Assembly (NCBI GenBank): GCA_017463155.1
Contig: JAFTPT010000042.1
Location: 1-64,000, forward strand
Length of the DNA: 64,000 bases
Source of the DNA: Blautia sp.
GTDB taxonomy: Bacteria; Bacillota; Clostridia; Lachnospirales; Lachnospiraceae
Reading direction: 5' to 3'
Both the position numbers and the translations under genes were made by a program. Below, piece after piece: positions 1 through 64,000 of the stretch. The first letter of the stretch is position 1. Each line of letters opens with the position of its first letter. The notes beneath the pieces were generated by a model. It was not told where the DNA came from. It saw nothing but the letters and a program-made list of their open reading frames with translations, and searched no databases.

Positions 1-242
1 TGATCTACGCCCGGCTCTGCGATCCTCCTTTTAAAAACGCAGGTCGACGGGGCTTAGGTGGATGTTTTGCGCCCTTTTAGAATGAGCCAAAATAATGCGA
101 ATTTTTACTCATTCAGGTCTTGACATTTCACCGCTGGACTGTGCATTCTGTACTGACGGCTTTAGTCTATCACAGCAGCAATGCGGATTGCAACGGTTTT
201 CGGGACGGCGGAAGAAGATGATGGTAAAACTGGAATTTTAAC
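1..242. other. Gene-free left edge of the window
   Basis: No convincing reading frame is seen here; short open stretches at positions 2-32 and 3-80 could be the tail of a gene lying to the left but are too short to judge. An imperfect dyad (GAATGAG at 80-86, CTCATTC at 108-114) precedes a TTGACA at 120-125 that lacks a good -10 box at normal spacing. The region may hold upstream regulatory DNA for the polysaccharide operon. Confidence 0.3.
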
Positions 243-271
243 TTGCTTTATGTCGTTTATGGCTGTATAAT
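243..271 (+). promoter_or_regulatory. Sigma-A type promoter of the polysaccharide operon
   Basis: TTGCTT at 243-248 is followed after exactly 17 bp by a consensus TATAAT at 266-271. It lies about 85 bp upstream of the kinase gene and is the only good promoter seen for the six plus-strand genes that follow. Confidence 0.6.
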
Positions 272-358
272 AGGGAAATGTAAGTGTCCCCGGGTGAAGT
301 GCGCCCTTATGCAGAAGGCGCTCCGGCGGGCAAAACCATCATGACAAAGGTGATAAAT

Positions 359-1102
359 ATGGTAAAAGTCAAGCTGAACGATTATAAACAGAGCTACCAG
401 ATGGATGAGGCCTACAAGGCTCTTCGTACAAATCTGCAGTTCTGCGGGGCGGACAAGAAGGTGATCGCATTCACCAGCACGACGCCGAACGAGGGCAAGA
501 GCAACGTCACTTTCCATCTGGCCGCGTCGCTGGCGGAGAGCGGCAAGTCGGTCCTTCTGGTCGATGCCGATCTTCGTAAGTCGGTCCTTCTGGGCCGGGT
601 CCAGGTGGATCAGGAGGTACTGGGGCTTACCCATTATCTTTCCAAGCAGGCCAAGCTTGCGGATGTGATCTGCGCGACCTCCCTTCCCAAATTTCACATT
701 ATCTTTGCCGGCATCGTACCCCCGAACCCGGCGGAGCTTCTCGGAAGCCGCCTGTTCAAGGACATGATCCGCACGGTGCGCGACGTATATGATTATGTCA
801 TCATCGATACCCCGCCGGTCGGCCTGGTCATCGACGGTGCGGTCATCGCCGATTCCTGTGACGGGATCGTGATCGTGATCGAAGCCGGCGCCATCAGCTA
901 CCGGTACGTACAGGAGACCAAGGCACAGCTCGAGATGAGCTCCTGCCCGATCCTCGGGACGATCCTGAACAAGGTGGATTACGCCAAGGACGGCTACGGC
1001 AAATACGGAAAATACGGCCGGTACGGCAAGTACGGCCGCTATGGCAAATACGGAAAATACGGTAATTACGGCAGTTACGGAAGTTACGGTGAGAATAATT
1101 GA
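359..1102 (+). CDS. CpsD/CapB-family tyrosine kinase (BY-kinase)
   Basis: Cytoplasmic ATPase half of a bacterial tyrosine kinase that works with a Wzz-like membrane partner to control polysaccharide export length. With the chosen start the protein has 247 residues: Walker A around 40-50 (PNEGKSN), Walker A' around 66-73 (LLVDADLR) and Walker B around 147-153 (VIIDTPP). The C-terminus (about 213-247) is a run of eleven Tyr-Gly units, the expected autophosphorylation cluster but unusually regular. ATG 359 is preferred over 284 or 341 because AAGGTG at 346-351 sits about 7 nt before it and the family begins near here. The phosphatase gene overlaps its stop codon, and the membrane partner lies two genes downstream. 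Confidence 0.9.
   Translation: MVKVKLNDYKQSYQMDEAYKALRTNLQFCGADKKVIAFTSTTPNEGKSNVTFHLAASLAESGKSVLLVDADLRKSVLLGRVQVDQEVLGLTHYLSKQAKLADVICATSLPKFHIIFAGIVPPNPAELLGSRLFKDMIRTVRDVYDYVIIDTPPVGLVIDGAVIADSCDGIVIVIEAGAISYRYVQETKAQLEMSSCPILGTILNKVDYAKDGYGKYGKYGRYGKYGRYGKYGKYGNYGSYGSYGENN
995..1090 (+). repeat. Tandem 9-bp TAC-GGN-AAR repeat encoding a Tyr-Gly tail
   Basis: The last part of the kinase gene is a degenerate tandem repeat of a three-codon unit (Tyr-Gly-Lys/Arg, drifting to Asn/Ser at the end). Eleven Tyr-Gly units can be counted. Synonymous positions vary, so selection appears to act on the peptide; copy number could still change by slippage. Confidence 0.85.
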
Positions 1103-1830
1103 TGCAGGGACTATTTGATATGCACTGCCATATTGTCCCCGGGGTCGACGACGGATCCAAGAGCCTTGAGGAATCGCAGAAGATGCTCCGGAAGGAATAT
1201 GCGGACGGCGTCAGGAACATCATCCTGACACCCCATTTCAGATACCGGATGTTCGAACCTTCCGCAGAGCTCGTGCAGCAGCAGTATGAAAAGCTTCTGG
1301 CCATAGCCCCTTCGGTCGGAAAGGACCTGAAGCTTTATCTTGGCTGTGAACTGCATACCAGCATGGACATGGTCGACTGTCTGAAGAACGGGACAAGGCT
1401 TACGATGGCGGGTTCGCGCTATGTACTGGCCGAGTTCTCGGGCGGGGATGACAAGGCATATATCAAGGAGCGTGTACAGCAGCTCAAGTTTAACGGTTTT
1501 CTTCCGATCATGGCGCATGTCGAGAGGTACAGGGCCGTGATGGGTGACCTGGATTTCATCGAGGAGCTGAGGGACTTCGGCGCCTTTATCCAGATCAACG
1601 CGGATACGATCAGCGGGAGAGACGGTTTCGGAATGAAACGCTTTGCCAAAAAGCTCATGAAAGAGGATCTTCTGGACTTTGTCGGGTCGGACGGGCACGG
1701 GATCAAGGAACGTACGCCCGAGATAGGCAAGGCCTACGAGCAGGTCGTCAAGGTCATGGGTGAAGGCTACGCAAAGCGGATCTTTGTCACGAACCCCGGC
1801 AGGATCGTCGCCGGAGGGAGCAACAGATAA
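1102..1830 (+). CDS. CpsB/CapC-type PHP-domain tyrosine phosphatase
   Basis: Manganese-dependent protein-tyrosine phosphatase that reverses BY-kinase phosphorylation. It has 242 residues, normal for the family. The PHP metal motif MHCHIVPGVDDGS lies at the N-terminus (His8, His10), followed by further metal-ligand blocks: TPHFR near 50, GCELH near 80, MAHVERY near 137 and SDGHG near 195. ATG 1102 overlaps the kinase TGA (TTGATG), so the two are translationally coupled; an in-frame TTG at 1099 is less likely. Its place between the kinase and the Wzz-like gene is the classic capsule phosphoregulation cassette. Confidence 0.92.
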   Translation: MQGLFDMHCHIVPGVDDGSKSLEESQKMLRKEYADGVRNIILTPHFRYRMFEPSAELVQQQYEKLLAIAPSVGKDLKLYLGCELHTSMDMVDCLKNGTRLTMAGSRYVLAEFSGGDDKAYIKERVQQLKFNGFLPIMAHVERYRAVMGDLDFIEELRDFGAFIQINADTISGRDGFGMKRFAKKLMKEDLLDFVGSDGHGIKERTPEIGKAYEQVVKVMGEGYAKRIFVTNPGRIVAGGSNR

Positions 1831-1885
1831 AGCCGTATCCCGGGATCCCGGAATGAAACACGGTTAATATGGATGGAGATAAAGT

Positions 1886-2623
1886 ATGGATAATCAGGAA
1901 TTCAACAACAGCGAAATTGAAATAGATCTTGGCGAAATATTCCATTTGCTGCTTGGCAGGCTCGGGATCATCATCCTCTCGGGGATCATCTTCGGCCTGG
2001 TGTCGATCGTGGGAACGATGCTTTTCATCACACCGCAGTATGTTTCCACGACCAAGATCGTCGTCCTCAGCAAACAGAACAGCGACACGCTGACCACGCA
2101 GGACATGCAGACCAGTACGCTCCTTACCAAGGACTATGCCGAGCTGATCAAGAGCCGTACCGTTACGGAGGGCGTGATCGCGCAGCTGGGCCTTGACCTG
2201 ACCCATGAGCAGCTGCTCAAGAAGCTCACGGTCGACAATGCCACAGATACCCGTATCGTGGCGATCAGCGTAAAGGATCCCGACCCGTATGTGGCCAGTG
2301 AGATCGCCAACGCGATCCGCAACGTGGCCGCCGGCCATATCCAGCAGGTGATGGATATCGAGGCCGTCAACGTGGTGGAGACCGCCAACATTCCGGATCA
2401 TAAAGCCAGCCCCAGCCTTTCGAGGAACGGTATCATCGGAGGCCTGCTCGGCGTGTTCCTGGCGGTGGTGATCATCATCGCGATCTATCTGACCAACGAT
2501 ACGATCAAGACGGCGGACGATGTGGACCGGTTCCTGAAGCTGAGCGTCCTGGGAACCATTCCCATGCTCGAGAAGGACAAGAAAAAATCCAAAAAGAAAA
2601 AATCACGTAAGCGTCGTAAATAA
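1886..2623 (+). CDS. Wzz/CpsC-type polysaccharide co-polymerase (membrane partner of the kinase)
   Basis: Chain-length determinant and activator of the BY-kinase. The 245-residue protein shows the family layout: a short cytoplasmic start, a first transmembrane helix around 26-50, an extracellular alpha/beta domain, a second helix around 180-203 after the proline-bearing segment PDHKASPS, and a short cytoplasmic tail ending in a strongly basic run (KKKSKKKKSRKRRK) likely to contact the kinase or lipid. ATGGAGATAAAG provides a GGAG site about 10 nt before ATG 1886. It follows the phosphatase by 55 bp in the same operon. Confidence 0.9.
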   Translation: MDNQEFNNSEIEIDLGEIFHLLLGRLGIIILSGIIFGLVSIVGTMLFITPQYVSTTKIVVLSKQNSDTLTTQDMQTSTLLTKDYAELIKSRTVTEGVIAQLGLDLTHEQLLKKLTVDNATDTRIVAISVKDPDPYVASEIANAIRNVAAGHIQQVMDIEAVNVVETANIPDHKASPSLSRNGIIGGLLGVFLAVVIIIAIYLTNDTIKTADDVDRFLKLSVLGTIPMLEKDKKKSKKKKSRKRRK

Positions 2624-2662
2624 AGCACGTTCACTGTACCTTACAGATGAGGAGAAACGATT

Positions 2663-3460
2663 ATGCGTAAGTTATTGATTGCCGTGCTGATCATTCTCAG
2701 CATCGGACTGGCCGGCGGGGTAGGATACCTGTTCATGACCTCTGACAGAAAGGGTCCTGAGATCCGGATCCCGGAAGGAAAAGAACTCCGCTATCTGCCG
2801 GGAATGAGCGATAAGGATATTCTGAAAGGGATCACGGCGGTCGACGCCGTTGACGGTGACGTGTCCGACAGTCTGGCTGTGGAGAATGTCTTTATCCGGA
2901 GTACGGAGGAAGCCGTGGCGGTGATCGTCGCGAAGGACAGCAAAAACAATGTGTCCAAGCAGGAATATGTCATGAGCGCCAAGGGCGTAGACAATCTTGC
3001 GGCGCCGGGGCTTGCCGACATCCGCGAGGAGAGTCAGGAGGCCGGGGAAGAGTCCGCCAAAGAGGAGCAGGAAGAGAAGCCTGAGGAAGAACCCGAGGAA
3101 CCGGAGGAACAGCCTGAAGAGGAACCGGAAGAGCCGGAACCGACTGCCGCTCCGCCAACACCGCAGGAGGAGGCACAGAAGCGCGAAGAGGATAAGATCG
3201 CAGCGCTTGATGATGCCGCGCCGCGTTTCTTCCTGACCACCTACTATGTGGAGGTGCCGATCGGCTCGTCCTTTGACAGCCTCAGCTATGTCAGTGACAT
3301 CCGCGATGACAAGGATGAAACGAGCGAACTGTTCCGCAAGATCCAGATCGAAGGAACCCTGGATACCAATACGGCAGGGACCTACGAACTCACCTATTAC
3401 GTTGTTGACAATGACGGAAATACGTCCAACCGGGCCGTGCTTACGATCGTGGTCGGCTGA
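2663..3460 (+). CDS. Membrane-anchored protein with two Ig-like (DUF5011-type) domains and acidic linker
   Basis: Not a characterised family member by name. The 265-residue protein begins with a single hydrophobic helix (about 4-25) that would anchor it outside the membrane. A first Ig-like segment (about 31-110, containing KGITAVDAVDGDVSDS, the pattern of DUF5011 domains) and a second (about 188-265, ending TAGTYELTYYVVDNDGN) flank a low-complexity Glu/Pro linker at about 120-175. Glu/Pro linkers of this kind often span peptidoglycan. Its place in the operon suggests a surface role tied to polysaccharide display; no catalytic motif is visible. Confidence 0.75.
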   Translation: MRKLLIAVLIILSIGLAGGVGYLFMTSDRKGPEIRIPEGKELRYLPGMSDKDILKGITAVDAVDGDVSDSLAVENVFIRSTEEAVAVIVAKDSKNNVSKQEYVMSAKGVDNLAAPGLADIREESQEAGEESAKEEQEEKPEEEPEEPEEQPEEEPEEPEPTAAPPTPQEEAQKREEDKIAALDDAAPRFFLTTYYVEVPIGSSFDSLSYVSDIRDDKDETSELFRKIQIEGTLDTNTAGTYELTYYVVDNDGNTSNRAVLTIVVG

Positions 3461-3556
3461 CCAGCCCGGGAGCAGAGAACAAATGAAGACAAAGCCCGGA
3501 AAGCCGTGATCGGAGATTTCCGGGCTTATTTCAAACAGAAAGGCAAGCAGACTACC

Positions 3557-4795
3557 ATGAATATTGCAGTGGCCGGCACAGGATATGTCGGATTATCCAT
3601 CGCCACACTACTTTCACAGTACAATCATGTGACGGCTGTGGACATCATTCCCGAAAAGGTCGAGATGATCAACCGCAGGCAGTCACCGATCCAGGACAAG
3701 GAGATCGAGGAATACCTCTCGGGCCATGACCTGGACCTCGTGGCCACGCTGGACGCGGAACAGGCCTATGCCTCCGCGGATTTTGTCGTGATCGCGGCGC
3801 CTACGAACTATGACAGCGGACAGAACTATTTTGACACCTCGGCTGTGGAGACGGTGATCGACCTGGTCATGAAATGCAATCCGGACGCGATCATGGTCAT
3901 CAAGTCCACGATCCCGGTCGGCTATACGGAGAATATCCGCAGCAAAAAGAATTCCCGGAATATCCTGTTCAGCCCGGAATTCCTGCGGGAGAGCAGAGCC
4001 CTCTACGACAATCTGTATCCCAGCCGGATCATCGTCGGGACGGACAAGAGCGATGAGCGCCTCATGGAGGCGGCCCGCACCTTTGCGGAGCTCCTGCGGG
4101 AAGGAGCGGTCAGGAAAGACATGGAGATCCTCTACATGGGCTTTACCGAGGCCGAGGCCGTCAAGCTTTTCGCAAATACCTACCTGGCGCTCCGGGTGAG
4201 CTTTTTCAACGAGCTTGACACCTATGCGGAGGTAAAGGGCCTGGATACCAGGGACATCATCAACGGCGTCTGCCTGGACCCCAGGATCGGAAGCCATTAC
4301 AACAATCCTTCCTTCGGCTACGGCGGATACTGCCTTCCCAAGGATACCAAGCAGCTGCTGGCTAATTACCGGGATGTCCCCGAGAACCTGATCGAGGCCA
4401 TCGTGGAGGCTAACCGGACGCGTAAAGATTTCATCGCGGACCGGGTCCTCCGGAAAACCGGGTATTACAGCTATATGGAGGACAACGCCTATAATAGCCG
4501 GATGGAACATATGGTCACGGTGGGTGTCTTCCGCCTGACCATGAAGAGCAATTCGGACAATTTCCGGCAGAGCAGCATCCAGGGTATCATGAAGCGGATC
4601 AAGGCCAAGGGTGCCAATGTGATCATCTATGAGCCGTCGCTTCCGGACGGAACGACCTTCTTCGGAAGCCGCGTCGTGAACGATCTGGAGGCCTTTAAGG
4701 CTGAGAGCGACTCGATCATTGCCAACCGGTATGACCGTTGTCTGGAGGATGTGAAGGACAAGGTCTATACCAGAGACCTGTTTCAGAGAGATTAA
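3557..4795 (+). CDS. ugd: UDP-glucose 6-dehydrogenase
   Basis: Oxidises UDP-glucose to UDP-glucuronate with two NAD+, supplying an acidic sugar for surface polysaccharide. The 412-residue product opens with the Rossmann motif GTGYVG (7-12) and contains the catalytic-cysteine block [15 protein letters not shown] with Cys259. The three-domain layout is complete. A GTG at 3506 would add 17 residues before the Rossmann fold; ATG 3557 is chosen because the family begins at the first beta strand and AGGCAAG lies just upstream. Catalysed chemistry is firm; UDP-N-acetylmannosamine dehydrogenase is less likely given the short CLPKD version of the motif. Confidence 0.93.
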
Positions 4796-4815
4796 TATTT
4801 GGAGGTTTTTAGCGT

Positions 4816-6354
4816 ATGAAAAAGCAAGGCGGAGGCGTTGTCGGCAAGCTCCTGACGGCGGTCCTCCTGATCGCGGCAGCCGCTTTTCTGGGGCTTCTGT
4901 ACTATACGGACGTGATTCCCCGGCTCTATATGATCCTCGTGGCGGCCGGGCTGCTCCTGCTGGTGGTCATTGTGGGGATCCTGACCTGGAACTATCGTAA
5001 AAAGGTCCGCTTTCTGTTTGGCGTGATCCTGTGGATCATCCTTCTGGGAGCTCTCCTCCTGGGATGTCTGTACGTGTACCGTACAAAGCTGACTCTCTCC
5101 GAGGTGACCAATGTCAATACGGAGATCTCGCAGGTGGGCGTCTATGTACGGGCGGATGACGCGGCGGCAGGCCTTTCCGATACCGCCGGCTATACCTACG
5201 GTGTTCTGGAGAGTCTGGACCAGGAGAATACCCGCGCGGCTCTTCAGATGGTGAATGAGGAGCTGGGAACACAGATTCAGACCAGAGAATATGCGGGCCT
5301 CGGGGATCTTGTCGACGGCCTGACAAAGGGAGAAACCGGAGCGATCCTTTTGAACGCGGCCTACATCGATATCCTGCGGGATATGGATGACTATCTGAAT
5401 ATCGATACCATGATCACGCAGGTCGATGTGAAGAACGTGGAATCGGATCTTGTTCTGGCCTCGAGCGTACCGGAACCTGCAAAGGAAGAGGCGGCGCAGT
5501 CGGAGGAGAAGACCGAAGAGGAGCCGGAGACGGTCAATGCGGTGGCTGTCGAGAAGCCTTCGCAGGATCATGTCTACACCGTGTTTATCAGCGGCATCGA
5601 CAACCGGGGCGGCATCGTAGCCCGCAGCCGGAGCGACGTGAACATCATCCTGACGGCCAATCTGGATACCAAACAGCTTCTGCTGGTATCGACGCCCAGG
5701 GATTACTTTGTACCGCTGTCGATCTCGAACGGCGTTCCCGATAAGCTGACCCACGCCGGTATCTACGGGATCAGTGTCTGCATGGACACCATGGAGATGC
5801 TGTACGACATTGAACTTGACTATTATGTCCGCATGAATTTCGGAGGCTTTGTGAACATCATCGACGCCCTGGGCGGGATCACGGTGGTTTCGGATTATGA
5901 TTTCAATTCCGCCAATGTGGTCGGCTATCACTTCAACAAGGGCGAGAATTATCTGAACGGCGACCAGGCCCTGGTATTCGCCCGTGAACGGTATGCGTTC
6001 TCCGAGGGCGACCGCCAGAGAGGCCGCAACCAGATGGCGGTGATCAGGGGCGTGCTGGAGAAGCTGGCATCCATGGACCTGCTGGCCAATTATTCCACGA
6101 TCCTTGCAAGCCTCCAGGGCAGCTTTGAGACGAACATCGGTTATGAGGAGATCGCAAGGATCCTCCAGCAGGAGCTGCAGGATGTTTCCGCCTGGAATGT
6201 GGTGAGCTACAGTGTCGACGGAACCGGAGACACGCAGAAGCCGTATTCCATGGGACAGAAGGCCTATGTCATGGTCCCCGACATGTCGACGGTGGAGCAT
6301 GCCAAGGAGCTGATGGCGAAGGTACGGAACGGAGAGACCATCTCCGCCCAGTAA
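4816..6354 (+). CDS. LytR-CpsA-Psr (LCP) family glycopolymer ligase
   Basis: LCP enzymes transfer undecaprenyl-linked glycopolymers to peptidoglycan outside the cell. The 512-residue protein has three N-terminal hydrophobic helices (about 10-33, 36-58 and 66-88), more than the single helix of short LCP proteins. A 180-residue extracellular stretch with an acidic Glu-rich segment (about 218-243) precedes the LCP catalytic core: RSDVNIILTAN, STPRDYFVPL, the DKLTHAG block and a later FARERYAFSEGDRQRGRNQM with its conserved arginines. GGAGG lies 10 nt before ATG 4816. It ends the operon at a terminator. Confidence 0.92.
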   Translation: MKKQGGGVVGKLLTAVLLIAAAAFLGLLYYTDVIPRLYMILVAAGLLLLVVIVGILTWNYRKKVRFLFGVILWIILLGALLLGCLYVYRTKLTLSEVTNVNTEISQVGVYVRADDAAAGLSDTAGYTYGVLESLDQENTRAALQMVNEELGTQIQTREYAGLGDLVDGLTKGETGAILLNAAYIDILRDMDDYLNIDTMITQVDVKNVESDLVLASSVPEPAKEEAAQSEEKTEEEPETVNAVAVEKPSQDHVYTVFISGIDNRGGIVARSRSDVNIILTANLDTKQLLLVSTPRDYFVPLSISNGVPDKLTHAGIYGISVCMDTMEMLYDIELDYYVRMNFGGFVNIIDALGGITVVSDYDFNSANVVGYHFNKGENYLNGDQALVFARERYAFSEGDRQRGRNQMAVIRGVLEKLASMDLLANYSTILASLQGSFETNIGYEEIARILQQELQDVSAWNVVSYSVDGTGDTQKPYSMGQKAYVMVPDMSTVEHAKELMAKVRNGETISAQ

Positions 6355-6376
6355 ACAGAGCTTTATTAAAAACAAG

Positions 6377-6414
6377 AAGGCGTATGCACGGTAAGAACAC
6401 CATGCATACGCCTT
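6377..6414. terminator. Bidirectional terminator between LCP and rmlD
   Basis: A perfect 12-bp stem (AAGGCGTATGCA at 6377-6388 and its complement at 6403-6414) with A-rich sequence on the left and TTTT on the right. It serves the convergent LCP (+) and rmlD (-) genes. Confidence 0.85.
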
Positions 6415-6433
6415 TTCTGCTGCTATAGTACGG

Positions 6434-7384
6434 TCACAGAGCGTCGATATCCAGCTCCTGCAGGTACCGGGCCAGGGCATCCTTCCAGTCGGGAAGGGGA
6501 GTAAACCCTTTTTCGGTGATCCCGGAGCGGTCCAGACGGCTGTTGAAGGGACGGCAGGCTTTGGAGATGCCGTACTCCTCGGTCGTGACGGGCAGGACGG
6601 TAAGGTGCCCGGCCCCGTATTCCGGGTGGCCGAGAGCGGCGGCCTGCCGGAAGATCTCGCAGGCAAAATCGTACCAGCTGATGTAGCCGCCTTCATTGGT
6701 GACATGATAGCAGCCGTACCTGTCCGTTTCGATCATATCCACCAGAAGCCGCGCCAGATCCAGCGTGTATGTGGGCGTGCCGATCTGGTCGTTGACGACC
6801 CGGAGGGTATCGTGTTTCTTTCCGATCGTCAGCATCGTCCGGATAAAGTTTTTGCCGCTGAGCCCGAACACCCAGGCGATCCGTACGATAAAATGGCGCG
6901 GAACCAGTTCACGGACGGCCATTTCCCCGTCGAGCTTGGACTGCCCGTACACGTTCAGCGGGTTGTAATCGGTGCACTCCGGTTTCCAGGGAGTTTCGCC
7001 CTGTCCGTCAAAAATGTAATCCGTGCTGATGTAGACCATGGGACAGTCAAGGCGCCGGCAGGCCGCGGCGATGTTCCGCGTACCGTCCACATTGACAGCG
7101 CGTACCTTGGCATGATTCTCTTCATCCTCGGCCGCGTCGACGGCCGTCCAGGCAGCACAGTGGATCACTACGTCCGGTGCTTCGAGGAGGAGGACCTCCT
7201 CCGTCGCGGCCGCGTCCGTGATATCGAGAGAGACATAGGGGAGATGCGTGACGGCGGAACCGTCACTGATCCCGCTGTACGCAGGAGCCAGATCGGAACC
7301 GGTACAGCCGATCCCCCTCCGGTCCAGTTCATTCATCACATCGTGGCCCAGCTGACCGGCCACGCCTGTTACAAAAACCTTCAT
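6434..7384 (-). CDS. rfbD: dTDP-4-dehydrorhamnose reductase
   Basis: Last step of dTDP-L-rhamnose synthesis: NAD(P)H reduction of dTDP-4-keto-L-rhamnose. The 316-residue protein is longer than many homologues (about 280-300). It has the extended-SDR nucleotide site GVAGQLG at 7-13, the STDYIFDG block and the catalytic YGQSK. It is the last gene of the minus-strand operon rmlA-rmlB-rmlD, 12 bp after rmlB. Its epimerase partner RmlC is not encoded nearby. Confidence 0.93.
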   Translation of the reverse strand: MKVFVTGVAGQLGHDVMNELDRRGIGCTGSDLAPAYSGISDGSAVTHLPYVSLDITDAAATEEVLLLEAPDVVIHCAAWTAVDAAEDEENHAKVRAVNVDGTRNIAAACRRLDCPMVYISTDYIFDGQGETPWKPECTDYNPLNVYGQSKLDGEMAVRELVPRHFIVRIAWVFGLSGKNFIRTMLTIGKKHDTLRVVNDQIGTPTYTLDLARLLVDMIETDRYGCYHVTNEGGYISWYDFACEIFRQAAALGHPEYGAGHLTVLPVTTEEYGISKACRPFNSRLDRSGITEKGFTPLPDWKDALARYLQELDIDAL

Positions 7385-7396
7385 ATCATGTGCCCC

Positions 7397-8416
7397 CTAG
7401 CGGTTTCCATACATTTTTTCATAGTAGTTCTGGTATTCGCCGGAAATGATGGTTTCCCACCACTTCCTGTTGTCCAGGTACCACCGGATGGTCTTTTTGA
7501 TCCCGTCGGCGAATTTCGTCTCCGGGAGCCAGCCCAGTTCCTCGTGGATCTTCGTGGGATCGATGGCGTAGCGCATGTCGTGGCCCTTCCGGTCGGTCAC
7601 ATAGGTGATCAGGCTTTCGGGCTTTCCGAGCTCATGGCAGATGATCTTTACGATATCGATATTGCGCATTTCATTGTGCCCGCCGATATTGTACACTTCG
7701 CCGACCCTTCCTTTATGGATGATCAGGTCGATGGCCTTGCAGTGGTCTTCCACGTACAGCCAGTCACGGACGTTCTCACCCTTGCCGTAGACGGGCAGCG
7801 GTTTGTCGTTCAACGCGTTCGCGATCATGAGCGGGATCAGCTTTTCCGGAAAATGGTAAGGCCCGTAATTGTTGGAGCAGCGGCTGATGGAAACAGGCAG
7901 GCCGTAGGTCCGGTGATAGGCAAGGACGAGCAGGTCGGCGCCGGCCTTGGAGGAACTGTAGGGACTGCTGGTGTGGATGGGCGTTTCCTCGGTGAAGAAC
8001 AGGTCCGGCCGGTCCAGAGGAAGATCCCCGTACACCTCGTCGGTGGATACCTGGTGATAGCGCTGTATGCCGTATTTGCGGCACGCGTCCATGAGTACGG
8101 CGGTCCCTTTGATGTTGGTGTCCAGGAAGACCTCGGGGTTTTCAATCGAGCGGTCCACATGGCTTTCCGCCGCAAAGTTGACGACCATATCCGGGTGTTC
8201 TTCCTCAAAAAGACGATAGACCGCCTCCCTGTCCGTGATGTCAGCCTTGACAAAGCGGAAACGGGGATCCTCCATGACGGGGGCGAGGGTGCTCAGGTTG
8301 CCTGCATAGGTGAGGCAGTCCAGGCATACGATCCGGTACTCCGGATAGGCGTCCAGCATATGAAAAATAAAGTTGCTTCCGATAAAGCCGGCTCCGCCGG
8401 TAACGATGATGGTCAT
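7397..8416 (-). CDS. rfbB: dTDP-glucose 4,6-dehydratase
   Basis: Second step of dTDP-rhamnose synthesis, an NAD-dependent SDR enzyme. The 339-residue product starts MTIIVTGGAGFIGSNF, carries the STDEVYGDLP block with the Asp-Glu acid/base pair, and has the catalytic SPYSSSKAGAD. The frame is open for 18 more codons upstream, but ATG at 8416 is preceded by AAAAGGAG and gives the normal family N-terminus. Confidence 0.95.
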   Translation of the reverse strand: MTIIVTGGAGFIGSNFIFHMLDAYPEYRIVCLDCLTYAGNLSTLAPVMEDPRFRFVKADITDREAVYRLFEEEHPDMVVNFAAESHVDRSIENPEVFLDTNIKGTAVLMDACRKYGIQRYHQVSTDEVYGDLPLDRPDLFFTEETPIHTSSPYSSSKAGADLLVLAYHRTYGLPVSISRCSNNYGPYHFPEKLIPLMIANALNDKPLPVYGKGENVRDWLYVEDHCKAIDLIIHKGRVGEVYNIGGHNEMRNIDIVKIICHELGKPESLITYVTDRKGHDMRYAIDPTKIHEELGWLPETKFADGIKKTIRWYLDNRKWWETIISGEYQNYYEKMYGNR

Positions 8417-8432
8417 GTTTGTTTTCTCCTTT

Positions 8433-9329
8433 TCAGTGAAGAACGTCCATGTATTTGCCGTCCAGGACATCCTTCAGATATTGTCCGTACTGGTTCTTTT
8501 TCAGGATCTCATAGACGCTGAGTACGTCCTCGCGGGTGATCCACCCGTTCAGGTACGCGATCTCCTCCAGGCAGGCGATCTTCCGGTGCTGGTGCATCTC
8601 CATGGTCTTGACAAAGTTGGTTGCTTCCACGAGGCTTTCATGCGTACCGGTATCCAGCCAGGTAAAGCCCTGCCCCAGAAGCTCCACGTTCAGCTCCTGG
8701 TTTGTAAGGTAGATCCGGTTCAGGTCCGTGATCTCCAGCTCGCCCCTGGCGCTTGGCTTCAGCTCCTTTGCGTAGCGGACGACCCGGTTATCATAAAAGT
8801 AGAGGCCGGTGACGCAGTAGTTGCTCTTCGGATGCGCGGGCTTTTCTTCGATGGAGACGGCCTTTCCCTCCTTGTCGAATTCCACGATGCCGAACCGTTC
8901 CGGGTCATCCACGTAATAGCCGAATACGGTGGCTCCTTTGCCGGATTCCGCGTTGCTGACAGCCGCTTTCAGACGTTTCTTAAGGCCGTGTCCGGCAAAG
9001 ATGTTGTCGCCCAGGACCATGGCTACGGTGTCATCGCCGATGAAGTTTTCACCGATCAGGAAGGCCTGTGCCAGCCCGTCCGGGCTTGGCTGCACCTCAT
9101 AGGAGAGATGCACGCCGAACTGGTGGCCGTCGCCCAGAAGTTCACGGAAACGCGGCGTATCCTGCGGGGTCGAGATGATCAGGATCTCCCGGATCCCGGC
9201 GTTCATCAGCACAGACATGGGGTAGTAGATCATCGGCTTGTCATAGATGGGAAGAAGCTGCTTCGAGGTTACCATGGTCAGCGGGTAAAGACGTGTCCCG
9301 CTGCCGCCGGCTAATATGATCCCTTTCAT
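8433..9329 (-). CDS. rfbA: Glucose-1-phosphate thymidylyltransferase
   Basis: First step of dTDP-rhamnose synthesis, joining glucose-1-phosphate and dTTP. The 298-residue product has the nucleotidyltransferase signature [11 protein letters not shown] at 8-18, then the [17 protein letters not shown] block typical of RmlA, and the [12 protein letters not shown] metal site. It is the first gene of the rml operon, with a strong AAAGGAGGATCATT ribosome site. Its promoter upstream has the architecture of a MerR-activated promoter. Confidence 0.95.
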
Positions 9330-9373
9330 AATGATCCTCCTTTTGTGAGAAGTACATTCTGCTTTCCGGAATC

Positions 9374-9404
9374 ATTATAAAAGGTGACCTAAGGTCACCT
9401 TCAA
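9374..9404 (-). promoter_or_regulatory. MerR-type promoter of rmlABD with palindromic operator in a 19-bp spacer
   Basis: Read on the minus strand, TTGAAG (9404-9399) and a consensus TATAAT (9379-9374) are separated by exactly 19 bp. The spacer is almost filled by a perfect palindrome, arms AAGGTGACC and GGTCACCTT at 9381-9401 around a 3-bp centre. A 19-bp spacer filled by a dyad is the hallmark of promoters untwisted by MerR-family activators. The gene directly upstream encodes a MerR-family protein, so it is the obvious candidate regulator. Confidence 0.8.
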
Positions 9405-9423
9405 GTACTTTTTTCAGTTTTTC

Positions 9424-10602
9424 TTATTCGCAGAGGAAAGCCCCGGCATCCTTGGTGATGAAAAAACCGGAAGCGGTCTTTCTGGCAGCGGCGGCGCGGA
9501 ATTCCTGGTACCGGTCGAGCAGGTACTGGTTCTGGTTGCCGTGACAGGAGAGAATGTAGGAGATGAGCGGCTGGGCTTCCGTTACGAGCAGGGAATCATC
9601 GTAGGAGACCCATTCCGTCTTCCGGAAGCAGGAGGACAGGATGCCGGCTCCGTTTTCACGTCCGAACCGGTCATAAAGCTGCTCTTTGGAAAGCATGATC
9701 CGTTCGTCAAATTCCTGCACGAACCGGCTGATCTCCTGCATATGCTCTTTTCCGTAGGCACTTGCGACCAACCGGCCGCCGTCCTTCAGCACCCGGCGGA
9801 TCTCCCGGCAGGCGGCTTCAATGTCGTCACAGTAGAAGAGTACATGATTTGCCGTGACGAGATCGAAGGAGTTATCAGGGTAGGGGATGCGGGCACAGTC
9901 GAATTCCCGGAAGGTAAACCGACTGTCGTCACTTCCGATCCTGCGGCGGGCATCCCTTAGCATGCCCGGTGATGTATCGGAGAGAACGATGTCGATCCGG
10001 CTGGGGACCTTTGGGAGATTCTGGGTCCAGAGGGCACCGTCGCCGCAGCCCACCTCCAGGATGCGCATGCCGTCCCTGAGCCCGAGAAGGCCGAACAGCC
10101 AGGGAAACCATCCCAGCTGGTTCTGCGAGTACAGGCGGTGGAGCTGTATGCGGGCCGATATGTTGGAGGCGTCCCGGTACTGGCGCTCCAGACTGTTTTC
10201 CATGCCCGTCAGATGGATCAGCGTCCGCATGTGGTCCCAGTCGACGTGGTGCTGGTCACGAAGAGCGGCCCTGGTGTCGCGGATCGCCTGCTCCACCAGC
10301 TGCATCTGCTCGATCCGGTCCTGCACGAGCTTCTGCTGGATACGGAGGGAGTCCAGCAGGAAATGGTAATCCGGATCGCCGATGGTCATGGTCCGGATCT
10401 CATCCAGGGAGAAGCCCAGATATTTGAGCAGAAGGATCTGCTGGAGCCTTGCAAAATCGGCGTCGGTATAGAAACGGGCGCCGGAAGCCGTGACATAGGA
10501 GGGCTTCAGGATATTTTTTTTATCGTAATAGCGGATCGTCCGCAGGGTGACATGCGCCATCCTGGCGAACTGTCCCGAGGAATAGTAGCCTTCTTTTTTC
10601 AT
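9424..10602 (-). CDS. MerR-family regulator fused to a class I SAM methyltransferase
   Basis: Two-domain protein of 392 residues. The N-terminus is a MerR winged helix (YSSGQFARMAHVTLRTIRYYDKK at about 7-29, wing to 50, LGFSLDEI near 62-69), followed by a dimerising helix (about 80-118). Residues from about 150 form a class I methyltransferase with motif I ILEVGCGDGA (181-190), IVLSDTSPGM and the post-motif PDNSFDLVTANHVLFYCDD. The sensing domain of a MerR protein is thus replaced by an enzyme fold. ATG 10602 is chosen over 10758 because CCGGAGGACTT stands before it and the HTH begins here. The rmlA promoter downstream carries a matching MerR-type operator. Substrate or effector is unknown. 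Confidence 0.85.
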   Translation of the reverse strand: MKKEGYYSSGQFARMAHVTLRTIRYYDKKNILKPSYVTASGARFYTDADFARLQQILLLKYLGFSLDEIRTMTIGDPDYHFLLDSLRIQQKLVQDRIEQMQLVEQAIRDTRAALRDQHHVDWDHMRTLIHLTGMENSLERQYRDASNISARIQLHRLYSQNQLGWFPWLFGLLGLRDGMRILEVGCGDGALWTQNLPKVPSRIDIVLSDTSPGMLRDARRRIGSDDSRFTFREFDCARIPYPDNSFDLVTANHVLFYCDDIEAACREIRRVLKDGGRLVASAYGKEHMQEISRFVQEFDERIMLSKEQLYDRFGRENGAGILSSCFRKTEWVSYDDSLLVTEAQPLISYILSCHGNQNQYLLDRYQEFRAAAARKTASGFFITKDAGAFLCE

Positions 10603-10634
10603 AAGTCCTCCGGAAGCATCTTTTCTGCTTTCTA

Positions 10635-10662
10635 AGTATACCATGAGATGTCCCAAACACAA
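10635..10662 (-). promoter_or_regulatory. Probable promoter of the MerR-methyltransferase gene
   Basis: On the minus strand TTGTGT (10662-10657) and TATACT (10640-10635) stand 16 bp apart, about 33 bp before the start codon. The divergent small membrane protein gene begins on the other side, so the intergenic space is shared. Confidence 0.4.
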
Positions 10663-10717
10663 ATGCTTTTCTTTGCCGGAAAAGTATGGTAAGATAAGAA
10701 TGGTGGAGGATGCCTCG

Positions 10718-11341
10718 ATGAACAGGGACCAGGACACAAGAAGTTTCAGGGAAAACATAAAGGGAATGACAGCTTTACAGAAGCTGGAATACTTTTGGAC
10801 ATACTATAAATGGGTATTTGTGATCGTGATCGTGGCGGTCGTTCTGATCCGGTTCGGCATCAGCTGGCTGCATGACCGGAAGATCGAGACGGTCCTGTCC
10901 GTGGCGCCGGTCAATTCCGGCCTTCTGGAGAGCGGGGATGCGGAGCTTTCCATCCGGGAAACCCTCGGCCTTGAGAGTGAATACGAGGAGGTGGCCGTGA
11001 TCCCGACGCTCTATGCCAACGAGGAGACCGGTGAATTCGACTACTACTCACAGATGAACTTCCTGACCCGGACACAGACCGGAAAACTCGATATCCTGCT
11101 GATGCCGGAGCGCATGGCGGAGAATTTTTCGGCTCAGGAGATGCTGCTGGATCTTACGGAACTTCTTGGAAAAGATAATTATGAGAGGTTCGGAGAACAG
11201 GAGGATCCGCATTATCTGGTGATCAGGGATCCGGGACCCGCCGAACTTTTCGGACTCCTCTATGAGCCGGTCTGTATCGGCGTCCCCATCAGCGCAACGC
11301 GCCTCGACGAGGCGAAGGAATGGATCATGAACGGTTTCTGA
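10718..11341 (+). CDS. Single-pass membrane protein of unknown function
   Basis: Not recognised. The 207-residue product has a hydrophilic start (about 1-28), one strong transmembrane helix (about 30-52, VFVIVIVAVVLIRFGI) and an extracytoplasmic remainder with a mixed alpha/beta character (DILLMPERMAENFSAQEMLLDLTELL) reminiscent of solute-binding-like lobes, though no family can be assigned. ATG 10718 follows GGAGGA by 7 nt; an ATG at 10700 is also in frame but has no ribosome site. It precedes the SPFH gene by 61 bp and may belong to the same membrane-associated module. Confidence 0.65.
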   Translation: MNRDQDTRSFRENIKGMTALQKLEYFWTYYKWVFVIVIVAVVLIRFGISWLHDRKIETVLSVAPVNSGLLESGDAELSIRETLGLESEYEEVAVIPTLYANEETGEFDYYSQMNFLTRTQTGKLDILLMPERMAENFSAQEMLLDLTELLGKDNYERFGEQEDPHYLVIRDPGPAELFGLLYEPVCIGVPISATRLDEAKEWIMNGF

Positions 11342-11402
11342 CAGCCAGCGCAGGATGTACGCTGCTGTAAAGATATTATTTTTCAAAAAGGAGAGTGGAA
11401 CT

Positions 11403-12644
11403 ATGGGACTTATCAGAGCAGGTGTTTCAGCCGTAACAAGTACGATCGGAGATCTCTGGAAAGAGTATTTTTACTGTGATGCACTGGACAATGATGTGCT
11501 GGTCGTAAAAGGACGCAAGAAAACAGGCCATAACATGGGCAGCGACAACGTGATCACCAACGGATCCGGGATCGTGGTCGCCGATGGACAGTGTATGATC
11601 ATCGTAGAGCAGGGCAAGATCGTCGAGGTCTGTGCGGAGCCGGGTGAGTTCACCTACGACACCTCCTCGGAGCCCAGTGTATTCGGCGGCAGCCTGTCCG
11701 AAAGCATCGCGAAGACCTTTGAGATCATCGGCAAGCGCTTCACCTACGGCGGCGACGCGGCCATGGACCAGAGAGTCTATTATTTCAACACCAAGGAACT
11801 GATGGGCAACAAATTCGGCACCGCCAATCCCATCCCCTTCCGTGTGACCGACCAGAGGATCGGCCTGGATGTGGACGTATCGGTCCGCTGCAACGGAACC
11901 TATTCCTACAGGATCGCGGATCCGCTGCTTTTCTACGCGAATGTCTGCGGCAATGTGGCACAGGCCTATGTCCGGAGCGACATCGATATGACGCTTCGTT
12001 CCGAGTTCGTCAGCGCCCTGCAGCCGGCGTTTGCCGAGCTTTCCCATGTCGGCCTTCGCCCGAGTGATCTTCCCGCGCATGTGGGTGAGCTCTGCCAGGC
12101 TATGAACAGTGCACTGACCCGGAAATGGGGCGAGCTGCGGGGCCTGGAGATCGTCTCCATCGCGATCAATTCCGTGACGCTTCCCGAGGAAGACGCCAAT
12201 ATGATCAAGGACGCCCAGAAGAACGCGATGTATCGTGATCCCGGCATGGCGGCGGCGATGCTGGCGGGAGCCCAGGCAGACGCCATGAAGGCAGCCGCGT
12301 CCAACGCGAACGGTGCCATGGCCGGCTTCATGGGAATGGGCATGGCGCAGCAGGCCGGCGGCGTCAATGTACAGAATCTCTATGCGATGGGCGCTCAGCA
12401 GCAACAGCAGGCAGCCCAGACCCAGGCCGCGCAGGCACAGCCGGCGGCAGACACCTGGACCTGCTCCTGCGGTTCCGTAAACAAGGGCAAATTCTGCCCG
12501 GAATGCGGCCAGCCGAAACCGGCAGCTTCGGCCATCACCTACCGCTGCAGCAAGTGCGGATGGGTGCCGGATGATCCTGCCAATCCGCCCAAATTCTGCC
12601 CGGAGTGCGGAGATCCCATCAACTATGAGGATGTTGTCAAGTAA
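11403..12644 (+). CDS. SPFH-domain protein with C-terminal zinc ribbons (YdjI-like)
   Basis: SPFH (stomatin/flotillin-like) proteins assemble at membranes. The 413-residue product has the compact SPFH type found in Bacillus YdjI (about 20-290: GQCMIIVEQGKIVEVCAEPG, then RVYYFNTKELMGNKFGT), a Gln/Ala-rich linker (about 330-355) and two zinc ribbons at the end (CSCGS...CPECGQ and CSKCGW...CPECGD). The 48-bp gap to the next gene and the zinc-ribbon and TPM genes that follow match the B. subtilis ydjGHI set, which acts with the PspA homologue YdjF in membrane stress. No PspA gene is present in this window. Confidence 0.85.
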   Translation: MGLIRAGVSAVTSTIGDLWKEYFYCDALDNDVLVVKGRKKTGHNMGSDNVITNGSGIVVADGQCMIIVEQGKIVEVCAEPGEFTYDTSSEPSVFGGSLSESIAKTFEIIGKRFTYGGDAAMDQRVYYFNTKELMGNKFGTANPIPFRVTDQRIGLDVDVSVRCNGTYSYRIADPLLFYANVCGNVAQAYVRSDIDMTLRSEFVSALQPAFAELSHVGLRPSDLPAHVGELCQAMNSALTRKWGELRGLEIVSIAINSVTLPEEDANMIKDAQKNAMYRDPGMAAAMLAGAQADAMKAAASNANGAMAGFMGMGMAQQAGGVNVQNLYAMGAQQQQQAAQTQAAQAQPAADTWTCSCGSVNKGKFCPECGQPKPAASAITYRCSKCGWVPDDPANPPKFCPECGDPINYEDVVK

Positions 12645-12692
12645 GGAGCGGCAGGCTGTTTTTACGGACTGCGACAAGGAGGCTGATTCGGA

Positions 12693-13778
12693 ATGGCACA
12701 GGTGAGGGAATACAAATGCCCATCCTGCGGAGGTACGCTGGAATTCAGCAGCACGATCCAGAAGATGAAATGCAGCTACTGCGGCACGGAGCTGGAAGTA
12801 GAGGCACTGGAAGCGCTGAACGCCCAGATGCAGAGCGAGCGGCCGGACGAGATGAACTGGGGCGAGGAAGAGAACCAGAACGGCTCCTGGCAGGAGGGGG
12901 AACAGGAGGAAATGCGGGTCTATGTCTGCAATTCCTGCGGCGGAGAACTGATGACGGATTCGACGACAGCCGCCACATCCTGCCCTTACTGCGGCAATCC
13001 GGTGGTACTTACCGACCGGGTCGGGGGAACACTCCGTCCGGATTACGTGATCCCCTTCAAGCTTGACAAGGAGGCGGCCAAGGCAGCCTATAAGAAGCAC
13101 CTGCAGGGCAAGATCCTGCTTCCGCGGATGTTCCATGACGAGAACCATATCGATGAGATCAAGGGCGTCTATGTGCCTTACTGGATCTTTAACGCGGACG
13201 CGGATGCGACGATCCGCTATAACGGGACCAAAAAGGCTGTCTGGGACAGCGGGGATTTTGTCTATACCCGGACGAGCGTGTACTCGATCTTCCGGGAGGG
13301 CTCGATTCGGTTCGAGCATGTGCCGGTGGACGGCTCCTCCAAGATCGCCGATGATCTGCTGGAGTCCATTGAACCCTTTGATTTTTCGGAAGCGGTGGAT
13401 TTCCGGATGGCGTATCTTTCCGGATACCTTGCCGACCGGTATGACATTTCCGTGAAGGACAGCATCGACCGGGCCAACTCCCGTATCAAGAGGAGCACGG
13501 AGGACTGCTTTGAAAGCACCGTGTCCGGGTACCAGGACCTGCAGATCGCGAGGAGCAATGTGCGGCTTCACAACGGCTCCTACCAGTACGCGCTGTATCC
13601 GGTATGGCTTCTGAATACCACCTGGCGTGGGCAGAATTTCATTTTTGCCATGAACGGACAGACAGGGCGGATGGTCGGCGACCTGCCGGCGGATACAAAG
13701 AAACTGACATTCTGGCAGCTGGGGATGACGGCGGTGTTTTCGGTGATCGCCTTTCTCATCGTACGGCTGTTGTTCTAG
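12693..13778 (+). CDS. Zinc-ribbon membrane protein (YdjG-like)
   Basis: The 361-residue protein starts with two zinc ribbons: CPSCGG...CSYCGT (about 8-31) and CNSCGG...CPYCGN (about 77-103). A globular domain follows (about 115-330, VKGVYVPYWIFNADADATI and YALYPVWLLNT), then one C-terminal transmembrane helix (about 340-361) ending almost at the stop, as in tail-anchored proteins. Organisation matches B. subtilis YdjG, called a TFIIB-type zinc-finger protein. It lies between the SPFH and TPM genes. The ribbons probably mediate protein contacts; no enzyme motif is seen. Confidence 0.8.
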   Translation: MAQVREYKCPSCGGTLEFSSTIQKMKCSYCGTELEVEALEALNAQMQSERPDEMNWGEEENQNGSWQEGEQEEMRVYVCNSCGGELMTDSTTAATSCPYCGNPVVLTDRVGGTLRPDYVIPFKLDKEAAKAAYKKHLQGKILLPRMFHDENHIDEIKGVYVPYWIFNADADATIRYNGTKKAVWDSGDFVYTRTSVYSIFREGSIRFEHVPVDGSSKIADDLLESIEPFDFSEAVDFRMAYLSGYLADRYDISVKDSIDRANSRIKRSTEDCFESTVSGYQDLQIARSNVRLHNGSYQYALYPVWLLNTTWRGQNFIFAMNGQTGRMVGDLPADTKKLTFWQLGMTAVFSVIAFLIVRLLF

Positions 13779-13790
13779 GGAGGGCATGTC

Positions 13791-14615
13791 ATGAGATATC
13801 ACAAAACGATCGTGCGTGCTTTCCTGACCGTCTATCTTCTGATGATGGTGCTGCTTCCTGCGGCGATCTTTGCCGGGAGCATGCATGACTATGACCGCGT
13901 GATCGACCGTGCGGGACTTCTGTCGCAGGATGAATGGCAGAAGCTGGATGCTACTCTTGCGGATATCAGCGAGGCCTGGTCCTTCGATGTGATCATCGTG
14001 ACGGTGACGGGCCTTGACGGGATCGATCCCCAGACCGGCGCGGATGAGCTGTACGATCGCGGCGGATACGGATATGGTTCGTCCCATGACGGAATACTGC
14101 TGCTTTTGTCCATGCAGGACCGGAAATGGGCGATCTCGACCACGGGCTTCGGCATCACGGCCTTTACCGACGAGGGACAGGCCTACATGGTGTCGCAGTT
14201 CCGGCCCTACCTGTCCGACGGCGAATACTACGAGGGCTTCAACTGCTTTGCCGGGCTCTGCCGTGATTTCCTGGAGGAAGCTTCCGAGGGAAGTCCGTAC
14301 GATACGGACCATATGCCTTCAGAGCCGCTTCCGTGGTATGCCTATCTCGGGAGCCTGCTCGGTGGCGGCGGCGTTGCCGGACTTGTAACGTTCGGCCTCA
14401 AAAGCCAACTCAAATCGGTCCGCCTCAGACAGACGGCGGATGAGTATATCGAACGGGGCAGTGTCGATATCCGTCGAAGGGAGGATGTGTTCCTGTACAG
14501 CCATGTGACACGCGTGCCGAAGCCGAAGAACAACACGCGCGGCGGAGGTGGAGGCAGCTCCACCCACACAGGCCCGTCGGGGACGACCCACGGCGGTTCG
14601 AGCGGCAGTTTCTGA
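13791..14615 (+). CDS. TPM-domain secreted/membrane protein (YdjH-like)
   Basis: The 274-residue product has a signal peptide (about 1-29, hydrophobic to IFAGS), a TPM domain (DUF477; about 33-165: VIDRAGLLSQDEWQKLDATLADIS, then YGSSHDGILLLLSMQDRKWAISTTGFG), a second hydrophobic segment (about 182-203) and a cytoplasmic tail ending in Gly/Ser/Thr-rich sequence. The same tail is typical of TPM proteins such as YdjH and YgcG. It sits 12 bp after the zinc-ribbon gene and ends the module at a terminator. Confidence 0.85.
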   Translation: MRYHKTIVRAFLTVYLLMMVLLPAAIFAGSMHDYDRVIDRAGLLSQDEWQKLDATLADISEAWSFDVIIVTVTGLDGIDPQTGADELYDRGGYGYGSSHDGILLLLSMQDRKWAISTTGFGITAFTDEGQAYMVSQFRPYLSDGEYYEGFNCFAGLCRDFLEEASEGSPYDTDHMPSEPLPWYAYLGSLLGGGGVAGLVTFGLKSQLKSVRLRQTADEYIERGSVDIRRREDVFLYSHVTRVPKPKNNTRGGGGGSSTHTGPSGTTHGGSSGSF

Positions 14616-14628
14616 TGTATGATCAGCA

Positions 14629-14665
14629 GGAAGCGGGACTTTTATAAAGCCCGCTTCCTTTGTCG
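14629..14665 (+). terminator. Terminator after the YdjH-like gene
   Basis: A 9-bp stem (GGAAGCGGG at 14629-14637, CCCGCTTCC at 14650-14658) followed by TTTG. The U-run is short, so termination may be incomplete before larB. Confidence 0.6.
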
Positions 14666-14686
14666 ATAGAAACGGAGGAATGACAG

Positions 14687-15448
14687 TTGAAGATCGGAGA
14701 CATCCTGACACAGGTAAAAGAAGGCAGTCTGACCGTCGATGAGGCGGAAAGGATCCTCCGGAAAGAATCCTACGAGGAGATGGGCTTTGCAAAGCTGGAC
14801 ACGGGACGGAAAGCCCGCACCGGGTTTGCCGAGGTGGTCTACTGCAGGAGCAAGGCGGATGATTTTCTGCTGCAGATCTACGAGCGTCTGTATGAGCAGA
14901 ACGGAGAAGTATTCGGGACCAGGGCAACGGAGCATCAGTATGAACTGCTCCGGGCGCACTTTCCGGGAATCGTTTATGACCCGGTATCCGGTATCCTGAA
15001 GATCGACCCCGAAACGCCAAGGACGCTGTCGGGAAGGGTCGCGGTCTGCACGGCCGGGACGGCCGACATCGGAGTCGCGGAGGAGGCGGCCCAGACGGCC
15101 GAGTATTTCGGAACCTATGTGGAACGGATCTATGACATCGGTGTCAGCGGGATGCACAGGCTTTTTTCCAAGGTGGAGAGCCTTGAGCAGGCAAACTGCA
15201 TCGTGGCGGTGGCCGGGATGGAGGGGGCGCTGCCCAGTGTCCTCGGCGGTCTCACGAGCAGGCCGATCATCGCCGTACCGACCTCGGTCGGTTATGGCGC
15301 TAATTTCCACGGGCTGTCAGCACTTCTGACCATGATCAATTCCTGTGCGAACGGGATCGCCGTTGTCAATATCGATAACGGGTACGGCGCCGGCTATATG
15401 GCGACCCAGATCAACCGGCTGGCACTGGGAGCAGGCTTTACAGAATGA
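14687..15448 (+). CDS. larB: LarB, nickel-pincer cofactor biosynthesis carboxylase
   Basis: LarB carboxylates and hydrolyses nicotinic acid adenine dinucleotide, the first step toward the nickel-pincer cofactor of lactate racemase and related enzymes. The 253-residue protein carries the PurE-like core (AVCTAGTADIGVAEEAA near 122-138; GVSGMHRLF; AGMEGALPSVLGGL near 176-190; PTSVGYGA). The start is TTG at 14687, the only start with a correctly spaced ribosome site (GGAGG at 14674-14678). larC follows by 18 bp. The LarE sulfur transferase and a LarA-type enzyme are not in this window. Confidence 0.93.
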   Translation: MKIGDILTQVKEGSLTVDEAERILRKESYEEMGFAKLDTGRKARTGFAEVVYCRSKADDFLLQIYERLYEQNGEVFGTRATEHQYELLRAHFPGIVYDPVSGILKIDPETPRTLSGRVAVCTAGTADIGVAEEAAQTAEYFGTYVERIYDIGVSGMHRLFSKVESLEQANCIVAVAGMEGALPSVLGGLTSRPIIAVPTSVGYGANFHGLSALLTMINSCANGIAVVNIDNGYGAGYMATQINRLALGAGFTE

Positions 15449-15466
15449 AAGGGTATTGACCGGAAA

Positions 15467-16825
15467 ATGAAAGAAAAACTATATCTGGAATGCAGCTCGG
15501 GGATCAGCGGGGATATGTTTGTGGCAGCACTGCTCGATCTGGGAGCTGATCAGCAGAAGCTTCTGAAGGTGCTTGCTTCCTTACCGCTTGACGGGTATCA
15601 GGTGAAGATCAGCCGGGTCCTGAAATCGGGGATCGACGCCTGTGATTTCGATGTGATCCTGGACCGGGAGCATGAGAACCATGACCATGACATGGAATAC
15701 CTGCATGGAGTCGGCCCGGCCTCCCATGGCACACATGAACAGGACGATGCAGAGCATCATGAGCATTCTCACGAGCACCATCATGCGCATGATCATGCGC
15801 ATCCTCACGGGCACAGTCATGAGCATCCTCATGAACATCCTCACGAGCACAGGGGACTAGCCGAGATCACCGCGATCATTGACGCCGGTGAGATGACGGA
15901 CGGAGCGCGCGCCCTCGCGCACAGGATCTTCCGGATCATCGCGGAGGCGGAGGGGAAAGCCCATCATCTGCCTACGGAGGAGGTTCATTTCCATGAGGTG
16001 GGCGCCGTCGATTCCATCGTGGATATCGTATCGGCCGCCGTTTGCCTGGATGACCTTGGCTTTACGGAGGTGATCATTCCGGAGCTTTCTGAAGGGACAG
16101 GTACGGTGCGCTGCCAGCATGGCGTGCTTCCGGTTCCGGTTCCGGCCGTGACGAACGTGATCGAGGCGTACGGGATCCCCCTTCGCATCACATCTGTCCG
16201 CGGCGAGCTGGTCACGCCGACGGGAGCAGCGATCGCGGCGGCGATCCGGACAGGCAGCAGGCTGCCGGAGACGTTCAGCATCCTGAAAACAGGGATCGGT
16301 GCGGGCAAAAGGCAGTATGAGTGCCCGGGGATCCTGCGTGCCATGTGCATTCAGGACCGCGTGGAGGAGGAGACCAGGGTCACCCGGCTGGAGACGAACA
16401 TTGATGACTGCACGGGCGAGGAACTCGGCTATGTCATGGAGCTTTTGTTCGCGGCCGGGGCGAGGGATGTCTTTTATACGCCGATCTACATGAAAAAGAA
16501 CCGCCCGGCGTGCCTTCTCAGCGTGATCTGCATGGAGAAAGACCGGGAAAAGCTCGAAAAGATCATTTTCCGGGAGACGACGACCATCGGGATTCGAAGG
16601 AACTCCATGGAAAGGACCGTGCTGGAGCGCCGGATCCTGCGCGTGGAGACACCGTGGGGGATGGCTCGTGTCAAGGCGTGTACGCTGGACGGTATGGAGA
16701 AGTATTATCCGGAGTTTGACAGTGTAAAGGAGCTGGCCGATGCAGGAGGTCTGCCGCTGCGGGACGTGTACCAGCTGGTTCACCGGACCGCCCTTCTGAA
16801 ATACGGAACGGTCTGCGGGAAATGA
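15467..16825 (+). CDS. larC: LarC, nickel insertion protein for the nickel-pincer cofactor
   Basis: CTP-dependent nickel insertase completing the pincer cofactor. It is one intact 452-residue frame, whereas in Lactiplantibacillus plantarum larC is read through a programmed frameshift (LarC1/LarC2). The N-terminal part has LECSSGISGDMFVAALLDLGA. A His/Glu/Asp-rich stretch (about 66-127) is a plausible nickel-buffering insertion. The later HFHEVGAVDSIVDI block, the PTGAAI segment and TRLETNIDDCTGEELGYVMELLFAAGARDVF complete the family pattern. It is coupled to larB. Confidence 0.94.
   Translation: MKEKLYLECSSGISGDMFVAALLDLGADQQKLLKVLASLPLDGYQVKISRVLKSGIDACDFDVILDREHENHDHDMEYLHGVGPASHGTHEQDDAEHHEHSHEHHHAHDHAHPHGHSHEHPHEHPHEHRGLAEITAIIDAGEMTDGARALAHRIFRIIAEAEGKAHHLPTEEVHFHEVGAVDSIVDIVSAAVCLDDLGFTEVIIPELSEGTGTVRCQHGVLPVPVPAVTNVIEAYGIPLRITSVRGELVTPTGAAIAAAIRTGSRLPETFSILKTGIGAGKRQYECPGILRAMCIQDRVEEETRVTRLETNIDDCTGEELGYVMELLFAAGARDVFYTPIYMKKNRPACLLSVICMEKDREKLEKIIFRETTTIGIRRNSMERTVLERRILRVETPWGMARVKACTLDGMEKYYPEFDSVKELADAGGLPLRDVYQLVHRTALLKYGTVCGK
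15670..15860 (+). repeat. His-rich low-complexity segment within larC
   Basis: CAC/CAT-dense tract encoding alternating His with Glu, Asp, Ala and Pro (HEHSHEHHHAHDHAHPHG and similar). Best read as a metal-binding linker within LarC, not a mobile or CRISPR-like repeat. Confidence 0.8.
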
Positions 16826-16895
16826 CCGGTGCCATACAGATGAAATCTGCCGGAATCTGCCATTTCCCTGCTGAAATAAGAAACGCTGAGAACGA

Positions 16896-18074
16896 ATGAA
16901 AGAGAAACAGACGATGGAACCAAGTAGAGAAATCAGCTGCAGCGCCGCATCCCGATGCGGCGGCTGTTGTTATCAGGGGCTTTCATACCGGAAGCAGCTG
17001 GCACAAAAGCAAAAACAGGCGGAAAAGCTTCTGGGAAAATTCGGCCGGGTAGAGCCGGTGACCGGCATGAAGGAACCGCTGTACTACCGGAACAAGGTAC
17101 ACAGTGTTTTCGGAAGGGATAAAAAGGGACAGATCATCTGCGGAACCTACGAAGAAAACTCCCACAGGATCGTGACGGTGGAGGAGTGCCTGATCGAGGA
17201 TCAGAAAAGCCAGCAGATCATCCGGACGGTCCGGGATCTTCTGCCTTCCTTCCGGATCCGGGTATATGATGAGGACCTGGGGACCGGACTTTTACGGCAT
17301 GTACTGGTCCGCAGGGGCTTTACGACAGGGGAGATCATGGTGGTGCTGGTCACAGCGTCGCCGGTCTTTCCGTCCAAAAACAACTTCGTAAAGGCGCTCA
17401 GGTCCGCCTGTCACGGGATCACCACGATCGTCCAGAACATCAACAGCCGGCGGACCAGCATGGTACTGGGAGACCGGAATGTTGTACTGTACGGCAAGGG
17501 TTTTATCCGGGATGAGCTGTGCGGGCATGTTTTCCGGATCTCGCCGGCTTCCTTTTACCAGGTAAACCCGGTGCAGACGGAGGTCCTGTACCGGACAGCA
17601 GTCAGCTTTGCCGGACTTTCCGGTAAGGAGGAGGTCCTGGATGCGTATTGCGGGATCGGGACGATCGGGATCACGGCTGCCGGGAAGGCGGCCCATGTGA
17701 CCGGGATCGAACTTAATCCGGATGCGGTCAGGGACGCTGTGACCAATGCGAAGGAGAACGGGATCAGGAATATCTGTTTCCGGAGGGGCGATGCGGGAGA
17801 GTATCTGCAGAGGATCGCATCCGACGGGAAAAAGCCCGACGTGATCTTTATGGATCCGCCCAGGTCCGGAAGCACAAAGGCCTTTCTCTCGGCCGCGTGC
17901 AGCATCCGTCCCTCCAGGATCGTGTATATCTCCTGCAATCCGGAGACCTTAGCCCGGGACCTCACGTATCTGACCGGCCATGGATACAGCGTCGGTAAAA
18001 TTCAGCCGGTCGACATGTTTCCCTATACCGGAAGCCTGGAGACCGTGTGCCTCTTGAGCAACACCCAAAAATAG
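16896..18074 (+). CDS. 23S rRNA (uracil-C5)-methyltransferase, RlmD/RlmCD type
   Basis: SAM-dependent RNA m5U methyltransferase with a 4Fe-4S cluster. The 392-residue protein has the N-terminal cluster Cys15-x5-Cys21-x2-Cys24 and the fourth ligand in VEECLIED, SAM motif I DAYCGIGTIGI, DPPRSG, and the nucleophile block YISCNPETLARDL. It lacks the N-terminal TRAM domain that most RlmD/RlmCD proteins carry, so it is shorter than usual (430-460). Which uridine it modifies cannot be told. The start is weakly supported by the ribosome site; an ATG at 16914 is the alternative. Confidence 0.85.
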   Translation: MKEKQTMEPSREISCSAASRCGGCCYQGLSYRKQLAQKQKQAEKLLGKFGRVEPVTGMKEPLYYRNKVHSVFGRDKKGQIICGTYEENSHRIVTVEECLIEDQKSQQIIRTVRDLLPSFRIRVYDEDLGTGLLRHVLVRRGFTTGEIMVVLVTASPVFPSKNNFVKALRSACHGITTIVQNINSRRTSMVLGDRNVVLYGKGFIRDELCGHVFRISPASFYQVNPVQTEVLYRTAVSFAGLSGKEEVLDAYCGIGTIGITAAGKAAHVTGIELNPDAVRDAVTNAKENGIRNICFRRGDAGEYLQRIASDGKKPDVIFMDPPRSGSTKAFLSAACSIRPSRIVYISCNPETLARDLTYLTGHGYSVGKIQPVDMFPYTGSLETVCLLSNTQK

Positions 18075-18076
18075 AT

Positions 18077-18120
18077 AAGCTGCAGATGCGGAAGTGATCC
18101 GGGATCTGCAGCTTGTTTTG
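18077..18120 (+). terminator. Terminator after the rRNA methyltransferase gene
   Basis: An 11-bp perfect stem (AAGCTGCAGAT at 18077-18087, complement at 18104-18114) followed by GTTTTG. It marks the end of the GC-richer block; AT-richer DNA begins just beyond. Confidence 0.8.
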
Positions 18121-18281
18121 TTTCAAGACAAACGATTGAAAAAGGAGGACAAACTCCAAGGTGAAGCTGGTCAGCGATACAAGCTGTGGGAGTTTGTGGG
18201 AGGTGAGCTTTGTGCTGAAGGAATGTTAGATTTCGCAACCAGCTTTAACATTTCAGGTATCTAAATGTTCGGTTTGGTTGG
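18121..18281. other. Gene-free boundary of the AT-richer patch
   Basis: AAGGAGG at 18142-18148 precedes a GTG at 18161 that opens a 22-codon frame (VKLVSDTSCGSLWEV...) closed by TAG at 18227-18229. This is too short to call a gene and may be the remnant of a lost one. No other structure is seen. Confidence 0.3.
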
Positions 18282-18310
18282 TAGACATGGATATGCCTTG
18301 CCATTATAAT
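18282..18310 (+). promoter_or_regulatory. Promoter of the acyltransferase-regulator pair
   Basis: TAGACA (18282-18287) and TATAAT (18305-18310) with 17-bp spacing, about 34 bp ahead of the start codon chosen for the acyltransferase. Confidence 0.55.
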
Positions 18311-18343
18311 AATGTTAAAAATAATTGCAAAAGTGAGAAAAAC

Positions 18344-19432
18344 ATGAGAAAATACTACTTAGACAATATCAGATGGGTCACCGTAGTTTTGGTTGTCATT
18401 TATCATGTGATTTACATGTATAATGGCGAAGGCATTCTCGGAGGAGTTGGAAAGATCACTTCTCTTGATGTGCAGTATTACGACATTTTCCTATATGCGG
18501 TCTATCCATGGTTTATGCTTCTGTTATTCCTTGTATCGGGAATATGCTCCAGATATTATCTGGACAGTCACACCGCAAAGGAATTTGCGAAAAGCAGGAC
18601 AAGGAAGCTGCTTATTCCCTCTACCGTAGGACTATTTGCGTTTCAGTTCATCCAGGGATATGTCAGCATGTCAATAAGCGACGCTTTTGATTCCATGCAG
18701 GAAGTACCTGCCGTAATCAAGTATTTCATTATGGTGTTAAGCGGAACGGGAGTTCTGTGGTACATACAGCTGCTTTGGCTGTTTTCGATGGTGCTTCTTC
18801 TCATCCGAAAAGCAGATAAGGACAGGCTGTGGAAATTGGGTGGAAAGGCTAACATCATAGCGATACTTTTGATGGCTCTTGTCATATGGGGAGCAGCGCA
18901 GATACTTAACACGCCGGTTATTGTGGTTTATCGGTTTGGATATTACGGAGCTGCTTTCCTGCTTGGCTGCTTTGTGTTTTCACATGATGAGGTAATTGCG
19001 ACACTGAAAAAATATTTTGTATGGCTGCTTGTTCTTGGTGCAGGTGTTGGAACAGCCTTCTGCATCATGTACTTTGGTGACAACTATGCGGATGCTCCTG
19101 TCAACAGATCGATCCTGTTTACAGCTTTCGGATGGCTGGCAAGCATGGCGATTCTTGGCGGTGCGGCAAAGTATGCTGATAAGCAAAACGCTTTTACGGT
19201 ATGGATGAGTAAAAACAATTTTGGGTTATATGTATTTCATTACCTTGGGATATCAACAGCAGCCCTGCTTCTTGGAAAACCAGGTAATCTTCCGGCAGCT
19301 ATGGTTTATCTGATCAGCTTGCTTGCAGGCTTTGCGGCGGCATATGCTTTGAACGCCGTAATCTCAAGAATACCATTCTTCAGATGGGCGGTGCTTGGAA
19401 TAAAGAAAGAGAGAAAAAACGATGTTTCATGA
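18344..19432 (+). CDS. Acyltransferase 3 family integral membrane protein
   Basis: Members O-acylate sugars, lipids or antibiotics. The 362-residue protein shows about ten hydrophobic segments spread over its length. It has the family N-terminus RKYYLDNIRWVTVVLVVIYHV, where the His in the first helix is the usual catalytic residue, and an early FLVSGICSRYYL-type segment. ATG 18344 gives the normal start; the frame extends 22 codons further without support. Codon use is clearly AT-richer than in the flanks. It overlaps the XRE-AbrB gene by 11 bp, so the regulator likely belongs to this operon. Confidence 0.85.
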   Translation: MRKYYLDNIRWVTVVLVVIYHVIYMYNGEGILGGVGKITSLDVQYYDIFLYAVYPWFMLLLFLVSGICSRYYLDSHTAKEFAKSRTRKLLIPSTVGLFAFQFIQGYVSMSISDAFDSMQEVPAVIKYFIMVLSGTGVLWYIQLLWLFSMVLLLIRKADKDRLWKLGGKANIIAILLMALVIWGAAQILNTPVIVVYRFGYYGAAFLLGCFVFSHDEVIATLKKYFVWLLVLGAGVGTAFCIMYFGDNYADAPVNRSILFTAFGWLASMAILGGAAKYADKQNAFTVWMSKNNFGLYVFHYLGISTAALLLGKPGNLPAAMVYLISLLAGFAAAYALNAVISRIPFFRWAVLGIKKERKNDVS

Positions 19433-19853
19433 CAATCTCATAACACTTCGAAAAATGAAAAACATGACGCAGGAAGATATAGCTGATAAAGTTGGCGTTT
19501 CCCGGCAGTCTGTAGCAAAGTGGGAAACCGGAGAAACTGTTCCCGATCTGGATAAGTGTAAATTACTTGCGGAAATATTTGAAGTGTCGCTTGATGATCT
19601 GGCTAATTATGAATCGGAGGACAGCATGGGTATGCCGCTTCCACCAAAAGGAAAACATCTCTTCGGAATGGTAACGGTAGGTGATAAAGGGCAGATCGTG
19701 ATTCCTGCTAAAGCAAGAAAGATATTTGAGATTTCACCTGGAGATCAGTTGGTGGTACTTGGCGATGAAAAACAAGGACTTGCTATCATGAAACCAGAAA
19801 GCATCTTAGCCTTTGCCGATGCAGTCAGGAACGGAACAGTCGTACAGGAATAA
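19422..19853 (+). CDS. XRE-family HTH fused to an AbrB/SpoVT-type DNA-binding domain
   Basis: The 143-residue protein joins two DNA-binding folds: an N-terminal Cro/C1 helix-turn-helix (about 3-58, MTQEDIADKVGVSRQSVAKWETGETVPDL) and a C-terminal AbrB-like swapped-hairpin (about 82-125, GMVTVGDKGQIVIPAKARKIFEISPGDQLVVLGD). AbrB domains are best known from transition-state regulators and antitoxins. It overlaps the 3' end of the acyltransferase gene by 11 bp and is probably co-transcribed. The target is unknown; no toxin gene follows. Confidence 0.88.
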   Translation: MFHDNLITLRKMKNMTQEDIADKVGVSRQSVAKWETGETVPDLDKCKLLAEIFEVSLDDLANYESEDSMGMPLPPKGKHLFGMVTVGDKGQIVIPAKARKIFEISPGDQLVVLGDEKQGLAIMKPESILAFADAVRNGTVVQE

Positions 19854-20058
19854 ACAACGAGGCAATATCAACCTAAGAGGAATCGGCTTTGCGCCCTCCA
19901 TTCCTGAAGCTGGTGAAGGATATCATCAGCTACTTCCTGATTTTTCATCTGATTCGGAAGATCCGGTTCGCGAAGCAGAGGTCTCGAATAGAAAGACTAC
20001 TCCTGAAGGTGGCGATGGAGAAACTTGGATTGTAAGCTGAATCACGAACCGTTATCGT
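19854..20058. other. Gene-free stretch with an unassigned open fragment
   Basis: A 52-codon open stretch at 19877-20035 (reading ...KLVKDIISYFLIFHLIRKIRF...) ends at TAA 20035 but has no ATG start or ribosome site. It could be the tail of a decayed gene; its family is not recognised. An overlapping frame (19813-20040) is equally open and looks non-coding. Confidence 0.3.
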
Positions 20059-20102
20059 GCCTGTGGGCATTGGGAGAAATCCTGATGTTCCGCAGGCTTT
20101 TT
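20059..20102 (+). terminator. Terminator ahead of the WYL regulator gene
   Basis: GCCTGTGG (20059-20066) can pair with CCGCAGGC (20090-20097, one G-U) and is followed directly by six T residues. The -35 box of the next promoter begins only a few bases after the T-run. Confidence 0.6.
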
Positions 20103-20105
20103 TCA

Positions 20106-20134
20106 TTTACAGGAAATAGTTTAACGGATATAAT
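20106..20134 (+). promoter_or_regulatory. Promoter of the WYL regulator gene
   Basis: TTTACA (20106-20111) and consensus TATAAT (20129-20134) are 17 bp apart. The dyad operator starts 1 bp after the -10 box, so a bound protein would block transcription initiation. Confidence 0.65.
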
Positions 20135-20135
20135 A

Positions 20136-20159
20136 AACATGACATACAGTTGTCATGTT
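20136..20159. promoter_or_regulatory. Dyad operator, probable autoregulatory site of the WYL protein
   Basis: Perfect inverted repeat AACATGACA (20136-20144) and TGTCATGTT (20151-20159) with a 6-bp centre, placed at the expected transcription start. Autoregulation by the downstream YafY-type protein is inferred from position. Confidence 0.65.
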
Positions 20160-20194
20160 GCGTTTGCTATGATATGAACGGAGCGTGATAGATT

Positions 20195-21112
20195 ATGAAG
20201 ATAGACAGGCTGATCGGGATATTGTCGATCTTGCTGCAGGAAGAAAAGACAACGGCTCCTGAACTGGCGGAAAGGTTTGAGGTGTCCCGCAGGACGATAA
20301 ACCGGGATATTGAGGATCTTTGCAAGGCAGGGATTCCCATAAGGACTGCGCAGGGTACCGGCGGTGGCATCAGCATTATGGATGGATATCGGATGGACAG
20401 GACGATCCTGACATCAAAGGATCTGCAGATGATCCTTGCAGGCCTGCGGAGCCTGGATAGTGTAAGTGGAAGCAGCTATTACGTACAGCTTATGGAGAAG
20501 ATCCAGGCGGGATCCTCTGCGTTTATTACTGGCAAGGATTCCGTTCTGATCGATCTGTCATCATGGTATCGGGAATCGCTGGCTCCCAAGATAGAGACCA
20601 TACAGTATGCAATCGGTATCAGACATTTACTCAGGTTCCGGTATTATGCTCCATCAGGAGAGAGCGAACGGACAGTTGAACCTTATTATCTGGTATTTCG
20701 ATGGTCAAGCTGGTATTTATGGGGATGGTGTGCAGATCGTAAGGACTACAGATTGTTTAAGCTGAACCGTATGGATCGGGTTACGGAAACTGATAAAGAG
20801 TATATATGTCGGAACGCACCTATGCCGGATTTGTCAACTGAAAAGATTTTCCCGGGCGGAATTAAAGTAAAGGCTCTTTTCACACAAGATATGAAGTGGC
20901 GGCTGGTTGAAGAATTCGGACCGCATTGTTTTACTGAAGTCGATGACGGAAGGCTGCTCTTTACGGCGGATTACACGGATATGGAAAACCTTGTGACATG
21001 GCTCATGACCTTTGGGGCAAAGGCAGAGGTGTTAGAGCCGGCAGAAGCGCGGGATATCATCCGCAGGAATGCTGAAGAAACAGTAAGAATCTATGAAGGA
21101 TTCACAGAATGA
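20195..21112 (+). CDS. YafY-type transcriptional regulator (HTH, WYL, C-terminal WCX)
   Basis: The 305-residue protein has a DeoR/HTH_11 winged helix at 1-60 (TAPELAERFEVSRRTINRDIEDLCKAGIPIRT). A central WYL domain (about 140-210) includes RTVEPYYLVFRWSSWYLWGWCADRKDYRLFKLNRM, and a C-terminal WCX-like extension follows. WYL domains sense nucleotides or other ligands. The gene stands behind a strong promoter with a dyad operator. It is followed by a truncated VOC gene and then a GyrI-like gene, a pairing frequent in Firmicutes where the GyrI-like protein is the regulated partner. Confidence 0.88.
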   Translation: MKIDRLIGILSILLQEEKTTAPELAERFEVSRRTINRDIEDLCKAGIPIRTAQGTGGGISIMDGYRMDRTILTSKDLQMILAGLRSLDSVSGSSYYVQLMEKIQAGSSAFITGKDSVLIDLSSWYRESLAPKIETIQYAIGIRHLLRFRYYAPSGESERTVEPYYLVFRWSSWYLWGWCADRKDYRLFKLNRMDRVTETDKEYICRNAPMPDLSTEKIFPGGIKVKALFTQDMKWRLVEEFGPHCFTEVDDGRLLFTADYTDMENLVTWLMTFGAKAEVLEPAEARDIIRRNAEETVRIYEGFTE

Positions 21113-21183
21113 GAGCAGATGGCTTGGGGCTGCTTGTTGAGGACATGGGAAAGATGATTCGTTTTTACAGAGATGTCTTATGA
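21109..21183 (+). pseudogene. Truncated VOC (glyoxalase/bleomycin-resistance) gene start
   Basis: An ATG overlapping the WYL gene stop (ATGA) opens a 24-codon frame reading MRADGLGLLVEDMGKMIRF then YRDVL and a TGA. This closely matches the first strand and helix of VOC-superfamily proteins, which continue with a Gly-Phe and about 100 more residues. Nothing downstream continues the fold before the GyrI-like gene, so most of the gene appears deleted. It is too short for gene callers. Family assignment rests on the N-terminal motif only. Confidence 0.6.
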
Positions 21184-21213
21184 AGAGAAAGATCTGACGG
21201 AGGGATAAATTGT

Positions 21214-21894
21214 ATGGCGTTCGATTATAAGAAGGAATACAAAGAGTTTTATATGCCGAAGGGTACGCCATCCATCGTCACTGTTCCGAAGATGAATTAT
21301 ATTGCGGTACGCGGCACCGGTAATCCAAATGATGAAGACGGAGAATACAAAAAGGCCATAGGTCTTTTGTATGGGATCGCTTTTACGATCAAGATGAGTA
21401 AGAAGGGGGATCATCAGATCAATGGATACTTTGATTATGTGGTGCCGCCGCTGGAAGGATTCTGGTGGCAGGATGGAGTGATCGGAGTGGATTATGCACA
21501 TAAAGATGCTTTTAAATGGATCTCCGTCATCCGCCTGCCGGATTTTGTGACGAAGGATGATTTTGACTGGGCTGTCAGAGAAGCAACGGCAAGGAAGAAG
21601 CAGGATTTTTCAAAGGTCGAATTCTTCACCTATGATGAAGGACTGTGTGTACAGTGCATGCATATCGGATCATATGACGATGAGCCTGCCACGGTAGAAG
21701 CGATGCATCGTTTTATGGAAGAACAGGGATATGTTCTTGATATGACGGATCAGACGCCTACGTGTGCAGGAGAATCGTCCGGTGGACGATTCTGTCGCAG
21801 AATGCACCATGAGATTTATCTGAGTGATGCAAGGAGAGTAGCACCGGAGAAATTGAAGACGGTGATCCGGCATCCGATAAAAGTGAAGGGGTGA
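21214..21894 (+). CDS. GyrI-like small-molecule-binding protein
   Basis: The 226-residue protein resembles stand-alone GyrI-like domain proteins (MAFDYKKEYKEFYMPKGTPSIVTVPKMNYIAVRGTGNPN at the start; CMHIGSYDDEPATVEAMHRFMEEQGYVLD and HHEIYLSDARRVAPEKLKTVIRHPI at the end). Such proteins bind or hydrolyse small toxic molecules. Between VLDMTD and RMHHEIYLSD lies an unexpected stretch of about 16 residues with two Cys, encoded by DNA containing a perfect 10-bp inverted repeat. Homologues as I know them join these blocks almost directly, so this looks like an in-frame insertion. Confidence 0.82.
   Translation: MAFDYKKEYKEFYMPKGTPSIVTVPKMNYIAVRGTGNPNDEDGEYKKAIGLLYGIAFTIKMSKKGDHQINGYFDYVVPPLEGFWWQDGVIGVDYAHKDAFKWISVIRLPDFVTKDDFDWAVREATARKKQDFSKVEFFTYDEGLCVQCMHIGSYDDEPATVEAMHRFMEEQGYVLDMTDQTPTCAGESSGGRFCRRMHHEIYLSDARRVAPEKLKTVIRHPIKVKG
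21771..21793. repeat. Perfect 10-bp inverted repeat inside the GyrI-like gene
   Basis: AGAATCGTCC (21771-21780), GGT, GGACGATTCT (21784-21793). It lies within an apparent in-frame insertion of about 48 bp that adds residues not expected in the family. It may be a small palindromic insertion element or a local duplication product. Confidence 0.7.
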
Positions 21895-21898
21895 TTGT

Positions 21899-22648
21899 AT
21901 GGAGTACATCAGAGTTACAAAGGATAATCTGGAAAAGGAGCACATCTGCTGTGCCATTTCCAATAATAAGGACGTGCAGGTTTCTTCTAAGAAGGCCTGG
22001 CTTAACGACAGATTTGATGAGGGACTTGTATTTCTCAAGAGCGTGGAGCGGGGAAAGTGCTTTATTGAGTATATTCCGGCTGAGAATGCATGGGTTCCGA
22101 TCAACGCCGATGGATATATGTATATTGACTGCCTGTGGGTGTCCGGTTCCTTCAAGGGACATGGATACTCTACGGATTTACTGGATGCCTGCATCGAAGA
22201 TAGTAAAGAAAAGGGGAAGAAAGGGCTGTGTATACTGGCAGCGGCTAAGAAGAAACCTTTCCTTGCTGATCCAAAGTTCCTGAAATACAAAGGTTTTGCT
22301 GTGTGTGATGAGGCGGATAACGGAATCCAGTTGTGGTATTTGCCCTTTGGGAATGAGGCAGAAAGACCTGAGTTCAGGGAATGTGCGAAGCATCCACATA
22401 TAGAAGAAAAAGGGTATGTTCTGTATTACACCAGTCAGTGTCCTTTCAACGCGAAGTATGTTCCGATTTTGGAGCAGACCGCTGAAGAGAATGGTATACC
22501 CTTCCGTGCAATTCATATCGCAAGCAGAGAGAAGGCACAAAACGCGCCGACTCCGATCACAAACTATGCACTGTTCCATGACGGAGAATATATTACGAAT
22601 GAGCAGATGAACGATAAAAAGTTCCTGAAGCTTGTAATCGGGATGTGA
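21899..22648 (+). CDS. GNAT N-acetyltransferase with YoaP-like C-terminal domain
   Basis: The 249-residue protein has a GNAT fold in the first ~150 residues (YIDCLWVSGSFKGHGYSTDLLDACIEDSKEKGKKGLCILAA is the acetyl-CoA binding region, with a GHGYS variant of the R/Q-x-x-G-x-G/A loop) and a C-terminal YoaP-like part with YYTSQCPFNAKYV, a Cys-containing thioredoxin-like strand. Substrate is unknown. It starts 4 bp after the GyrI-like gene and is probably co-transcribed with it and the WYL regulator. Confidence 0.85.
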   Translation: MEYIRVTKDNLEKEHICCAISNNKDVQVSSKKAWLNDRFDEGLVFLKSVERGKCFIEYIPAENAWVPINADGYMYIDCLWVSGSFKGHGYSTDLLDACIEDSKEKGKKGLCILAAAKKKPFLADPKFLKYKGFAVCDEADNGIQLWYLPFGNEAERPEFRECAKHPHIEEKGYVLYYTSQCPFNAKYVPILEQTAEENGIPFRAIHIASREKAQNAPTPITNYALFHDGEYITNEQMNDKKFLKLVIGM

Positions 22649-22660
22649 CGGAGAGAAGAT

Positions 22661-22849
22661 ATGAAATTAACCATGCTGGGGACAGGAAATGCTCTTGTGA
22701 CGGAGTGTTACAATACATGCTTTGTCATGGAAGATAAGGGGCAGTATTTTATGGTGGATGGCGGAGGCGGGGCAGCGCGATCCTGCATGCAGGATTTCAC
22801 GTGTTTTCTCAGAATACGTATTACGGCTGGATGGCAAGGAGGCCAGTAA
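22661..22849 (+). pseudogene. Truncated MBL-fold (RNase Z-like) gene start
   Basis: The first 37 codons (MKLTMLGTGNALVTECYNTC, then FVMEDKGQYFMVDGGGG) match the start of metallo-beta-lactamase-fold hydrolases. The sequence then changes to unrelated residues and stops at 62 codons, well before the HxHxDH metal motif. It is therefore a remnant. The frame ends in TAATG, overlapping the next gene, so the fragment may still provide translational coupling. The join around 22771 looks like a deletion endpoint. Confidence 0.75.
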
Positions 22850-23655
22850 TGACAGAAAAGACCTTTGAAACGGCTTCCGGAACGATTCATTACTGGATGA
22901 ATGATGTTGTTCCGACCCGGAAGACGCTCGTCTTTCTTCCCGGACTGACAGCAGACCATCATCTGTTTGACAGGCAGATCGAAGCCTTTGAGAAGGAATA
23001 TGGTCTGCTTACGTGGGATGCACCCGGACATGCCGCTTCCCGGCCCTTCCGGCTGGATTTTTCTCTGATGGACAAGGCGGTATGGCTGCATGCGATCCTG
23101 GAAAAAGAGGGAATCACACACCCGGTCCTGATCGGACAGTCCATGGGAGGCTATGTCTCCCAGTGCTTCATGCAGAAATACCCCGGTGAGGCAGCAGGCT
23201 TCATTTCGATCGATTCAGCTCCCCTGAAACGCAGCTACGTGACAGGGGCGGAGATCTGGCTTTTGAAGCGGACGGAACCGATGTATCGGGCTTTCCCGTG
23301 GAATACCCTGAAAAGGATCGGAGCCAACGGGTGCGCAGTGAGCGGATACGGCAGAATGCTGATGCGCGGTTTTCTGGATCCTTATACAAAGGATGAATAC
23401 TGTAAACTAGCAGGGCATGGAATGAAGCTGCTTGCAGAGGCGATGGAGGCGGACCTGCCGTACGAGATCGATTGTCCTATGATCCTGATCTGCGGGGAGA
23501 AGGACCGGGTGGGTTCCGCGAAAAGCTATAACCGAAGATGGGCGAAAAAAGAAGGCCAGCAGATATTCTGGATCAAGGATGCCGGGCATAATTCCAATAC
23601 GGATCAGCCGAAAGAAGTGAACCGGCTCATCCGGGAATTTGCCGCATCCCTTTAG
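22849..23655 (+). CDS. Alpha/beta-fold hydrolase
   Basis: The 268-residue protein has the fold's nucleophile elbow GQSMGG (Ser near 92), an oxyanion region FLPGLTADHHLF, the acid region ILICGEKDRVG and the catalytic-His segment DAGHNSNTD near the end. The substrate is unknown. ATG 22849 follows AAGGAGG at 22836-22842 and overlaps the stop of the MBL fragment. GC content returns toward the genome average from here, suggesting the accessory patch ends near 22.8 kb. Confidence 0.85.
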   Translation: MTEKTFETASGTIHYWMNDVVPTRKTLVFLPGLTADHHLFDRQIEAFEKEYGLLTWDAPGHAASRPFRLDFSLMDKAVWLHAILEKEGITHPVLIGQSMGGYVSQCFMQKYPGEAAGFISIDSAPLKRSYVTGAEIWLLKRTEPMYRAFPWNTLKRIGANGCAVSGYGRMLMRGFLDPYTKDEYCKLAGHGMKLLAEAMEADLPYEIDCPMILICGEKDRVGSAKSYNRRWAKKEGQQIFWIKDAGHNSNTDQPKEVNRLIREFAASL

Positions 23656-23705
23656 GAACTCAATATGGATGTATACAGCATTGGAGTGAGGACCCCGGCG
23701 CCGGA

Positions 23706-25037
23706 TCAAGGAAGCGCTGACGGCGCCATCAGGAGGATCTGCACGGAAAAAACCTGCTCCTCCGTATCGATCCGGATGCTACCGTTGTATCGGGAGACAA
23801 TGGCGGAGGCCGAGTGCATGCCGGTCCCGTGTCCGTGGAGGAGAGAGCCGGGCAGACCATCGTTCAGAAGCTGGATCTCGCCTGCGTAGGGGTTTTCGAT
23901 GGAGAGCCCCAGCATGGATTCGGAGAGCATGCTGGAGGTGACGGTGATCTGGCGGCTTTCTTCGGGCAGGTCCTTGACCGCGTGAATCGCATTTTCGACC
24001 AGATTTCCAAGAAGCGCGCAGAGGTCTGCGTCCGCGAACGGGAGAGAGGCCGGGAGGGCCAGAGACCACCGGATCTGACAACCGGCCGCCTTCGCCTGCG
24101 CGTTATAGTGGGAGGCGATGGCCGAAATGGCGTTGTTCGGGCAGTACTGCGTAAAGTCGGATTCCGCAAGGCGTTCTAGCTTCTGCACGTATTCCAGAAG
24201 AGCCTCATGATCCTGTTCCTTCGCATACCGGCCGATGACCAGCATGTGATGACGGAAATCGTGATGCATGATCCGGGTTTCATCGATGTAGGCCTCCAGG
24301 TCCTCATAGCGCTTTCGTTCCATCTCCAGAAGATTGTTGTTGAGACGGAGACTCTCCTTTTCGGAGATCTGCGTCGCGATCCACCACAGGTTGTGGTAAT
24401 GATAGAGGACAGCTGCCGGAAACAGCGGGAGGACCAGCAGCATGACCGGACGGACACGCCCGGCCATGACCACCTCGGCATGCAGCGGATAGGAATAAAG
24501 GATCAGCAGATTGGCGACCAGGGCGACAATGATCTGTACCGGCCATATCCGGTCAATGTGGGAGTTGTCAAGCAGGGCCGGAAGCTTTCGGGAAAGGGTG
24601 CGCCAGAAGGCCAGGCCGAGCAGAAACGTAAACAGCAGGGTCAGGAGCGAAGAACGGATCGTAAAGGGCTGCCTGTCCAGGCCGATCTCCCACGGGGCGC
24701 TGAGATAGCGCGTATACAGAACACAGAAGGAGCCCAACATGCACCCGTTCAGAAAGCAGAAGGTCTTCTTGATCAGGGAAACGCTGTCCGAAGTCGTCAG
24801 AACATACAATAGAAAGAGCAGGGGCAGGGACGGAAACACAAAGACCGCGGAGGAAAGGCCAAAAAGAGCCGAAAGATATCCGCCGGCAGCCGAAAAGAGC
24901 AGAAGAGCAGCGGTGGCCAGTCCGTACACGCTGCTTTTTTTGTACCTGAAATGCGCCTGAAGCGGCCGGAGCGCGAACAGGATGGAGGGAAACAGGATCA
25001 GCAGTTCAAGGATATGACGGAGCACAGGATCATTCAT
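23706..25037 (-). CDS. GHKL-type sensor histidine kinase (AgrC/ComD-like)
   Basis: The 443-residue protein has a multi-pass N-terminal sensor (about seven hydrophobic segments within 1-220), a short coiled region, the H-box EDLEAYIDETRIMHHDFRHHMLVIG (phospho-acceptor His near 265), the N-box ALLGNLVENAIHAV and a G-box GHGTGMHSASAIV. This is the architecture of peptide-sensing kinases paired with LytTR regulators. Its ATG overlaps the stop of the regulator gene (ATGA). No AgrB/AgrD-like genes are seen, so the ligand is unknown. Confidence 0.9.
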   Translation of the reverse strand: MNDPVLRHILELLILFPSILFALRPLQAHFRYKKSSVYGLATAALLLFSAAGGYLSALFGLSSAVFVFPSLPLLFLLYVLTTSDSVSLIKKTFCFLNGCMLGSFCVLYTRYLSAPWEIGLDRQPFTIRSSLLTLLFTFLLGLAFWRTLSRKLPALLDNSHIDRIWPVQIIVALVANLLILYSYPLHAEVVMAGRVRPVMLLVLPLFPAAVLYHYHNLWWIATQISEKESLRLNNNLLEMERKRYEDLEAYIDETRIMHHDFRHHMLVIGRYAKEQDHEALLEYVQKLERLAESDFTQYCPNNAISAIASHYNAQAKAAGCQIRWSLALPASLPFADADLCALLGNLVENAIHAVKDLPEESRQITVTSSMLSESMLGLSIENPYAGEIQLLNDGLPGSLLHGHGTGMHSASAIVSRYNGSIRIDTEEQVFSVQILLMAPSALP

Positions 25038-25774
25038 CGGGACATGCCTCTTTTCATACGGGAGATCTGGTACTGGGTAAAGCGCGCGATCAGCTGTGCG
25101 CGGTCCCGGACACGTAAGGCGCAGGAAGGACCGGCCTTCATCAAAAATGCATCACCGTTCAGGGACAGGACGTGATCCATATTGACCAGGATGCCCCGGT
25201 TGCAGGTAAGAAACCGCGGATCATCCATCAGCATTTTCTGAAGCTCCGAAAAAGTCATAATGGAGCGGATCACCTGCCGGTCCGTTGTATGAACCTCCAG
25301 CGAATGCCCGGAGGACAGAACGGATACGATCTTGGAGAGGGGGACGGACAGGGAATTGTAGGCGCAGCGGATGTCGACGACGGGCTCGGACAGATGGAGG
25401 ATCCGTCCGGCTTCCTTCAGCACACGGGCAATGTCCTCCCTTCCGCAGGGCTTAACCAGGTAATCGAAGGGATGCAGCGGAAAGGTATCAAAGGCATGCT
25501 CCCGAGAGGAGGTTATAAAAACCAGAAGAAGAGCCGGATCCTCCGCCCGAATCGCACGGGCAAGCTCGATGCCGGTCATCCCCTTCATATAGATATCCAG
25601 GAAGACAAGCTGAAACATGCCGGGCCGGAACACCCGGAGGAACTCCTCTGCAGACAGATATGGGTGCAGACGGACAGAGGCGTTTTTTTCCTCGGACAGG
25701 ATCGAGATCTCCTCCTTCAGCCATTCAAGATCAGGCCGGTCATCATCGACAAGGGCTATATGGATCGTATTCAC
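25034..25774 (-). CDS. LytTR-family response regulator (AgrA-like)
   Basis: The 246-residue protein has a receiver domain (about 3-125, acidic DDD near 10-12, phospho-acceptor in VFLDIYMKGMTG, Lys in YLVKPCG) and a C-terminal LytTR DNA-binding domain (about 140-242). The start is GTG at 25774 behind AGGAGGAAG; no ATG fits. It is the first gene of a two-gene operon with the GHKL kinase. The divergent neighbour encodes a secreted acidic protein. Confidence 0.9.
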   Translation of the reverse strand: MNTIHIALVDDDRPDLEWLKEEISILSEEKNASVRLHPYLSAEEFLRVFRPGMFQLVFLDIYMKGMTGIELARAIRAEDPALLLVFITSSREHAFDTFPLHPFDYLVKPCGREDIARVLKEAGRILHLSEPVVDIRCAYNSLSVPLSKIVSVLSSGHSLEVHTTDRQVIRSIMTFSELQKMLMDDPRFLTCNRGILVNMDHVLSLNGDAFLMKAGPSCALRVRDRAQLIARFTQYQISRMKRGMSR

Positions 25775-25824
25775 TTGCTTCCTCCTGACTGCAGCAGCTT
25801 TTACGCGTGGACACTACATAAAAG

Positions 25825-25833
25825 TATACCATA
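25825..25833 (-). promoter_or_regulatory. Extended -10 promoter of the two-component operon
   Basis: On the minus strand TGG-TATACT (TATACT at 25830-25825) forms an extended -10 element about 50 bp before the GTG start. No good -35 box is seen at 17 bp, consistent with an activator-dependent or extended -10 promoter. Confidence 0.45.
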
Positions 25834-25876
25834 GAACAGGCAAATGAAATAGTGAAAAATCAAAACCCACTCGTGA

Positions 25877-25918
25877 AGGATCGTTGACGTTTATGCGGAT
25901 GCGGTTGCTAACGATCCT
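25877..25918. promoter_or_regulatory. Spaced inverted repeat upstream of the secreted-protein promoter
   Basis: AGGATCGTT (25877-25885) and AACGATCCT (25910-25918) are perfect complements 24 bp apart. The right arm overlaps the -35/spacer region of the promoter of the secreted protein. GTT cores at 25883 and 25904 are 21 bp apart, the spacing usual for LytTR half-sites, though the flanks fit the consensus poorly. Confidence 0.45.
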
Positions 25919-25933
25919 GCAATAATGTATAAT
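25905..25933 (+). promoter_or_regulatory. Promoter of the secreted acidic protein
   Basis: TTGCTA (25905-25910) and consensus TATAAT (25928-25933) are 17 bp apart. The end of the -10 box runs into a perfect palindrome that covers the transcription start. Confidence 0.65.
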
Positions 25934-25951
25934 TTAAACGTTGTTTAAATT
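25931..25951. promoter_or_regulatory. Palindromic operator candidate at the transcription start
   Basis: AATTTAAAC (25931-25939), GTT, GTTTAAATT (25943-25951): perfect 9-bp arms around a 3-bp centre. The placement over +1 is that of a repressor site. The protein that binds it is not identified. Confidence 0.6.
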
Positions 25952-25993
25952 GATTTATCTGCATATGAACTGCAGACAACAGGAGGAATGAAA

Positions 25994-26608
25994 ATGAAAA
26001 AACGTTTGGTTATGTTCCTGACACTTGCCATGATGTCCAGCTTCGTGTTCGGCGGGACTTCCGTATTTGCCGAAGCGGCCGAGGAGACCGAAGCGGCCGA
26101 GGAGACCGAAGCGACCGAAGCGACCGAAGCGACTGAAGCTGCGGCAGAAGTGGTGGAGCTGAACTGGAGTGATGTCGAGGGTCAGATCAAAGAAAGCGGG
26201 ATCGAGGGAGATTTCGTGACCTTCGATCAGATCGCCATGAAGGTATGGGTACCTGCCGTCCTGAAGGAAGTGGAGCTGACGGAAGAGGATGTGGAGAACG
26301 GCTATATCGGCTACTATGCGACGGATGACCAGGCAGCAGCCATGGCGATCGTCTATGTCAATGTGGACGGCATGGATCTTGATGCGTATACAGAGAAGTT
26401 GGCCGAGGATCCGGATGTCAAGGATCCGTCCCGTATGGTCATCAACGGCTATGACTGCCTGAACTATGATCTGGAGAGCAATGATTCCACCAATGTCGCT
26501 TTCGCGACAGAGCAGGGCGCGATCCTGGAGTTCACCTTCTCGCCGATGTCCGACGAAGGCTTTGCTTCGACTGCCAGCCTGATGGCTGCTTCGATCCAGC
26601 CGGAATAA
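25994..26608 (+). CDS. Secreted acidic protein with Glu-Ala-Thr repeats, unknown function
   Basis: The 204-residue product has a clear signal peptide (KKRLVMFLTLAMMSSFVFGGTSVFAEA), followed by a Glu-Ala-Thr tandem stretch (about 28-48, ETEATEATEATEA). A compact 150-residue domain follows without known motifs (VVELNWSDVEGQIKESG, VKDPSRMVINGYDCLNYDLE, and an end reading SLMAASIQPE). ATG 25994 is preferred over 25988 because AGGAGG at 25981-25986 is only 1 nt from the earlier codon and 7 nt from this one. The gene is divergent from the LytTR operon and has an operator-like palindrome at its promoter. Confidence 0.75.
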   Translation: MKKRLVMFLTLAMMSSFVFGGTSVFAEAAEETEAAEETEATEATEATEAAAEVVELNWSDVEGQIKESGIEGDFVTFDQIAMKVWVPAVLKEVELTEEDVENGYIGYYATDDQAAAMAIVYVNVDGMDLDAYTEKLAEDPDVKDPSRMVINGYDCLNYDLESNDSTNVAFATEQGAILEFTFSPMSDEGFASTASLMAASIQPE

Positions 26609-26637
26609 TCAAAGCCTGAAAAGCTGCATATGTTTCG

Positions 26638-26667
26638 AAAAGTGCCTCTGAAAAGGGGCACTTTTTT
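26638..26667 (+). terminator. Terminator after the secreted-protein gene
   Basis: Stem AAAAGTGCCTC (26638-26648) with GGGGCACTTTT (26655-26665, one G-U), ending in six T residues. Confidence 0.85.
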
Positions 26668-26734
26668 GATTGGTGGCATTTTTGGCCGGATTATGGTACG
26701 ATTACAGGAGAATGCCCGGAAAGGAGTCAGACCG

Positions 26735-27247
26735 ATGAAAGACGATATGATCCACAGCGAAGCAGCGCACGAAGAACGTCTGGACAGCCGCAGTGATTAC
26801 CGGCTGCTGCACAGCCAGCTTGAGGAACTATTGAAGGAGGAGACCTTTTACGTGTCGGCCATGAGCAATGCAAGTGCCCTTCTGATGGAAAGCCTTCCGG
26901 ACCTCAACTGGGCCGGGTTCTACCTGATGAAGGACGCTCAGCTGGTCGTCGGACCGTTTCAGGGAAGACCTGCCTGCATCCATATCCCCCTGGGAAAGGG
27001 CGTGTGCGGCCATGCGGCAGAAAAGGATCAGACCACGGTCGTTCCGGATGTTCATTCGTTTCCCGGTCATATCGCCTGTGACAGCGCGTCCAGATCCGAG
27101 ATCGTGATCCCGCTTCATGATCCCCGGGAACATGTGACCGCCGTACTCGATATCGACAGCCCGGTTCCCGACCGATTCAGCCGGGAGGACCGGGAGGGGC
27201 TGGAGACCTTTGCGGCCATACTGGAACAGCGGATCCGGTTCCGCTGA
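26735..27247 (+). CDS. Free methionine-(R)-sulfoxide reductase (GAF domain)
   Basis: GAF-fold enzyme reducing free Met-R-O with thioredoxin. The 170-residue protein has LNWAGFYLM and then GPFQGRPACIHIPLGKGVCG and VHSFPGHIACDSASRSEIVIPL. The three cysteines (in ACIHI, GVCG, IACD) correspond to the catalytic and resolving cysteines of E. coli fRMsr. ATG 26735 follows AAGGAG; the frame is open back to 26630 through the preceding terminator, which is not coding. It stands just ahead of the UvrA-like gene (30 bp), perhaps in one stress-linked transcript. Confidence 0.93.
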   Translation: MKDDMIHSEAAHEERLDSRSDYRLLHSQLEELLKEETFYVSAMSNASALLMESLPDLNWAGFYLMKDAQLVVGPFQGRPACIHIPLGKGVCGHAAEKDQTTVVPDVHSFPGHIACDSASRSEIVIPLHDPREHVTAVLDIDSPVPDRFSREDREGLETFAAILEQRIRFR

Positions 27248-27277
27248 TCATAATAACAGGAGTGAATAGAAACCAAT

Positions 27278-29776
27278 ATGAGTCATCGTCACTTACAGAT
27301 ACCAGATAATATAGAGATCCGGGGCGCCAGAGTCCACAACCTGAAAAACGTGGACGTGGATATCCCGCTGCACCGGATCGTCGGGATCGCCGGCGTATCC
27401 GGCTCCGGCAAATCCTCCCTGGCCCTGGGGGTGCTTTATGCGGAGGGCTCCAGGCGGTACCTTGAATCCCTGTCAACCTACACGAGGCGGAGAATGACCC
27501 AGGCCGAGCGTGCCCGGGTGGACGATGTCCGGTACGTCCCTGCGGCGCTGGCACTGCATCAGCGGCCCGGCGTTCCGGGCATCCGCAGCACCTTCGGGAC
27601 CTCGACGGAGCTGCTGAACAGTCTGCGGCTGCTGTTTTCAAGACTTTCGACCTACCGGTGTCCGAACGGACATGAGATCGGTCCGACCCTCGACCATGCG
27701 GCCGAGAAGGAGATCCGGTGCCCCGTCTGCCAGGAGATCGTCCCGACGATCGGGGCGGAGGAGCTGGCCTTCAACAGCGGCGGCGCATGCCCCGGATGCG
27801 ATGGGACAGGCGTTGTGCGGACGGTCGATGAGACGACGCTGGTCCCGGATGAGAGCCGCACGATCGACGAAGGGGCCGTAGCGCCGTGGCAGTCGCTGAT
27901 GTGGTCCCTGATGAAGGATATCGCCCGGGAGATGGGCGTCCGTACGGACGTTCCGTTCCGGGAGCTGACCGAAAAGGAGCGGGAGATCGTGTTTCACGGC
28001 CCTGCCGAAAAAAAGCACATTCTGTACATGAATGAAAAGACCAACACGGCCGGCGAGATGGACTTCACGTACTACAATGCCGTCTATACCGTGGAAAACG
28101 CGCTTTCCAGGGTGAAGGACGAGAAGGGCATGAAGCGCGTGGAAAAATTCCTGAAGACGGGGCCGTGCCCGATGTGCGGCGGGACAAGGCTTTCGGAACG
28201 CGCCCGGTCGCTGCGGCTTCGCGGGGTCTCCCTTGATCAGGTCTGCACACTTCCTCTGTCGGAGCTGATCGAATGGGTGAAGGGCGTACCGGAGTCCCTG
28301 CCGGAGGAGATGCGGCCGATGGCGGTCAGCATCTGCGAGGCCTTTCTGCATACGGCCAGGAGGCTGGTCGATCTCGGGCTTTCGTATCTGTCCCTGGACC
28401 GTGCTTCCTCCACCCTCTCGACGGGGGAACGGCAGCGGACACAGCTGGCCAGGGCCGTACGGAACAGGACGACGGGCGTCCTGTACGTGCTGGACGAGCC
28501 TTCGATCGGCCTGCATCCTTCCAACCTGGAGGGACTCTCCGGCGTGATGGAGGATCTGGTGGCGGACGGGAACTCCATCGTACTGGTGGATCATGATACA
28601 CAGGTCCTCTCCAGGGCGGACTGGCTGATCGAGCTGGGACCGGAGGCCGGCGCCGGAGGAGGCAGGATCATTGCCCGCGGGACGGTGGACGACCTGAAAA
28701 AGGATCCGGCTTCCATGATCGGACGGTTTCTTGACCCGCAGAGGGCCGCAATCGTCAGGGAACGGGCGGACAAGGAGCACCTGTTCGACCTCGGGACGAT
28801 CAGGCTGGAAACAAAGGAGATCCATACCGTCCGGCCGCTGTCGGCATGGTTCCCCAAGGGAAGGCTTTCGGTCGTGACAGGGGTTTCCGGCTCGGGAAAA
28901 ACAACGATGATCCTCGAGAGCCTGATCCCGGCGCTGGAGGCCTCTGTGGCCGGAAAACCACTCCCTGCCCATGTGGTTTCCGTTTCGGCGGAGGGGATCA
29001 GGCAGGTCAAGCTGATCGACGCGACGCCCATCGGGATCAATATCCGCTCCACCGTCGCGACCTACGCAAATGTGCATGACGAGCTTCGCAAGGTCTATGC
29101 CCGCAGCAAGGCCGCGAAGGAAATGAAATACAAAGCCGGCGATTTTTCATACAATACCGGAAAGCTTCGATGCCCCGTATGTGACGGGACCGGATCGATC
29201 AGCCTGGACGTACAGTTCCTTCCGGATGTGGATATCCCCTGCCCGGAATGCGGCGGGTCCCGTTATGCGAAGGAAGCCTACGCCATCCGACGGAACCAAA
29301 AGGGCGGGAACGGATGCTCTCTGCCGGAGCTGATGGCCTGCAGCGTGGATGAAGCCATTCCGCTGTGCGATGACCTGAAGACCGTCTGCAGCCGGCTTGA
29401 AACGCTGCATGATCTGGGGCTTGGCTACCTGACGCTCGGGGAGGAGACGCCGAGCCTGTCGGGAGGGGAGGCCCAGCGCCTGAAGCTGGCCAGCGAGATG
29501 GGCAGGGCACAGTCGGATTCGGTCTTCGTCTTTGACGAGCCCACGATCGGCCTTCATCCGCTGGACGTCCGGACCCTGCTGCAGGTGTTTCAGCATCTGA
29601 TCGGCCAGGGAGCGACGGTCATCGTGATCGAGCACGATCTGGATGTGATCAGAAATGCCGATTATATCGTGGACATGGGTCCCGGCGGTGGTAAAATGGG
29701 CGGACGGATCGTCGCCTGCGGAACCCCGGAGGAGATCAGAAACAATGCGAGCTCCATCACAGGACGGTATCTGTGA
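27278..29776 (+). CDS. UvrA2-like (class II) excinuclease ABC ATPase paralogue
   Basis: Double ABC ATPase of 832 residues against about 940 for housekeeping UvrA; the shortening is in the region of the UvrB-interaction domain, the mark of UvrA2/DrrC-type proteins linked to tolerance of DNA-binding drugs. It has Walker A GVSGSGKSS (about 39-47) and GVSGSGKTT (about 535-543), signature loops STGERQR and LSGGEAQR, and zinc-finger blocks CPMCGG and CPVCDG...CPECGG. No uvrB or uvrC is nearby, so an auxiliary role is likely. The aldo/keto reductase follows almost directly. Confidence 0.88.
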   Translation: MSHRHLQIPDNIEIRGARVHNLKNVDVDIPLHRIVGIAGVSGSGKSSLALGVLYAEGSRRYLESLSTYTRRRMTQAERARVDDVRYVPAALALHQRPGVPGIRSTFGTSTELLNSLRLLFSRLSTYRCPNGHEIGPTLDHAAEKEIRCPVCQEIVPTIGAEELAFNSGGACPGCDGTGVVRTVDETTLVPDESRTIDEGAVAPWQSLMWSLMKDIAREMGVRTDVPFRELTEKEREIVFHGPAEKKHILYMNEKTNTAGEMDFTYYNAVYTVENALSRVKDEKGMKRVEKFLKTGPCPMCGGTRLSERARSLRLRGVSLDQVCTLPLSELIEWVKGVPESLPEEMRPMAVSICEAFLHTARRLVDLGLSYLSLDRASSTLSTGERQRTQLARAVRNRTTGVLYVLDEPSIGLHPSNLEGLSGVMEDLVADGNSIVLVDHDTQVLSRADWLIELGPEAGAGGGRIIARGTVDDLKKDPASMIGRFLDPQRAAIVRERADKEHLFDLGTIRLETKEIHTVRPLSAWFPKGRLSVVTGVSGSGKTTMILESLIPALEASVAGKPLPAHVVSVSAEGIRQVKLIDATPIGINIRSTVATYANVHDELRKVYARSKAAKEMKYKAGDFSYNTGKLRCPVCDGTGSISLDVQFLPDVDIPCPECGGSRYAKEAYAIRRNQKGGNGCSLPELMACSVDEAIPLCDDLKTVCSRLETLHDLGLGYLTLGEETPSLSGGEAQRLKLASEMGRAQSDSVFVFDEPTIGLHPLDVRTLLQVFQHLIGQGATVIVIEHDLDVIRNADYIVDMGPGGGKMGGRIVACGTPEEIRNNASSITGRYL

Positions 29777-29802
29777 TGTCAAAAAAGGAAGGGGAATACG
29801 TG

Positions 29803-30951
29803 ATGCGATACAGAAAATTAGGAAAAACAGGACTTGACGTCAGCGAGATCGGGTTCGGAGGGGAATGGCTGGAGCGCCATGACGAGGCGGAATCCGTGGA
29901 GGTGGTCCGCTATGCGGCTTCGAAGGGCATCAACATCATCGACTGCTGGATGCCGGATCCGAAATCAAGGGATATCATCGGGAAGGCGATGGAGGGGAAC
30001 CGGGAGCACTGGATCGTGCAGGGACACATCGGCTCCACCTACCAGAACGGGCAGTATGTCCGCACCAGGGACATGAAGCAGGTGGTTCCGGCCTTCGAGG
30101 ATCTTCTTCGCAGGCTCCGCACGGATTACGTGGACCTGGGCATGATTCACTACGTCGATTCCAAGGAGGAGTGGGACAGATGCATGAATACGGATTATAT
30201 CCGGTATGTGAAGGAGCTGCATGAGCGCGGCGTCATCCGGCACATCGGCCTGTCCACGCACAATCCCGTGATCGGCAGAATGGCCGCGGAATCCGGCCTG
30301 GTGGAGATGATCCTGTTCTCCATCAATCCGGCCTTTGACATGCGTCCGGCCACGGAGGATCTCGATTCCATGTTTGAGGGATATGAAGGGGATTTCTCCG
30401 GCATCGATCCAGAGAGGGCCAGCTTTTACCAGCTCTGCGAGGAGAAGGAGATCGGCCTTACGGTCATGAAGGGATTCTTCGGCGGCAGGCTTTTCGATGC
30501 GAAGACCTCGCCCTTCGGGACGGCGTTTACGCCGGCACAGTGCATTCACTATGCGCTCACAAGGCCCGGCGTGACTTCGATCCTCTGCGGCTATGACACG
30601 AAGGAGCAGGTGGACGCGGCCGTCGCCTACGAGACCGCGTCGGAGGATGAGAAGGATTACGCGTCGGTGATCGCTTCGGCACCTTTGCATTCCTACAAGG
30701 GCCAGTGTACCTACTGCGGACACTGCAAGCCATGTCCCGAGAACATCGATATCGCCATGGTCAACAAGTTCTACGACCTGGCCTCGGCCCAGGAGAAGGT
30801 TCCGGAGAGCATCCAGGCCCACTATGATGCCCTGGAAACACCGGCCTCCGCCTGCATCGGCTGCCAGAGCTGTGAGACCAGATGTCCCTTCGGCGTCGGG
30901 ATCGCCGAACGGATGGAAAAAGCGGCGGCCCTGTTTGAAAAGAAGAACTGA
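29803..30951 (+). CDS. Aldo/keto reductase with C-terminal 4Fe-4S domain
   Basis: The 382-residue protein has an AKR TIM barrel (MRYRKLGKTGLDVSEIGFGG; DCWMPD in place of the common catalytic Tyr block; LGMIHYVDS with the conserved His; GVTSILCGYD) followed by a ferredoxin-like tail with CTYCGHCKPCP and CIGCQSCETRCP, so two clusters may bind. Such proteins are common in anaerobes; the substrate is unknown. ATG 29803 is favoured (AAGGAAGGGG upstream); ATG 29776, overlapping the uvrA2 stop, would add 9 residues. Confidence 0.85.
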   Translation: MRYRKLGKTGLDVSEIGFGGEWLERHDEAESVEVVRYAASKGINIIDCWMPDPKSRDIIGKAMEGNREHWIVQGHIGSTYQNGQYVRTRDMKQVVPAFEDLLRRLRTDYVDLGMIHYVDSKEEWDRCMNTDYIRYVKELHERGVIRHIGLSTHNPVIGRMAAESGLVEMILFSINPAFDMRPATEDLDSMFEGYEGDFSGIDPERASFYQLCEEKEIGLTVMKGFFGGRLFDAKTSPFGTAFTPAQCIHYALTRPGVTSILCGYDTKEQVDAAVAYETASEDEKDYASVIASAPLHSYKGQCTYCGHCKPCPENIDIAMVNKFYDLASAQEKVPESIQAHYDALETPASACIGCQSCETRCPFGVGIAERMEKAAALFEKKN

Positions 30952-30973
30952 GACCGGCCTACGCGGCCGGCGT

Positions 30974-31001
30974 GCGGAGAGGCTTATCTGAGCCTCTCCG
31001 C
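30974..31001. terminator. Terminator between convergent AKR and ABC genes
   Basis: A 10-bp perfect stem (GCGGAGAGGC at 30974-30983, GCCTCTCCGC at 30992-31001) followed by TGTTTT on the plus strand. It overlaps the last codons of the minus-strand ABC gene. Confidence 0.7.
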
Positions 31002-32774
31002 TGTTTTATACAGATGGCTGTAGATGCCGTCCATGGCCAGCAACTGTTCGTGGTTTCCTTCCTCCTCGATGCCGTTTTCGGTCAGGACGAAGATCCGGTC
31101 GGCGTCCCGGATGGTGGACAGCCGGTGGGCGACGGTGATGGTGGTACGGCCCTTTGCCAGGTCATTCAGGGCCTGGGCCACGGCAAATTCGCTCTCATTG
31201 TCGAGGGCGGAGGTGGCTTCGTCCAGGATGATGATGGAGGGGTCCTTCAGGAATACGCGGGCGATGCTGATCCGCTGCTTCTGGCCGCCGGACAGCTTGA
31301 CGCCCCGCTCGCCGATATAGGTATCATACCCGTTCGGCAGGGCACTGATGAACTCGTGCGCGCCGGCTTTCCGGGCGGCTTCGACCACCTCGCCGCGTGC
31401 AGCGGAGGGACGGCCGTAGATGATGTTCTCATAGACGGAGCCGGAGAACAGGTAGACATCCTGCTGGACCATGCCGATGTTCTGGCGAAGGCTCATCAGG
31501 GTATAGTCGCGGACGTCGGTCCCGTCGATGGTGACCGACCCGTCCGTGATGTCATAAAAACGGGGGATCAGGTTGCACAGCGTGGTCTTTCCGCTGCCGG
31601 ACGGTCCGACGATGGCGACCTTTTCACCGGGATGGATCTCCAGATCCAGGTGATGCAGGACCTCGGTATGGTCGTCCGCGTATTCAAAGGATACATCGTG
31701 AAAGACGATGTCGCCCCTCGGATCCTTCATCTCGACGGCGCCGTCGCGGCTGAAGATCTCCACATCGGCGTCCATGATCTGCAGGAAACGCTCGATGCCG
31801 GTCATGCCGCGCTGGAACTGCTCCGTAAATTCGACGATCCGCCGGATGGTGGCGATCATCATATTGACATACAGCACATAGACGACCAGGTCCTGGGGCT
31901 CGATCAGGCCCTTGTACAGAAAGATGCCGCCGGCGATGATCACTGCGAGGTACATGATCCCTTCAAAGACCAGTGTGGATACCTTAAAGACGCCCATGTA
32001 AAAATAGGTGTCTTTTTTGATGCCCAGGAACTTGTGGTTGTCCTTTTCAAACTTGTCCTCCTCCAGGTGCTCGTTCGCAAAGGCCTTGACCACCCGCTGG
32101 CCGAGGAGCGTATCCTCGATCCTGGCGTTCAGCTCCCCGATCTGCACCCGCTGCCGGCGGAAGGCGCTCCGCTGCCAGTGGTTCAGCTTGACGCAGACCA
32201 CCAGCATGACCGGGACGATGGCGAATATGATCAGCGTCAGCACCACATTGATCCGGGAGAGCAGGATAAAGGAGATTACGGCCTTGACGGCGGCGATGAA
32301 GAACTCCTCCGGGCAGTGATGCGAAAACTCCGTTACCTCAAACAGGTCGTTGGTGATCCGCCCCATGATCTGGCCGACCTTGGTATTGTTGTAATACCGG
32401 TCGGACAGCTTCTGCAGATGGGCGTAGGCGTCCCGCCGCATGTCGGTCTCGATCCTGGCGCCCATCACATGGCCGGTATACGCCATGTAATAGTTGGCGG
32501 CACAGTCGACGATCCGGAGCACGAAATAGACCAGCGCGATGCGAAGGATGTACCGGAGGGTCAGAAGCTCGATATGATTCATGCCCATATCGGTGATCCG
32601 GCGGATCATCATGGGCAGGATCAGCTCACACACGGTGGTGAGGGCAGCACAGGCGAGGTCCTTAAGCAGGGTAAAGGCGTAGGGTTTATAGTAGGGCGCG
32701 AAACGCCGAAGCAGCGTACCTGTATCATAATGCTTTTCCGGAATGGAAGGTCCGGGAACGGGGTTTTTGCTCAT
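30984..32774 (-). CDS. ABC exporter, half-transporter with fused permease and ATPase
   Basis: The 596-residue protein has six hydrophobic helices (about 35-320) and an ATPase domain with Walker A GPSGSGKTT (about 388-396), Q-loop RQNIGMVQQDVYLF, signature LSGGQKQR, Walker B IIILDEATSALD and switch His in VAHRLSTIR. It acts as a homodimer or with another half-transporter; the substrate is unknown (lipid, peptide and drug exporters share this form). The frame is open to 32948, but ATG 32774 preceded by AAAGGA gives the usual short cytoplasmic start. It is divergent from the trp leader. Confidence 0.9.
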   Translation of the reverse strand: MSKNPVPGPSIPEKHYDTGTLLRRFAPYYKPYAFTLLKDLACAALTTVCELILPMMIRRITDMGMNHIELLTLRYILRIALVYFVLRIVDCAANYYMAYTGHVMGARIETDMRRDAYAHLQKLSDRYYNNTKVGQIMGRITNDLFEVTEFSHHCPEEFFIAAVKAVISFILLSRINVVLTLIIFAIVPVMLVVCVKLNHWQRSAFRRQRVQIGELNARIEDTLLGQRVVKAFANEHLEEDKFEKDNHKFLGIKKDTYFYMGVFKVSTLVFEGIMYLAVIIAGGIFLYKGLIEPQDLVVYVLYVNMMIATIRRIVEFTEQFQRGMTGIERFLQIMDADVEIFSRDGAVEMKDPRGDIVFHDVSFEYADDHTEVLHHLDLEIHPGEKVAIVGPSGSGKTTLCNLIPRFYDITDGSVTIDGTDVRDYTLMSLRQNIGMVQQDVYLFSGSVYENIIYGRPSAARGEVVEAARKAGAHEFISALPNGYDTYIGERGVKLSGGQKQRISIARVFLKDPSIIILDEATSALDNESEFAVAQALNDLAKGRTTITVAHRLSTIRDADRIFVLTENGIEEEGNHEQLLAMDGIYSHLYKTAERLR

Positions 32775-32934
32775 TTCAGAAAGATTCCTTTCCACATACG
32801 ATGAAGGATCGGCAGGGTTTCCATGAAATCTTATCATAAAGTGGAAGGACTTGCCACAGGAAATCCCCGGCAGCCGGCAAAAGTGAGAGAATTGTAAATA
32901 TTGTGAATAAATTGTAAAATATCCCATGCAAAGG

Positions 32935-32964
32935 TTGACAGAAGCCACTGTTATATGGTAATGT
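32935..32964 (+). promoter_or_regulatory. Promoter of the trp operon
   Basis: A perfect TTGACA (32935-32940) and an extended -10 TGG-TAATGT (TAATGT at 32959-32964) with an 18-bp spacer. It drives the T-box leader and the seven trp genes. Confidence 0.6.
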
Positions 32965-32979
32965 TATACAAATTTAAAA

Positions 32980-33260
32980 CATGAAACCGATGAAGCGGAG
33001 ATAACGGCGGTCATGCCTTTACAGAGAGCCTGCGGTGCTGAGAAGCAGGTGAGAAACAGGTCGTCAAATGGACCGCGGAGGGCGCAGTCAAATGTGGGTT
33101 TCCACAGAGTATTCTGCGACGTATAGGCGCACGTTACAGGCCGGGGATATGTTTGTATCCCGCAAGATGCATGGAATCGTCCGTGAAATAAGGTGGCACC
33201 GCGGGTAGTGTAAATTATTCGTCCTTGACAGAGAAACAGAGACTGTCAGGGATTTTTTTT
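32980..33260 (+). ncRNA. tRNA-Trp-sensing T-box leader of the trp operon
   Basis: Full T-box architecture. Stem I has the AGAGAGCC segment (33024-33031) and distal GAGAAGCAGG. The specifier is TGG at 33069-33071, inside CAAATGGACC with the expected following purine. The T-box core AGGTGGCACCGCG lies at 33191-33203, and a terminator stem (TCCTTGACAG 33222-33231 with CTGTCAGGGA 33243-33252) is followed by eight T residues. The UGGC in the T-box pairs with a tRNA acceptor end GCCA, which fits the G discriminator of tRNA-Trp. Uncharged tRNA-Trp is expected to stabilise the antiterminator and switch the operon on. Confidence 0.95.
33222..33260 (+). terminator. Regulated terminator of the trp T-box
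   Basis: A 10-bp stem with one G-U pair, 11-nt loop and U8 tract. The upstream part of its region competes with the T-box antiterminator. Confidence 0.9.
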
Positions 33261-33283
33261 GTTTCAAAAAAGGAGGAGGGAAA

Positions 33284-34750
33284 ATGAAATTTTTACCGGA
33301 GCTAAAGGAGGCAGCGAGGATCGCGTCCGAAGGGATCTACGATATCCTGCCGGTCAGCTGTGAGATCCTGTCGGACTTTATCACGCCCATCGAGGCCCTC
33401 AGGATCCTGCAGAACGTTTCGACCCATTGCTATATGCTGGAATCGGCCCAGGCCAACGAGACCTGGGGACGCTACACGTTCCTCGGGTACGACCCGAGAC
33501 TGGAGATCACGTGCCTGAACGGGGAGATGAAGGTCGGGGATCTGAAGATCAGGACCGAGGACCCGTCCTCGTACATCCGGCAGATCCTGCGGGAGTACAA
33601 AAGTCCGCGCTTTTCGTACCTTCCATCCTTTACGGGAGGACTGGTCGGGTATTTTTCCTACGACTATCTCACCTACAGTGAGCCGTCGACAAGATGCGAC
33701 GTCGAGGACAGCGAGGACTTCAAGGACGTGGACCTGATGCTGTTCGACAAGGTGATCGCCTTTGACAATCTCCGCCAGAAGATCATCCTGATCGTCAATA
33801 TGTCTCTTCGGGATGTGCAGGCCGGCTACAACAAAGCGGTCATGGAGCTGAAGCAGATGGCGGATCTTCTGAAGACCGGGGAAAAGAGAAAGGACCCGGG
33901 CGGAAGGCTGCTGGGCGAGGTGACGCCGCTCTTTGGAAAAGAGCAGTTCTGCGACATGGTGGAAAAGGCCAGACACTACATCCGGGAGGGGGATATCTTC
34001 CAGATCGTCCTGTCGAACCGCCTGTCGGCACCCTTTGAGGGGAGCCTTTTCAATACCTACCGGATGCTGCGGACCATCAATCCGTCCCCCTATATGTTCT
34101 ATTTTTCCGGGACGGACGTGGAGGTGGCCGGTGCTTCGCCGGAGACCCTCGTCAAGCTGGAAAACGGCGTTCTCCACACCTTCCCCCTGGCCGGCACCCG
34201 GAAACGGGGAGAGACGGACGAGGAAGACCAGCTGCTCGAAAAGGAGCTTCTGGCCGATGAGAAGGAACTGGCCGAGCACAACATGCTGGTGGATCTGGGG
34301 AGAAATGATCTTGGGAGGATCAGCTCCTTCGGAAGTGTCAAGGTTGAGAAATACCTGAGCATCGAACGCTTCTCCCATGTCATGCACATAGGGTCCACGG
34401 TGCGGGGAGAGATAAGGGATGGCAAGGACGCGATCGACGCAATCGAGGCGGTCCTTCCGGCGGGGACGCTTTCGGGAGCACCGAAGATCCGTGCCTGCCA
34501 GCTGATCGGTGAGCTCGAAAACAACAAAAGAGGAATCTACGGAGGCGCCATCGGGTACATCGATTTTTCGGGAAACATGGATACCTGCATCGCCATCCGT
34601 ATCGCATACAAAAAGAACGGCAAGGTGTTTGTCCGGAGCGGGGCAGGGATCGTGGCGGATTCCGTTCCCGAAAAAGAGTACGAGGAATGCCTGAACAAGG
34701 CAAAGGCTTCGCTTACGGCGCTCCGGATGGCAGGGGAGGTGGAAGAATGA
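33284..34750 (+). CDS. trpE: Anthranilate synthase component I
   Basis: Converts chorismate and ammonia (from TrpG) to anthranilate. The 488-residue protein has the N-terminal Trp-binding region with LLES-like element (CYMLESAQANETWGRYTFLG) and the chorismate-binding core: GDIFQIVLSNR, SPYMFYF, GASPETLVKLENG, PLAGTRKRG, HNMLVDLGRNDLGRI, HVMHIGSTVRGE, AGTLSGAPKIRA and the final IRIAYKKNGKVFVRSGAGIVADS. ATG 33284 follows AAGGAGGAGGG. It overlaps trpG by 4 bp. Feedback inhibition by tryptophan is expected from the LES motif. Confidence 0.97.
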   Translation: MKFLPELKEAARIASEGIYDILPVSCEILSDFITPIEALRILQNVSTHCYMLESAQANETWGRYTFLGYDPRLEITCLNGEMKVGDLKIRTEDPSSYIRQILREYKSPRFSYLPSFTGGLVGYFSYDYLTYSEPSTRCDVEDSEDFKDVDLMLFDKVIAFDNLRQKIILIVNMSLRDVQAGYNKAVMELKQMADLLKTGEKRKDPGGRLLGEVTPLFGKEQFCDMVEKARHYIREGDIFQIVLSNRLSAPFEGSLFNTYRMLRTINPSPYMFYFSGTDVEVAGASPETLVKLENGVLHTFPLAGTRKRGETDEEDQLLEKELLADEKELAEHNMLVDLGRNDLGRISSFGSVKVEKYLSIERFSHVMHIGSTVRGEIRDGKDAIDAIEAVLPAGTLSGAPKIRACQLIGELENNKRGIYGGAIGYIDFSGNMDTCIAIRIAYKKNGKVFVRSGAGIVADSVPEKEYEECLNKAKASLTALRMAGEVEE

Positions 34751-35316
34751 TCCTGCTGATCGACAATTATGACAGCTTTTCCTACAATCTCTACCAGCTG
34801 GTCGGAGAGATCGAACCGGACATCAAGGTGATCCGGAATGACGAACTGACCGTGGAGGAGATCGATGCGCTGAAGCCGGAGAGGATCATCCTCTCACCGG
34901 GACCAGGGCGGCCCGAGGAGGCCGGCGTGATCATCGAGGTGGTCAGGAAGCTCGGGGCAAAGATCCCGATCCTTGGCGTATGTCTTGGACACCAGGCGAT
35001 CTCGGCTGCCTTCGGCGCCACCATCACTTATGCCAGAAGGCTGATGCACGGAAAGCAGTCCGAGGTCCGGTTCGACACCGAATGCCCGCTGTTCCGGCGA
35101 TGCCCGGAGAGGGCGCTGGTGGCCCGGTATCATTCACTGGCGGCAGACCCGGACACGATGCCCTCCTGCCTTCGGGTGACGGCCGTCACCGCGGACGGAG
35201 AGGTCATGGCCGTGCAGCACGTCGAGCAGCCGGTCTACGGCGTTCAATTTCATCCGGAATCCATCATGACGCCGGACGGAAAACAGATGTTATACAGCTT
35301 TATAAAGGAGATTTGA
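34747..35316 (+). CDS. trpG: Anthranilate synthase component II (glutamine amidotransferase)
   Basis: Supplies ammonia from glutamine to TrpE. The 189-residue class I amidotransferase has LLIDNYDSFSYNLYQ, the oxyanion block LSPGPGRPEEAG, the nucleophile GVCLGHQAI (Cys near 79) and the HPESI catalytic His-Glu pair. The start ATG 34747 overlaps the trpE stop (ATGA). It is not fused to trpD as in some bacteria. Confidence 0.97.
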   Translation: MILLIDNYDSFSYNLYQLVGEIEPDIKVIRNDELTVEEIDALKPERIILSPGPGRPEEAGVIIEVVRKLGAKIPILGVCLGHQAISAAFGATITYARRLMHGKQSEVRFDTECPLFRRCPERALVARYHSLAADPDTMPSCLRVTAVTADGEVMAVQHVEQPVYGVQFHPESIMTPDGKQMLYSFIKEI

Positions 35317-35319
35317 ATC

Positions 35320-36348
35320 ATGATCAAGGAAGCAATCGTGAAGATCGTAAACAAAGAGGACCTGACCTATGACGAGGCATATGCGGTCATGAATGAGATC
35401 ATGAGCGGCGAGACGAGCGCGACGCAGAACGCGGCCTTCCTGGCCGCCCTGTCCACCAAGAGTGCCCGGGCCGAGACGACCGATGAGATCGCCGGATGTG
35501 CCGCGGCCATGCGGGATCATGCCACGAGGGTGGATACGGGAATGGAAGTGTTCGAGATCGTCGGAACCGGCGGGGACAACGCCAACAGCTTCAATATTTC
35601 CACGACCTCGGCGCTGGTGGCGGCCTCGGGAGGGGTCAAGGTGGCCAAGCACGGGAACAGGGCGGCGTCCTCCCGCTGCGGTACGGCGGACTGCCTGGAA
35701 GCGCTGGGCGTCAACATCAACCAGAGCCCCGAAAAGTGCGTGGAGCTCTTAAACGAGGTGGGGATGTGCTTCTTCTTTGCCCAGAAGTACCATTCCTCCA
35801 TGAAGTATGTCGGTGCGATCCGCAAGGAACTTGGCTTCCGCACCGTCTTTAACATCCTTGGACCGCTGACGAATCCGGGCTCGCCCTCCATGCAGCTGCT
35901 GGGCGTCTATGACGATTATCTCGTAGAGCCGCTGGCCCGTGTTCTCATAAGCCTGGGCGTCAGGAGGGGCATGGTCGTGTACGGGCAGGACAAGCTGGAT
36001 GAGATCTCCCTCAGCGCCCCCACGACGATCTGTGAATTTCAGAACGGGTGGTACCGGTCCTTTGCCATTACGCCGGAGGAATTCGGCTTTACGCGCTGCA
36101 CCCGGGAGGACCTGCGGGGCGGATCGCCCCAGGAGAACGCGGCCATGACACGGGCCGTCCTTGCGGGAGAGCAGGGACACAGACGAAACGCAGTCCTTTT
36201 AAATGCCGGCGCCTCTCTCTATATCGCCGGGAAGGCGGCCAGCATGAAGGCCGGCATACTTCTGGCCGGGGAGCTGATCGACTCCGGAAAAGCAGCCGCC
36301 CTTCTTGACCGCCTGATCGAGGTCAGCAACAGGGGGACAGCCGGATGA
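35320..36348 (+). CDS. trpD: Anthranilate phosphoribosyltransferase
   Basis: Joins anthranilate and PRPP. The 342-residue protein has the PRPP loop [16 protein letters not shown], the [22 protein letters not shown] segment and the catalytic-metal Asp/Glu region DELDEIS-like ([16 protein letters not shown]). It starts 4 bp after trpG. Confidence 0.97.
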
Positions 36349-37157
36349 GCGGGCAGGGAAAGCAGGGGAAAGAGCCTACGATCCTTGACCAGCTCGCCGC
36401 CCATGCCAGGGAACGGACCGAGGAGGCCAAAGGGCGGGTGCCACTGCAGGAGATGCGAAGACGTGCCATGGCCCTCCCCAAAGGAGACCGGGCGTTTGAA
36501 AAGGCGCTTGCAAGACCCGGACTCTCCTTTATCTGTGAATGTAAAAAGGCATCGCCGTCCAAAGGACTGATCGCCCCTTCCTTTCCGTATCTGCAGATCG
36601 CCAAGGAATATGAGGAAGCCGGGGCAGACTGCATTTCGGTGCTGACGGAGCCGAAGTGGTTCCTGGGCAGGGATCATTATCTCAAGGAGATCACCGAGAT
36701 CGTCCGGATCCCGTGCCTGCGCAAGGATTTTACGGTGGATGAATATATGATCCACGAGGCAAAGGTACTCGGCGCATCGGCCGTCCTTCTGATCGTCTCG
36801 ATCCTTGAGGAGGCGCAGATCCGGGAATACCTGGAGATCGCCGGGGAGCTGGGGCTGGCGGCCCTTGTGGAAGCCCACGATGAAGAGGAGATCCGCACGG
36901 CGCTTGCGTGCGGAGCCGGGATCATCGGCGTCAACAACCGAAATCTGAAGGATTTTTCCGTGGATACCTCGAACAGCCTCAGGATCAGCAGGCTGATCCC
37001 GGATGGCGTGCTCTTTGTATCGGAAAGCGGCGTGCGGACGGCCGCGGATGTGGAGGAACTGAAAAAGGCAGGGGCCGATGCGGTCCTGATCGGGGAAACG
37101 CTGATGAAGGCCGCCGACAAAAAGGCGAAGCTTTCGGAACTGCGGGGTGAAGGATGA
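36345..37157 (+). CDS. trpC: Indole-3-glycerol phosphate synthase
   Basis: Ring-closing decarboxylation of CdRP to indole-3-glycerol phosphate. The 270-residue TIM barrel shows [48 protein letters not shown] with its catalytic Lys, [13 protein letters not shown] and the phosphate loop FVSESGVRT. The ATG overlaps the trpD stop (ATGA). Confidence 0.97.
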
Positions 37158-37762
37158 CGCGGGTAAAGCTCTGCGGACTCATGCGGCCTGCCGATATCGA
37201 GGCGGCCAACCGTCTCGGGCCCGACTATGTGGGATTTGTCTTTGCGCCAAAGAGCCGGCGCTTTATCGGGCATGACAAGGCGGAGGAGCTGCGGGGGAGG
37301 CTTCGGTGCGGGATAAAGGCGGTCGGCGTCTTTACGGATGAGGCTCCGGAGGTGGTAGCCGCTCTGCTTGAAAGAGGCGTGATCGATCTCGCCCAGCTTC
37401 ACGGAGATGAGGATGAGCGGTATCTGGCAGAGCTTCGGCGCCTTACGGACAGACCCGTGATCCGGGCCTTCCGGATCCGGAGCCCGGAAGACATCCGGAG
37501 GGCACAGGAAAGCACGGCGGAGCATCTGCTCCTGGATTCCGGGGCAGGCACGGGCGAGACCTTCGACTGGAGCCTCGCCGGGATGAGCAGCAGGCCTTTT
37601 TTCCTGGCGGGAGGACTGACCCCGGAAAATGTGGGGGCAGCGATCCGGCAGGTCCATCCCCTGGCCGTGGATGTCAGCTCCGGCATCGAGACAGACGGCA
37701 GCAAGGATGAGAAAAAAATGGCGGCCTTTGTGGCCGCTGTCAGAAAGGAAGACAGATTATGA
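37154..37762 (+). CDS. trpF: Phosphoribosylanthranilate isomerase
   Basis: Amadori rearrangement of PRA to CdRP. The 202-residue barrel has [16 protein letters not shown] with the catalytic Cys, [24 protein letters not shown] and the phosphate-site end [26 protein letters not shown]. It overlaps trpC and trpB by 4 bp at each side. Confidence 0.97.
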
Positions 37763-38949
37763 GCAATCCGAACGGACGATTCGGTATACACGGCGGACAG
37801 TATATTCCGGAGACACTGATGAACGCGGTGATCGAGCTGGAAGAAGCCTACAACCATTACAAGAATGATCCGGCCTTCAAGGAGGAGCTTTCGGCTCTTT
37901 TTAATGACTACGCGGGAAGACCCTCGAGGCTTTACTATGCCGGAAAGATGACGGAGGACCTTGGCGGCGCCAGGATCTACCTGAAGAGGGAGGACCTCAA
38001 TCACACCGGCGCCCACAAGATCAACAACGTGCTGGGGCAGGCTCTTCTGGCCAAGAAGATGGGCAAGACCAGGCTGATCGCGGAGACCGGCGCCGGCCAG
38101 CACGGCGTGGCGACGGCGACGGCAGCTGCGCTGATGGGCATGGAATGCGTTGTATTCATGGGCGAGGAGGACACCATCCGCCAGGCACTGAATGTGTACA
38201 GAATGCGGCTTCTGGGAGCCACGGTCATTCCGGTCAAGACCGGGACGGCTACGCTGAAGGATGCCGTATCGGAGGCCATGCGCGAATGGACGTCCCGCAT
38301 CAGCGACACTCACTACTGCCTGGGCTCGGTCATGGGGCCGCACCCGTTCCCGACCATCGTCCGGGACTTTCAGGCGGTCATCTCGCAGGAGATCAAGGAC
38401 CAGCTTCTCCAAAAGGAGGGCAGGCTTCCGGATGCCGTGATCGCGTGCGTGGGAGGCGGCTCCAACGCGATCGGTTCCTTCTATCATTTTATCGAGGATA
38501 AGGATGTGCGGCTGATCGGCTGCGAGGCGGCGGGAAGAGGCGTCGATACCTTTGAGACGGCAGCCACCATCGCCACCGGGAGGGTCGGGATCTTCCATGG
38601 CATGAAATCCTATTTCTGCCAGGACGAGGACGGACAGATCGCGCCGGTCTACTCGATCTCGGCGGGCCTCGATTATCCGGGCGTCGGGCCGGAGCACGCA
38701 TGGCTTCACGATACGGGCCGGGCCGAGTACGTGCCGGTCACGGATGATGAAGCCGTGGAGGCGTTTGAGTATCTTTCGAGGACCGAGGGCATCATTCCGG
38801 CGATCGAATCGGCCCATGCCGTCTCCTATGCCATGAAGCTGGCTCCGCAGATGGAAAAGGACCGGATCATCGTGATCACCATCTCGGGAAGAGGAGACAA
38901 GGACTGTGCGGCGATCGCCCGCTACAGAGGGGAGGATATCCATGAGTAA
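37759..38949 (+). CDS. trpB: Tryptophan synthase beta chain
   Basis: PLP enzyme condensing indole with serine. The 396-residue protein is of the TrpB1 type: [13 protein letters not shown] start, PLP lysine in [36 protein letters not shown] phosphate loop and [20 protein letters not shown] overlap with trpF and 8-bp overlap with trpA. Confidence 0.98.
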
Positions 38950-39724
38950 TATCAGAAAAGCATTTGCGGACGGGAAGGCATTCATTCCCTTCATCACCTG
39001 CGGGGACCCGGATCTGGAGACGACGGCGGCCGTGGTGCGTTCCGCCGCGGAAAACGGTGCGGACCTGATCGAGCTCGGGATCCCCTTCTCGGATCCGACG
39101 GCGGAGGGGCCGGTCATCCAGGGGGCCAATCTGCGGGCCCTGCAGGGAGGCGTCACCACGGACCGGATCTTTTCCATGGTGCGTGAGCTCCGGAAGGACG
39201 TGTCGGTACCCATGGTGTTCATGACCTACGCGAACGTGGTCTTCTCCTACGGAGCCGACCGGTTCATCGAGACCTGCCGGGAGATCGGGATCGACGGATT
39301 GATCCTGCCGGATCTGCCCTTTGAAGAGAAGGAGGAGTTCCAACCGATCTGCGAGCGCTGCGGCGTCGACCTGGTCTCGCTCATCGCGCCGACCTCCGAG
39401 AACCGGATCGCCATGATCGCCCGGGAGGCAGAGGGCTTTTTGTATATTGTCTCAAGCCTTGGCGTGACCGGCGTGCGGAACGAGATCAAGACGGACCTGG
39501 CTTCGATCATCAAGGTCGTGCGGGAGAACACGGACGTCCCCTGCGCCATCGGCTTCGGCATCTCCACGCCGGAGCAGGCCGCAAGGATGGCGGAGCTGTC
39601 GGACGGGGCCATTGTGGGCTCGGCGATCATCCGCATCCTTGAAAAGTATGGAAAAGAGGCTCCCGTACATGTCGGCGCCTATGTTAAGGAGATGAAGGAC
39701 GCGGTCGCCCGCTGCGGCCGCTGA
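38942..39724 (+). CDS. trpA: Tryptophan synthase alpha chain
   Basis: Cleaves indole-3-glycerol phosphate to indole for TrpB. The 260-residue barrel has [13 protein letters not shown], the catalytic Glu in [40 protein letters not shown] and [12 protein letters not shown] 38942 lies within the end of trpB. It is the last gene; no clear terminator is seen before the next promoter. Confidence 0.97.
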
Positions 39725-39745
39725 GCAGGGAAAGGCCTTTCAGAA

Positions 39746-39774
39746 TTGAATTTCCGGCCCGGATCTGGTATATT
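39746..39774 (+). promoter_or_regulatory. Promoter of the VanX-like gene
   Basis: TTGAAT (39746-39751) and TATATT (39769-39774) with 17-bp spacing and an extended -10 TGG. Confidence 0.6.
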
Positions 39775-39820
39775 CTATTCATAGAAACATCGAATTCACA
39801 TGGATAGGAGGAGACAGGGG

Positions 39821-40555
39821 ATGAGAAAGAACATCAGCAATAAAAGACTGGCAGCTGCTCTGCTTGCTGCACTGATCGGCACGATGGGCGGTGCGTCGGC
39901 CGTCGCCGCGGAGGATGTCACACTTTCGGACGATGCTTCGGATTTCGTGCTTCTTTCGGAGGCAGTGCCGGATGCGATCCTGGAGATCCGGTATTATTCC
40001 ACGTATAATTTTGTCGGAGACCGGATCGACGGCTATGAGCAGCCCACGGCGCTTCTGACCAAGGAGGCGGCAGAGGCGCTCGAGGAAGTGAGCAACGACG
40101 TGGAGGCGCAGGGCTACCGGCTGAAGATCTATGATGCCTACCGTCCGCAGATGGCGGTCACCCATTTTATGGAGTGGGCCCAGGACATGGATGATACCCG
40201 TATGAAGGATTATTTTTATCCGGAGCTTGACAAGTCCGTCCTGTTTGAACAGGGATATATTGCCGAGCATTCCGGGCACAGCCGCGGCAGCACGGTGGAT
40301 CTGACCCTGTTTGATATGGAGACGGAGAAGGAAGTGGACATGGGCGGCACCTTCGACTATTTCGGCGAGCTTTCCCATCCGGACTACACGGAGATCACGG
40401 AGGAGCAGTATGCCAACCGGATGATCCTGCGGGATGCCATGACCTCCCACGGCTTCCGTCCCCTGGAGGAGGAGTGGTGGCACTTCACCCTGGATGACGA
40501 GCCCTATCCCGACACGTATTTTACGTTCCCGGTGAACGAGGACTCCGTAAGCTGA
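39821..40555 (+). CDS. Secreted D-Ala-D-Ala dipeptidase (VanX/DdpX-like, peptidase M15D)
   Basis: Zinc dipeptidase that cleaves D-Ala-D-Ala or related cell-wall peptides. The 244-residue protein has a signal peptide (about 1-30, AALLAALIGTMGGASAVAAE), then the family core: ILEIRYYSTYNFVG, IYDAYRPQMAV with the catalytic Arg, the zinc motif SGHSRGSTVDLTL (His and Asp ligands) and EEEWWHFTL with the catalytic Glu and third ligand His. VanX of vancomycin clusters is cytoplasmic; the signal peptide here points to recycling or remodelling outside the membrane. No vanHA genes are present. ATG 39821 is placed by GAGGAG upstream. Confidence 0.88.
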   Translation: MRKNISNKRLAAALLAALIGTMGGASAVAAEDVTLSDDASDFVLLSEAVPDAILEIRYYSTYNFVGDRIDGYEQPTALLTKEAAEALEEVSNDVEAQGYRLKIYDAYRPQMAVTHFMEWAQDMDDTRMKDYFYPELDKSVLFEQGYIAEHSGHSRGSTVDLTLFDMETEKEVDMGGTFDYFGELSHPDYTEITEEQYANRMILRDAMTSHGFRPLEEEWWHFTLDDEPYPDTYFTFPVNEDSVS

Positions 40556-40612
40556 CGGGGTGCATTGGCTGCAAACGGTTTCTCACAGAACTGCATAACG
40601 ACTGACATGAAA

Positions 40613-40645
40613 AAAGGGGTGAACCGCAAAAAGCGGTCACCCCTT
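40613..40645 (-). terminator. Terminator of the DUF1887 gene, overlapping its 3' end
   Basis: AAGGGGTGAACCGC (40614-40627) pairs with GCGGTCACCCCTT (40633-40645, one bulged base). On the minus strand the stem is followed by a run of six T residues. The last codons and stop of the DUF1887 gene lie within the stem. Confidence 0.75.
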
Positions 40646-41803
40646 GATCCTTTGTATCAGACGGTTCAGCCGGATATCACTCCACTCGATCACCTCGATG
40701 CCGAGCTCCGCGGCGCGAAGGCGCATGGGACTGCGGCTCTTGGTGGCGGTATGGGAGGTCACGATGATGGCGCGGGAGCCCTTTCCGCCAAAGCGGTCCC
40801 GCAGAATGGCCAGCTCGTTCAGCGCTTCCGTGCGGATCTCACTGGTCTTGCAGCTGATGAAGACCGGGTGGATGCCCCGGACGGCCATCACGTCGATCTC
40901 GTTGGTGACACTGTCCCGCTGGCTGAATCCGCCCTGCCAGTTGACCACGGCGCTCAGGACCACATCGTCAAAGCAGCCGGCTGAGAGGCAGGCACGGAAG
41001 ACCTGAAGCTCCAGCACGGCGCCGATGTCCCTGAGCCAGAAGCGGACCATCGTATCCGGGAAACGGAAGGAAACATGCTCCTCACTGATGGAGAGATCCA
41101 GGATCAGCTCCGCGCGGGCAAGAGCCTGCAGAAGTCCTTCATCTGCGGTGACGGTGCCGTGATCGGCCTTGACCGTACGTTCGCCGGAGGCGTCGAGGTT
41201 CTCGCCCTCCGCAGTGGAAATGTTCTGTATGTAGCTGATCTGGCGGTTCCAGATCTTCCGGTAGGCCGAGAAGACCGAGAACAGCCGGTCGATCATGGGC
41301 AGCATCTGGCGGAGCCGCTGGTTATCCTCGCGTCCCGGCAGCAGATTTCCGCCGGCCATCAGAAAACAGGATTCCGCATCCAGCCGGATGGTGCAGGGAA
41401 GATCGCGGGCAAAGGGCGCGTTCCGGATCTCGAAGAACGCGTTCTTTTTATGACTGTAGGTGTAGACAGGGATCTCACTGTCCAGGCCTCCAAGCACTTT
41501 GCCGGCGGCAAACAGCGAGGCGTCCGTGCCGCCCGAGATATCGATCGCGCAGTCCTCGTGGGTCTCCAGGACCTGGCGGAGCCGCTTTTCGACCTTGCCG
41601 GCATCCAGCAGGCTGACCGGGACAAAGGTGATCCGTACATGGCAGCCGCGGCGTTCAAAGTACTTCTGTAAGGATTCCCGGAGCGTACGGTCCGCATCGA
41701 CCTCGGGCGGGCAGATAAAGATGGTCTCTTCGGGATGGAACATTTCGGTTCCCAGCACATTTTCAAGTGGACGTTCATCATACAGTTCGATCAGTGTCTT
41801 CAT
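40637..41803 (-). CDS. Card1/Can2-like DUF1887 protein: CARF-like domain plus PD-(D/E)XK-like nuclease
   Basis: The 388-residue protein has an N-terminal Rossmann-like CARF-type domain with the loop DISGGTDAS at 88-96, a middle helical part, and a C-terminal restriction-endonuclease-like fold with NEIDVMAVRGIHPVFISCKTS at 301-321 (E302, D304, K319). This is the layout of Card1/Can2, the cyclic-tetra-adenylate-activated nucleases of type III CRISPR systems. The expected acid of the (D/E)xK pair is Ser317 (SCK), so cleavage is uncertain or uses a shifted residue. No Cas gene or array is in the window. The gene stands directly downstream of tRNA-Glu on the same strand. Confidence 0.82.
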   Translation of the reverse strand: MKTLIELYDERPLENVLGTEMFHPEETIFICPPEVDADRTLRESLQKYFERRGCHVRITFVPVSLLDAGKVEKRLRQVLETHEDCAIDISGGTDASLFAAGKVLGGLDSEIPVYTYSHKKNAFFEIRNAPFARDLPCTIRLDAESCFLMAGGNLLPGREDNQRLRQMLPMIDRLFSVFSAYRKIWNRQISYIQNISTAEGENLDASGERTVKADHGTVTADEGLLQALARAELILDLSISEEHVSFRFPDTMVRFWLRDIGAVLELQVFRACLSAGCFDDVVLSAVVNWQGGFSQRDSVTNEIDVMAVRGIHPVFISCKTSEIRTEALNELAILRDRFGGKGSRAIIVTSHTATKSRSPMRLRAAELGIEVIEWSDIRLNRLIQRIKG

Positions 41804-41848
41804 GGCGGTCCTCCGCTTGCGCTTATGCAGTACATGCTACAGATACAC

Positions 41849-41880
41849 AAAAAGCCCACGGCATCAACCGTGAGCTTTTC
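41849..41880 (-). terminator. Terminator after tRNA-Glu
   Basis: On the minus strand GCTCACGG and CCGTGGGC (one G-U) enclose TTGATG and are followed by TTTTTG. It begins a few bases after the tRNA 3' end. Confidence 0.75.
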
Positions 41881-41882
41881 AG

Positions 41883-41954
41883 CAGCCAGTACGGGAATCG
41901 AACCCGTGTTTCCGCCGTGAGAGGGCGGCGTCTTAACCCCTTGACCAACTGGCC
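41883..41954 (-). tRNA. tRNA-Glu (anticodon CUC)
   Basis: A 72-nt cloverleaf on the minus strand. The acceptor stem is GGCCAGT/ACTGGCT with discriminator G, the D arm GGTCAAGGGGTTAAGAC, the anticodon stem CCGCC/GGCGG with loop CTCTCAC (anticodon CTC, plus-strand 41919-41921), and the T arm CACGGGTTCGATTCCCGT. CCA is not encoded. The CUC isoacceptor is the minor Glu tRNA in bacteria and is not always present. Confidence 0.95.
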
Positions 41955-42099
41955 ATGTCGTCAACCGACTTGCTTAGTATAAACTAGATGGATTCAAAAT
42001 GCAAGCACTTTTTGCGAAAAACAGAAAAAGAATTTTGGAATGTGAATGCAGCCGGGTTTTTCAGGGGAAAATCGGCGGAGGCGGGGGCAGAATTAAATC

Positions 42100-42129
42100 T
42101 TGCCAAGAACGGATGTTCTGGAGTATCAT
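42100..42129 (+). promoter_or_regulatory. Promoter of parE-parC
   Basis: TTGCCA (42100-42105) and TATCAT (42124-42129) with an 18-bp spacer that contains the LexA box. The leader to ATG 42191 is about 55 nt and includes AGAAGGAG before the start. Confidence 0.6.
42107..42118. promoter_or_regulatory. LexA (SOS) box between -35 and -10 of parE
   Basis: GAAC-GGAT-GTTC matches the Gram-positive LexA/DinR box GAAC-RNRY-GTTC at every defined position, extended by A/T symmetry to AGAAC...GTTCT. Its place within the promoter spacer is ideal for repression. In B. subtilis parEC is known as a LexA target. Confidence 0.75.
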
Positions 42130-42190
42130 AAAAAAGATAGTGTACATAAGATAAAAGGCGCAAGGCCTTGATGTAGAAGGAGATATTTGC

Positions 42191-44116
42191 ATGGCCGGAA
42201 AAAATTCCTACGATGCCGCCAGCATCGCGGTGCTGGAAGGGCTCGAGGCGGTGCGGAAACGCCCTGGAATGTATATAGGGAGCACATCCCGGAAAGGGCT
42301 GAACCATCTGATCTATGAGATCGTGGACAATGCGGTCGATGAGCACCTGGCAGGATATTGCAGCCGGATCCGCGTGACGCTGGAGAAGGACGGGTCCTGT
42401 ACGGTGGACGACGACGGGCGGGGGATCCCCGTCGATATGCATGAGAAGGGAGTGCCTGCCGAGCGGCTCGTGTTCACCACGCTCCATGCCGGCGGGAAAT
42501 TTGACAATTCCGTGTACAAGACCAGCGGCGGACTGCACGGCGTAGGCTCTTCGGTCGTAAACGCGTTGTCCGAATATCTGGACATAAAGATCCGGCGGGA
42601 CGGCTATGTCCACCACGATCACTACGAGCGGGGACTCCCGGTCCTGGAGCTCGTGGACGGTCTTCTGCCGAAGGTGGGCAAAACAAAGGAGACAGGCACC
42701 TGCGTGAATTTTCTGCCGGACGGCGAGATCTTTGAAAAGACCCGCTTTTCCGCGACGGAGGTCAAGAGCCGCCTGCATGAGACGGCCTACCTGAACCCGG
42801 CACTTACGATCTGCTTCCAGGATTTCAGGGACGACCGGAACGAGGAGATCGAGTTCCACGAGCCGGACGGGCTTGCGGGGTACATCCGCGACCTGAACCA
42901 GAACGAGGAGGTCCTTCATGATCCGGTCACGCTGAAGGGATCGGCCGACGGGATCCAGGTGGAGGCGGCCTTTCAGTATGTCAACGAGTTCCGCGAGAAT
43001 GTGCTCGGCTTCTGCAACAACATCTACAATGCGGAGGGCGGTACGCACCTGACGGGCTTCAAGACGGTGTTTACCTCCGTGATGAACAATTATGCCCGGG
43101 AGATCGGCGTCCTCAAGGAGAAGGACGCGAACTTTACCGGCGCGGATATCCGGAACGGCATGACGGCGGTGATCTCCATCAAGCATCCGGAGCCCAGGTT
43201 CGAGGGGCAGACCAAGACGAAGCTCGACAACCAGGATGCCGCAAAGGCGGTCAGCAAGGTGATCGGGGAGCAGATGGTGCTGTTTTTTGACCGGAACCTG
43301 GAGATCCTGAAGAGCATCCTTTCCTGTGCGGAAAAATCCGCGAAGATCCGGAAATCCGAGGAGAGGGCCAAGACCAACCTCCTGACAAAACAGAAATATT
43401 CCTTTGATTCCAACGGAAAGCTGGCCAACTGTGAAAAGAAGGATCCGGCGCTCTGCGAGATCTTTATCGTGGAGGGAGATTCCGCCGGCGGCTCCGCCAA
43501 GACGGCCAGGGACCGCAACTACCAGGCGATCCTGCCGATCCGGGGCAAGATCCTGAATGTCGAAAAGGCGACGATCGACAAGGTGCTCGCCAACGCGGAG
43601 ATCAAGACCATGATCAACGCCTTCGGCTGCGGTTTTTCCGAGGGCTACGGGAATGACTTTGACATCACGAAGCTCCGCTACGACAAGATCGTGATCATGG
43701 CCGATGCGGACGTGGACGGCGCGCATATCTCGACCCTGCTCCTGACGCTTTTTTACAGGTTCATGCCGGAGCTGATCTATGAGGGCCATGTGTATATCGC
43801 CATGCCGCCCCTTTACAAGGTCATGCCAAAAAAAGGCGCCGAGGAATACCTGTACGATGACAAGGCTCTCGAGAAATACCGCAAAAGCCATAAACCCGGC
43901 AGCTTTACCCTGCAGCGGTACAAGGGGCTTGGCGAGATGGACGCGGAGCAGCTCTGGGAGACGACATTGAATCCCGAGACCCGGCGGATGAAGCGGGTCG
44001 AGATCGAGGACGCCAGGCTCGCCTCCTCGATCACGGGTGTCCTGATGGGAAGCGATGTCCCGCCGAGACGGGCCTTCATCTACGAACATGCCCGCGATGC
44101 GGAGTTGGACATCTAA
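42191..44116 (+). CDS. parE: DNA topoisomerase IV subunit B (GyrB/ParE family)
   Basis: ATPase subunit of a type IIA topoisomerase. The 641-residue protein has the GHKL ATPase ([61 protein letters not shown]), the transducer, and the TOPRIM region [36 protein letters not shown] with [19 protein letters not shown] follows the transducer Lys. It is 21 bp ahead of its partner A subunit. ParE rather than GyrB is favoured by the pairing with an A subunit lacking a GyrA box and by the LexA box in its promoter. Confidence 0.85.
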
Positions 44117-44137
44117 CAATGAATTGCAGGTGATCAG

Positions 44138-46381
44138 ATGGATACTAAGCAGGATAATATCATTGTGACCGACTATGCGGAGGTCATGCAGAAATCATAT
44201 ATCGATTACGCCATGAGCGTGATCATCTCGCGGGCCCTTCCGGATGTCCGGGACGGCCTGAAGCCTGTGCAGCGGCGGACCCTGTACGACATGTATGAGC
44301 TGGGGATCCGCTACGACCATCCGTACCGGAAATGTGCCCGTATCGTGGGCGATACCATGGGTAAATATCATCCCCACGGCGACAGCTCGATCTACGAGGC
44401 ACTGGTGGTGATGGCCCAGGATTTCAAGAAGGGACGGACGCTGGTCGACGGTCATGGCAATTTCGGCTCCATCGAGGGAGACGGTGCCGCGGCCATGCGA
44501 TATACGGAGGCCAGGCTCGAAAAACTGACCCAGGAGGTCTTCCTCCGGGATCTTGACAAGGATGTGGTGGATTTTCTCCCGAATTTTGATGAGACGGAGA
44601 AGGAGCCGGAGGTGCTCCCCGTGCGGATCCCGAACCTGCTGATCAACGGATCCGAGGGGATCGCCGTCGGTATGGCTACCAGCATCCCGACCCACAACCT
44701 CGGGGAGGTGGTGGACGCGGTCAAGGCCTATATGCGGGATAATGACATCAGCGTCAAGGGGCTCATGCGGTACCTGAAGGGGCCGGATTTTCCGACGGGC
44801 GGCATCGTCGTCAACAAGGACGAGCTTCTGGAGATCTACGAGACCGGCACGGGCAAAATCCGTATCCGGGGCAAGGTCGAGATCGAAAAGCTGAAGGGCG
44901 GCAAAAAGCAGCTGGTGATCACCGAGATCCCCTACACGATGCTTGGCGCGAATATCGGGAAATTCCTGAACGACGTGGCCTCCCTCGTGGAGACTCGCAA
45001 GACGACCGACATCGTCGATATCTCGAACCAGTCCTCCAAGGAGGGGATCCGGATCGTCCTGGAGCTTCGGAAGGACGCCGATGTGGACAACCTGACGCGG
45101 ATGCTGTACAAGAAGACGCGGCTGGAGGACAGCTTCGGCGTCAACATGCTGGCCGTGGCCGACGGAAAGCCCGAGACCCTGAGCCTCAAGAAGATCATCG
45201 AGCATCACGTGGATTTCATGTTCGACGTGACGACGCGGAAATATACGACCCTTCTTGGCAAGGAGCGGGAAAAGAAGGAGATCCAGGAGGGCCTGATCAG
45301 GGCCGTGGACGTGATCGACCTGATCATTGAGATCCTCCGGGGCAGCAGCAGCCGGGAGCAGGTTAAAAAATGTCTGGTCCACGGCGTGACGGAGGGGATC
45401 CGTTTCCGGAAAAAGACGAGCGAGAAGGAGGCCGCCAGGCTTTCCTTTACCGAAAACCAGGCGAACGCGATCCTGGACATGCGGCTCCACCGGCTGATCG
45501 GACTTGAGATCCGGGCGCTGGAGGAGGAGTACGCCGAGACCCTGAAGAATATCAGCACCTACGAGGATATTCTGAACAATTATGATTCCATGGCGGACGT
45601 GATCATGAAGGATCTGGACAGCATCAAGCGGGAGTACGCGACGCCCCGGCGCACCGCCATCGAAAACGCGGAGGAAGTGGTCTACGAGGAGAAAAAGCAG
45701 GAGGCCTTTGAGGCCGTCTTCCTGATGGACCGTTTCGGCTATATGAAATTCGTGGACACGGCGGTGTATGAGAGGAACAAGGAAGCGGCCGACAGTGAGA
45801 ACCGCTATATATTCCGCTGCATGAGCACCGACCGGATCTGCCTGTTTACCGAGGAAGGGCGGATGCACACGGTCAAGGCGTCGGATATCCCGGTGGTCCG
45901 GTTCAGGGACAAGGGAGTCCCCGCCGACAACATCAGCAATTACGACAGCGCCAGCGAGCGGATCCTGTATGTGACCTCCATGGCGGAGCTGGAAAAGCAG
46001 ACTCTCTTCTTTGCGACGGCGGGCGGCCTTGTCAAGCTTACGGCGGGCCAGGAATTCGTCACCGCCAAGAGGACCGTGGCCTCCACAAAGCTCACGGAGG
46101 AGGACCGGCTCGTCTTTGTCGGACCGGCGGACAGCATGGAGCATGTCGTCCTGCAGACGGCATCCGGGTATTTCCTACGCTTCCTCAAGAACGAACTTAC
46201 CGTCATGAAAAAGAACACCCAGGGCTCCAAAGGCATCAGCCTGAAGCCCGGAGATACACTGGAACACGCGTACATGCTTTCCGGTGTGGAATACACCATC
46301 GATTATCATGAGAAGCCCCTGGTACTGAACCGGCTCAAGACAGGAAAACGGGGTGGTACGGGGACGAAGACCCGAAAATAA
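44138..46381 (+). CDS. parC: DNA topoisomerase IV subunit A (GyrA/ParC family)
   Basis: DNA-breaking subunit. The 747-residue protein has YAMSVIISRALPDVRDGLKPVQRR, the quinolone-resistance-type region KCARIVGDTMGKYHPHGDSSIYEALV and the active-site Tyr in AAMRYTEARL. The C-terminal part forms a few beta-propeller blades but has no GyrA box (QRRGGKG), and the length is below the 800+ of most GyrA. Both favour decatenating Topo IV over gyrase. The C-terminal end is Lys/Arg/Gly-rich. Confidence 0.83.
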   Translation: MDTKQDNIIVTDYAEVMQKSYIDYAMSVIISRALPDVRDGLKPVQRRTLYDMYELGIRYDHPYRKCARIVGDTMGKYHPHGDSSIYEALVVMAQDFKKGRTLVDGHGNFGSIEGDGAAAMRYTEARLEKLTQEVFLRDLDKDVVDFLPNFDETEKEPEVLPVRIPNLLINGSEGIAVGMATSIPTHNLGEVVDAVKAYMRDNDISVKGLMRYLKGPDFPTGGIVVNKDELLEIYETGTGKIRIRGKVEIEKLKGGKKQLVITEIPYTMLGANIGKFLNDVASLVETRKTTDIVDISNQSSKEGIRIVLELRKDADVDNLTRMLYKKTRLEDSFGVNMLAVADGKPETLSLKKIIEHHVDFMFDVTTRKYTTLLGKEREKKEIQEGLIRAVDVIDLIIEILRGSSSREQVKKCLVHGVTEGIRFRKKTSEKEAARLSFTENQANAILDMRLHRLIGLEIRALEEEYAETLKNISTYEDILNNYDSMADVIMKDLDSIKREYATPRRTAIENAEEVVYEEKKQEAFEAVFLMDRFGYMKFVDTAVYERNKEAADSENRYIFRCMSTDRICLFTEEGRMHTVKASDIPVVRFRDKGVPADNISNYDSASERILYVTSMAELEKQTLFFATAGGLVKLTAGQEFVTAKRTVASTKLTEEDRLVFVGPADSMEHVVLQTASGYFLRFLKNELTVMKKNTQGSKGISLKPGDTLEHAYMLSGVEYTIDYHEKPLVLNRLKTGKRGGTGTKTRK

Positions 46382-46427
46382 AGACTCACGTGGAAGACAG
46401 CAAGGATAAGGAGGAACAAGTGCGCGT

Positions 46428-47219
46428 ATGAAGATCATTGTATGTATGAAACAGGTCCCGGCCGGGACGACGGCCGAGATCGATCCGGAAACCGGCGCCA
46501 TGAAGCGCTCCTCGGCGGCGACGAGGACGAACCCCTATGACCTGTTTGCGCTGGAAACGGCGATCCGGATCCGTGAACAGGTGGGAGGGACCGTGACGGC
46601 CCTGACCATGGGACCGGCCCAGGCCGAGGAGATGATGAAGGATGCCTACGCCATGGGCGCGGACGATGCGGTCATTCTGTCGGACCGCAAATTTGCCGGC
46701 TCGGATGTGCTGGCGACGGCCTTTACACTTTCGCAGGGGATCGCGCTGCTGGGCGGCTGCGACCTGATCCTGTGCGGCCGGCAGACGACGGACGGGGATA
46801 CGGCACAGGTAGGACCTGCCCTGGCGGAGTATCTGGGCATTCCCCATGCGGCCTGGGTGGCGGAGATCACGGGCGTTTCCGAAACATCGATCTCGGTCCG
46901 GCAGGATCTGGTATCCGTTTCGCAGGAGTCGGAGCTTCTGCTTCCGTGCCTGATCACGGTGGATAAGGATATCAATGTTCCGAGGCTTCCGTCCTACAGG
47001 CTCAAAAAGGCAACGGAGGCACGGCCGGTCAAGATCTTTTCCTATAAAGATATGCCGGAGCAGGACATGTCGAAATTCGGACTTCTGGGATCTCCGACCA
47101 ATGTGGTGGAGATGTTTACGCCGAAGCCTGCCGAAAAGCAGGTGGAGATCCCCGGGAGCAATGGAAGCGAGCAGGCACAGGCCCTGTTTGATATCCTGAC
47201 GGCAAAGAAGATCATCTGA
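46428..47219 (+). CDS. lctB: Electron-transfer flavoprotein beta subunit (LctB-like)
   Basis: Beta subunit of an Etf complex; the 263-residue protein has the family start MKIIVCMKQVPAGTTAEIDPETG, the ALTMGPAQAEEMMKDAYAMGADDAVILSDRKFAGSD region and GRQTTDGDTAQVGPALAEYLG. In the bifurcating group the bound FAD splits electrons between ferredoxin and NAD. It stands ahead of a ferredoxin-fused alpha subunit and a flavin dehydrogenase, matching the lctBCD genes of Acetobacterium woodii. The symbol is given on this context. Confidence 0.88.
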   Translation: MKIIVCMKQVPAGTTAEIDPETGAMKRSSAATRTNPYDLFALETAIRIREQVGGTVTALTMGPAQAEEMMKDAYAMGADDAVILSDRKFAGSDVLATAFTLSQGIALLGGCDLILCGRQTTDGDTAQVGPALAEYLGIPHAAWVAEITGVSETSISVRQDLVSVSQESELLLPCLITVDKDINVPRLPSYRLKKATEARPVKIFSYKDMPEQDMSKFGLLGSPTNVVEMFTPKPAEKQVEIPGSNGSEQAQALFDILTAKKII

Positions 47220-47235
47220 CGGGAGGAGACAGGAT

Positions 47236-48426
47236 ATGAGCTTTTTGAAATTTGACATGGAAAAATGTACCCTGTGCGGCGTATGCGTGCGGCAATGTCC
47301 GTTTCAGGGGCTTACGATCGAATCCGACGGGATCCAGGTGAATGACAAATGCCGCCTGTGCAAGCTCTGCATCAAAAACTGTCCCCAGGACGCGATCATC
47401 CTGGAGCAGAAGTCGGATGCCTTTGACAAGTCTGAATGGCGGGATTTCCTGATCTACGCCGAGCAGGTGCAGGGAGAGGTGCATCCGGTGGTATCCGAGC
47501 TGATCGGCGAGGCCAGAAAAATGGCGGCAAAGGCCGGCTTCAAGGTCCATGCCGTGCTGGCCGGCGGGCCCGGAACCCGGGAAAACGCAGACCGGCTCCT
47601 GCGCTGGGGCGTGGACACGGTCTATGTCTACGAGCATGAAGAGCTGGCGGCCTTCCGGTCGGATGTCTATACGGATGTCCTTGCAGACCTGATCTCCGAG
47701 ATCCGTCCCTGCTCGGTCCTGATCGGCGGCACGGCCCTTGGACGCTCCCTCGCTCCGAGGCTTTCCACCCGCTTCCACACGGGCCTTACGGCGGACTGCA
47801 CCACCCTCGATATCCTGGAGAATACCGATATGGTCCAGATCCGGCCGGCCTTTGGCGGGAACATCATGGCACAGATCGCCATCAGCCATTCCCGCCCGCA
47901 GTTCGCGACCGTCCGGTATCGTGTCCTTGACAGGGCTAAGCCGGTGGAGCAGATCACCGGCAAGGTCGTCATCCGGCCGATCCCGGAACGGATGATGGAT
48001 TCCAGGATCCGGGTCATCAAAGCGGAACCGATCAAACGGGTCAGGACCATCGAGGAGGAGGATATCCTGGTGGTGGCCGGCCGCGGCGTCAAGAACGAGA
48101 ACGGCGTGGAGCTCTGCCGGAAGTTGGCCGAGGCCCTGGGAGGGCAGCTGGCCTTTACCCGGCCGATGGTCGAGAACGGCTTTGGCGACCAGCCTCACCA
48201 GATCGGCCTTTCCGGGAGAACGGTCCGTCCCAAGCTGATCATCACCTGCGGGGTCTCCGGCGCGATCCAGTTTACGACCTGCATGACGGGCTCCGAATGT
48301 ATCGTGGCCATCAACAATGATCCGGAGGCACAGATCTTCAAGGTCGCCCACTACTGCATCAGGGGAGATCTTTTTGACGTGGTCCCCGCGCTGACGCGGC
48401 TGGTCGAGAACAGAAAGGAGGATTGA
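47236..48426 (+). CDS. lctC: Electron-transfer flavoprotein alpha subunit with N-terminal ferredoxin (LctC-like)
   Basis: The 396-residue protein begins with a two-cluster ferredoxin module (CTLCGVCVRQCP at 11-22, CRLCKLCIKNCP about 36-47), then the Etf alpha fold with VLIGGTALGRSLAPRLSTRFHTGLTADCT, the FAD-binding end VVAGRGVKNENG, GLSGRTVRPKLIITCGVSGAIQF and AINNDPEAQIF. Ferredoxin-fused EtfA occurs in confurcating lactate and caffeyl-CoA systems. The partner genes lie on both sides, with 16 and 3 bp gaps. Confidence 0.9.
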   Translation: MSFLKFDMEKCTLCGVCVRQCPFQGLTIESDGIQVNDKCRLCKLCIKNCPQDAIILEQKSDAFDKSEWRDFLIYAEQVQGEVHPVVSELIGEARKMAAKAGFKVHAVLAGGPGTRENADRLLRWGVDTVYVYEHEELAAFRSDVYTDVLADLISEIRPCSVLIGGTALGRSLAPRLSTRFHTGLTADCTTLDILENTDMVQIRPAFGGNIMAQIAISHSRPQFATVRYRVLDRAKPVEQITGKVVIRPIPERMMDSRIRVIKAEPIKRVRTIEEEDILVVAGRGVKNENGVELCRKLAEALGGQLAFTRPMVENGFGDQPHQIGLSGRTVRPKLIITCGVSGAIQFTTCMTGSECIVAINNDPEAQIFKVAHYCIRGDLFDVVPALTRLVENRKED

Positions 48427-48429
48427 CTC

Positions 48430-49845
48430 ATGGCATATCCATACAAGAAGATGACAGACGAAGACTTTGCCTATATCCGTTCCGTGACGGCCGGGGACAG
48501 GGTCATCCTCGGGGACGACATTCCCTATGAATATTATCACGACGAGATGCCGGAATACGGGATCTACCGGCCGGATCTGTATGTCGAGGTCCTGAACAAA
48601 GAAGAGATCTCCGCGATCATGAAATACGCCTATCAGGAGAATATTCCCGTGACGTGCCGCGGCGCCGGCACGGGCCTAGCGGGCGGAGCGACCTGCAAGT
48701 ACGGCGGCATCATGCTGTCGGTCATGCGCATGAACCGGATCTTTCCGGTGGATCACAAAAACCAGACCATCACGGCGGAGCCGGGCGCGCTGCTTCTGGA
48801 TATCCAGGCGGCGGCCTCGGCGGAGGGGCTTTTTTATCCGCCGGATCCGGGCGAAAAGACCGCGTCCATCGGGGGCAACGTCATCACCAACGCCGGCGGC
48901 ATGAAGGCGGTCCGCTATGGCCTGACAAGGGATTTTGTCAGGTGCATCGAGGCGGTCATGCCGGATGGCTCCATCATGCAGTTTTCCTCCAACGTGGTCA
49001 AAAACACCACGGGGTATGCGATCAAGGACCTGATCATCGGCTCGGAGGGCACGCTGTGCATCCTGACCCAGGTGACCCTGAAGCTGATCCCACAGCCGAC
49101 CTGCTCCTGCACGCTGGTCATGCCCTTCAAGAGCCTGGAGGAGTGTGCGGACATGGTCCCGAAGGTGCTGGAGCTGCCCTTTGTCCCGACGGCCATCGAG
49201 TTCCTCGAAAGAGAGCTGATCGATATCGTCGAACGGAACCTGCATAAGATGTTCCCGGTCAAGGAGGGAAACGCGGCGCTGATCGTCATGTACGACGCTT
49301 CCTCCAAAATGGAGCTGGACGCGGCCGTTTCCATGGCGGCGGAGGCAGCCCTCGCGAACGGGGCGATCGACTGTGCCATCGCCGATACGGCGGAGCGGGC
49401 CGGCTCCGTGTGGGCGGTCCGGGGAGCGATCCTGGAGGGCATGAAAGCGGATTCCGTGTCGCAGGAGGAATGCGACGTGGTCGTTCCGAGATCCGAGATC
49501 GCCGAGTATGTCAAGCAGGCCAAGAAGATCGCAAGCCATTACGGACTGCGCGTGGAGCCCTGCGGACACTGCGGCGACGGAAATATCCATACGGAGCTGC
49601 TGCGGGGGGCCGATCAGACGGACGAAGAGTGGAAGTCGGCGACACATGCGGCATTGACGGAGCTGTACGCCCTCTCCAAAAAGCTGGGCGGTCAGATGTC
49701 CGGAGAGCACGGGACCGGAAACGGACGGCTGGATTTCCTGAAGGAGTTTGTCGGAGACCGGATGATCGAGCTTTACAAATCCGTGAAGCTGGCATTTGAC
49801 GATAAACTGATCCTCAATCCGGGAAAGATGGTCGAATTCAACTGA
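48430..49845 (+). CDS. lctD: FAD-dependent lactate dehydrogenase, confurcating type (LctD/GlcD family)
   Basis: The 471-residue FAD-linked oxidase has the PCMH-type FAD domain (PVTCRGAGTGLAGGA; EKTASIGGNVITNAGGMKAVRYG; KNTTGYAIKDLIIGSEGTLCILT) and the C-terminal GlcD-type substrate domain with GHCGDGNIH and EHGTGNGR. In A. woodii the LctBCD complex oxidises lactate with NAD+ driven by co-oxidation of reduced ferredoxin. The gene order EtfB, ferredoxin-EtfA, dehydrogenase is the same here. Another 2-hydroxyacid (glycolate, 2-hydroxyglutarate) cannot be excluded from sequence alone. Confidence 0.85.
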   Translation: MAYPYKKMTDEDFAYIRSVTAGDRVILGDDIPYEYYHDEMPEYGIYRPDLYVEVLNKEEISAIMKYAYQENIPVTCRGAGTGLAGGATCKYGGIMLSVMRMNRIFPVDHKNQTITAEPGALLLDIQAAASAEGLFYPPDPGEKTASIGGNVITNAGGMKAVRYGLTRDFVRCIEAVMPDGSIMQFSSNVVKNTTGYAIKDLIIGSEGTLCILTQVTLKLIPQPTCSCTLVMPFKSLEECADMVPKVLELPFVPTAIEFLERELIDIVERNLHKMFPVKEGNAALIVMYDASSKMELDAAVSMAAEAALANGAIDCAIADTAERAGSVWAVRGAILEGMKADSVSQEECDVVVPRSEIAEYVKQAKKIASHYGLRVEPCGHCGDGNIHTELLRGADQTDEEWKSATHAALTELYALSKKLGGQMSGEHGTGNGRLDFLKEFVGDRMIELYKSVKLAFDDKLILNPGKMVEFN

Positions 49846-49894
49846 TCACGGCGCCAAAAACCGTAAAAACACTGTAAAAACAAGGATTTTCCCC

Positions 49895-49923
49895 TTGCAT
49901 TCCGTTTGAGTTGGTGCTAGAAT
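49895..49923 (+). promoter_or_regulatory. Promoter of the rimP-nusA-infB operon
   Basis: TTGCAT (49895-49900) and TAGAAT (49918-49923) with 17-bp spacing, after the end of lctD. Confidence 0.6.
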
Positions 49924-49952
49924 ATACCAGTAAACTGAAAATGATAAAGCAT

Positions 49953-49985
49953 AAGGAGTGGACCTTTCGGTTCACTCCTCTTTGT
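49953..49985 (+). promoter_or_regulatory. Leader hairpin ahead of rimP
   Basis: GGAGTGGACC (49955-49964) pairs with GGTTCACTCC (49969-49978, one G-U) around a TTTC loop, followed by TCTTTG. It resembles an attenuator or a NusA/ribosomal-protein-responsive leader hairpin; the short U-run makes it weak as a terminator. Confidence 0.45.
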
Positions 49986-50003
49986 TGCAAAAAAGGAGGC
50001 GCC

Positions 50004-50468
50004 ATGAGCAGACGCGAAGAATACGAAAAGCAGGCGGAAATGCTGCTTTCCCCGATCGTTTCGGACTTCGGCTTCGAGCTGGTGGATGTGGAGTATGTGA
50101 AGGAGGCAGGGACCTGGTACCTTCGCGGCTACATCGACAAGCCCGGCGGCATCACCGTCAATGACTGTGAAGCGGTCAGCCGGCTGTTCAGCGACAGGCT
50201 GGACGAAAAAGACTTTATTGAGGACAGCTACATCATGGAGATCAGTTCTCCGGGCCTTGACCGTCCTCTCCGTAAAGAAAAGGATTTCGTCCGCAGCATC
50301 GGCAAGTCTGTGGAGGTGCGCACCTATAAACCGATCGACGGACGGAAGGAATTCGCCGGGCCGCTCACGGCTTTCGACGAGGCGACCGTCACGATCGAAG
50401 AAGATGGAAACGAGAGGGTATTTTCCCGCAAGGATGTGGCACTCGTCCGCCTCGCGGTGGAGTTTTAA
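50004..50468 (+). CDS. rimP: Ribosome maturation factor RimP
   Basis: Helps 30S assembly. The 154-residue protein has the two-domain RimP pattern: FELVDVEYVKEAGTWYLRGYIDKPGGITVNDCEAVSR and then YIMEISSPGLDRPLRKEKDF, ending in a small SH3-like fold. ATG 50004 follows AAGGAGG; the open frame upstream passes through the leader hairpin and is not coding. It is the first gene of the conserved cluster. Confidence 0.95.
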   Translation: MSRREEYEKQAEMLLSPIVSDFGFELVDVEYVKEAGTWYLRGYIDKPGGITVNDCEAVSRLFSDRLDEKDFIEDSYIMEISSPGLDRPLRKEKDFVRSIGKSVEVRTYKPIDGRKEFAGPLTAFDEATVTIEEDGNERVFSRKDVALVRLAVEF

Positions 50469-50492
50469 TCATTCAGGAGGAAAAAAAAGAAA

Positions 50493-51677
50493 ATGAACAA
50501 AGAGTTGATGGAAGCGCTGGATATCCTGGAGAAAGAAAAGAATATCAGCAAAAGCACGCTGCTTGAAGCGATCGAGCAATCCCTGATCCAGGCCTGCAAG
50601 AACCATTTCGGCAAGGCGGACAACGTGCATGTGTTTATCGATCCGGAATCCTGCGATTTCAGCGTTTATGCGGACAGAGCCGTCGTTGAGGCGGTGGAGG
50701 ATCCTGCTCTTGAGATCTCCCTTCCGGACGCGCAGAAGATCAATTCCGCCGCGGAGATCGGCGATATCGTCAAGGTGGAGATCCACTCCAAAGAATTCGG
50801 CCGCATCGCAACCCAGAACGCCAAGAACGTGATCCTGCAGAAGATCCGCGAGGAAGAGCGCAAGGTCCTGTATGATCAGTATTACGGAATCGAGAAGGAA
50901 GTCGTGACGGGTATCGTCCAGCGGGTGATCGGTAAGAACGTGAGCATCAACCTGGGCAAGGCGGACGCGATCCTGAGTGAGAACGAGCAGGTCAAGGGAG
51001 AAGTCCTGAAACCGACCGAACGGATCAAGGTGTACATCCTTGAGGTAAAGGATACCTCCAAGGGACCCAGGATCCAGGTGTCCCGGACCCATCCCGGACT
51101 TGTGAAAAGGCTGTTTGAATCCGAGGTGGCCGAGGTGAGAGACGGCACGGTCGAGATCAAGTGCATCGCGAGAGAAGCCGGTTCCCGTACCAAGATCGCC
51201 GTGTGGAGCAATGACCCGGATGTGGATCCGGTCGGCGCCTGCGTCGGTATCAACGGGATCAGGGTCAACGCCATCGTAAGCGAGCTTCGGGGAGAGAAGA
51301 TCGACATCATCAACTGGGATGAGAACCCGGCCATCCTGATCGAGAACGCGCTGAGCCCGGCCAAGGTCATCGCCGTCATGGCGGACCCGGATGACAAGAC
51401 CGCCCTGGTGGTCGTCCCGGACTACCAGCTTTCCCTGGCCATCGGCAAGGAAGGACAGAACGCGCGTCTGGCCGCCAGGCTGACCGGCTTCAAGATCGAC
51501 ATCAAGAGCGAGACCCAGGCCCGCGAGGCCGGCGACCTCGATGAGTACGAGGATGAGTACTACGACGATGAGGGCGAGTACTACGACGACGAATATTATG
51601 AGGACGGCGAGTATGAGGAGGGGTACGAGGAGTATCCCGAGGACGGATATGCCGAAGAGGAGTATACCGAAGGATAA
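50493..51677 (+). CDS. nusA: Transcription termination/antitermination factor NusA
   Basis: Binds RNA polymerase and RNA to control pausing and termination. The 394-residue protein has the N-terminal domain, an S1 domain (about 130-200, [24 protein letters not shown]), KH1 and KH2 (ending [30 protein letters not shown]). From about 350 it carries an unusual Asp/Glu/Tyr-rich tail of about 45 residues, where many Firmicute NusA proteins simply stop. The tail could act like the acidic repeats of proteobacterial NusA, but this is only inference. Confidence 0.95.
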
Positions 51678-51714
51678 CTGCCGAAAGGAGGCCCTGTAGA
51701 GGGGGAGCCTTTTC

Positions 51715-51996
51715 ATGAAAACGATCAAGAAGATCCCCATGCGGCAATGTACGGGCTGCAGGGAAATGAAACCGAAAAAAGAGATGCTGCGGGTGATCAG
51801 GACTTCGGAAGGAAGCATCCTGCTCGACCCGACCGGAAAGCAGAACGGAAGAGGCGCTTATGTGTGCCGGTCCCGGGAATGCCTCGAGAAGGCAGTCCGG
51901 AACCACGGACTGGAACGCTCCTTCAAGGCTCCGGTCCCGACGGCAGTATATGAAAAGCTTAAGGAGGCGTTTGACCGGATTGAGGGAACGGAATAA
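51715..51996 (+). CDS. rnpM: YlxR / RNase P modulator RnpM
   Basis: Small RNA-binding protein of the nusA operon (DUF448), shown in B. subtilis to bind RNase P RNA. The 93-residue product has PMRQCTGCREMKPKKEMLRVIR, DPTGKQNGRGAYVCRSRECLEKA, with the GRGAYVC signature. The ylxQ start lies within its 3' end. Confidence 0.93.
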   Translation: MKTIKKIPMRQCTGCREMKPKKEMLRVIRTSEGSILLDPTGKQNGRGAYVCRSRECLEKAVRNHGLERSFKAPVPTAVYEKLKEAFDRIEGTE

Positions 51997-52297
51997 GGTA
52001 CTGGGGCTTGCCGGACTGGCAGCCCGGGCCGGAAAAATCTCAAGCGGAGCGTTCTCCGTGGAAAAAGCCGTGAAGAGCGGCAAAGCATATCTGGTGGTCG
52101 TCGCGGAGGACGCGTCGGCGAACACCAGGAAACAATTCCAGAATATGTGCGAGTACTATCAGGTGCCTGTCCTTGTCATGGCTGACAAAGAAAGACTTGG
52201 ACATTCGATCGGAAAGGAACTCCGGGTCTGTATGGCCGTACTTGACAGCAATCTGGCACAGGCAATGATAAAAGAATTTGATAGGGAAAGGGGCTAA
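51980..52297 (+). CDS. ylxQ: YlxQ, L7Ae-family RNA-binding protein
   Basis: L7Ae/L30e-fold protein binding kink-turn-like RNA. The 105-residue product has [50 protein letters not shown], typical for the family. No ATG with a ribosome site exists. TTG 51980 gives the normal N-terminus and lies 12 nt after AAGGAGG (51961-51967); TTG 51971 is closer (3 nt), and ATG 51950 has no ribosome site. Confidence 0.9.
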
Positions 52298-52304
52298 AAG
52301 CGAA

Positions 52305-55220
52305 TTGGAGACTCCAAAAACCGAAGAAAAGAAAGTAAATGTGAATCCGGAAGAGAAGACAGAGGAAGCACCTAAGAAAAAGAAAAATATCATCCGCGTG
52401 TACCATGCCCAGAACGCCAGCGATGCCGGTAAGAGAAGACGCCCGGCAGGCGAGAAGAGACCGGCAAGGCCCGGAGCTCCGGGACAGGCGCGCGGTCCGA
52501 GACCTGCGGACGGCACAAGACCCGTGCGGCCCGCCGGGACCGGAAGACCGGTCCGTCCGGCAGGAACCCAGCCCGCCCGTCCGGCGTCCGCTTCCGCTGT
52601 GGAAGGGACCCCGGTAAAGAGACCGGCTCCTCAGGCGGCAGCACCGGTCAAGAAACCTGTGCCTGCGCCTGAGCAGGAGGCAGTGGTCAAAAAACCGGCA
52701 GCAGTCCCGGCTCCGGAACCGGCAGTAAAGCCGGCTGAGGCTCCGGCTGCGGAGGAGAAAAAAGCTCCCGTCAAGGCCGAAGAACCGAAGAAGGAGACTG
52801 TCAAGGCCGCAGCCCCGGCCCCGGCTCCGGCAAAGGAAGAAAAGCCCCCGGTCAAGGCGGCGGCTCCGGCGCAGGAGAAACCGGTTAGGCAGGCGGCCCC
52901 GAAGTCCGAGGGACAGACGGGCAGGCCCGTACGCACAGAAAACAAGCCGGCCGGCCGTCCGGAGAGAAGAGAGCAGGAGCGCAGAGACGGATACCGTCAG
53001 GGCGGTCCCCAGGGCCGTGCACCGCGAAGCGGCGACGGGCAGAACCGTCCTGTCAGATCGGGTGACGGCCAGAACCGTCCGGCGAGGAGCGGAGACGGAA
53101 ACCGTCCCGTGAGATCCGGCGACGGCAGGCCACGTACCGGCGGAGCACCGGGCAGGACCGGCGGCTTTGCGGGACGCACGGACGGCGCCCGGAGCGACAA
53201 CCGCTTTGGCACTCAGAACCGTCCGGCCGGACAGCGTCCGGGGACCCGGAAGCCCGGTGGCGCTGATGCAGGCTTTTCCTCCGATTTCGGCAAGAACGGC
53301 AAGGATGCAAGGCGCGACCGCGACAGCAAAAACAAAAAGAAAGAATTCGACAAGACCGGTACGACCGGCCAGAGAAGGCCGAACCAGGGCGGCAATAAGC
53401 AGGGACAGCGTCTTCCCAAGGCTCTGCAGAAGCCGCATACCGCGCCTAAGGAAGAGAAGAAGCCGGAGATCAAGGAGATCACCATTCCCGAGAAGCTGAC
53501 GATCAGGGAGCTGGCTGACGCCATGAAGATGCAGCCCTCCGTCATCGTCAAGAAGCTGTTCATGCAGGGGATCATGGTCACTGTGAACCAGGAGATCGAC
53601 TTTGACAAGGCCGAAGAGATCGCGATGGAATTTGACATCGTGGCGGAAAAAGAAGAGAAGGTCGACGTGATCGAGGAACTTCTGAAAGAGGATGAGGAGG
53701 ATGAATCCCTCATGATCCCGCGTCCGCCGGTCGTCTGCGTCATGGGCCATGTCGACCACGGCAAGACCTCTCTTCTGGATGCGATCAGGAAAACCAATGT
53801 GACCCGCGGCGAAGCCGGCGGTATCACACAGCATATCGGTGCCTACATGGTGCAGATCAACGGCCAGGACATCACCTTCCTCGATACGCCCGGCCATGAA
53901 GCCTTTACCGCCATGCGTATGCGCGGCGCCAACGCGACGGATATCGCCGTGCTGGTGGTGGCCGCGGACGACGGCGTCATGCCGCAGACCGTGGAGGCGA
54001 TCAGCCATGCCAAGGCGGCAGGCGTCGAGATCATCGTAGCGATCAACAAGATCGATAAGCCCAGCGCGAACATCGACCGCGTCAAGCAGGAGATGTCCGA
54101 GTATGAGCTGATCCCGGAGGACTGGGGCGGCAGCACGATCTTCGTGCCGGTCTCCGCGCATACGGGCGAAGGGATCGATACACTTCTCGAGATGATCCTC
54201 CTGACGGCGGAGGTGGCCGAGCTGAAGGCCAATCCGAAGCGTGCGGCCAGAGGACTTGTGATCGAGGCCCGTCTTGACAAGGGCAAGGGTCCGGTGGCGA
54301 CCATCCTTGTGCAGAAGGGAACCCTTCACATCGGCGATTTCATCGCGGCGGGCGCGTGCAGCGGCAAGGTCCGTGCGATGATGGACGACAAGGGACGCCG
54401 GGTCAAAGAGGCCGGCCCGTCCATGCCGGTCGAGATCCTGGGCCTCGGTGATGTACCGAACGCCGGCGAAGTACTCATGTCCTTCGACAGCGACAAGGAA
54501 GCCAAGAATTTTGCGGGCGCTTTCGTGTCCGAGAACAAGAACCGTCTGCTCGAGGAGACCAAGGGCAAGCTGTCCCTGGACAACCTGTTCGACCAGATCC
54601 AGGCGAGCGATCTGAAGGAGCTTCCGATCGTCGTAAAGGCGGACGTGCAGGGCTCCGTGGAGGCGGTCAGGCAGAGCCTCGTAAAGCTTTCCAACGAGGA
54701 GGTCGTCGTCAAGGTGATCCATGGCGGCGTCGGCGCCATCAACGAGTCCGACGTAAGCCTTGCTTCCACGTCGAACGCCATCATCATCGGCTTCAACGTG
54801 CGGCCTGACGCGACGGCCAAGCAGCTGGCGGAGCAGGAGAACGTGGACATGCGCCTGTACAAGGTCATCTACCAGGCCATCGAGGATGTGGAAGCGGCCA
54901 TGAAGGGCATGCTGGATCCGATCTTCGAGGAGAAGGTCATCGGCCACGCCGAGGTGCGTCAGCTGTTCAAGGCCTCCGGCGTCGGAACGATCGCCGGCAG
55001 CTATATCCTGGACGGTGTATTCCAGCGGAACTGCAAGGTGCGTATCACCCGGGAGGACGAGCAGGTCTACGAAGGCGAGCTGGCTTCCCTGAAGCGCTTC
55101 AAGGACGATGTCAAGGAAGTCAAGGCCGGGTATGAGTGCGGTCTGGTATTCGATGGCTTCAACGACCTCAAGGAAGAGGACAAGGTCGAAGCCTACATCA
55201 TGGTTGAAGTACCGCGCTAA
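52305..55220 (+). CDS. infB: Translation initiation factor IF-2
   Basis: GTPase placing fMet-tRNA on the ribosome. The 971-residue protein has a very long N-terminal low-complexity region (Lys/Glu, then Ala/Pro/Lys, then Arg/Gly-rich with four SGDG units) of about 380 residues, an IF-2N helix bundle ([26 protein letters not shown]), the G domain ([29 protein letters not shown]) and domains II-IV to the end. No ATG start exists; TTG 52305 (GGAAAGGGG about 11 nt upstream) or TTG 52278 are the options, differing by nine residues. Confidence 0.95.
53028..53126 (+). repeat. Imperfect tandem repeat (SGDG-NRP-R units) in infB
   Basis: Four units reading [37 protein letters not shown]. The nucleotides are similar but diverged. 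It is part of the disordered N-terminal region and a likely site of length variation between strains. Confidence 0.75.
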
Positions 55221-55232
55221 GAAAGGCAGACT

Positions 55233-55628
55233 ATGAGAAAAAACAGTATCAAGAATACGAGGATCAACGGGGAGGTCCAGAAGGAACTGAGCCGGATCAT
55301 CCGGAACGAGATCAAGGATCCCCGTATCCATCCGATGGTCTCCGTCATCTCCGCGGAGGTGGCGCCTGATCTCAAGACCTGCAAGGCATACATCAGTGTC
55401 CTCGGGTCGGACGAAGAGAAGGAGAATACGATCAAGGGACTGAAAAGCGCGGAAGGATTCATAAGGCGGCAGCTGGCAGGCAGCCTGAATCTTCGGAACA
55501 CCCCGGAGATCCGGTTCCTGCTGGATCAGTCCATCGAGTACGGCGTGGCCATGTCAAAGCTGATCGACGACGTGGCCAGAAAGGACGCCGACGCTCACAG
55601 AGAGGATGAAACGGATGAAGCAGATTGA
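55233..55628 (+). CDS. rbfA: Ribosome-binding factor A
   Basis: 30S maturation factor. The 131-residue KH-fold protein has RINGEVQKELSRIIRNEIKDPRIHPMVSVISAEVAPDLKTCKAYISVLG and LNLRNTPEIRFLLDQSIEYGVAMSKLID. It follows infB by 12 bp and overlaps the next gene by 14 bp. Confidence 0.96.
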   Translation: MRKNSIKNTRINGEVQKELSRIIRNEIKDPRIHPMVSVISAEVAPDLKTCKAYISVLGSDEEKENTIKGLKSAEGFIRRQLAGSLNLRNTPEIRFLLDQSIEYGVAMSKLIDDVARKDADAHREDETDEAD

Positions 55629-56580
55629 GGAGATCCTGAAGGAAGTACGGACCGTCGGGATCGGCGGCCATGTCAGACCTGACGGGGACTGTATCGGTTC
55701 CTGCATGGCTTTGTATCTGTATCTGCGGAAGAACTGTCCGCAGATCGATGCGGACGTGTATCTGGAGGAGCCGCGTGCCATCTTCTCCTATATTGAAGGG
55801 ATGGATGAGGTCAGGACGGAACCGGATCCGGACAAGGTCTATGACCTGTTCATCACATGTGACGTCAGCTCCAGGGACAGACTGGCGGTCGCAGGCCCCT
55901 GCTTTGACAGGGCCCTTCGGACGGCCTGTATCGACCATCACGTGAGCAACAACGGCTTTGCCGGCGTCAACCATGTGGAAGGAGCTGTGAGCTCCGCCTG
56001 CGAGGTCCTTTACGGCCTGATGGATCCGCAAAGGATCGACAAAGCGGTCGCGACGGCCCTTTACACCGGAATGGTGCACGATACCGGCGTTTTCCAGTAT
56101 TCCTCCACATCCCCGGATACCATGCGTATCGCGGGGGAGCTGATGAGATACGGCTTTGATTTCAGCCGGATCATCGAGGAATCCTTCTACCAGAAGACCT
56201 ACCTGCAGAACCAGGTCATGGGACGTGTGCTCGCGGAGAGCATCATGCTGATGGACGGTAAATGTATCATCGGTTTCCTTCGCAGAAGGGATATGGATTT
56301 TTACGGCGTGACCGGCATGGATCTGGAGGGGGTCGTGAGCCAGCTCCGGCTGACGGCCGGGATCGAGGTGGCCATGTTCCTCTATGAGACCAGTACGCAG
56401 ACGTTCAAGGTCTCGCTGCGTTCCAACCGCAGGGTGGATGTGAGCCGCGTCGCTTCTTATTTCGGCGGAGGCGGACACGTACGGGCGGCCGGCTGCGACA
56501 TGCAGGGCTCGGTGTACGACGTCATCAACAATGTGATGGAGCAGGTCGAGAAACAGCTTATGGAGGAGCCCGGAACATGA
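55615..56580 (+). CDS. nrnA: DHH-family phosphoesterase NrnA (oligoribonuclease / pAp phosphatase)
   Basis: Degrades nanoRNA and dephosphorylates pAp. The 321-residue protein has the metal motifs GGHVRPDGDCIGS, FITCDVSSRDRL, the signature IDHHVSN, GMVHDTGVF, and the DHHA1 substrate block GGGGHVRAAGC near the end. ATG 55615 is preferred; ATG 55606 is directly abutted by the AGAGAGG ribosome site. It has the usual place between rbfA and truB. Confidence 0.93.
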   Translation: MKQIEEILKEVRTVGIGGHVRPDGDCIGSCMALYLYLRKNCPQIDADVYLEEPRAIFSYIEGMDEVRTEPDPDKVYDLFITCDVSSRDRLAVAGPCFDRALRTACIDHHVSNNGFAGVNHVEGAVSSACEVLYGLMDPQRIDKAVATALYTGMVHDTGVFQYSSTSPDTMRIAGELMRYGFDFSRIIEESFYQKTYLQNQVMGRVLAESIMLMDGKCIIGFLRRRDMDFYGVTGMDLEGVVSQLRLTAGIEVAMFLYETSTQTFKVSLRSNRRVDVSRVASYFGGGGHVRAAGCDMQGSVYDVINNVMEQVEKQLMEEPGT

Positions 56581-57473
56581 TGGACGGGATCCTCGTTGTC
56601 AACAAGGAAAAAGGGTACACCTCGCATGATGTGGTGGCTGTGCTCCGGCGGCTTCTGCATGTCCGGAAGATCGGCCACACGGGGACGCTGGATCCCATGG
56701 CCGAGGGCGTACTTCCCGCAGCGATCGGGAAGGGGACGGGGCTGATCCCGCTTCTCCCCGAAAAACAAAAAGGCTACCGTGCGGTCATGCACCTCGGGAT
56801 GATCACCGATACCCAGGACATCACGGGAAATGTGGAGGAGCGGCGAGACGTGTCTGTGACGGAAGAGCAGGTCCGGGAAGCCTGCGCGGCCTTCCTGGGT
56901 CCGCAGATGCAGATCCCGCCCATGTATTCCGCCATCAAGCAGAACGGGACCAGGCTTTACGACCTGGCCAGGCAGGGCGTCGTTGTGGAACGGGAGCCGC
57001 GGCCGGTCGAGTTTTTCGAGATCACAGTCGAAAAAGTGGAACTTCCACTGGTCTACATGGACATACTGTGCAGCAAAGGGACCTATATCCGGACGCTTTG
57101 CCATGACATCGGGCAGAGGCTCGGCTGCGGAGCCTGTATTGAATCCCTGGTCCGGACCAGATCCGGCGATTTCACACTCGACAAAAGCTATACGCTCTCC
57201 CAGGTGGAGCAGGCGGCGGCGGAAGGAAGGGCAGAGGAGCTGATCCTCACGACAGAACAGGTCCTGTCCGGCCACCCGGCCGTCAGAGCCCGCAGGGAGG
57301 CGGATCGTCTGCTGGACAACGGTAATCCGGTCACGGCAGAGCTAATGGAAAACAGAGAGCCCCTTAAGGAACCGGTGCGGATGTACGACAGCACCGGCAG
57401 ATGGATCGGGCTCTATCAGTGGAAGGAGAGCCGGGAGCAGTATTTTCCGGTCAGGATATTTAAGAACGATTGA
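56577..57473 (+). CDS. truB: tRNA pseudouridine-55 synthase TruB
   Basis: Forms pseudouridine 55 in the T loop of tRNAs. The 298-residue protein has GILVVNKEKGYTSHDVVAVLRR, the catalytic block KIGHTGTLDPMAEGVLPAAIGKGT with its Asp, GYRAVMHLGMITDTQDITG, QIPPMYSAIKQNGTRLYDLAR and CSKGTYIRTLCHDIG. ATG 56577 overlaps the nrnA stop (ATGA). A 7-bp stem without a U-run (57479-57500) follows. Confidence 0.96.
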   Translation: MMDGILVVNKEKGYTSHDVVAVLRRLLHVRKIGHTGTLDPMAEGVLPAAIGKGTGLIPLLPEKQKGYRAVMHLGMITDTQDITGNVEERRDVSVTEEQVREACAAFLGPQMQIPPMYSAIKQNGTRLYDLARQGVVVEREPRPVEFFEITVEKVELPLVYMDILCSKGTYIRTLCHDIGQRLGCGACIESLVRTRSGDFTLDKSYTLSQVEQAAAEGRAEELILTTEQVLSGHPAVRARREADRLLDNGNPVTAELMENREPLKEPVRMYDSTGRWIGLYQWKESREQYFPVRIFKND

Positions 57474-57527
57474 GACCATGCCGCACAATGATCTGCGGCA
57501 GCAACAGGGACAGAGCTGAGAACATAC

Positions 57528-58415
57528 ATGGAATATCTGAGAACAGACGGGGAGTTTCCCTGTCTTTCCGACAGTGCGGTAACATTAGGAAAATTTGACG
57601 GCCTGCACCGGGGGCACAAGAAGCTGGTGGAACAGGTCATCCAAAAAAAAGACGAAGGTGCCCTGGCGGTGCTGTTCGCTTTTGACATGCAGGGCAGTAC
57701 CCTGCTCTCAAGGAACGAGAGGATACATCTCCTGGAAGAGATGGGGATCGACTATCTGCTGGAATGCCCCTTGAACGAGCAGATCCGCCGGATGGAGGCG
57801 GAGGTGTTCGTGCAGGACATCCTGCTTGATCGCCTGCACGCTTCCACGGTCGTCGTGGGAGAGGACTTCCGGTTCGGACATCAACGGAAGGGAAACGCGG
57901 AGCTTTTGCTCCGCCTGGGAGAACAGCTGGGGTTCCGTGTGGCCGTGGTTCCCCGTGAGATGGACGGGGAGCGCAAGGTCAGCAGCACGACGGTGCGGGA
58001 GGAACTGGAGATCGGCAACATGGAGCGGGTCCGGGAGCTCCTCGGTACACCGTTCTTTGTGGAGGGCAAGGTGGTCCACGGAGCCGGGATCGGACATAAG
58101 CTTCTGCTTCCGACGACCAATCTGGTGCCCCCGCCCGAAAAACGCATGCCGCCGAGCGGCGTCTATGTGACCAGGTCCCGGTTCGGGGACCGGATCCTCG
58201 GAGGGGTCACCAACGTAGGCTGCAAGCCGACGGTGGACGGGAGCTTTCTGGGCGTGGAGACCTATCTCTACGACTGCGATGAGGATCTCTATGAACAGGA
58301 CTGCCGGGTGGAGTTCCTGCACTATCTGCGCAGGGAGCAGAGGTTCGCTTCCCTGGCCGATCTGAAACGGCAGCTCCTTGAGGACGCGAGTCAGGGCAGA
58401 AAATACCTGCGGTGA
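57528..58415 (+). CDS. ribF: Bifunctional riboflavin kinase / FAD synthetase
   Basis: Makes FMN and FAD from riboflavin. The 295-residue protein has the N-terminal nucleotidyltransferase GKFDGLHRGHKKLVEQ, the FRFGHQRKGN motif, ISSTTVRE-type SSTTVREELEIGNMERV, and the C-terminal riboflavin-kinase domain (GKVVHGAGIGHKLLLPTTNL; GGVTNVGCKPTV; ETYLYD). Its ribosome site is poor (AGAGCTGAGAA), so translation may be lower than that of its neighbours. It is in the standard place after truB. Confidence 0.95.
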   Translation: MEYLRTDGEFPCLSDSAVTLGKFDGLHRGHKKLVEQVIQKKDEGALAVLFAFDMQGSTLLSRNERIHLLEEMGIDYLLECPLNEQIRRMEAEVFVQDILLDRLHASTVVVGEDFRFGHQRKGNAELLLRLGEQLGFRVAVVPREMDGERKVSSTTVREELEIGNMERVRELLGTPFFVEGKVVHGAGIGHKLLLPTTNLVPPPEKRMPPSGVYVTRSRFGDRILGGVTNVGCKPTVDGSFLGVETYLYDCDEDLYEQDCRVEFLHYLRREQRFASLADLKRQLLEDASQGRKYLR

Positions 58416-58441
58416 CCTGTCGATTTGTGCAGAATAGACAG

Positions 58442-58470
58442 TTTACAGAAGCGTTTCTTTATGCTACACT
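58442..58470 (+). promoter_or_regulatory. Promoter of rpsO-pnp
   Basis: TTTACA (58442-58447) and TACACT (58465-58470) at 17 bp with an extended -10 TGC. The leader of about 100 nt contains a possible stem AGAGAA (58498-58503) with TTCTCT (58519-58524), a candidate S15 autoregulatory site. Confidence 0.7.
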
Positions 58471-58575
58471 AGGAAAGGTTAATCTCAGCCCTTATTCAGA
58501 GAATGGACAACTCCGACCTTCTCTTAATATGCGGCGGTTTAAAATATCATATTCTATTAAAGGAGGAAATCACCG

Positions 58576-58842
58576 ATGATTTCAAAAGAAAAGAAGACAG
58601 CAATCATGCAGGAGTATGCAAGAAGCGAAGGCGACACCGGTTCACCCGAGGTACAGATCGCCGTTCTCACCGAGAGGATCCGTGAGCTTACCGAGCATCT
58701 CAAGACACACCACAAGGATCATCATTCCAGAAGAGGCCTTCTGAAGATGGTCGGTCAGAGACGTGGACTTCTGGCTTACCTCAAGAAGACCGACATTGAA
58801 AGATACCGTGCACTGATCGAAAAATTAGGATTAAGAAAATAA
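58576..58842 (+). CDS. rpsO: 30S ribosomal protein S15
   Basis: The 88-residue protein is full length with the family pattern: [71 protein letters not shown] precedes the start. It is followed by a terminator and pnp, the conserved rpsO-pnp pair. Confidence 0.98.
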
Positions 58843-58855
58843 TTGGTATGCGGAA

Positions 58856-58883
58856 AGGGCGGATATCATCCGCCCTCGTTTTT
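58856..58883 (+). terminator. Intergenic terminator between rpsO and pnp
   Basis: AGGGCGGA (58856-58863) and TCCGCCCT (58869-58876), then CGTTTTT. A partial terminator or RNase III-type processing hairpin is usual at this place; pnp has no separate promoter that I can see. Confidence 0.7.
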
Positions 58884-58917
58884 CGTTGCATTGGAAAAGA
58901 GAAAAGGAGAACGGAAT

Positions 58918-61011
58918 ATGTACAAAAGTTTTTCCATGGAGCTTGCCGGCAGAACGCTGACCGTCGATATCGACCGCGTGGCCAAGCAGGCGAATGGCGC
59001 CGCCCTGATGCACTATGGCGAGACCACCGTGCTTTCGACGGCAACGGCTTCCAAGGAGCCGAGAGAAGGGATCGATTTCTTCCCGCTGAGTGTGGATTAC
59101 GAAGAAAAGATGTACGCCGTGGGCAAGATCCCGGGCGGCTTCAACAAGCGTGAAGGCAAAGCGAGCGAGCATGCAGTGCTGACCAGCCGCGTGATCGACC
59201 GGCCCATGCGCCCGCTGTTTCCGAAGGATTACCGCAATGACGTGACGCTGGTGAACACGGTCCTGTCCGTGGATCCGGACTGCAACCCGGAGATCCCGGC
59301 CATGCTCGGCTCCGCGATCGCGACCACCATTTCCGACATTCCCTTCGACGGTCCCTGCGCGACGACGCAGGTCGGCCTGATCGACGGCGAATTCATCATC
59401 AATCCGACACTGGCCCAGAAGGATGTATCCGACCTGGCCCTGACGGTGGCTTCCACCCGGGAAAAGGTCATCATGATCGAGGCGGGCGCAAAGGAAGTTC
59501 CCGAGGATAAGATGATCGAAGCCATCTACAAGGCGCACGAAGTGAACCTGGAGATCATCAAGTTCATCGATCAGATCGTGGCAGAGTGCGGCAAGCCGAA
59601 GCACACCTACGAGTCCTGCGCGGTTCCGGAGGAACTGTTTGAGGCCATCAAGGAGATCGTGCCTCCGGAAGAGATGGAAAAGGCCGTCTTTACCGATGAG
59701 AAGCAGGTCCGCGAGGCCAACATCCGCGAAGTGACCGACAAGCTGAAAGAAGCCTTTGCCGACAAGGAAGAGTGGCTTTCCGTCCTGGGCGAGGCTGTCT
59801 ACCAGTACCAGAAAAAGACCGTGCGCAAGATGATCCTGAAGGATCACAAGCGTCCGGACGGCCGCGAGATCAAGGAGATCCGTCCCCTTGCCGCCGAGGT
59901 CGATATCATTCCGCGTGTCCATGGTTCCGCCATGTTCACCAGAGGACAGACACAGATCTGCACCATGACCACACTGGCTCCGCTTTCGGATGCCCAGAGA
60001 CTGGACGGCCTTGACGAATTCGAGACCTCCAAGAGATATATGCATCATTATAACTTCCCGTCCTATTCCGTGGGTGAGACCAAGCCCTCCAGAGGACCGG
60101 GACGTCGTGAGATCGGCCATGGCGCGCTGGCGGAGAGAGCCCTTGTCCCGGTGCTTCCCACCGAGGAGGAGTTCCCGTACGCGATCCGTACCGTGTCCGA
60201 GACATTTGAATCCAACGGTTCCACTTCACAGGCCAGTATCTGCGCATCCACCATGTCCCTGATGGCGGCGGGCGTGCCGATCAAAAAGCCGGTGGCCGGT
60301 ATTTCCTGCGGCCTTGTGACCGGTGAGACCGATGACGACTATATCGTGCTTACGGATATCCAGGGCCTGGAGGACTTCTTCGGCGATATGGACTTCAAGG
60401 TGGCCGGAACCCATGACGGCATCACCGCGATCCAGATGGATATCAAGATCCACGGACTGACCAGGCCGATCGTGGAAGAGGCGATCCGCCGTACCAAGGA
60501 AGCCAGAGAGTACATCCTGACCGAGGTCATGGAGAAATGCATCGCCGCGCCGAGACCCGAGGTCGGCAAGTACGCACCGAAGATCATCCAGGTGCAGATC
60601 GATCCGCAGAAGATCGGTGACGTGGTCGGCCAGAGAGGCAAGACCATCAACACCATCATCGAGCGCACCGGCGTCAAGATCGACATCACCGACGACGGAG
60701 CCGTGTCCATCTGCGGCGTGGAAGCCAAGGCCATGGAAGAGGCCAAGAAGATGGTCGAGATCATCGCCACCGATTTTGAGGCCGGCCAGATCTTTACCGG
60801 CAAGGTCGTGAGCATCAAGGAATTCGGCGCCTTTGTGGAATTCGCACCCGGCAAGGAGGGCATGGTCCACATCTCCAAGATCTGCAAGGAGAGGATCAAC
60901 CGTGTCGAGGATGTCCTGACCCTTGGCGACAAGGTCAAGGTCATCTGCCTGGGCAAGGACAAGATGGGCCGCATGAGCTTCAGCATCAAGGACGTGCCGA
61001 AGGACAAATGA
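58918..61011 (+). CDS. pnp: Polyribonucleotide nucleotidyltransferase (PNPase)
   Basis: Phosphorolytic 3'-5' exoribonuclease. The 697-residue protein has both RNase PH domains (first with FFPLSVDYEEKMYAVGKIPGGFNKREGK; second with GSAMFTRGQTQ, DEFETSKRYMHHYNFPSYSVGET, and SNGSTSQASICASTMSLMAAGVP), the KH domain (KIGDVVGQRGKTINTIIE) and a C-terminal S1 domain (GQIFTGKVVSIKEFGAFVEFAPGKEGMVHIS). ATG 58918 is fixed by AAAAGGAG upstream; the earlier open frame passes through the terminator. Confidence 0.98.
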   Translation: MYKSFSMELAGRTLTVDIDRVAKQANGAALMHYGETTVLSTATASKEPREGIDFFPLSVDYEEKMYAVGKIPGGFNKREGKASEHAVLTSRVIDRPMRPLFPKDYRNDVTLVNTVLSVDPDCNPEIPAMLGSAIATTISDIPFDGPCATTQVGLIDGEFIINPTLAQKDVSDLALTVASTREKVIMIEAGAKEVPEDKMIEAIYKAHEVNLEIIKFIDQIVAECGKPKHTYESCAVPEELFEAIKEIVPPEEMEKAVFTDEKQVREANIREVTDKLKEAFADKEEWLSVLGEAVYQYQKKTVRKMILKDHKRPDGREIKEIRPLAAEVDIIPRVHGSAMFTRGQTQICTMTTLAPLSDAQRLDGLDEFETSKRYMHHYNFPSYSVGETKPSRGPGRREIGHGALAERALVPVLPTEEEFPYAIRTVSETFESNGSTSQASICASTMSLMAAGVPIKKPVAGISCGLVTGETDDDYIVLTDIQGLEDFFGDMDFKVAGTHDGITAIQMDIKIHGLTRPIVEEAIRRTKEAREYILTEVMEKCIAAPRPEVGKYAPKIIQVQIDPQKIGDVVGQRGKTINTIIERTGVKIDITDDGAVSICGVEAKAMEEAKKMVEIIATDFEAGQIFTGKVVSIKEFGAFVEFAPGKEGMVHISKICKERINRVEDVLTLGDKVKVICLGKDKMGRMSFSIKDVPKDK

Positions 61012-61054
61012 GAACATCATTCCATCCGGAATCCGGCCCGTTGAGGATATATCG

Positions 61055-61552
61055 ATGAAGTATCATAATATTACCAAGGACGATATGCTGAACGGCGACG
61101 GACTCCGGGTGGTGCTGTGGGTGGCAGGCTGTTCCCACGGCTGTCCGGGCTGTCAGAATCCGGTCACCTGGGATCCCGACGGAGGCCTTCCCTTCGGGGA
61201 GGCCGAAGAGAAGGAGATCATGGACGAGCTTGAGAAGGATTATGTTTCCGGGATTACGTTCTCGGGAGGAGATCCTCTTCATCCGGCCAACATCGGGGAA
61301 GTCACGAGGCTTGCCCGGAAGATCCGCGGAACGTATCCGGACAAGACCATCTGGCTGTATACCGGATACCTCTGGGAGGAGATCCGGGACAAGGAGATCG
61401 CAGCATATCTGGACGTCTGCGTGGACGGGGAATTCGAGATCGCGAAAAAAGAACTGAAACTGCACTGGAAGGGTTCGTCCAACCAGCGGGTGATCGATGT
61501 TCCGAAGACCAGAAGCAGCGGACAGATCGTTCTTCATGAGGAAGAAGCATGA
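61055..61552 (+). CDS. nrdG: Anaerobic ribonucleotide reductase activating protein NrdG
   Basis: Radical-SAM enzyme that puts the glycyl radical on NrdD. The 165-residue protein has DGLRVVLWVAGCSHGCPGCQN; the Cys-x-x-x-Cys-x-x-Cys triad binds the 4Fe-4S cluster. The SAM-binding GITFSGGDPLHPAN follows. NrdD is not encoded in the window, so the pair is split or the partner lies elsewhere. It overlaps the dUTPase gene by 4 bp, a nucleotide-supply pairing. Confidence 0.95.
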   Translation: MKYHNITKDDMLNGDGLRVVLWVAGCSHGCPGCQNPVTWDPDGGLPFGEAEEKEIMDELEKDYVSGITFSGGDPLHPANIGEVTRLARKIRGTYPDKTIWLYTGYLWEEIRDKEIAAYLDVCVDGEFEIAKKELKLHWKGSSNQRVIDVPKTRSSGQIVLHEEEA

Positions 61553-62061
61553 GAAGAGTAGCCAGGTTCCACAAGGTGAGCTTTGAAAGGTTCCGAAACG
61601 ACTGGAGTGACGCTTTCCCGGGCTCCGGGGAAGACATCCGTGCCATCTATGACGGCATCCGCCTTCCCGAGCGCGCGACGAGCCGGAGCGCGGGATATGA
61701 TTTTTTTGCGCCCGTGGCGATTGAGCTCGCCCCGGGAGAGACGATCCGTATTCCCACGGGCATCCGTGTGGAAATGGAGCCGGAATGGGTCCTCACCTGC
61801 TATCCGAGGAGCGGGCTCGGGTTTAAATACCGCCTGCAGCTCAACAATACCGTGGGAATCATTGACAGTGATTATTTTTACTCGGACAATGAGGGGCATA
61901 TCTTTGCCAAGCTGACCAATGATTCCAACGAGGGAAAGACCGTACATATCCCGGCCGGTACCGGCTTCATCCAGGGGATCTTCCTGGAATACGGGATCAC
62001 CTTCGACGACGACGTTACGAATGTGCGGAACGGCGGCTTCGGAAGTACGACAAGGTCATAA
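61549..62061 (+). CDS. dut: dUTPase (deoxyuridine triphosphate nucleotidohydrolase)
   Basis: Hydrolyses dUTP to dUMP. The 170-residue trimeric-type protein has motif 1 SAGYDFFA, motif 2 YPRSGLGFK, motif 3 NTVGIIDSDYFYSDNEG, motif 4 with GTGFIQGIF and motif 5 RNGGFGSTTRS. An N-terminal extension of about 45 residues is longer than in short dUTPases. Its stop codon abuts the first base of a long inverted repeat that likely terminates transcription. Confidence 0.93.
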   Translation: MRRVARFHKVSFERFRNDWSDAFPGSGEDIRAIYDGIRLPERATSRSAGYDFFAPVAIELAPGETIRIPTGIRVEMEPEWVLTCYPRSGLGFKYRLQLNNTVGIIDSDYFYSDNEGHIFAKLTNDSNEGKTVHIPAGTGFIQGIFLEYGITFDDDVTNVRNGGFGSTTRS

Positions 62062-62136
62062 GAAAAAGACAGGGGACGGTTCTGTGTCTTGTTCGCTTTA
62101 GCTAACAAGACACAGAACCGTCCCCTGTCTTTTTCT
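62061..62136. repeat. 33-bp perfect inverted repeat, REP-like hairpin and terminator
   Basis: Arms 62061-62093 and 62104-62136 are perfectly complementary over 33 bp around a 10-bp loop. The core GACAGGGGACGGTTC is a sequence I know as a recurrent palindromic repeat in clostridial genomes, some of which carry REP-associated (RAYT) transposases. The stem is flanked by A5 on the left and T5 on the right, so it can end transcription of both the convergent dut and DUF1292 genes. Confidence 0.85.
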
Positions 62137-62142
62137 GTCAGA

Positions 62143-62532
62143 TCACTGTTCTACGCTGTCATCCGGGTCTGCGGAGGCGACCATCTGCGCGTTTTCGAGG
62201 ATCTGGTTGAAGGCGTCGACGGCGCGGTCGTATTCATCGCTGTCCTCGATGTTGCTGAGCATGGGATTTCCGTCGATCTGCTGAAAACCGTACAGGTAAA
62301 CTTCATTCCGGGTCCCCTGGCCGTTTTCGTCCATCGGCAGCAGCGCGATGTATTCCTTGTCCTCGATGGGGAACACGGTCAGGACCGCGCAGTGAACTTC
62401 CGTATCATCATCCAGTGTCAGTGTGATCGTCGGCGGGATCTCGGACTTGCCGCCGGCAGAGGGGCATCCGGCGCTGCAGGATGCACATTCATTCGGGTCG
62501 CAGCTAAAAAAGCCTTTGTTCTCGTCACTCAT
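62143..62532 (-). CDS. DUF1292 family protein with N-terminal Cys cluster
   Basis: The 129-residue protein has the DUF1292 core (TITLTLDDDTEVHCAVLTVFPIEDKEYIALLP; EVYLYGFQ), a family widespread in Firmicutes (YrzB type) with no settled function. An N-terminal extension reads CDPNECASCSAGCPSAGG: Cys-x4-Cys-x2-Cys-x3-Cys, a potential zinc or Fe-S site not found in the short forms. The C-terminus is acidic. An AAAGAGAGG site precedes ATG 62532. Confidence 0.85.
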   Translation of the reverse strand: MSDENKGFFSCDPNECASCSAGCPSAGGKSEIPPTITLTLDDDTEVHCAVLTVFPIEDKEYIALLPMDENGQGTRNEVYLYGFQQIDGNPMLSNIEDSDEYDRAVDAFNQILENAQMVASADPDDSVEQ

Positions 62533-62665
62533 AAAAAGAACCTCTCTTTTGTATATTTCAGATTAGTATAACACCGGTTTTTGGATAGTGCAAGTCCGCC
62601 CAAAGTATGTTATACTTGAAATTGACATATACAGGAAATGACAATGATGGTAAAAGGAGCTGCCC

Positions 62666-63427
62666 ATGAAACTGATATCCTGGAATGTAAACGGAATACG
62701 AGCATGTCTTACCAAGGGTTTTGAAGAGAGCTTCCGGATGCTGGATGCGGATATCTTCTGCCTGCAGGAGACCAAATGCCAGAAGGGACAGGTGGAGCTT
62801 TCCCTGCCCGGCTATCACCAGTACTGGAATTACGCCAACCGAAAAGGATATTCCGGGACGGCTCTTTTCTGCAGGGAGGAGCCTCTGTCCGTGTCCTGCG
62901 GGATCGGGATCGAGGAGCATGACAAGGAAGGCCGGGTGATCACGGCGGAATTCGGGACATTTTATCTTGTGACCGTCTATACGCCCAATTCCCAGGAAGG
63001 ACTCAAACGGCTGGATTACCGGATGGAATGGGAACGCGATTTTCTGGCGTACCTGCTTTCCCTCCAGGAGAAGAAGCCGGTGATCTTCTGCGGCGACCTG
63101 AATGTGGCGCATCAGGAGATCGACCTCAAGAATCCGGGGACCAACCACATGAATGCCGGATTCACGGATCAGGAGAGAAACTGTTTCAGCCATGTGCTGG
63201 AGACCGGATTTATCGATACCTACCGGTACTTTTACCCGGAGCAGACCGGGGCCTATTCCTGGTGGTCGTACCGCTTTCACGCCAGGGAGAAGAACGCCGG
63301 CTGGCGCATCGATTATTTCGTTGTTTCCCCATCACTGCGGGAAAGACTCTCCGGAGCGGCGATCCATACGGAGATCATGGGATCGGACCATTGTCCGGTG
63401 GAGCTTACCATCGACCTGCAGCCATGA
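62666..63427 (+). CDS. Exodeoxyribonuclease III / AP endonuclease (ExoA/Xth family)
   Basis: Repair of abasic sites. The 253-residue protein has MKLISWNVNGIRACL, the metal-binding LQETKCQ with its Glu, the GRVITAEF block, PVIFCGDLNVAHQEIDL, FIDTYRYFYPEQTGAYSWWSYRFHAREKNAGWRIDYF and the SDHCPVEL end. All catalytic residues are present. The start has AAAGGAG upstream. Confidence 0.95.
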   Translation: MKLISWNVNGIRACLTKGFEESFRMLDADIFCLQETKCQKGQVELSLPGYHQYWNYANRKGYSGTALFCREEPLSVSCGIGIEEHDKEGRVITAEFGTFYLVTVYTPNSQEGLKRLDYRMEWERDFLAYLLSLQEKKPVIFCGDLNVAHQEIDLKNPGTNHMNAGFTDQERNCFSHVLETGFIDTYRYFYPEQTGAYSWWSYRFHAREKNAGWRIDYFVVSPSLRERLSGAAIHTEIMGSDHCPVELTIDLQP

Positions 63428-63491
63428 GCAGGGGCGGAGAGGAAACCCTTCCGGCATCAGATAGAAGCATTGGAACAAGGAGGACTGTCAG

Positions 63492-64000
63492 ATGAAGAAT
63501 CAGAAAGACCGGATCCAGGCTGAGCCCGGTTTTGCATTATTTCAGGGGGTTTATCCTCTGAACGGCGGTTTTCATTTTACGATCGACGTACCGGAGGATT
63601 CGGATGTATCACTGGTACTATATAAAAAGCACGCGAAGGAGCCATATATGGAGATCCCCCTCACGGAAAGGTTCCGTTCGGGCCGGATCCGGGCGGTCCT
63701 TGTGAAGGGGATCAGCGCCGGGGTTTATGAATACAACTACCGGATCAACGGAGAGATCAGGCAGGATCCCATGGCAGCCGAGATATCCGGAAGGGAAAGA
63801 TTCGGTATGCCTTTCCCGGAGGACAAGCACCAGATCCGGTGCGGTCTCCTGGGAAGTGCCTATGACTGGGAGGACGACCGTTCCCCGGAGGTCCCCTACG
63901 AGGACATGATCCTGTACAAGCTCCATGTACGAGGCTTTTCGAAGACGGCTCCCGGGCGCAGCTCCCGGAAGGGCACCTTCGCCGGTCTCATGGAGATGAT
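63492..64000 (+). CDS. Start of a GH13 alpha-glucan debranching enzyme (pullulanase/isoamylase type), partial
   Basis: The reading frame is open from ATG 63492 to the edge (169 codons) with AAGGAGG-like GGAGGACTGTCAG upstream. The N-terminal part is a CBM48-like beta sandwich (FALFQGVYPLNGGFHFTID; SLVLYKKHAKEPYMEIPL; GVYEYNYRINGEI). It is followed by YDWEDDRSPEVPYEDMILYKLHVRGFSKT, the block that opens the catalytic barrel of type I pullulanases and glycogen debranching enzymes. The catalytic residues lie outside the window, so the exact specificity cannot be told. Confidence 0.85.
   Translation, partial: MKNQKDRIQAEPGFALFQGVYPLNGGFHFTIDVPEDSDVSLVLYKKHAKEPYMEIPLTERFRSGRIRAVLVKGISAGVYEYNYRINGEIRQDPMAAEISGRERFGMPFPEDKHQIRCGLLGSAYDWEDDRSPEVPYEDMILYKLHVRGFSKTAPGRSSRKGTFAGLMEM

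Follow-up and report, generated by a model that had tools for sequence, protein, structure and literature searches.

The DNA analyzed here, a 64,000-nt stretch of a Blautia sp. contig that we refer to as the window, carries on its minus strand a gene (9424..10602; 392 amino acids plus stop) for a MerR-class I methyltransferase fusion. The MerR-type winged helix-turn-helix at the N-terminus (residues 7-72; 10387..10584) was confirmed by Pfam (MerR_1, PF13411, 4.4e-18), its profile matches in the PDB included 3hh0, 1jbg, 2vz4, and BmrR, and residues 11-70 had block-mean pLDDT values of 76-92 in an AlphaFold2 model. A long helix assigned by DSSP on that model (residues 79-116; 10255..10368) occupies the place of the MerR dimerization coiled coil, with block-mean pLDDT values of 63-70 in what is a monomer model. 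Residues 133-392 (9427..10206) make up a class I SAM-methyltransferase module including an N-terminal cap, within which Pfam placed Methyltransf_11 at residues 182-279; the class I fold and the SAM-binding motif are both present. The model and a fold search likewise gave a helix-turn-helix, a long helix, and a class I methyltransferase, and the fusion described in an initial annotation of this DNA was thus borne out. No MerR-methyltransferase chain appeared among the listed matches to solved structures (best 60 of 92 by sequence and best 50 by fold). A tentative promoter of the fusion gene itself, TTGTGT-16-TATACT without a dyad (10635..10662, minus strand), was picked out by eye and is absent from the list of the promoter scan. 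Beside the fusion, at 11355-13778 of the window, lie two consecutive ORFs with zinc-ribbon-like cysteine pairs, and at 14687-16825 two ORFs whose products resemble LarB and LarC, known from lactate racemase cofactor genes.

Directly 3' of the fusion stop codon, also on the minus strand, is a promoter with the -35 element TTGAAG (9399..9404), a 19-bp spacer (9380..9398), and the -10 element TATAAT (9374..9379), the last of these 44 nt from the rmlA start. The putative operator, a perfect 21-bp dyad AAGGTGACCTTAGGTCACCTT (9381..9401), reads AAGGTGACC-TTA-GGTCACCTT from 9401 to 9381 and overlaps the -35 element by that element's final 3 nt. Both this TTGAAG-19 bp-TATAAT arrangement with its perfect palindrome (9404-9374) and its position ahead of rmlA, rmlB, and rmlD had been noted in the initial annotation, and both hold. 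All three gene products exceeded the cut-offs of NCBIfam equivalogs: RmlA, glucose-1-phosphate thymidylyltransferase (8433..9329; TIGR01207, 477 bits, cut-off 361), RmlB, dTDP-glucose 4,6-dehydratase (7397..8470, the start possibly being a later ATG; TIGR01181, 492 bits, cut-off 365), and RmlD, dTDP-4-dehydrorhamnose reductase (6434..7384; TIGR01214, 282 bits, cut-off 224), all encoded on the minus strand. With up to three mismatches, the dyad occurred once in the window against 0.01 occurrences expected from shuffles; given this expectation and the absence of the dyad at 27 control rmlA loci (see below), a chance palindrome was rejected.

The perfect 17-nt core of the dyad was found only at this site in the whole 3.07-Mb genome, and cores with one or two mismatches were found at seven other places. 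Three of these seven, including the one with a single mismatch, were inspected and lie inside long open frames without promoter consensus. A wide regulon was rejected, since these three matches lack promoter elements and each of the 26 genomes that match the site pattern (up to three mismatches) holds one site. The rml operon of the window lacks rmlC, and two rmlC matches were found elsewhere in the genome (G000:C8 and G000:C50), one beside genes that by eye resemble an ABC exporter. The other adjoins an rmlD-like gene and has a second rmlA at a distance of about 2.3 kb. As no site was found within 1.5 kb of either, rmlC was rejected as a second target. The genome thus holds a second rml set (rmlA, rmlC, and the rmlD-like gene) at G000:C50:109288-113038.

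In order to follow the pairing of regulator and site, we screened 299 family genomes, the window's own included, for the fusion and for the site, the latter as a pattern of 32 nt of promoter and dyad with at most three mismatches. An orthologue of the fusion (at least 45% identity) was identified in 44 of the 299, in two of them fragmented or at a contig end. The site pattern matched in 26 genomes, once in each, and all 26 are among the 44 fusion genomes, with no match in the 255 genomes without the fusion and none in any of the 299 for a reversed-pattern control (Fisher 5e-26, a value that ignores the relatedness of the genomes and so is not a strict probability). Sixteen of the other 18 fusion genomes have, within the DNA retrieved around the fusion, a weaker site (19-23 of 27) before rml or before the fusion; in L088 the weaker site lies about 600 nt before rmlB. 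In G266 such a weaker site precedes an rmlA on another contig, and a second weak match there has no rml beside it, while no site was found in G174, which carries the fusion in an assembly 76% complete.

The same pairing extends to named relatives, for which we took the best 80 listed, mostly Lachnospiraceae but also Lactobacillus, Lactimicrobium, Thomasclavelia, and Clostridium zeae. Of these, 57 have the site ahead of an rml gene, nine ahead of the fusion, and three ahead of some other gene or of a contig end; it was not found in the remaining 11, none of which has rml in the stretch of DNA examined. All 65 of the named loci that bear rml have the site before rml or before the fusion within that stretch. 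A genome-wide search for ten of the 11 siteless loci (L186 left out) located the site elsewhere in six, in each case before an rmlA away from the fusion (G299, G300, G302, G304, G305, and G309), and located none in G301, G303, G307, and G308. With G266, seven genomes therefore carry the site in front of an rmlA outside the neighborhood of the fusion, the true distance between the two being uncertain because several of the fusions are on short contigs. The initial annotation had counted homologues of the fusion without an operator nearby as evidence against the pairing. Such homologues do occur; seven of these genomes carry the site before an rmlA elsewhere, in keeping with the pairing, and at least five fusion genomes (G174, G301, G303, G307, and G308) gave no site at all, which counts against it. 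The pairing with the site is also kept where fusion and rml point away from each other (L087), where some 11 kb lie between them (L062), and in autoregulated layouts, whereas the paralogues L105-L107 (about 32% identity) have neither rml nor such a site.

At two loci the operator precedes genes other than rml, which, like the second weak match in G266, speaks against the fusion being a dedicated rml regulator. In Butyrivibrio sp. NC2002 (L160:5197-5969) the operator faces an HD-domain gene and not rml. At L171:3020-3051 an operator of GTGCC type has no rml in the next 6 kb, and the reading of the fusion there contains a stop. Genome G127 holds a second fusion (L103:8401-10763), 39% identical and with the motif SCHGNQ, just downstream of another dTDP-glucose dehydratase gene.

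Examination of rmlA genes gave a complementary view. Among the best 30 rmlA matches, the site lies within 300 bp in all 23 that come from fusion loci or from genomes containing the rml locus of the fusion, and in none of the remaining seven; the twenty rmlA loci that follow in this ranking among genomes lacking the fusion have no site either. These 27 controls, one of which (L201) is an additional rmlA of a fusion-bearing genome, scored 13-16 of 27, and the 23 linked loci scored 23-27. When the controls were scanned generically for dyads of any kind inside a spacer of 19-20 bp, 24 gave no match and the other three gave weak dyads (4-6 of 10 pairs).

To characterize the site itself we compared 103 distinct sites from 128 loci (the window, L061-L107, and L115-L194), duplicates and loci below 19 of 27 having been dropped, with L154, L167, and L187 exempted from this threshold by name. 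A spacing of 19 nt was the sole best in 86 of the 103 and among the best in 101, counts that are partly circular because the sites were gathered with patterns fixed at 19. Complementarity of paired dyad columns exceeded that expected from independent columns at 11/19 (98 of 103 against 75), 13/17 (72 against 50), and 6/24 (65 against 44), while the outer pairs do not covary (columns 8/22, 55 against 59). These sites bear on the idea that the fusion is a plain rml repressor, in which SAM would have a structural role and the signal would act at another point. A dyad between the -35 and -10 elements would repress as well, but the 19-bp spacing and near-consensus hexamers, kept in most of the 103 sites, would be needless for a pure repressor, and we regard this idea as improbable.

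The recognition helix and the operator also correspond. Where the helix reads TKKT in place of TxRT, the operator is of the type GTGCC...GGCAC in 14 of 15 cases, against 0 of 88; the exception (L181:7349-7380) combines a TKKT-type helix with a GTGAC-type operator. All 17 TKKT rows fall into one clade of a quick tree of 78 rows, which suggests that the helix changed once, together with the operator. This would be one telling event, and the Fisher value of 2e-16 for the correspondence does not stand for many events because the tree has a single helix change; repeated independent coevolution was rejected for the same reason. These results leave very little room for the proposal that some other MerR protein uses the palindrome and that the fusion is a mere neighbor. 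Nothing specific speaks for it beyond the general resemblance of MerR operators to one another, whereas site and fusion co-occur even when apart and in divergent and distant layouts, the site is missing where the fusion is missing, and the helix of the fusion changes together with the operator. Taken together, the comparison shows that this clade of proteins pairs with this operator, with the rml genes as its predicted targets even where rml and fusion are apart. The co-occurrence, the sites before rmlA genes elsewhere, the controls, and the one concerted change of helix and operator give strong comparative support to the initial claim that the fusion acts on rml through this operator.

MerR regulators sit in an over-long spacer, silence the promoter, and upon a signal twist the DNA into a form usable by polymerase, as described in PMC9909328 and PMC1526738, and the sequence evidence fits this mechanism for rml. 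By analogy with that family, a dimer of the fusion would bind the dyad between the -35 and -10 elements and hold the over-long rmlA promoter inactive, until a change in the methyltransferase domain twists the DNA and allows RNA polymerase to open the promoter, leading to more dTDP-rhamnose synthesis. We put the probability at roughly 85% that the fusion is such a dedicated MerR-type regulator of the rml operon. More tentatively, that domain could serve as the sensor for SAM or SAH together with a small molecule specific to the pathway, in a pocket that would include the motif SCHGNQ (residues 352-357; 9532..9549, minus strand), and it may or may not still methylate. Candidate signals are SAM/SAH alone, a metabolite of the rhamnose pathway with SAM, or substrate turnover; the earlier suggestion that SAM or the methylation substrate is the signal stays a conjecture.

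Two alignments bear upon the pocket, one of 29 rows (A1) chosen from fusions fetched by a whole-protein search, and one (A2) in which the window is aligned with 69 of the 80 named loci, from which L189 (stop codon) and L120, L125, L164, L171, L174, L177, L181, L186, L191, and L193 are absent. The SAM-site positions E183, G185, G187, and D209 are invariant across 70 aligned rows. SCHGNQ is invariant in the aligned rml-linked rows, although the invariance of SCHGN is biased in A2, and less so in A1, because the peptide patterns used for finding loci included SCHGN. The motif, presumably a substrate lid, marks the rml clade and is absent from all ten stand-alone relatives whose alignment reached it. 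Likewise, all 13 stand-alone relatives have LYHV where the rml clade has LFYC, a change that may reflect altered or lost catalysis. The fold search among solved structures named no substrate because many small-molecule methyltransferases score close together. On these observations turns the alternative that the fusion is a trigger enzyme, turning over a real substrate so that its loaded or product-bound state sets the promoter. The invariant SAM-site residues, the full class I fold close to TmtA, GtmA, and OxaG, and the existence of stand-alone relatives of the same module are in its favor, whereas LFYC and the clade-specific SCHGNQ suggest a pocket remodeled away from those relatives; we consider it unlikely, if still a serious contender, and prefer the ligand-sensing regulator set out above.

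More distant MerR-methyltransferase fusions (L282-L291; 35-41% identity), from other families of the class, have other neighbors. In eight of them (L282, L283, L285, L286, and L288-L291) the fusion precedes two DegT/DnrJ/EryC1-like aminotransferases, called by Pfam in L282 and L283 and by N-terminal sequence in the other six, which form a candidate regulated amino-sugar pair. In the other two (L284:7389-12205 and L287:7099-10875) the fusion lies directly upstream of arginine deiminase, joined in L284 by ornithine carbamoyltransferase and carbamate kinase, and a 19-bp-spacer dyad precedes the regulator. The generic scan placed such a dyad promoter before the fusion's own start in six of the ten, and a pattern scan gave every one of the ten a candidate promoter, 49-75 bp ahead of the start (scores 22-31 of 32), though two of its four patterns derive from loci that were themselves scanned. 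At the position corresponding to SCHGNQ, six of the eight proteins from aminotransferase loci have SMPGN, L288 and L291 being the exceptions, and the two from arginine deiminase loci have SIPGN. Among ten fusions that are paralogous or yet more distant (L105-L114), five (L105, L107, L109, L112, and L113) have a dyad promoter before themselves. On the simplest history, the ancestor would have been a MerR-methyltransferase that regulated its own gene, and different operons would then have recruited its various clades; in the rml clade the site would have been moved to lie between fusion and rml, or have stayed in front of an operon of fusion and rml. At somewhat less than even odds, MerR-methyltransferases of Clostridia and relatives may be metabolite switches in which the methyltransferase pocket is an exchangeable sensor, the clade motifs SCHGNQ, SMPGN, and SIPGN being tuned to the metabolite of the operon (dTDP-rhamnose, amino-sugar formation, and arginine deiminase, respectively) and the rml clade reading SAM/SAH and a ligand of the rhamnose pathway. 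If true, the rml clade would tie a surface sugar to the one-carbon state of the cell.

Literature searches on the fusion, on MerR with rml, on rml regulation, and on the wider family, which covered titles and the start of abstracts and for the most part papers outside subscription, returned no description of this system; the architecture may be listed in domain databases. Our analysis names a probable regulator with its operator and targets for organisms such as Blautia wexlerae, Anaerostipes, Lacrimispora, and Lactobacillus, would extend the range of MerR-family sensor domains by a methyltransferase fold, and would raise the question of how an enzyme pocket signals to a DNA-binding domain that twists promoters.

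Like MerR, CueR, BmrR, Mta, and TipA, the fusion has an N-terminal winged helix-turn-helix followed by a long helix. Sensor domains known in this family include the metal loop, the GyrI-like domain, and TipAS; the C-terminal domain of the fusion is none of these but a class I methyltransferase, and the predicted target of the fusion is sugar-nucleotide synthesis, not resistance. The dyad inside a 19-20-bp spacer, in contrast, is shared with such activators (PMC9909328 and PMC1526738). Compared with the class I small-molecule methyltransferases TmtA (5egp), GtmA (5jgk), OxaG (5w7k), and YcgJ (1xxl), to which it is 14-17% identical, the fusion adds a DNA-binding domain. Trigger enzymes and enzyme-fused regulators include BirA, PutA, and NadR. 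These also combine an enzyme fold and a DNA-binding part in one chain, but their folds are different, and the fusion is a putative enzyme. Its closest counterparts in architecture are the other MerR-methyltransferases (L282-L291 and L105-L114), many of which have a 19-bp-spacer dyad before their own gene, and which differ from the rml clade in identity (24-41%) and in having aminotransferases, arginine deiminase genes, or unrelated genes as neighbors.
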